A stretch of 11,127 nt of DNA from Gemmatimonadota bacterium. GTDB taxonomy: Bacteria; Gemmatimonadota; Gemmatimonadetes; Longimicrobiales; Longimicrobiaceae. How positions within the stretch are numbered: position 1 is the stretch's first letter; every line of letters begins with the position of its first letter. The notes under the pieces were generated by a model. It was not told the DNA's origin and searched no databases. It saw nothing but the letters and a program-made list of their open reading frames with translations. The stretch is from assembly GCA_019348475.1 (NCBI GenBank), contig JAHWJJ010000093.1:1-11127 (forward strand), in the 5' to 3' direction. Made by a program: the position numbers and the translations under genes. This document shows positions 1 through 11,127 of this stretch, in pieces.

Positions 1-1
1 G

Positions 2-1198
2 ACACGGCGAGGGGGCACCGGGCGGGCGGCGCGGATCGGCGCCGGCGCGCTGGCCCTGTACGTCGCCGGCTGCAGCGACGCCGCCGGCCCCAGCCGCGGC
101 GCCGCGCCCCCCGCGGCGCAAACGCCCGTCGTCTTCGACCAGGCCCGCCTTCTCGCGGCGGACGAGGCGGTGCGCGAGCAGATCGAACGCGAGTCGTTCC
201 CCGGCGCGGCGCTCGTGGTGGGGGTGGGGGCAGAAGAGGTCTACCGCTCCGCGGCCGGGCGCGTGGGATGGACCGAGCGCGCCGAGCCGGTGGACGCGGC
301 GCGAACCATGTTCGACCTGGCGTCGCTCACCAAGGCCGTGGGAACCACGACGGCGGTGATGCTGCTGGTGGAGGACGGGCGGATGCGGCTGGACGACCCC
401 GTCTCGCGCTACGTACCCGAATTCGCCGGCGGCGAGGGGCGGCGGGTCACCATCCGCCAGCTTCTCAGCCACACCGGCGGCGCGCGGGCGGGCGCCGCCA
501 ACATGAACCAGGACGCCGCACCGGCGGCGGTGCGGCGGTACCTGGTCACGCGTCCCCTGGCCGTGCGGCCGGGGAAGGACGTGCTTTATTCGGACATCGG
601 CTTCGTGGTGCTGTGGACGGCGGCCGAGCGCGCCGCCGGCGAGCCGCTGCCGGCCTACCTGCGCCGCCGCGTGTGGGAGCCGCTGGGGATGACGTCCACG
701 CGGTTCGCCGCTCCGCGCGGATGCGAGCGGTGCGCGCCCACCCTGCTGTTGAGCGACGGCGAACCGTACCGCGGCGGGTCGTACGACGAGGTGGCGCGGG
801 CCATGAACGGCCTGGCAGGCAACGCCGGGCTCTTCGCCACCGCCGGTGACCTGGCGCGCTTTGCCGCCATGATTGCGAACGGCGGCGAACTGGACGGCGT
901 GCGCGTGCTGCGCCCCGAAACCATCGAGGCCTTCCTGCGCCCACAGCCGGGCGCCGGCAGCTTTGCGCTGGGCTGGGTGGCGTACTGCCGCGAGGGCATG
1001 GTCCCGGACCACCGGGCGTGCGACGAGGTCTACGCCATCGGCCACACCGGCTCCACCGGCACGGCGCTGTGGATCGACCCGCGCACCCGCATCTGGATGG
1101 TGCTGCTCACCAACCGCGTCTATGAGCCCCGGCGCAAGGTGAAGATGCAGGAGGTGCGTCGCGAGGTGTGGGAGAAGATCATCGGTGAGGAAAACTGA
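2..1198 (+). CDS. Serine hydrolase, class C beta-lactamase family, probable lipoprotein (5' end outside window)
   Basis: Penicillin-binding/beta-lactamase-fold hydrolase. Numbering from the first standard start codon in the window (GTG at 170), it has the S-x-x-K motif SLTK (Ser52, Lys55), the family signature LLSHTGG (98-104), a Y-S-D triad at 140-142 in place of the usual Y-x-N, and HTG at 292-294. The length fits single-domain family members, which act as esterases, peptidases or beta-lactamases; the substrate cannot be told. The GTG is probably not the true start: the frame stays open to the left edge and encodes an Arg-rich stretch, a hydrophobic segment (IGAGALALYVAGC) and a lipobox VAGC with Cys at 71-73. 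I therefore read this as a 5'-partial gene for an exported, lipid-anchored protein. It is the only plus-strand gene here. Confidence 0.85.
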   Translation, partial: TRRGGTGRAARIGAGALALYVAGCSDAAGPSRGAAPPAAQTPVVFDQARLLAADEAVREQIERESFPGAALVVGVGAEEVYRSAAGRVGWTERAEPVDAARTMFDLASLTKAVGTTTAVMLLVEDGRMRLDDPVSRYVPEFAGGEGRRVTIRQLLSHTGGARAGAANMNQDAAPAAVRRYLVTRPLAVRPGKDVLYSDIGFVVLWTAAERAAGEPLPAYLRRRVWEPLGMTSTRFAAPRGCERCAPTLLLSDGEPYRGGSYDEVARAMNGLAGNAGLFATAGDLARFAAMIANGGELDGVRVLRPETIEAFLRPQPGAGSFALGWVAYCREGMVPDHRACDEVYAIGHTGSTGTALWIDPRTRIWMVLLTNRVYEPRRKVKMQEVRREVWEKIIGEEN

Positions 1199-1226
1199 TA
1201 TGTCAGGCTGCTACGAAAATCGCCCC

Positions 1227-1261
1227 GAACTTTTGATGAGCATTTCGCTTCTCAAAAGTTC
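1227..1261. terminator. Inverted repeat after the serine hydrolase, possible terminator
   Basis: GAACTTTTGA (1227-1236) is exactly complementary to TCAAAAGTTC (1252-1261). After one mismatch the stem can continue inward with four more pairs (one of them G-T), leaving the loop ATTTC. It begins 28 nt after the hydrolase stop codon, where a terminator would be expected, but no T-run follows on the plus strand, so a regulatory or repeat role is also possible. The core recurs as CCTTTTGATAG at 1270-1280. Confidence 0.4.
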
Positions 1262-1287
1262 ACCGCCAACCTTTTGATAGCAACGCC

Positions 1288-1314
1288 CGCGGAGGCCGCG
1301 GAGGCCGCGGAGGA
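1288..1314. repeat. Three tandem 9-bp units CGCGGAGGC
   Basis: CGCGGAGGC occurs twice back to back and a third copy ends in A instead of C. A degenerate fourth unit, CGCGGAGAA, lies a little further on, at about 1327-1335. No reading frame or RNA is evident; it looks like a simple intergenic repeat. Confidence 0.6.
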
Positions 1315-1372
1315 AGGGATTGAGGACGCGGAGAACGGACGTGAGCTCTCGAGACTGCGGGCCTGAACACCA

Positions 1373-1407
1373 GAGCCCGGCAGGGACTTGCGTCTCCTGC
1401 CGGGCTC
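1373..1407 (-). terminator. Hairpin downstream of tRNA-Val
   Basis: GAGCCCGGCAGG (1373-1384) pairs perfectly over 12 bp with CCTGCCGGGCTC (1396-1407) around an 11-nt loop. On the minus strand it starts 14 nt beyond the tRNA 3' end and is followed by TGGTGTTC, a poor but somewhat T-rich tail. The position and stem strength suggest the terminator of the tRNA transcript; without a clean U-tract this is not certain. Confidence 0.6.
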
Positions 1408-1421
1408 CTCCAAACGGACCA

Positions 1422-1495
1422 TGGGCGATGAGGGATTCGAACCCCCGACCCCCGGTGTGTAAAACCGGTGCTCTAACCAGCTGAGCTAATCGCCC
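1422..1495 (-). tRNA. tRNA-Val(TAC)
   Basis: The minus strand folds as a full cloverleaf: acceptor stem GGGCGAT/ATCGCCC, D arm with GCTC/GAGC, anticodon stem CCGGT/ACCGG around the loop TTTACAC, and a T arm with the loop TTCGAAT closed by a stem with one G-T pair. The anticodon TAC is at 1461-1459, reading GUA valine codons. The discriminator base is A (1422) and the CCA end is not encoded, so it must be added after transcription. The gene sits 8 nt downstream of the stop codon of a small membrane-protein gene on the same strand. Confidence 0.96.
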
Positions 1496-1503
1496 GGTAC
1501 GGA

Positions 1504-1731
1504 CTACAGGATGATGCCCAGCGGCACCAGCACCGCAAAGCCGAGCACCAGCAGCAGCGGGCCCGCCACGGTGCTTCCCCCGCCCAGGACGATGAACCCG
1601 GCGAGGATGGCGGCCAGGCCGCCCGCCAGAACGGAAAGGTTCAGCGGCGAAAACCGCAGCGTGCTCTCGGTGTCAGCGGCGGCCGGCGCGGGGGCGGCCG
1701 TGCGGGTCTGGGCGGGTGTCGGTCTGGGCAT
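1504..1731 (-). CDS. Small two-helix membrane protein (DUF3098-like)
   Basis: A 75-residue protein with a Pro/Ala/Thr-rich, probably disordered N-terminus (1-25) followed by two hydrophobic helices at about 32-50 and 57-75, linked by a short GGGSTVAG turn. The chain ends inside or just after the second helix (VPLGIIL). The layout and the pattern GFIVLGGGS...GPLLLVLGF...VPLGI recall small DUF3098-type inner-membrane proteins, whose function is unknown; I make this match from memory and hold it loosely. I chose the ATG at 1731 over the upstream GTG at 1821 because the longer version would run through a strong hairpin (1779-1812) and adds a basic, low-complexity stretch. No good Shine-Dalgarno sequence precedes either start. 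The tRNA gene follows after 8 nt. Confidence 0.65.
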   Translation of the reverse strand: MPRPTPAQTRTAAPAPAAADTESTLRFSPLNLSVLAGGLAAILAGFIVLGGGSTVAGPLLLVLGFAVLVPLGIIL

Positions 1732-1778
1732 GCCGCAAAGCTCGGAGTGGCGGACCGCATGGTCAACCCCGTACGGAA

Positions 1779-1812
1779 CGGCGAAGGGCGCCGCCGGGGA
1801 CGCCCTTCGCCG
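1779..1812 (-). terminator. Strong hairpin after the secreted-protein gene
   Basis: Bases 1779-1790 (CGGCGAAGGGCG) and 1801-1812 (CGCCCTTCGCCG) form a perfect 12-bp stem with a 10-nt loop. It lies 54 nt past the stop codon of the minus-strand gene at 1866-2336 and upstream of the next minus-strand gene. A clear U-run is missing (GTTCCGTAC follows), so it may be an imperfect intrinsic terminator or an RNA-stabilising hairpin. Confidence 0.5.
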
Positions 1813-1865
1813 CCTGCGCACGGCGGGCCCTCAGGGCTCCGTGCAAGCCCGGAGAGGTTCGCCGG

Positions 1866-2336
1866 TCACTCTTCCCACCCGCAGGGCACCCGCGGCGTCC
1901 TGCCGGGGACCTCGCGCACGCCGTTCCACGCGAGTGCCCGGGCAGAGCCGCCGGTGGTGGTGTACGTGCCCTGGAACCGGTCGGACGCAGATCCCGCCCC
2001 GCCCAGGACCAGGCGGAACCGCCCCGCGCTGCTGGCGCCGCGCCACTCGCCGTGCCACACCAGCCCCTCACCGGTCTGCCCCACCGTGCCGTGCACCAGC
2101 CCGTTCCACCCCGGCGCGCTCCACATGCCGTCCAGCCTGGAGCCGTTCTCCGGCGCCACCAGCAGGCGCCGGCAGGCAGAATTCTCGCCCTCCACCTCCC
2201 ACCAGGTGATCCAGGTGCCGACGAAGTCGCCGGGGGAGCCCGGGCGTCCCGCCGCGCTCCCGGGCGAGGCCGCCGCCGCGAACAGGGCGCCGCCGATCAT
2301 CAACACCGCGAACACCGTACGAAACCGTGCGCTCAT
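1866..2336 (-). CDS. Secreted protein with repeated G-x-W/Y strands, function unknown
   Basis: A 156-residue protein that I do not recognise by name. The start ATG at 2336 follows AGGGAG by 4 nt. Residues 1-29 look like a Sec signal peptide: Arg near the start, a hydrophobic core (VFAVLMIGGALFAAAAS) and cleavage probably near GSAAG. The mature part repeats short strands with a G-x-W/Y core: FVGTWITW (about 38-45), LDGMWSAP (68-75), WHGEWRGA (94-101) and FQGTYTTT (121-128), which suggests a small antiparallel beta-barrel or sandwich of lipocalin/avidin-like style. Cys55 and Cys152 could form a disulfide outside the cytoplasm. It stands alone between terminator-like hairpins and does not look like part of the operon upstream. 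Confidence 0.75.
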   Translation of the reverse strand: MSARFRTVFAVLMIGGALFAAAASPGSAAGRPGSPGDFVGTWITWWEVEGENSACRRLLVAPENGSRLDGMWSAPGWNGLVHGTVGQTGEGLVWHGEWRGASSAGRFRLVLGGAGSASDRFQGTYTTTGGSARALAWNGVREVPGRTPRVPCGWEE

Positions 2337-2528
2337 CGTGCTCCCTGGGAATCTGCCCCTCCCTGCCGCCGGGCGCCTTTGCGGGGCGGTTCGGCCCCTT
2401 CCGGCCAGGCCCGGCGACCCGCAACCCCCGGGCCGAAACCCGGGCCGCTGCAAGCGGATGCAGCGCAACGACATGCAGCTTCCGTCCGCATCCGTGAACG
2501 CCGGAATGGGACAGCGGTGACGCAGAAA

Positions 2529-2550
2529 GGTGGGGCGGCGGCGACCCACC
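2529..2550 (-). terminator. Hairpin with T-tail after the chemosensory operon
   Basis: Read on the minus strand, GGTGGG (2550-2545) pairs with CCCACC (2534-2529) across a 10-nt loop and is followed directly by TTTCTGC. It lies 37 nt past the last operon stop codon (2588). The stem is short but GC-only apart from one A-T pair, and the T-rich tail is where an intrinsic terminator needs it. Confidence 0.4.
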
Positions 2551-2587
2551 CGCCGGTGCACACCCGGGGTTCCGTCGCGGACGGCGC

Positions 2588-3619
2588 CTACTCGCGCCCG
2601 TCCGCGTCGGGAGGTCCGGCGAGGGGGTACTGCAGGTCCATCCCGTCCTCCCGCGGGGGCGGCAGCATCAGGTTCTCGCGCTCCATGGCCGCCATCCGCG
2701 CGCGGTTGCGGCGGCGGCGGGGGATCAGCGCGATCAGCCCCAGCAGCATCGCGGCGAACCAGATAAGCCCCACGTTGGCCCCCAGGGAGAGCCAGCCGTA
2801 GCGGCGGCGCACGTCCTTGCGCCACTCGTCTTCCAGCTGCCCCATCGTCATCCCCCAGGTGACGCGGACCGAGCGGTCCAGCGTACCCTCGCGCCGCCAG
2901 TTCTGCAGCAGCAGCGCGAACCCCTCCTCACCGGTGCGCCGGCGCAGGTGGTCCACCATGGTCGCGGAGAGCAGGTAGGCCAGCCGCGCGCGCCCGGCGG
3001 AGCGGGGCCAGGCCAGCTCCAGCGAGTCAAGCCGCGGCGCGCGCCCCAGCAGGAACGCCACCCGCAGCGTCCAGGCGCTCTCCACGTCCCAGCTGCCGGA
3101 CGCCACCTCCGCGTAGCCTTCCGTGAACCAGCGGGGGACGGGCTCCGGAAGCCGCTCCGCCACCACCAGGTGGGCGATCTCGTGCCGCAGCGTGGCCGCC
3201 GCGTCCGCCGGCCGCACGCCGGGGATGGGGTACGTGGGAAGGACGATGACGCGCGCGTGGGGAATGGCGATGCCGCCCGCCCACTCCGGCGCGCCGCCGC
3301 CCGTGGCCGCGGCGAAGTCGCGCGGCGTGGGGGCCAGGAAGATGGTGGTGGATTCGGGGGCGGCGCCACGGCCGAAGCCGGGGAGCGGCATGGGGCGCGT
3401 GGCGGTCGCCAGCACCTCGCGCGCCAGCGAAAGCTCGCGCGGGGCGTGCACCACGCGGACGGTGCCGGCGGCCAGGGTGTCGGCGCGCGGCTGGGCGTCC
3501 AGCGCGCCGGGGGAGGGGAGAAGCGCGAGAAGGGGAAGAAGGACGGCGCGCGCGGCGTGGCTCAGGCGCCGACGGACACCGGCTCCCCCGCCTCCAGCTG
3601 CGCCAGCGCCTTGCCGCAA
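2588..3619 (-). CDS. Membrane-anchored metallopeptidase, peptidase MA-like (HExxH)
   Basis: Zinc metallopeptidase of the gluzincin type. With the TTG at 3619 as residue 1 (343 aa), the zinc site is HEIAH (His146, Glu147, His150) and the likely third ligand is Glu167 in WFTEGYAEV, the usual spacing for peptidase MA-like enzymes. A signal peptide (about 16-42, RRRLSHAARAVLLPLLALL then ALDAQ) exports the catalytic part. A single helix at about 278-300 followed by RRRRNRAR anchors it in the inner membrane with a cytoplasmic tail of about 40 residues. It is the last gene of the operon and overlaps the TPR gene. The start is uncertain: TTG at 3619 is the nearest standard codon upstream of the signal peptide, but CTG at 3565 would give a 4-base CTGA overlap with the preceding stop, like the other junctions. 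Its substrate is unknown. Confidence 0.82.
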   Translation of the reverse strand: MRQGAGAAGGGGAGVRRRLSHAARAVLLPLLALLPSPGALDAQPRADTLAAGTVRVVHAPRELSLAREVLATATRPMPLPGFGRGAAPESTTIFLAPTPRDFAAATGGGAPEWAGGIAIPHARVIVLPTYPIPGVRPADAAATLRHEIAHLVVAERLPEPVPRWFTEGYAEVASGSWDVESAWTLRVAFLLGRAPRLDSLELAWPRSAGRARLAYLLSATMVDHLRRRTGEEGFALLLQNWRREGTLDRSVRVTWGMTMGQLEDEWRKDVRRRYGWLSLGANVGLIWFAAMLLGLIALIPRRRRNRARMAAMERENLMLPPPREDGMDLQYPLAGPPDADGRE

Positions 3620-4410
3620 CGTTCGCCCCACAGGTTGAAGCGGTTGGCCTGGTGCCCGGTGCGCCACGCCCGGGCCGCCTCGTCCAGGCGGCCCTGCAGG
3701 TAATACGCGCGCCCCGTCTCCCACCACGCCTCCAGCATCCCCGGCCCCAGCTCCAGCGTGCGGCCGAAGAACGAGCGCGCGTCGTCGTACATCTCGCGCT
3801 CCAGGTACAGCATCCCCATGTACAGGTGCGCGTAGATCTGCGCCTTGCGGTCGCTTTCCTGGCGGATGGCGCGCGACAGGTGCTCGATGGCCTCGCCGAA
3901 GATTCCCTTCTTCAGGCAGATGTACCCCAGGTTCACGCGCGCCAGCGGGTTGTTGGGGTCGCGCATCAGCACCTTGTAGTAGGTCATCAGCGCGTCGTCG
4001 TACTGCTCGCGCAGCATCTGCGCCCATCCCAGCAGGCTCTCGGCGTGCGGGTCGTTGGGCGCCAGCTCCAGCGCGCGCTCCAGCTCCTTGACCGCGCGCT
4101 GGGGGTCGCCCGACGCGATGGCGGTCCACCCGCGCTCCACGTAGGTGCTGCTGCCGATGTGGTCGCTTACGATGGTCTGCGGCTGCGCCGCGGCCGGCGG
4201 GGGCGCGGGGAGCGCCTTGTAGCGGTCCACCAGCCCGCGGATGCGCTCCTTGAGCGCCGTGAGCCCCTCGATGGCGGATTCCGTCTCGCGGAAGAAGCCC
4301 ACGATCTCCTGGCGCAGGGCGTCGCGGTCCTCCGCCCCGGCGCCGTCCAGGCGGGCGTCGATGGCGGCGAAGCGCTCCTCCAGCTCCGACAGCAGCTCCT
4401 GCGCGGTCAT
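3562..4410 (-). CDS. Coiled-coil and TPR protein of the chemosensory operon
   Basis: A 282-residue soluble protein without signal peptide. Residues 1-66 are charged, heptad-like helix (EERFAAIDARLDG, EIVGFFRETESAIEGLTALK), likely a coiled coil; 67-80 is a Pro/Ala linker. From about 88 to 275 there are TPR units, for example ERGWTAIASGDPQRAVKELE, LGWAQMLREQYDDALMTYYK, LGYICLKKGIFGEAIEHLSR and MGMLYLEREMYDDARSFFGR. TPR arrays bind partner proteins, so this is probably a scaffold or adaptor for the operon's sensory proteins; the partner is not visible. Its ATG overlaps the cheW stop as ATGA (4410-4407), which fixes the start and implies translational coupling. Confidence 0.88.
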   Translation of the reverse strand: MTAQELLSELEERFAAIDARLDGAGAEDRDALRQEIVGFFRETESAIEGLTALKERIRGLVDRYKALPAPPPAAAQPQTIVSDHIGSSTYVERGWTAIASGDPQRAVKELERALELAPNDPHAESLLGWAQMLREQYDDALMTYYKVLMRDPNNPLARVNLGYICLKKGIFGEAIEHLSRAIRQESDRKAQIYAHLYMGMLYLEREMYDDARSFFGRTLELGPGMLEAWWETGRAYYLQGRLDEAARAWRTGHQANRFNLWGERCGKALAQLEAGEPVSVGA

Positions 4411-4919
4411 GCCCCGTCCGCCGCTCCGCCTTCGGCGGGGACCAGCTCCGCCCCCTGCAGCGCGATGCGCTCCTCGCTGCTGAGGATGCGCTCCAGGTCC
4501 AGCAGGATCACCAGCCGGCCCTCCAGCCGCACGATGCCGCGCACGAACTCCGCCGCCAGGCCGCGGATGTACGCGGGCGGGGGCGCGATGCTGGTCTCGG
4601 GCGCGCGCAGCACCTCGGTCACGCTGTCCACCACCAGCCCCAGCCGCTCGCCCCCGAACTCCACCAGGACGATGCGCGTGTCCTCGTCGAAGGCGAACTC
4701 CTTCACCTCGAAGCGGCGGCGCAGGTCCACCACCGGGACCACCGCCCCGCGCACGTCCAGCACCCCCTCCACGAAGGCGGGGGCACGCGGCACGGGGGTG
4801 ACCCCCTGCCAGCGCAGGATCTCGTGCACGGCGAACACGTCCAGCCCGAACTCCTCGCCGCCGACCTTGAAGGTGACCAGCTGCACCTGCGGCACTGCCG
4901 CCTGCCGAACGTTTCTCAT
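4407..4919 (-). CDS. cheW: CheW-type coupling protein (copy 1)
   Basis: A single CheW domain (170 aa) covering about residues 12-150. CheW bridges chemoreceptors and the histidine kinase CheA at the inner face of the membrane. The typical elements are present: LVTFKVGGEEFGLDVFAVHE (first barrel strand pair), VEGVLDVRGAVVPVVDLRRR (the conserved G-V-x-x-x-R-G-x-x-x-P-V-x-D-L segment, about 50-69), LGLVVDSVTEVL and a C-terminal strand-helix LVILLDLERILS. The tail after 155 is acidic and Ala/Gly-rich. The start ATG overlaps the preceding stop as ATGA (4919-4916), with GGAGAG immediately in front, unusually close for a Shine-Dalgarno sequence. It differs clearly from the neighbouring second copy, so it is not a recent duplicate. 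Confidence 0.93.
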   Translation of the reverse strand: MRNVRQAAVPQVQLVTFKVGGEEFGLDVFAVHEILRWQGVTPVPRAPAFVEGVLDVRGAVVPVVDLRRRFEVKEFAFDEDTRIVLVEFGGERLGLVVDSVTEVLRAPETSIAPPPAYIRGLAAEFVRGIVRLEGRLVILLDLERILSSEERIALQGAELVPAEGGAADGA

Positions 4920-5413
4920 CTCTCCGCGCTGTCCAGGGTGGTGCGCTCGCCGAGGATCTCCGCGAGGTCGATCAGGGTCACCAGCCGGTCGTCCATCCGC
5001 GCGACGCACACCACGTAGGCGTCGCGGTCGCCGCCGGTGTGCGGCGCGGGGCGCACGCACTCCGGCGGCACGTCCATCACCTCGTGCACCGCGTCCACCG
5101 CCACCCCCACCCGCCCGTCGCCCATCGCCACCACCAGGACGGCAGGGGCCCGCGCCGCCTCGCGCGCCAGCCCCAGCGCCGGCGCCACGTCCATCACGGG
5201 CACCATCTCGCCGCGCAGCATCAGCACCCCCAGCAGGTGGGGCGGCATGTCGGGGAGCGGCTGGATCGTCCGCCGGGTCACCACCTCCTCCACCAGGCGG
5301 ATGTCGCAGCCGTGCAGCTCGCCCCCCAGGCGAAACGCGACGGCCTGCGCGCCCTCGCCGCGGGCCAGGAGGGCGCGAAAGTCCAGGGCCAGGGGTGCGG
5401 CGGGCGCGTTCAC
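4916..5413 (-). CDS. cheW: CheW-type coupling protein (copy 2, divergent)
   Basis: A 165-residue CheW-domain protein. Recognisable parts are [20 protein letters not shown] (about 24-43), [20 protein letters not shown] (60-79, the conserved core), [14 protein letters not shown] (102-115) and [12 protein letters not shown] (144-155). It has an extra N-terminal stretch of about 20 residues and Cys36 in the first strand region. It is more divergent than copy 1 and could couple a different receptor or kinase, or act without CheA as some CheW-like proteins do. The start is GTG at 5413, overlapping the cheB stop as GTGA, with GGGAG 7 nt upstream, which supports this choice over later codons. Confidence 0.91.
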
Positions 5414-6603
5414 GGGCTTTCTCCCGCGGGTGCGGTGGACAGGGCCGGGGCGGCGCGGACGTCCAGCTGGCGCTCGATCTCATCGTGGATCTGCTCCAGC
5501 GGAAGCACGGCGTGGGCGGCCTTCGCCGCGGCGGCCGGCATTCCGAAGATGACCGACGACGCACGGTCCTGGGCGATGCCGTAGCCGCCGGCCTCCACCA
5601 GCTCGCGCAGCCCCTCGGCCCCGTCGCGCCCCATCCCCGTGAGCACCACCCCCACCGCACGGCGGCCGAACGCCTCCGCCACGCTGCGGAACAGCGGGTC
5701 GGCGGCGGGGCGCACCCCCCACAGCGTGGGCTCCTGGTCCAGCGCGATGCGCACCTGCCCGCCATCGCGCAGCACGCGCATGTGCCAGTCGCCGGGGGCC
5801 AGGTACACGTGGTCGGGGCGAACCACGTCGCCCTCCGCCGCTTCCACCACGCGCAGCGCGGCCATCCCGTCCAGCCGCTCCGCGAACGAGCGGGTGAAGC
5901 GCGGCGGCATGTGCTGCACGATGAGGACGGCGGCCCCCAGCGGCGCGCGCAGCCGGGGCACCAGCTCGGTGAGCGCCCGCGGCCCGCCGGTGGAGGCCGC
6001 AATCGCCACCACCGCCTGGGCCGAGGGCCCCGTGAACGGCGCGCGGGTGGGCCGCTGCGCCTGCGGTCGCCTGCGCTTGCGCGCGGACGCCGCCTGCCTC
6101 CGCGCCGGCGCGTCGTGCTCCTGCGCGGGCGGGGGCGCCGCGGGACGGCGGACGCGGACGGGGATGACGGACAGGTTGGCGGTGGCCGCCGCCCGCAGCG
6201 CCTGCAGCAGCCGGTCCGCCACCGTGTCCAGGTTCAGCGAGATGGTGCCGGACGGCTTGGCGACGAAGTCCACCGCGCCGTAGTCCAGCGCCCGCATGGT
6301 CGCTTCGCCGCCCTCGGTGGTGTAGGCGGAGAGCATCACGACCGGGCGCGGGGTTTCGCTCATGATGTAGCCCAGCGCGGAGAGGCCGTCCAGCCCGGGC
6401 ATCTCCACGTCCATGGTCACCAGGTCGGGCTCCAGCTGGTGCACCTTGCGCAGGGCGTCGTTGCCGTCGTGCGCGGTGCCCACCACCCGGAACTCGTCGG
6501 TGCGCGAGAGGATGTCGCTGATCACCCGGCGCATGAACGCGCTGTCGTCCACCACCAGGACGGTCCGGGGGCGCGCCCGCTCCGCCTGGTCAGAGAACGA
6601 CAT
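5410..6603 (-). CDS. cheB: CheB, receptor methylesterase/glutamine deamidase response regulator
   Basis: Removes methyl groups from chemoreceptor glutamates when phosphorylated, giving adaptation. The 397-residue chain has a receiver domain (about 12-135) with acidic pair Asp19/Asp20, phospho-acceptor Asp65 in [12 protein letters not shown], Ser92 and Lys116 (AKPSG), then a methylesterase domain (about 196-380) with the catalytic triad Ser204 ([10 protein letters not shown]), His231 (VQHMPPRFT) and Asp327 (GMGRDGAEG). All key residues are present, so it should be active. The linker (about 140-195) is longer than usual and full of Pro, Ala and Arg ([13 protein letters not shown]). Its start overlaps the cheD 3' end by 14 nt. 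It probably works with the CheR and CheD encoded just upstream. Confidence 0.97.
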
Positions 6604-7084
6604 CGGCCTTTCCCACCGAGCTCACCGTCGTCTTTCCCGCGCCCACGTAAAAGCGCACCGAGCGGCCGTAGTCGCCCCCCACCTCCTCGGCCACCACCGG
6701 GATCCCCGCGCGCTCCAGCGCCTGCTTGGAGGCGATCACGTTGCGGGCGCCCATGTTCAGCGAGCCGGGAACCATCAGCGTCTGGAACATCGCCGCGCCC
6801 CCCACCAGCCGCGCCTTGAGGCGCCCGGGGCGCGCCCCCAGCCGCGCCATCTCCTGCACCAGCGCGGGGACGGCCGTGGTGGCGAACTTGCTGGCGTTCC
6901 CCTGGTCGCGCGAGAGGGCGGGCTCGGGAAGCAGCACGTGCGCCAGCCCGCCCACGCGCGCCTCGGGGTCGTGCAGCACGATGGCCACGCACGAGCCCAG
7001 CCCCAGCGTGACCAGGGTGTCGTTGGCGCCGCCCACCGCGGCCTGCGCCACCTTTACGAAGGTGGCCCCGTTCGGCTTGCTCAT
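6590..7084 (-). CDS. cheD: CheD, chemoreceptor glutamine deamidase
   Basis: Deamidates specific receptor glutamines to glutamates, creating methylation sites; in several bacteria CheD also binds the phosphatase CheC. The 164-residue length is normal. The catalytic set is clear: Thr26 and Cys32 in [15 protein letters not shown] and His49 in [10 protein letters not shown], with the same T-C and C-H spacing (6 and 17) as in the Thermotoga enzyme. The later signature LVGGAAMF (93-100) and GxxN region SLNMGARNV (108-116) are also present. The ATG at 7084 overlaps the cheR stop as ATGA. The 3' end runs 14 nt into cheB. No cheC is seen in the window. Confidence 0.96.
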
Positions 7085-7935
7085 GCGGGCCTGCGAAAGA
7101 TGCGCTCGCGGTTGTTCACCGGGCGAAAGAGCAGGCGCGCCTCGCCGATCAACGTCTCCACCTTTCCCATCACCAGAAACCCGCCGGGGGCCAGGGCGTC
7201 GTGAAAGCGCTTGAACAGCCGCTCCTGGATCTCGCGGTCGAAGTAGATGACCACGTTGCGGCAAAAGATCAGGTCCTGCCGGGCCAGCGGCTCGCCCGAG
7301 ATCAGGTCGCGCCGTTCGAAGTGCACCCCCGGCCGCGCCTCGGGGCGCACGGTCCAGGGGGGCCCGCCGGTGAACCAGCGGTCGCGGATGCGGGGCGGCG
7401 TCTCGGTCATCGACAGGTCCGGGTACTCGCCCCGGCGCGCGGCGTCCAGGCTGCGCCGGTCGATGTCGGTGCCCGTGATGTGGATGCGCCCCGCCTCGGC
7501 CGCGCGCCCCTGCTTCTCCAGCCACTCGCGCATCAGGATCGAGCAGGTGTACGCCTCCTCCCCGCTGGCGGAGCCCGCGCTCCACACCTTCACCTGCCCG
7601 GGGCGGTCGAAGAGCGCGGGGAGCACGTTCTGCTCCACCGCCTGCCACGTCTCCAGGTTGCGAAAGAACTTGGTGACGTTGATGGTGAGCGTGTCCAGCA
7701 GGTGGTCGTACTCCGCCGGGTCGTGGTCCAGCAGCGCGCCGTACTCCCGGAACGTCTTCTGCCCGCGCGCCCGCATGCGCACCGCGATGCGCCTGCGAAG
7801 GCACTTCTCCTTGTACCACTGGCAGTTGAAGCCGCGGTCGCGCTCGATCTTTCGCTTCAGCTTTTCCAGCTCCTCGTCGTCGCCCTCCATCTGCAGGGCG
7901 AACGGGGGGAACGGGGGGGGTACGGTGCCCGTCAT
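7081..7935 (-). CDS. cheR: CheR, chemoreceptor glutamate methyltransferase
   Basis: Uses S-adenosylmethionine to methylate glutamates on chemoreceptors, opposing CheB. The N-terminal helical domain (about 18-85) holds basic residues expected to contact the receptor (YKEKCLRRRIAVRMRARG, 41-58). The catalytic domain shows TINVTKFFRN (84-93), the SAM-binding WSAGSASGEEAYTCSI (118-133), TGTDID (154-159) and CRNVVIYF (225-232). The 284-residue length is typical. No TPR or receptor-tail-binding extension is fused, but the TPR protein is encoded directly upstream. The ATG at 7935 overlaps that gene's stop as ATGA and has GGAGAG about 8-9 nt upstream; Met16 is a less likely alternative start that would remove a proline-rich leader. 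Confidence 0.96.
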   Translation of the reverse strand: MTGTVPPPFPPFALQMEGDDEELEKLKRKIERDRGFNCQWYKEKCLRRRIAVRMRARGQKTFREYGALLDHDPAEYDHLLDTLTINVTKFFRNLETWQAVEQNVLPALFDRPGQVKVWSAGSASGEEAYTCSILMREWLEKQGRAAEAGRIHITGTDIDRRSLDAARRGEYPDLSMTETPPRIRDRWFTGGPPWTVRPEARPGVHFERRDLISGEPLARQDLIFCRNVVIYFDREIQERLFKRFHDALAPGGFLVMGKVETLIGEARLLFRPVNNRERIFRRPA

Positions 7936-9551
7936 CGCAGCACGCTCTCCACCAGCTCCAGGTTGGTGCGCACCACGCTGTTGCGGGGGTTGATCTCCAG
8001 CGCCTTGCGCCACAGCTCCACCGCCTGCGCGCGCTCCATCCGCTTGTAGTGGATGTTCCCCATCCGGAAGTACACGTCGTCGCCCAGGCGCGGGTTCAGC
8101 CGCACGGCGCGGCCGTAGGACTCCGCCGCCTCGTCGTAGGCGCCGCGGCGGTACAGGGCGTCGCCCAGCGCCTTGAAGGTCTGCGGCAGGTCGCCGTCCT
8201 CTTCCGTGGCGCGGCGGTACATGGCCTCGGCCCCCTCCCAGTCGCCCTTGCGCTCCAGCACGGCGCCCTGGTGCAGGTAGATGGCGGCGCCGTGCGGGTG
8301 CCGCTCGATCCCCTCGTCCCCCAGCCGCAGCGCGGCGTCGGCGCTCCCCGCCGCGGCCTCGGCCAGCAGCGCGAAGGCGTAGTACGCGGCCGGCGGCCGC
8401 CCGCTTCCCAGCGCCTCGCGATACGCGGCGAACCCCTCCGCCGCCGCGTGCACCTCGCCCAGCTTCAGCAGCAGGATGGCGCGGGAGAGCAGCACCTGCG
8501 GCCGCTGGGGAGCCAGCCGCGCCGCCTCGTCGGCGGCGAAGCGGGCGTCCGGCATCCGCCCCAGCCGCTCCAGCGCCAGCGACATGGCGTGGAACACCGA
8601 GGCGCGCGCCCCGCCCAGCTCCACGACCTCCTTCAGGTACCGCAGGGCGAAGCGGTCGTCGCCCTTGCGCAGCCCGATGAGCGCCAGGTGAAAGCGGGCG
8701 TCCAGGTTGCGCGGCTGCAGCTCGGCCACGCGGCGAAACTCGCGCGTGGCCTCGTCGTGCATCCCGGTCTTGTAGAAGGCGATCCCCAGGTTGCGGTGCT
8801 CGTCGATGCGCGCCTGCGGCACCTCCTTGACCTGCGCCTGCCGCCGCCCCACGGGGTGGGCGAAGCCGGCCTGGATGAGCCCGAACAGCGCCTTCCCCAC
8901 GTCGAACTCCACCATCCCGCTCTCGTCGATCAGCTCCTGCACGCTGCGCTTGCCGTCCACCAGCGGAACGATGCGGTGCTGCTCCTCCGACAGCTCCAGC
9001 CCCGCCATGGGCCGGGACCGGTCGATCTCGAACACCAGGTCCAGCGACGGGATCTTCTTTTCGATCAGGCTCCACTCGTCGATGCGGCGGGCGCCCTCCA
9101 GCAGCAGGTTCTCCGGGTTGATGGAGACCCGCATGGCCCCTTCTTCCGGGCGCTGCTCGGCTTCGAAGTAGAACGAGCCCTGCGACCAGGTGAAGAGGTA
9201 GTAGACCGCCTCTTCGATCTGGATGCGGATGTACTGCTCCAGCTGCTCGCGGGTGATGGCGCCGCGGCGGATGAGGATCTCGCCGAGCCGGCTCTTGGCC
9301 GGGTCGCGCGCCTGCTCGTCGATGGCCTCCGCCAGCTGGGTGGACTGGATGAGCCCGTTCTTCACCAGCAGGTCGCCCAGCCGGTCACGCCGGTTGACGA
9401 TGGAGGCGTAGGTGATGCGCCCGCGCTCGAAGAAGATGTAGCCGAAGTTGCTGCGGTCCGTCAGCGAAAGGCAGCCGGTCTTCTGCCCCATGGCCAGCAG
9501 CTGCAGCACGTCGGGAAGGCTGGCTTCCTTCAGGTTTCCCTTGATGGCCAT
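7932..9551 (-). CDS. PATAN/DUF4388-TPR protein
   Basis: A 539-residue soluble protein. Residues 1-55 begin a PATAN (DUF4388) domain (GNLKEASLPDVLQLLAMGQK, GCLSLTDR, GYIFFERGRITYAS). Two similar helical repeats follow, RLGDLLVKNGLIQSTQLAEA (58-76 region) and RLGEILIRRGAITREQLEQY (88-107), resembling the MshEN/GspE N-terminal type, and the PATAN fold seems to resume at EAVYYLFTWSQGSFYFE (114-130). A helical, wing-like segment lies at about 188-235 (VDGKRSVQELIDESGMVEFD). From about 250 to the end are TPR-type repeats. PATAN domains are linked in the literature to gliding and related signalling. Joined to cheR by an ATGA overlap, it probably organises or tunes the sensory complex; the precise role is unknown. 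Confidence 0.88.
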   Translation of the reverse strand: MAIKGNLKEASLPDVLQLLAMGQKTGCLSLTDRSNFGYIFFERGRITYASIVNRRDRLGDLLVKNGLIQSTQLAEAIDEQARDPAKSRLGEILIRRGAITREQLEQYIRIQIEEAVYYLFTWSQGSFYFEAEQRPEEGAMRVSINPENLLLEGARRIDEWSLIEKKIPSLDLVFEIDRSRPMAGLELSEEQHRIVPLVDGKRSVQELIDESGMVEFDVGKALFGLIQAGFAHPVGRRQAQVKEVPQARIDEHRNLGIAFYKTGMHDEATREFRRVAELQPRNLDARFHLALIGLRKGDDRFALRYLKEVVELGGARASVFHAMSLALERLGRMPDARFAADEAARLAPQRPQVLLSRAILLLKLGEVHAAAEGFAAYREALGSGRPPAAYYAFALLAEAAAGSADAALRLGDEGIERHPHGAAIYLHQGAVLERKGDWEGAEAMYRRATEEDGDLPQTFKALGDALYRRGAYDEAAESYGRAVRLNPRLGDDVYFRMGNIHYKRMERAQAVELWRKALEINPRNSVVRTNLELVESVLR

Positions 9552-9552
9552 C

Positions 9553-10746
9553 TCAGGCCAGCTCCTCGATCAGGCGGTCTTCCAGGGCCAGCCAGTCCCA
9601 CGCCGCCTTTTCGGGGTTGAAGTACCACCGGTCTACCTGCGGCTGCGCCTTCAGCGCCTCGTCCGCGCGCCGCTCCACCGCCGCCCTGGCGGAGACCAGC
9701 AGCGCCTCGGCCTCGCCCACGCGGTCGGGGTCGGCCAGCAGCGGCGAGCGGGCGGAGTCGGAGCGCATCCCCTCCAGCTCCGCGCGGATCGCCCGCAGCT
9801 TCTGCACGTCCGCGGCGAAGGCGTCCAGCACGGCGTCCACGTCGGGGGCGGTGTCGGCGTCCAGCGCGGCTTCCAGCCGCCGGGTGCGGACGCCCTCGCC
9901 CTCCCAGCGCAGGATGGACTCGGCCAGCCGCTTGCGCCACGGAGCGGTCTCCACGATCTCCTCGACCGTGGCGGTGATGTCACTGAGAAAGGCGCTGAAC
10001 TCGTCCAGCGAGTGCGCCGCCGGCTCCGGCCGGTTGAGCGCGGCCACCTCGGGCGCCGAAAGGGTGCCGCCGCGCTCGGTCTGCGCCGCGCCCACCCGCT
10101 CCACCGCCTGCACCAGCCCCGCCGCGTCGGCTACGGGGAGCCGCGCGATCTCCGCCGCCGCGCCGTCGCCCAGCGCGATCCCCCGCTGGTCCGCGGCGCG
10201 CCGCGCGATCTCCTGGCGCGACTGGTCGCCCTCGTCGGTGGCGGCGGGAAGGTCCACGGCCAGCCCGCGGACGAAGCGGGCGCGCAGGTCGGGCTCGATC
10301 CCGGGGAGCTCAGCGGCGGCGGAGTCGCCGGCCAGTACGATCTGCGCCGTCCACTCCAGTTCGTCCCACAACTCCAGCAGCTCCTGCTGGGTGCGCGCCT
10401 TCCCCGCCAGCGCCTGCACCTCGTCCAGCAGCACCAGCTCCGCCTCCAGCAGCTCGTCGCGCAGCGCGTCCATGGACCCGCTTCCCACCGCCGCCGAGAC
10501 GCGGTCCACCAGCGTGTCCGCGGTCAGGTAGAGCACGCGCAGCTCGGGGCGCACGGCCAGCGCCAGGGCGCCGACCGCCTGCAGCAGGTGCGTCTTGCCG
10601 CTGCCGCGCAGGCCGTGGATGAAGAGCGGGTTGTACGCGGTGCGCGGGGCCTCGGCCACACGGCGCGCGGCGGCCGCGGCCATCCGGTTGCCGGGGCCGA
10701 CGACGAACGTATCGAAGGTAAAGCGCGGGTCCTGCTGAAAGATCAT
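9553..10746 (-). CDS. DnaA-like AAA+ ATPase without DNA-binding domain
   Basis: First gene of the operon, 397 aa. The chain starts almost at DnaA domain III: FTFDTFVVGPGNRMA (9-23) and AYNPLFIHGLRGSGKTHLLQ, with Walker A GLRGSGKT (45-52), Walker B LVLLDEVQ (104-111, DE where DnaA has DD), the DnaA-like LAGKARTQQELLELWDEL (113-130), sensor I region IVLAGDS (136-142) and arginine finger Arg157 in LRARF. The sensor II arginine of DnaA (xRELEG) appears replaced by Ala209 in DAAGLVQAV. After about 240, domain IV with its helix-turn-helix is absent; instead comes a helical, probably coiled-coil region (250-365) ending in WYFNPEKAAWDWLALEDRL. It is therefore not the replication initiator. One nucleotide separates its stop from the next ATG. 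Confidence 0.85.
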   Translation of the reverse strand: MIFQQDPRFTFDTFVVGPGNRMAAAAARRVAEAPRTAYNPLFIHGLRGSGKTHLLQAVGALALAVRPELRVLYLTADTLVDRVSAAVGSGSMDALRDELLEAELVLLDEVQALAGKARTQQELLELWDELEWTAQIVLAGDSAAAELPGIEPDLRARFVRGLAVDLPAATDEGDQSRQEIARRAADQRGIALGDGAAAEIARLPVADAAGLVQAVERVGAAQTERGGTLSAPEVAALNRPEPAAHSLDEFSAFLSDITATVEEIVETAPWRKRLAESILRWEGEGVRTRRLEAALDADTAPDVDAVLDAFAADVQKLRAIRAELEGMRSDSARSPLLADPDRVGEAEALLVSARAAVERRADEALKAQPQVDRWYFNPEKAAWDWLALEDRLIEELA

Positions 10747-10755
10747 CCTGGGCGG

Positions 10756-10772
10756 TGGAAAAGGGCTTTCCA
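10756..10772 (-). promoter_or_regulatory. Dyad in the operon leader, possible operator
   Basis: TGGAAA and TTTCCA flank a 5-nt centre just 9 nt before the operon's ATG. It sits in the only AT-rich patch of the leader (GATTAACTTGGAAAG on the minus strand). I see no convincing -35/-10 pair; TAACTT could be a weak -10. The dyad could be an operator or a small leader hairpin that hides the poor ribosome site (CCCAGG directly before ATG). Confidence 0.3.
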
Positions 10773-10857
10773 AGTTAATCGTGTGTCCGTTCCGGCGCGA
10801 GGCGGGCGTCGCCACGGCCCCCACCCGCCCTCGGCCGCGACCTCCGCCGAAACTGCC

Positions 10858-10939
10858 GGGGGAGGTTGGGTGGGGCGTGGAGATCGTGCACGGCGGGCGG
10901 GCGTCTCCTGGCGCGCGGAGGGCGCCCCTCTCCCGGCCT
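10858..10939. repeat. Intergenic repeat, copy A
   Basis: About 82 bp sharing three exact blocks with copy B in the same order: GGGGGAGGTTGGGTGG, CGTGCACGGCGGGCGGGC and CTCTCCCGGCCT, with a short TCTCCT block between the last two. The bases between blocks differ, including small indels. An imperfect C-rich arm precedes it (CCTCCGCC at 10841-10848) that could pair with GGGGGAGG. Confidence 0.85.
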
Positions 10940-10992
10940 TCCGGCGCGGTGGCCGGGCCCGCGAGGCGCCCCCTCCGCTCGCTCAGGCTCGC

Positions 10993-11020
10993 ACCTCCCC
11001 CAAAAAACCCTGGGGGAGGT
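10993..11020. repeat. Hairpin at the front of repeat copy B
   Basis: ACCTCCCCCA (10993-11002) pairs exactly with TGGGGGAGGT (11011-11020), 10 bp with an 8-nt loop AAAAACCC. The right arm is the first block of the repeat, so the stem is part of the element. It could act as a terminator but has no T-tail on the plus strand. Confidence 0.7.
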
Positions 11021-11092
11021 TGGGTGGACGCGAGGCTCGTGCACGGCGGGCGGGCATCTCCTCGCGCGCGGGGCGCCCCCCTCTCCCGGCCT
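11012..11092. repeat. Intergenic repeat, copy B
   Basis: About 81 bp, a second copy of the repeat 154 bp further along in the same orientation. A third copy may begin near 11111 (GGGGGAGAGGGGCGG) but is cut by the window edge. Low-complexity frames over both copies give similar Gly/Pro/Arg peptides, as expected of a duplicated non-coding element rather than a gene. Confidence 0.85.
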
Positions 11093-11120
11093 CTCCCCCG
11101 CAAACTGCGCGGGGGAGAGG
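11090..11120. repeat. Hairpin at the right end of the window
   Basis: CCTCTCCCCCGC (11090-11101) and GCGGGGGAGAGG (11109-11120) form a perfect 12-bp stem with a 7-nt loop. It follows repeat copy B directly and resembles the hairpin at 10993-11020, so it probably opens the next repeat unit. Confidence 0.7.
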
Positions 11121-11127
11121 GGCGGTC

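Follow-up and report, generated by a model that had tools for sequence, protein, structure and literature searches.

A DnaA-type AAA+ protein without domain IV encoded with PATAN-TPR, MglA-type GTPase and chemotaxis genes in Gemmatimonadota

DnaA and Hda are the described proteins closest to the ATPase analyzed here, whose gene lies in an 11,127-nt stretch of DNA from a soil bacterium of the Gemmatimonadota (the whole stretch is referred to as the window). With DnaA the ATPase shares the domain III AAA+ fold and motifs, but neither domain I nor domain IV was found in it, it has a coil region and a tail of its own, and members of its family often have two AAA domains. Hda is likewise a DnaA-type AAA+ protein without domain IV, whereas the ATPase of the window has 397 aa with coil and tail and is sited in an operon with Mgl, PATAN and chemotaxis (che) genes. 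On sequence comparison, the ATPase appears to be a new variant within the DnaA-type AAA+ proteins, with a strong genomic context.

Several signalling systems share parts of this context. The MglA/MglB and Frz systems of Myxococcus xanthus have an MglA-type GTPase, Roadblock proteins and CheA/B/R-type genes in common with it, but in Gemmatimonadota all of these share one operon with a DnaA-type AAA+ protein. According to the excerpts available of one publication (PMC4316618), mglA of M. xanthus and B. bacteriovorus is not near the genes of its partners, a group 1 MglA has been noted in Gemmatimonadetes, and the actinobacterial conservons combine a GTPase and a Roadblock protein with signalling genes in one operon; conservons differ in having a histidine kinase and a DUF protein, and no DnaA-type AAA+ protein is named for them in these excerpts. 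Cyanobacterial PATAN-REC pilus-motor regulators (PixG, PilG, TaxP2 and PixE) also use PATAN in a chemotaxis-like pathway, while the Gemmatimonadota PATAN is part of a protein that also has an MshE-N-like motif and TPRs and whose gene is next to that of a DnaA-type AAA+ protein. As far as titles and the beginnings of abstracts go, no description of the ATPase family was found in the open-licence PMC literature. In the same literature, no co-mention was found of DnaA with either DUF4388 and chemotaxis or PATAN and TPR, and the co-mentions of DnaA, MglA and MglB, as far as these texts were available, came from work on the E. coli Min system only.

Domain architecture and relation to DnaA and Hda

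The ATPase gene is a real open reading frame (ORF) with exactly the bounds listed in Table 1. PF00308 (Bac_DnaA) matches residues 6-165 (E=2.5e-42), and TIGR00362 aligns residues 6-222 to DnaA positions 105-319 with 170.5 bits, i.e., below the cut-off of 343.9. By alignment, the Walker A lysine (K51), the Walker B residues (D108/E109), the GKARTQ motif and the arginine finger (R157) are all present, and the sensor II Arg position is occupied by Ala (A209). A sequence-only reading of the window had recognized each of these features; its description of the ATPase as "degenerate" did not hold, as the ATP-binding domain is intact, with the Walker A Lys and the first Walker B Asp present in 60 of 60 aligned first AAA domains of the family (AAA1). 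Two of the features proved true of the window but not of the family, i.e., the sensor II Arg occurs in 48 of the 60 AAA1 domains (and is missing, in a 21-row alignment, from six f1 rows, namely the window and L033-L037), and the Lys of LAGKxRTQ in 8 of 60, as compared to 30 of 30 true DnaAs. The arginine finger was found in 50 of the 60.

Table 1. Coordinates of the ATPase, its parts and the other operon proteins in the window
Feature	Position	Strand	Remarks
DnaA-type AAA+ protein	9553..10746	-	AAA+ with lid, residues ~6-235; coil, 247-356; tail, 371-397
DnaA domain III-like AAA+ and lid, residues 6-235	10042..10731	-	K51, D108/E109 and R157 present; sensor II = A209
Coil region, residues 247-356, starting with helix-like stretch DEFSAFLSDITATVEEIVE	9679..10008	-	Family marker
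C-terminal tail VDRWYFNPEKAAWDWLALEDRLIEELA, residues 371-397	9556..9636	-	Motif in short and long forms, partly kept in microproteins
PATAN (DUF4388) + MshE-related c-di-GMP-binding motif (residues 57-109) + TPR repeats, 539 aa	7932..9551	-	
CheR	7081..7935	-	
CheD	6590..7084	-	
CheB (receiver + methylesterase)	5410..6603	-	
CheW	4916..5413	-	
Second CheW	4407..4919	-	
TPR protein	3562..4410	-	
Peptidase MA-superfamily protein	2588..3580	-	HEIAH in sequence; start provisional, 3454 alternative

The C-terminal half had been read as a new helical region, and this stands for residues ~245-397 (coil and tail), for which no Pfam or NCBIfam match was reported; residues ~170-235, on the other hand, are the DnaA lid. 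The reported lack of DnaA domains I and IV was borne out. Domain I is missing, because the match begins at residue 6, which corresponds to DnaA profile position 105, and hhalign gave a probability of 0.2 for the coil against the DnaA N-terminal alignment. The domain IV helix-turn-helix (Bac_DnaA_C, PF08299) was unlisted at E<=1 in the Pfam search of the ATPase, a negative limited by the HMMER filters, which discard most weak matches, and the coil gave an hhalign probability of 0.3 against DnaA domain IV; a positive control (AAA1 against DnaA domain III) gave 100. No relation between the coil and PATAN-TPR was seen with hhalign. The observation of a DnaA-type AAA+ protein without domain IV was thus confirmed, with the corrections given above. 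An identity as an IstB/DnaC-type loader was rejected, its matches being weaker than the DnaA-type ones.

A homologue search yielded 915 proteins at E<=0.001, and true DnaAs may be among the remaining ones, because only the best 120 of 915 are listed. Among distant homologues the C-terminus is more conserved than the whole protein (e.g., 73% vs 59% for P0091 and P0080); for the close homologue P0004 there was no difference (90 vs 91).

The real dnaA was located elsewhere, as a second PF00308 gene (494-aa frame) in the genome of the window, and PF08299 showed exactly one match per genome in 30 of 30 genomes examined, none of them at the ATPase locus. In a quick tree of 71 rows, AAA1, the second AAA domain found in longer family members (AAA2) and the Gemmatimonadota DnaA formed three separate clades. 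The ATPase also remains distinct from Hda, as first proposed, with 82.2 bits against the NCBIfam Hda model (cut-off, 194.8) and with its 397 aa including coil and tail, and its N-terminus (MIFQQDPRFTF) is, by eye, unlike what we take to be the Hda clamp-binding peptide. These comparisons bear on the alternative that the ATPase is a DnaA- or Hda-type replication regulator, which would bind DnaA or single-stranded DNA and link replication to surface behaviour. A DnaA-type AAA+ domain with arginine finger would suit such a role, as would the GKARTQ residues kept in the window, which presumably contact single-stranded DNA in Aquifex DnaA, and the LAGKxRTQ Lys retained in 26 of 44 AAA2 domains. Since no domain IV was found, the Lys is rare among AAA1 domains, the Hda score falls far short of its cut-off and the AAA domain is wholly absent from two lineages in which a remnant of the gene is still in place, we consider this alternative highly improbable.

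The tandem-AAA form represents an annotation trap, in that it satisfies the DnaA model of NCBI. The long form at L048:9569-11464, with two PF00308 stretches, passes TIGR00362 with 473 bits over two stretches (cut-off, 343.9), in our view a false-positive result. Several homologues (e.g., P0168, P0180 and P0227) carry source names such as "chromosomal replication initiator protein" or "...DnaA"; this naming is probably a misannotation.

Operon context and chemotaxis genes

In the window, the PATAN-TPR gene begins 1 nt after the ATPase gene. The ATPase gene, which had been described as leading the operon, merely appears to do so because the contig ends at position 11127, 381 nt upstream; in relatives it is located mid-operon behind mglA, and the mglA and Roadblock genes are outside the view of the window. 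The stretch from the ATPase start to the contig end contains a direct repeat (window:10840-11092), with two GC-rich copies of 100 nt that are 78% identical and 153 nt apart from start to start. A beta-lactamase-family protein (PF00144; window:170-1198, + strand) is encoded on the other strand, outside the operon.

Gene order, which we use as evidence for a shared process and not for contact, was compared among 20 loci of relatives, hand-picked from the homologue matches to span the families f1, f2, f3, f4, f5 and f9. The fullest order was CheW-CheY-CheA-CheC-large TPR-PATAN-TPR/Roadblock-Roadblock-second Roadblock-MglA-ATPase in the upstream part, continuing downstream of the ATPase with PATAN-TPR-CheR-CheD-CheB-CheW-CheW-TPR-Peptidase_MA. 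PATAN-TPR was the next gene downstream of the ATPase in all 20 of these first loci (ORF distance -17 to +14 nt, computed for 19 of them) and, as read by eye, in 16 of 16 further coil-positive loci and in 9 of 10 loci of another set, the tenth of which stops at a contig end. A Peptidase_MA relative was present in 19 of the first 20 loci. In L036 (L036:5321-9033; genome G251), approx. 3.7 kb lie between PATAN-TPR and cheR, unlike in the other cheR-bearing loci of the first 20.

Upstream, MglA was the next recognized gene in 17 of 20 loci. For 14 of the 17, the MglA and ATPase genes overlap or are <=23 nt apart, and ORFs that overlap were seen in 7 of the 17; in three f1 loci (L033, L034 and L036), a gap of 425-1292 nt separates the two genes. 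One of these, L033, carries between the two genes a 207-aa ORF without Pfam match (L033:8384-9007); in the two other f1 loci, the intervening stretch measures 425 and 715 nt. The identity of the MglA and Roadblock neighbours is supported by Pfam Arf/Ras and Robl_LC7 matches; the second Roadblock protein of L048 had no Pfam match at 0.01 while its L033 counterpart has one, and one Roadblock/LC7-type operon protein showed a weak match to the MglB model, far below the cut-off. This close linkage would be in agreement with a role of the ATPase as regulator or effector of the adjacent GTPase, its coil or tail serving as a GEF, GAP co-factor or effector. We regard such a role as unlikely, as the ATPase/PATAN-TPR pair persists in f3 without an adjoining mglA (none next door in six f3 loci, L041-L043 and L084-L086), though another MglA is present in trans, i.e., each of eight ATPase-bearing f3 genomes has one MglA match, which lies at another site and is weaker than those of the operon type.

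The linkage to che genes in relatives, which the sequence-only reading had implied, was frequent without being general. CheD and CheB were encoded downstream of the ATPase in 15 of the first 20 loci, and CheA and CheC upstream in 13, with three more loci cut by contig ends; no CheR, CheD or CheB was found downstream in the remaining five (L041-L044 and L050). Among the genes sought, three of these (L041, L042 and L043, all f3) had only the ATPase, PATAN-TPR, the peptidase and a receiver protein. We thus consider it quite unlikely that the ATPase is a switch or assembly factor specific to a chemosensory array, as had been proposed. The frequent che neighbours speak for this proposal, but none of the 11 ATPase-bearing genomes sampled (10 f3 genomes and G158 of f9; G069, G075 and G158 are single-contig) had a match to CheA (PF02895) anywhere, and 10 of the 11 had none to CheW, with three CheW matches in G252. 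G158 keeps its Mgl, Roadblock and PATAN genes without CheA or CheW. Moreover, a full-length PATAN-TPR persists in 10 of the 11 CheA-less genomes, the one in G134 being truncated. The same searches found CheW in G129, G032 and G166 and CheA in G044 and G012; PF02895 could miss a divergent CheA, because the G012 CheA scores just 31 bits, which qualifies the CheA-less count. Overall, constant company of CheA, as expected of a chemosensory component, was seen in 0 of 11 genomes, and the interpretation given in the sequence-only reading is partly supported: reuse of the DnaA ATPase fold without domain IV stands, and service as switch or assembly factor of a chemosensory complex is not supported in the form stated.

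Modular forms of the family and the PATAN-TPR partner

A match to the coil profile was obtained for 178 out of 298 Gemmatimonadota genomes, or for 153 out of 255 when those of high quality are considered, with a single match per positive genome save for four with two. A contig scan with this profile found 18 loci, 17 of which were placed in Gemmatimonadota, and the four organism-named matches among 103 homologue hits were all from Gemmatimonadota; these statements on range extend as far as the searches reach, and occurrence outside this phylum is possible. The remaining locus of the contig scan, a Streptomyces coil match (24 residues, E=6e-4), was taken as chance.

The family takes four forms, i.e., AAA1-coil-AAA2-tail, AAA1 only (as in the window), coil and tail only, and a microprotein. 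AAA2, inserted between coil and tail, is found at 12 of the first 20 loci, where the proteins measure 589-679 aa, and has the Walker A Lys in 35 of 44 cases; it is absent from the f1 rows (the family of the window), from f9 and from g54 and g70 genomes. In a tree of 45 rows, the presence of AAA2 requires four changes among the AAA-bearing rows, and the absence of any AAA requires two. No AAA is left in G159, where coil and tail only are found and the partner's MshEN is kept. A regular expression for the tail matched 43 of 55 listed rows, and some of its misses are visible in the alignment; f9 members extend past the tail. Two unusual members were seen, i.e., P0220, in which phosphofructokinase is joined to coil and tail (possibly an assembly chimera), and P0224, which begins at the coil (start provisional) and has AAA2 and tail without AAA1. 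P0123, in which coil and DUF4388 are fused, appears to stem from a reading of the two adjacent genes across a frameshift.

The microprotein, with a length of roughly 70-100 aa (start codons provisional), consists of an EFxxF(L/M) helix and a W...IEE tail and occupies the slot between mglA and PATAN-TPR in nine genomes, i.e., G010, G137, G292, G062 and G094 (g43) and G047, G095, G113 and G246 (g65), at loci L071:9927-10148, L072, L073, L122, L123, L125, L126, L127 and L129. Its nine rows form one clade in the 45-row tree (support 100/100). We rejected the view that microproteins are dead-gene debris, as the nine genomes of this clade all conserve helix and tail and still have them next to the partner. 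Among the 120 coil-negative genomes, 86 were searched with MglA (38 + 48), and an MglA of the operon type (E of about 1e-95 or better) was found in 13, nine of which carry the microprotein. G272, G168 and G244 are cut by contig ends and were not scored as losses, and in G084 mglA is followed by the peptidase, with neither ATPase nor PATAN-TPR found.

The PATAN-TPR partner exceeded the curated cut-off for the MshE-related c-di-GMP motif in 4 of 4 proteins scanned. PATAN-TPR was also surveyed in 19 genomes, 17 of which bear ATPase or microprotein. Of these 17, 14 had a full-length match, and G010 and G047 had a shortened one; in the ATPase-negative G017 and G042, the best matches (5e-16 and 7e-13) cover TPR positions only. 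All nine microprotein genomes have a PATAN-TPR without the segment that holds the MshE-related motif in the others. This hints at joint action of the AAA and c-di-GMP modules without amounting to proof, because the co-loss represents one event and G159 lost its AAA and kept MshEN. An exception to the intact ATPase-PATAN-TPR pairing occurs mid-contig in G134 (L143:2634-3837), where the sequence passes immediately from AAA1 and coil to the partner's TPR part, in another frame, with no AAA2, tail, PATAN or MshEN at the junction, owing to either a deletion or a misassembly. In L048, an upstream PATAN protein (L048:6349-7329) has an MshE-like stretch that scores 32.2 bits, below the cut-off of 38.

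A candidate adaptor of an MglA/PATAN module

The conserved core of the locus is helix, tail and the PATAN-TPR neighbour. In relatives, the ATPase gene travels with that of a putative second-messenger receptor and, in many cases, with one for a polarity GTPase, which suggests that a replication ATPase has been recruited to signalling in surface behaviour. We give about an even chance to the reading that the ATPase is a DnaA-derived AAA+ adaptor in an MglA-GTPase/PATAN module, with the AAA+ domain as nucleotide switch and pilus control as output. The ATPase would belong to a usually single-copy Gemmatimonadota family in which chemosensory control is frequent, not constant. Judged by conservation, its working parts would be the "EFxxFL" helix with which the coil begins and the C-terminal "W...IEE" tail, which may form docking surfaces for operon proteins, in the first place for the PATAN-MshEN-TPR protein of the neighbouring gene. 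The DnaA-type AAA+ domain, in one or two copies, may act as a nucleotide-dependent switch whose oligomerization gathers the partner into clusters or sets it free, the probable site being a cell pole. If this is true, the family would be an example of a DnaA-clade ATPase that functions in neither replication nor transposition and is encoded in an operon of small-GTPase, chemosensory and second-messenger genes.

The likely output of such an adaptor, by analogy with PATAN and MglA elsewhere, would be control over the activity or the direction of type IV pili. PilT was matched in each of 80 genomes, whether ATPase-positive or ATPase-negative, and 79 of these exceeded the cut-off, so that pilus presence is uninformative for the role of the ATPase. 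The pilus link is drawn because PATAN and MglA/SgmX act on PilB in other organisms: in Synechocystis, PilB, the motor of the pilus, is bound by PATAN regulators (PMC10519157, PMC9090330), and MglA and SgmX recruit PilB in M. xanthus (PMC11580455).

A more far-reaching version, which we hold to be unlikely, is that a DnaA ATPase became, by duplication and loss of its DNA-binding domain, the nucleotide-switched polymerizing scaffold of a c-di-GMP- and MglA-controlled pole complex that steers surface motility, and that some of its descendants are an engine-less microprotein with two docking peptides. EEVD peptides dock in TPRs; one may speculate that the terminal acidic residues of the tail dock in the partner TPRs in a similar manner, with a strict C-terminal clamp being disfavoured because f9 members continue past the tail. 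With forms that range from two AAA domains to none, the family offers a natural series in which one can ask what the engine adds.
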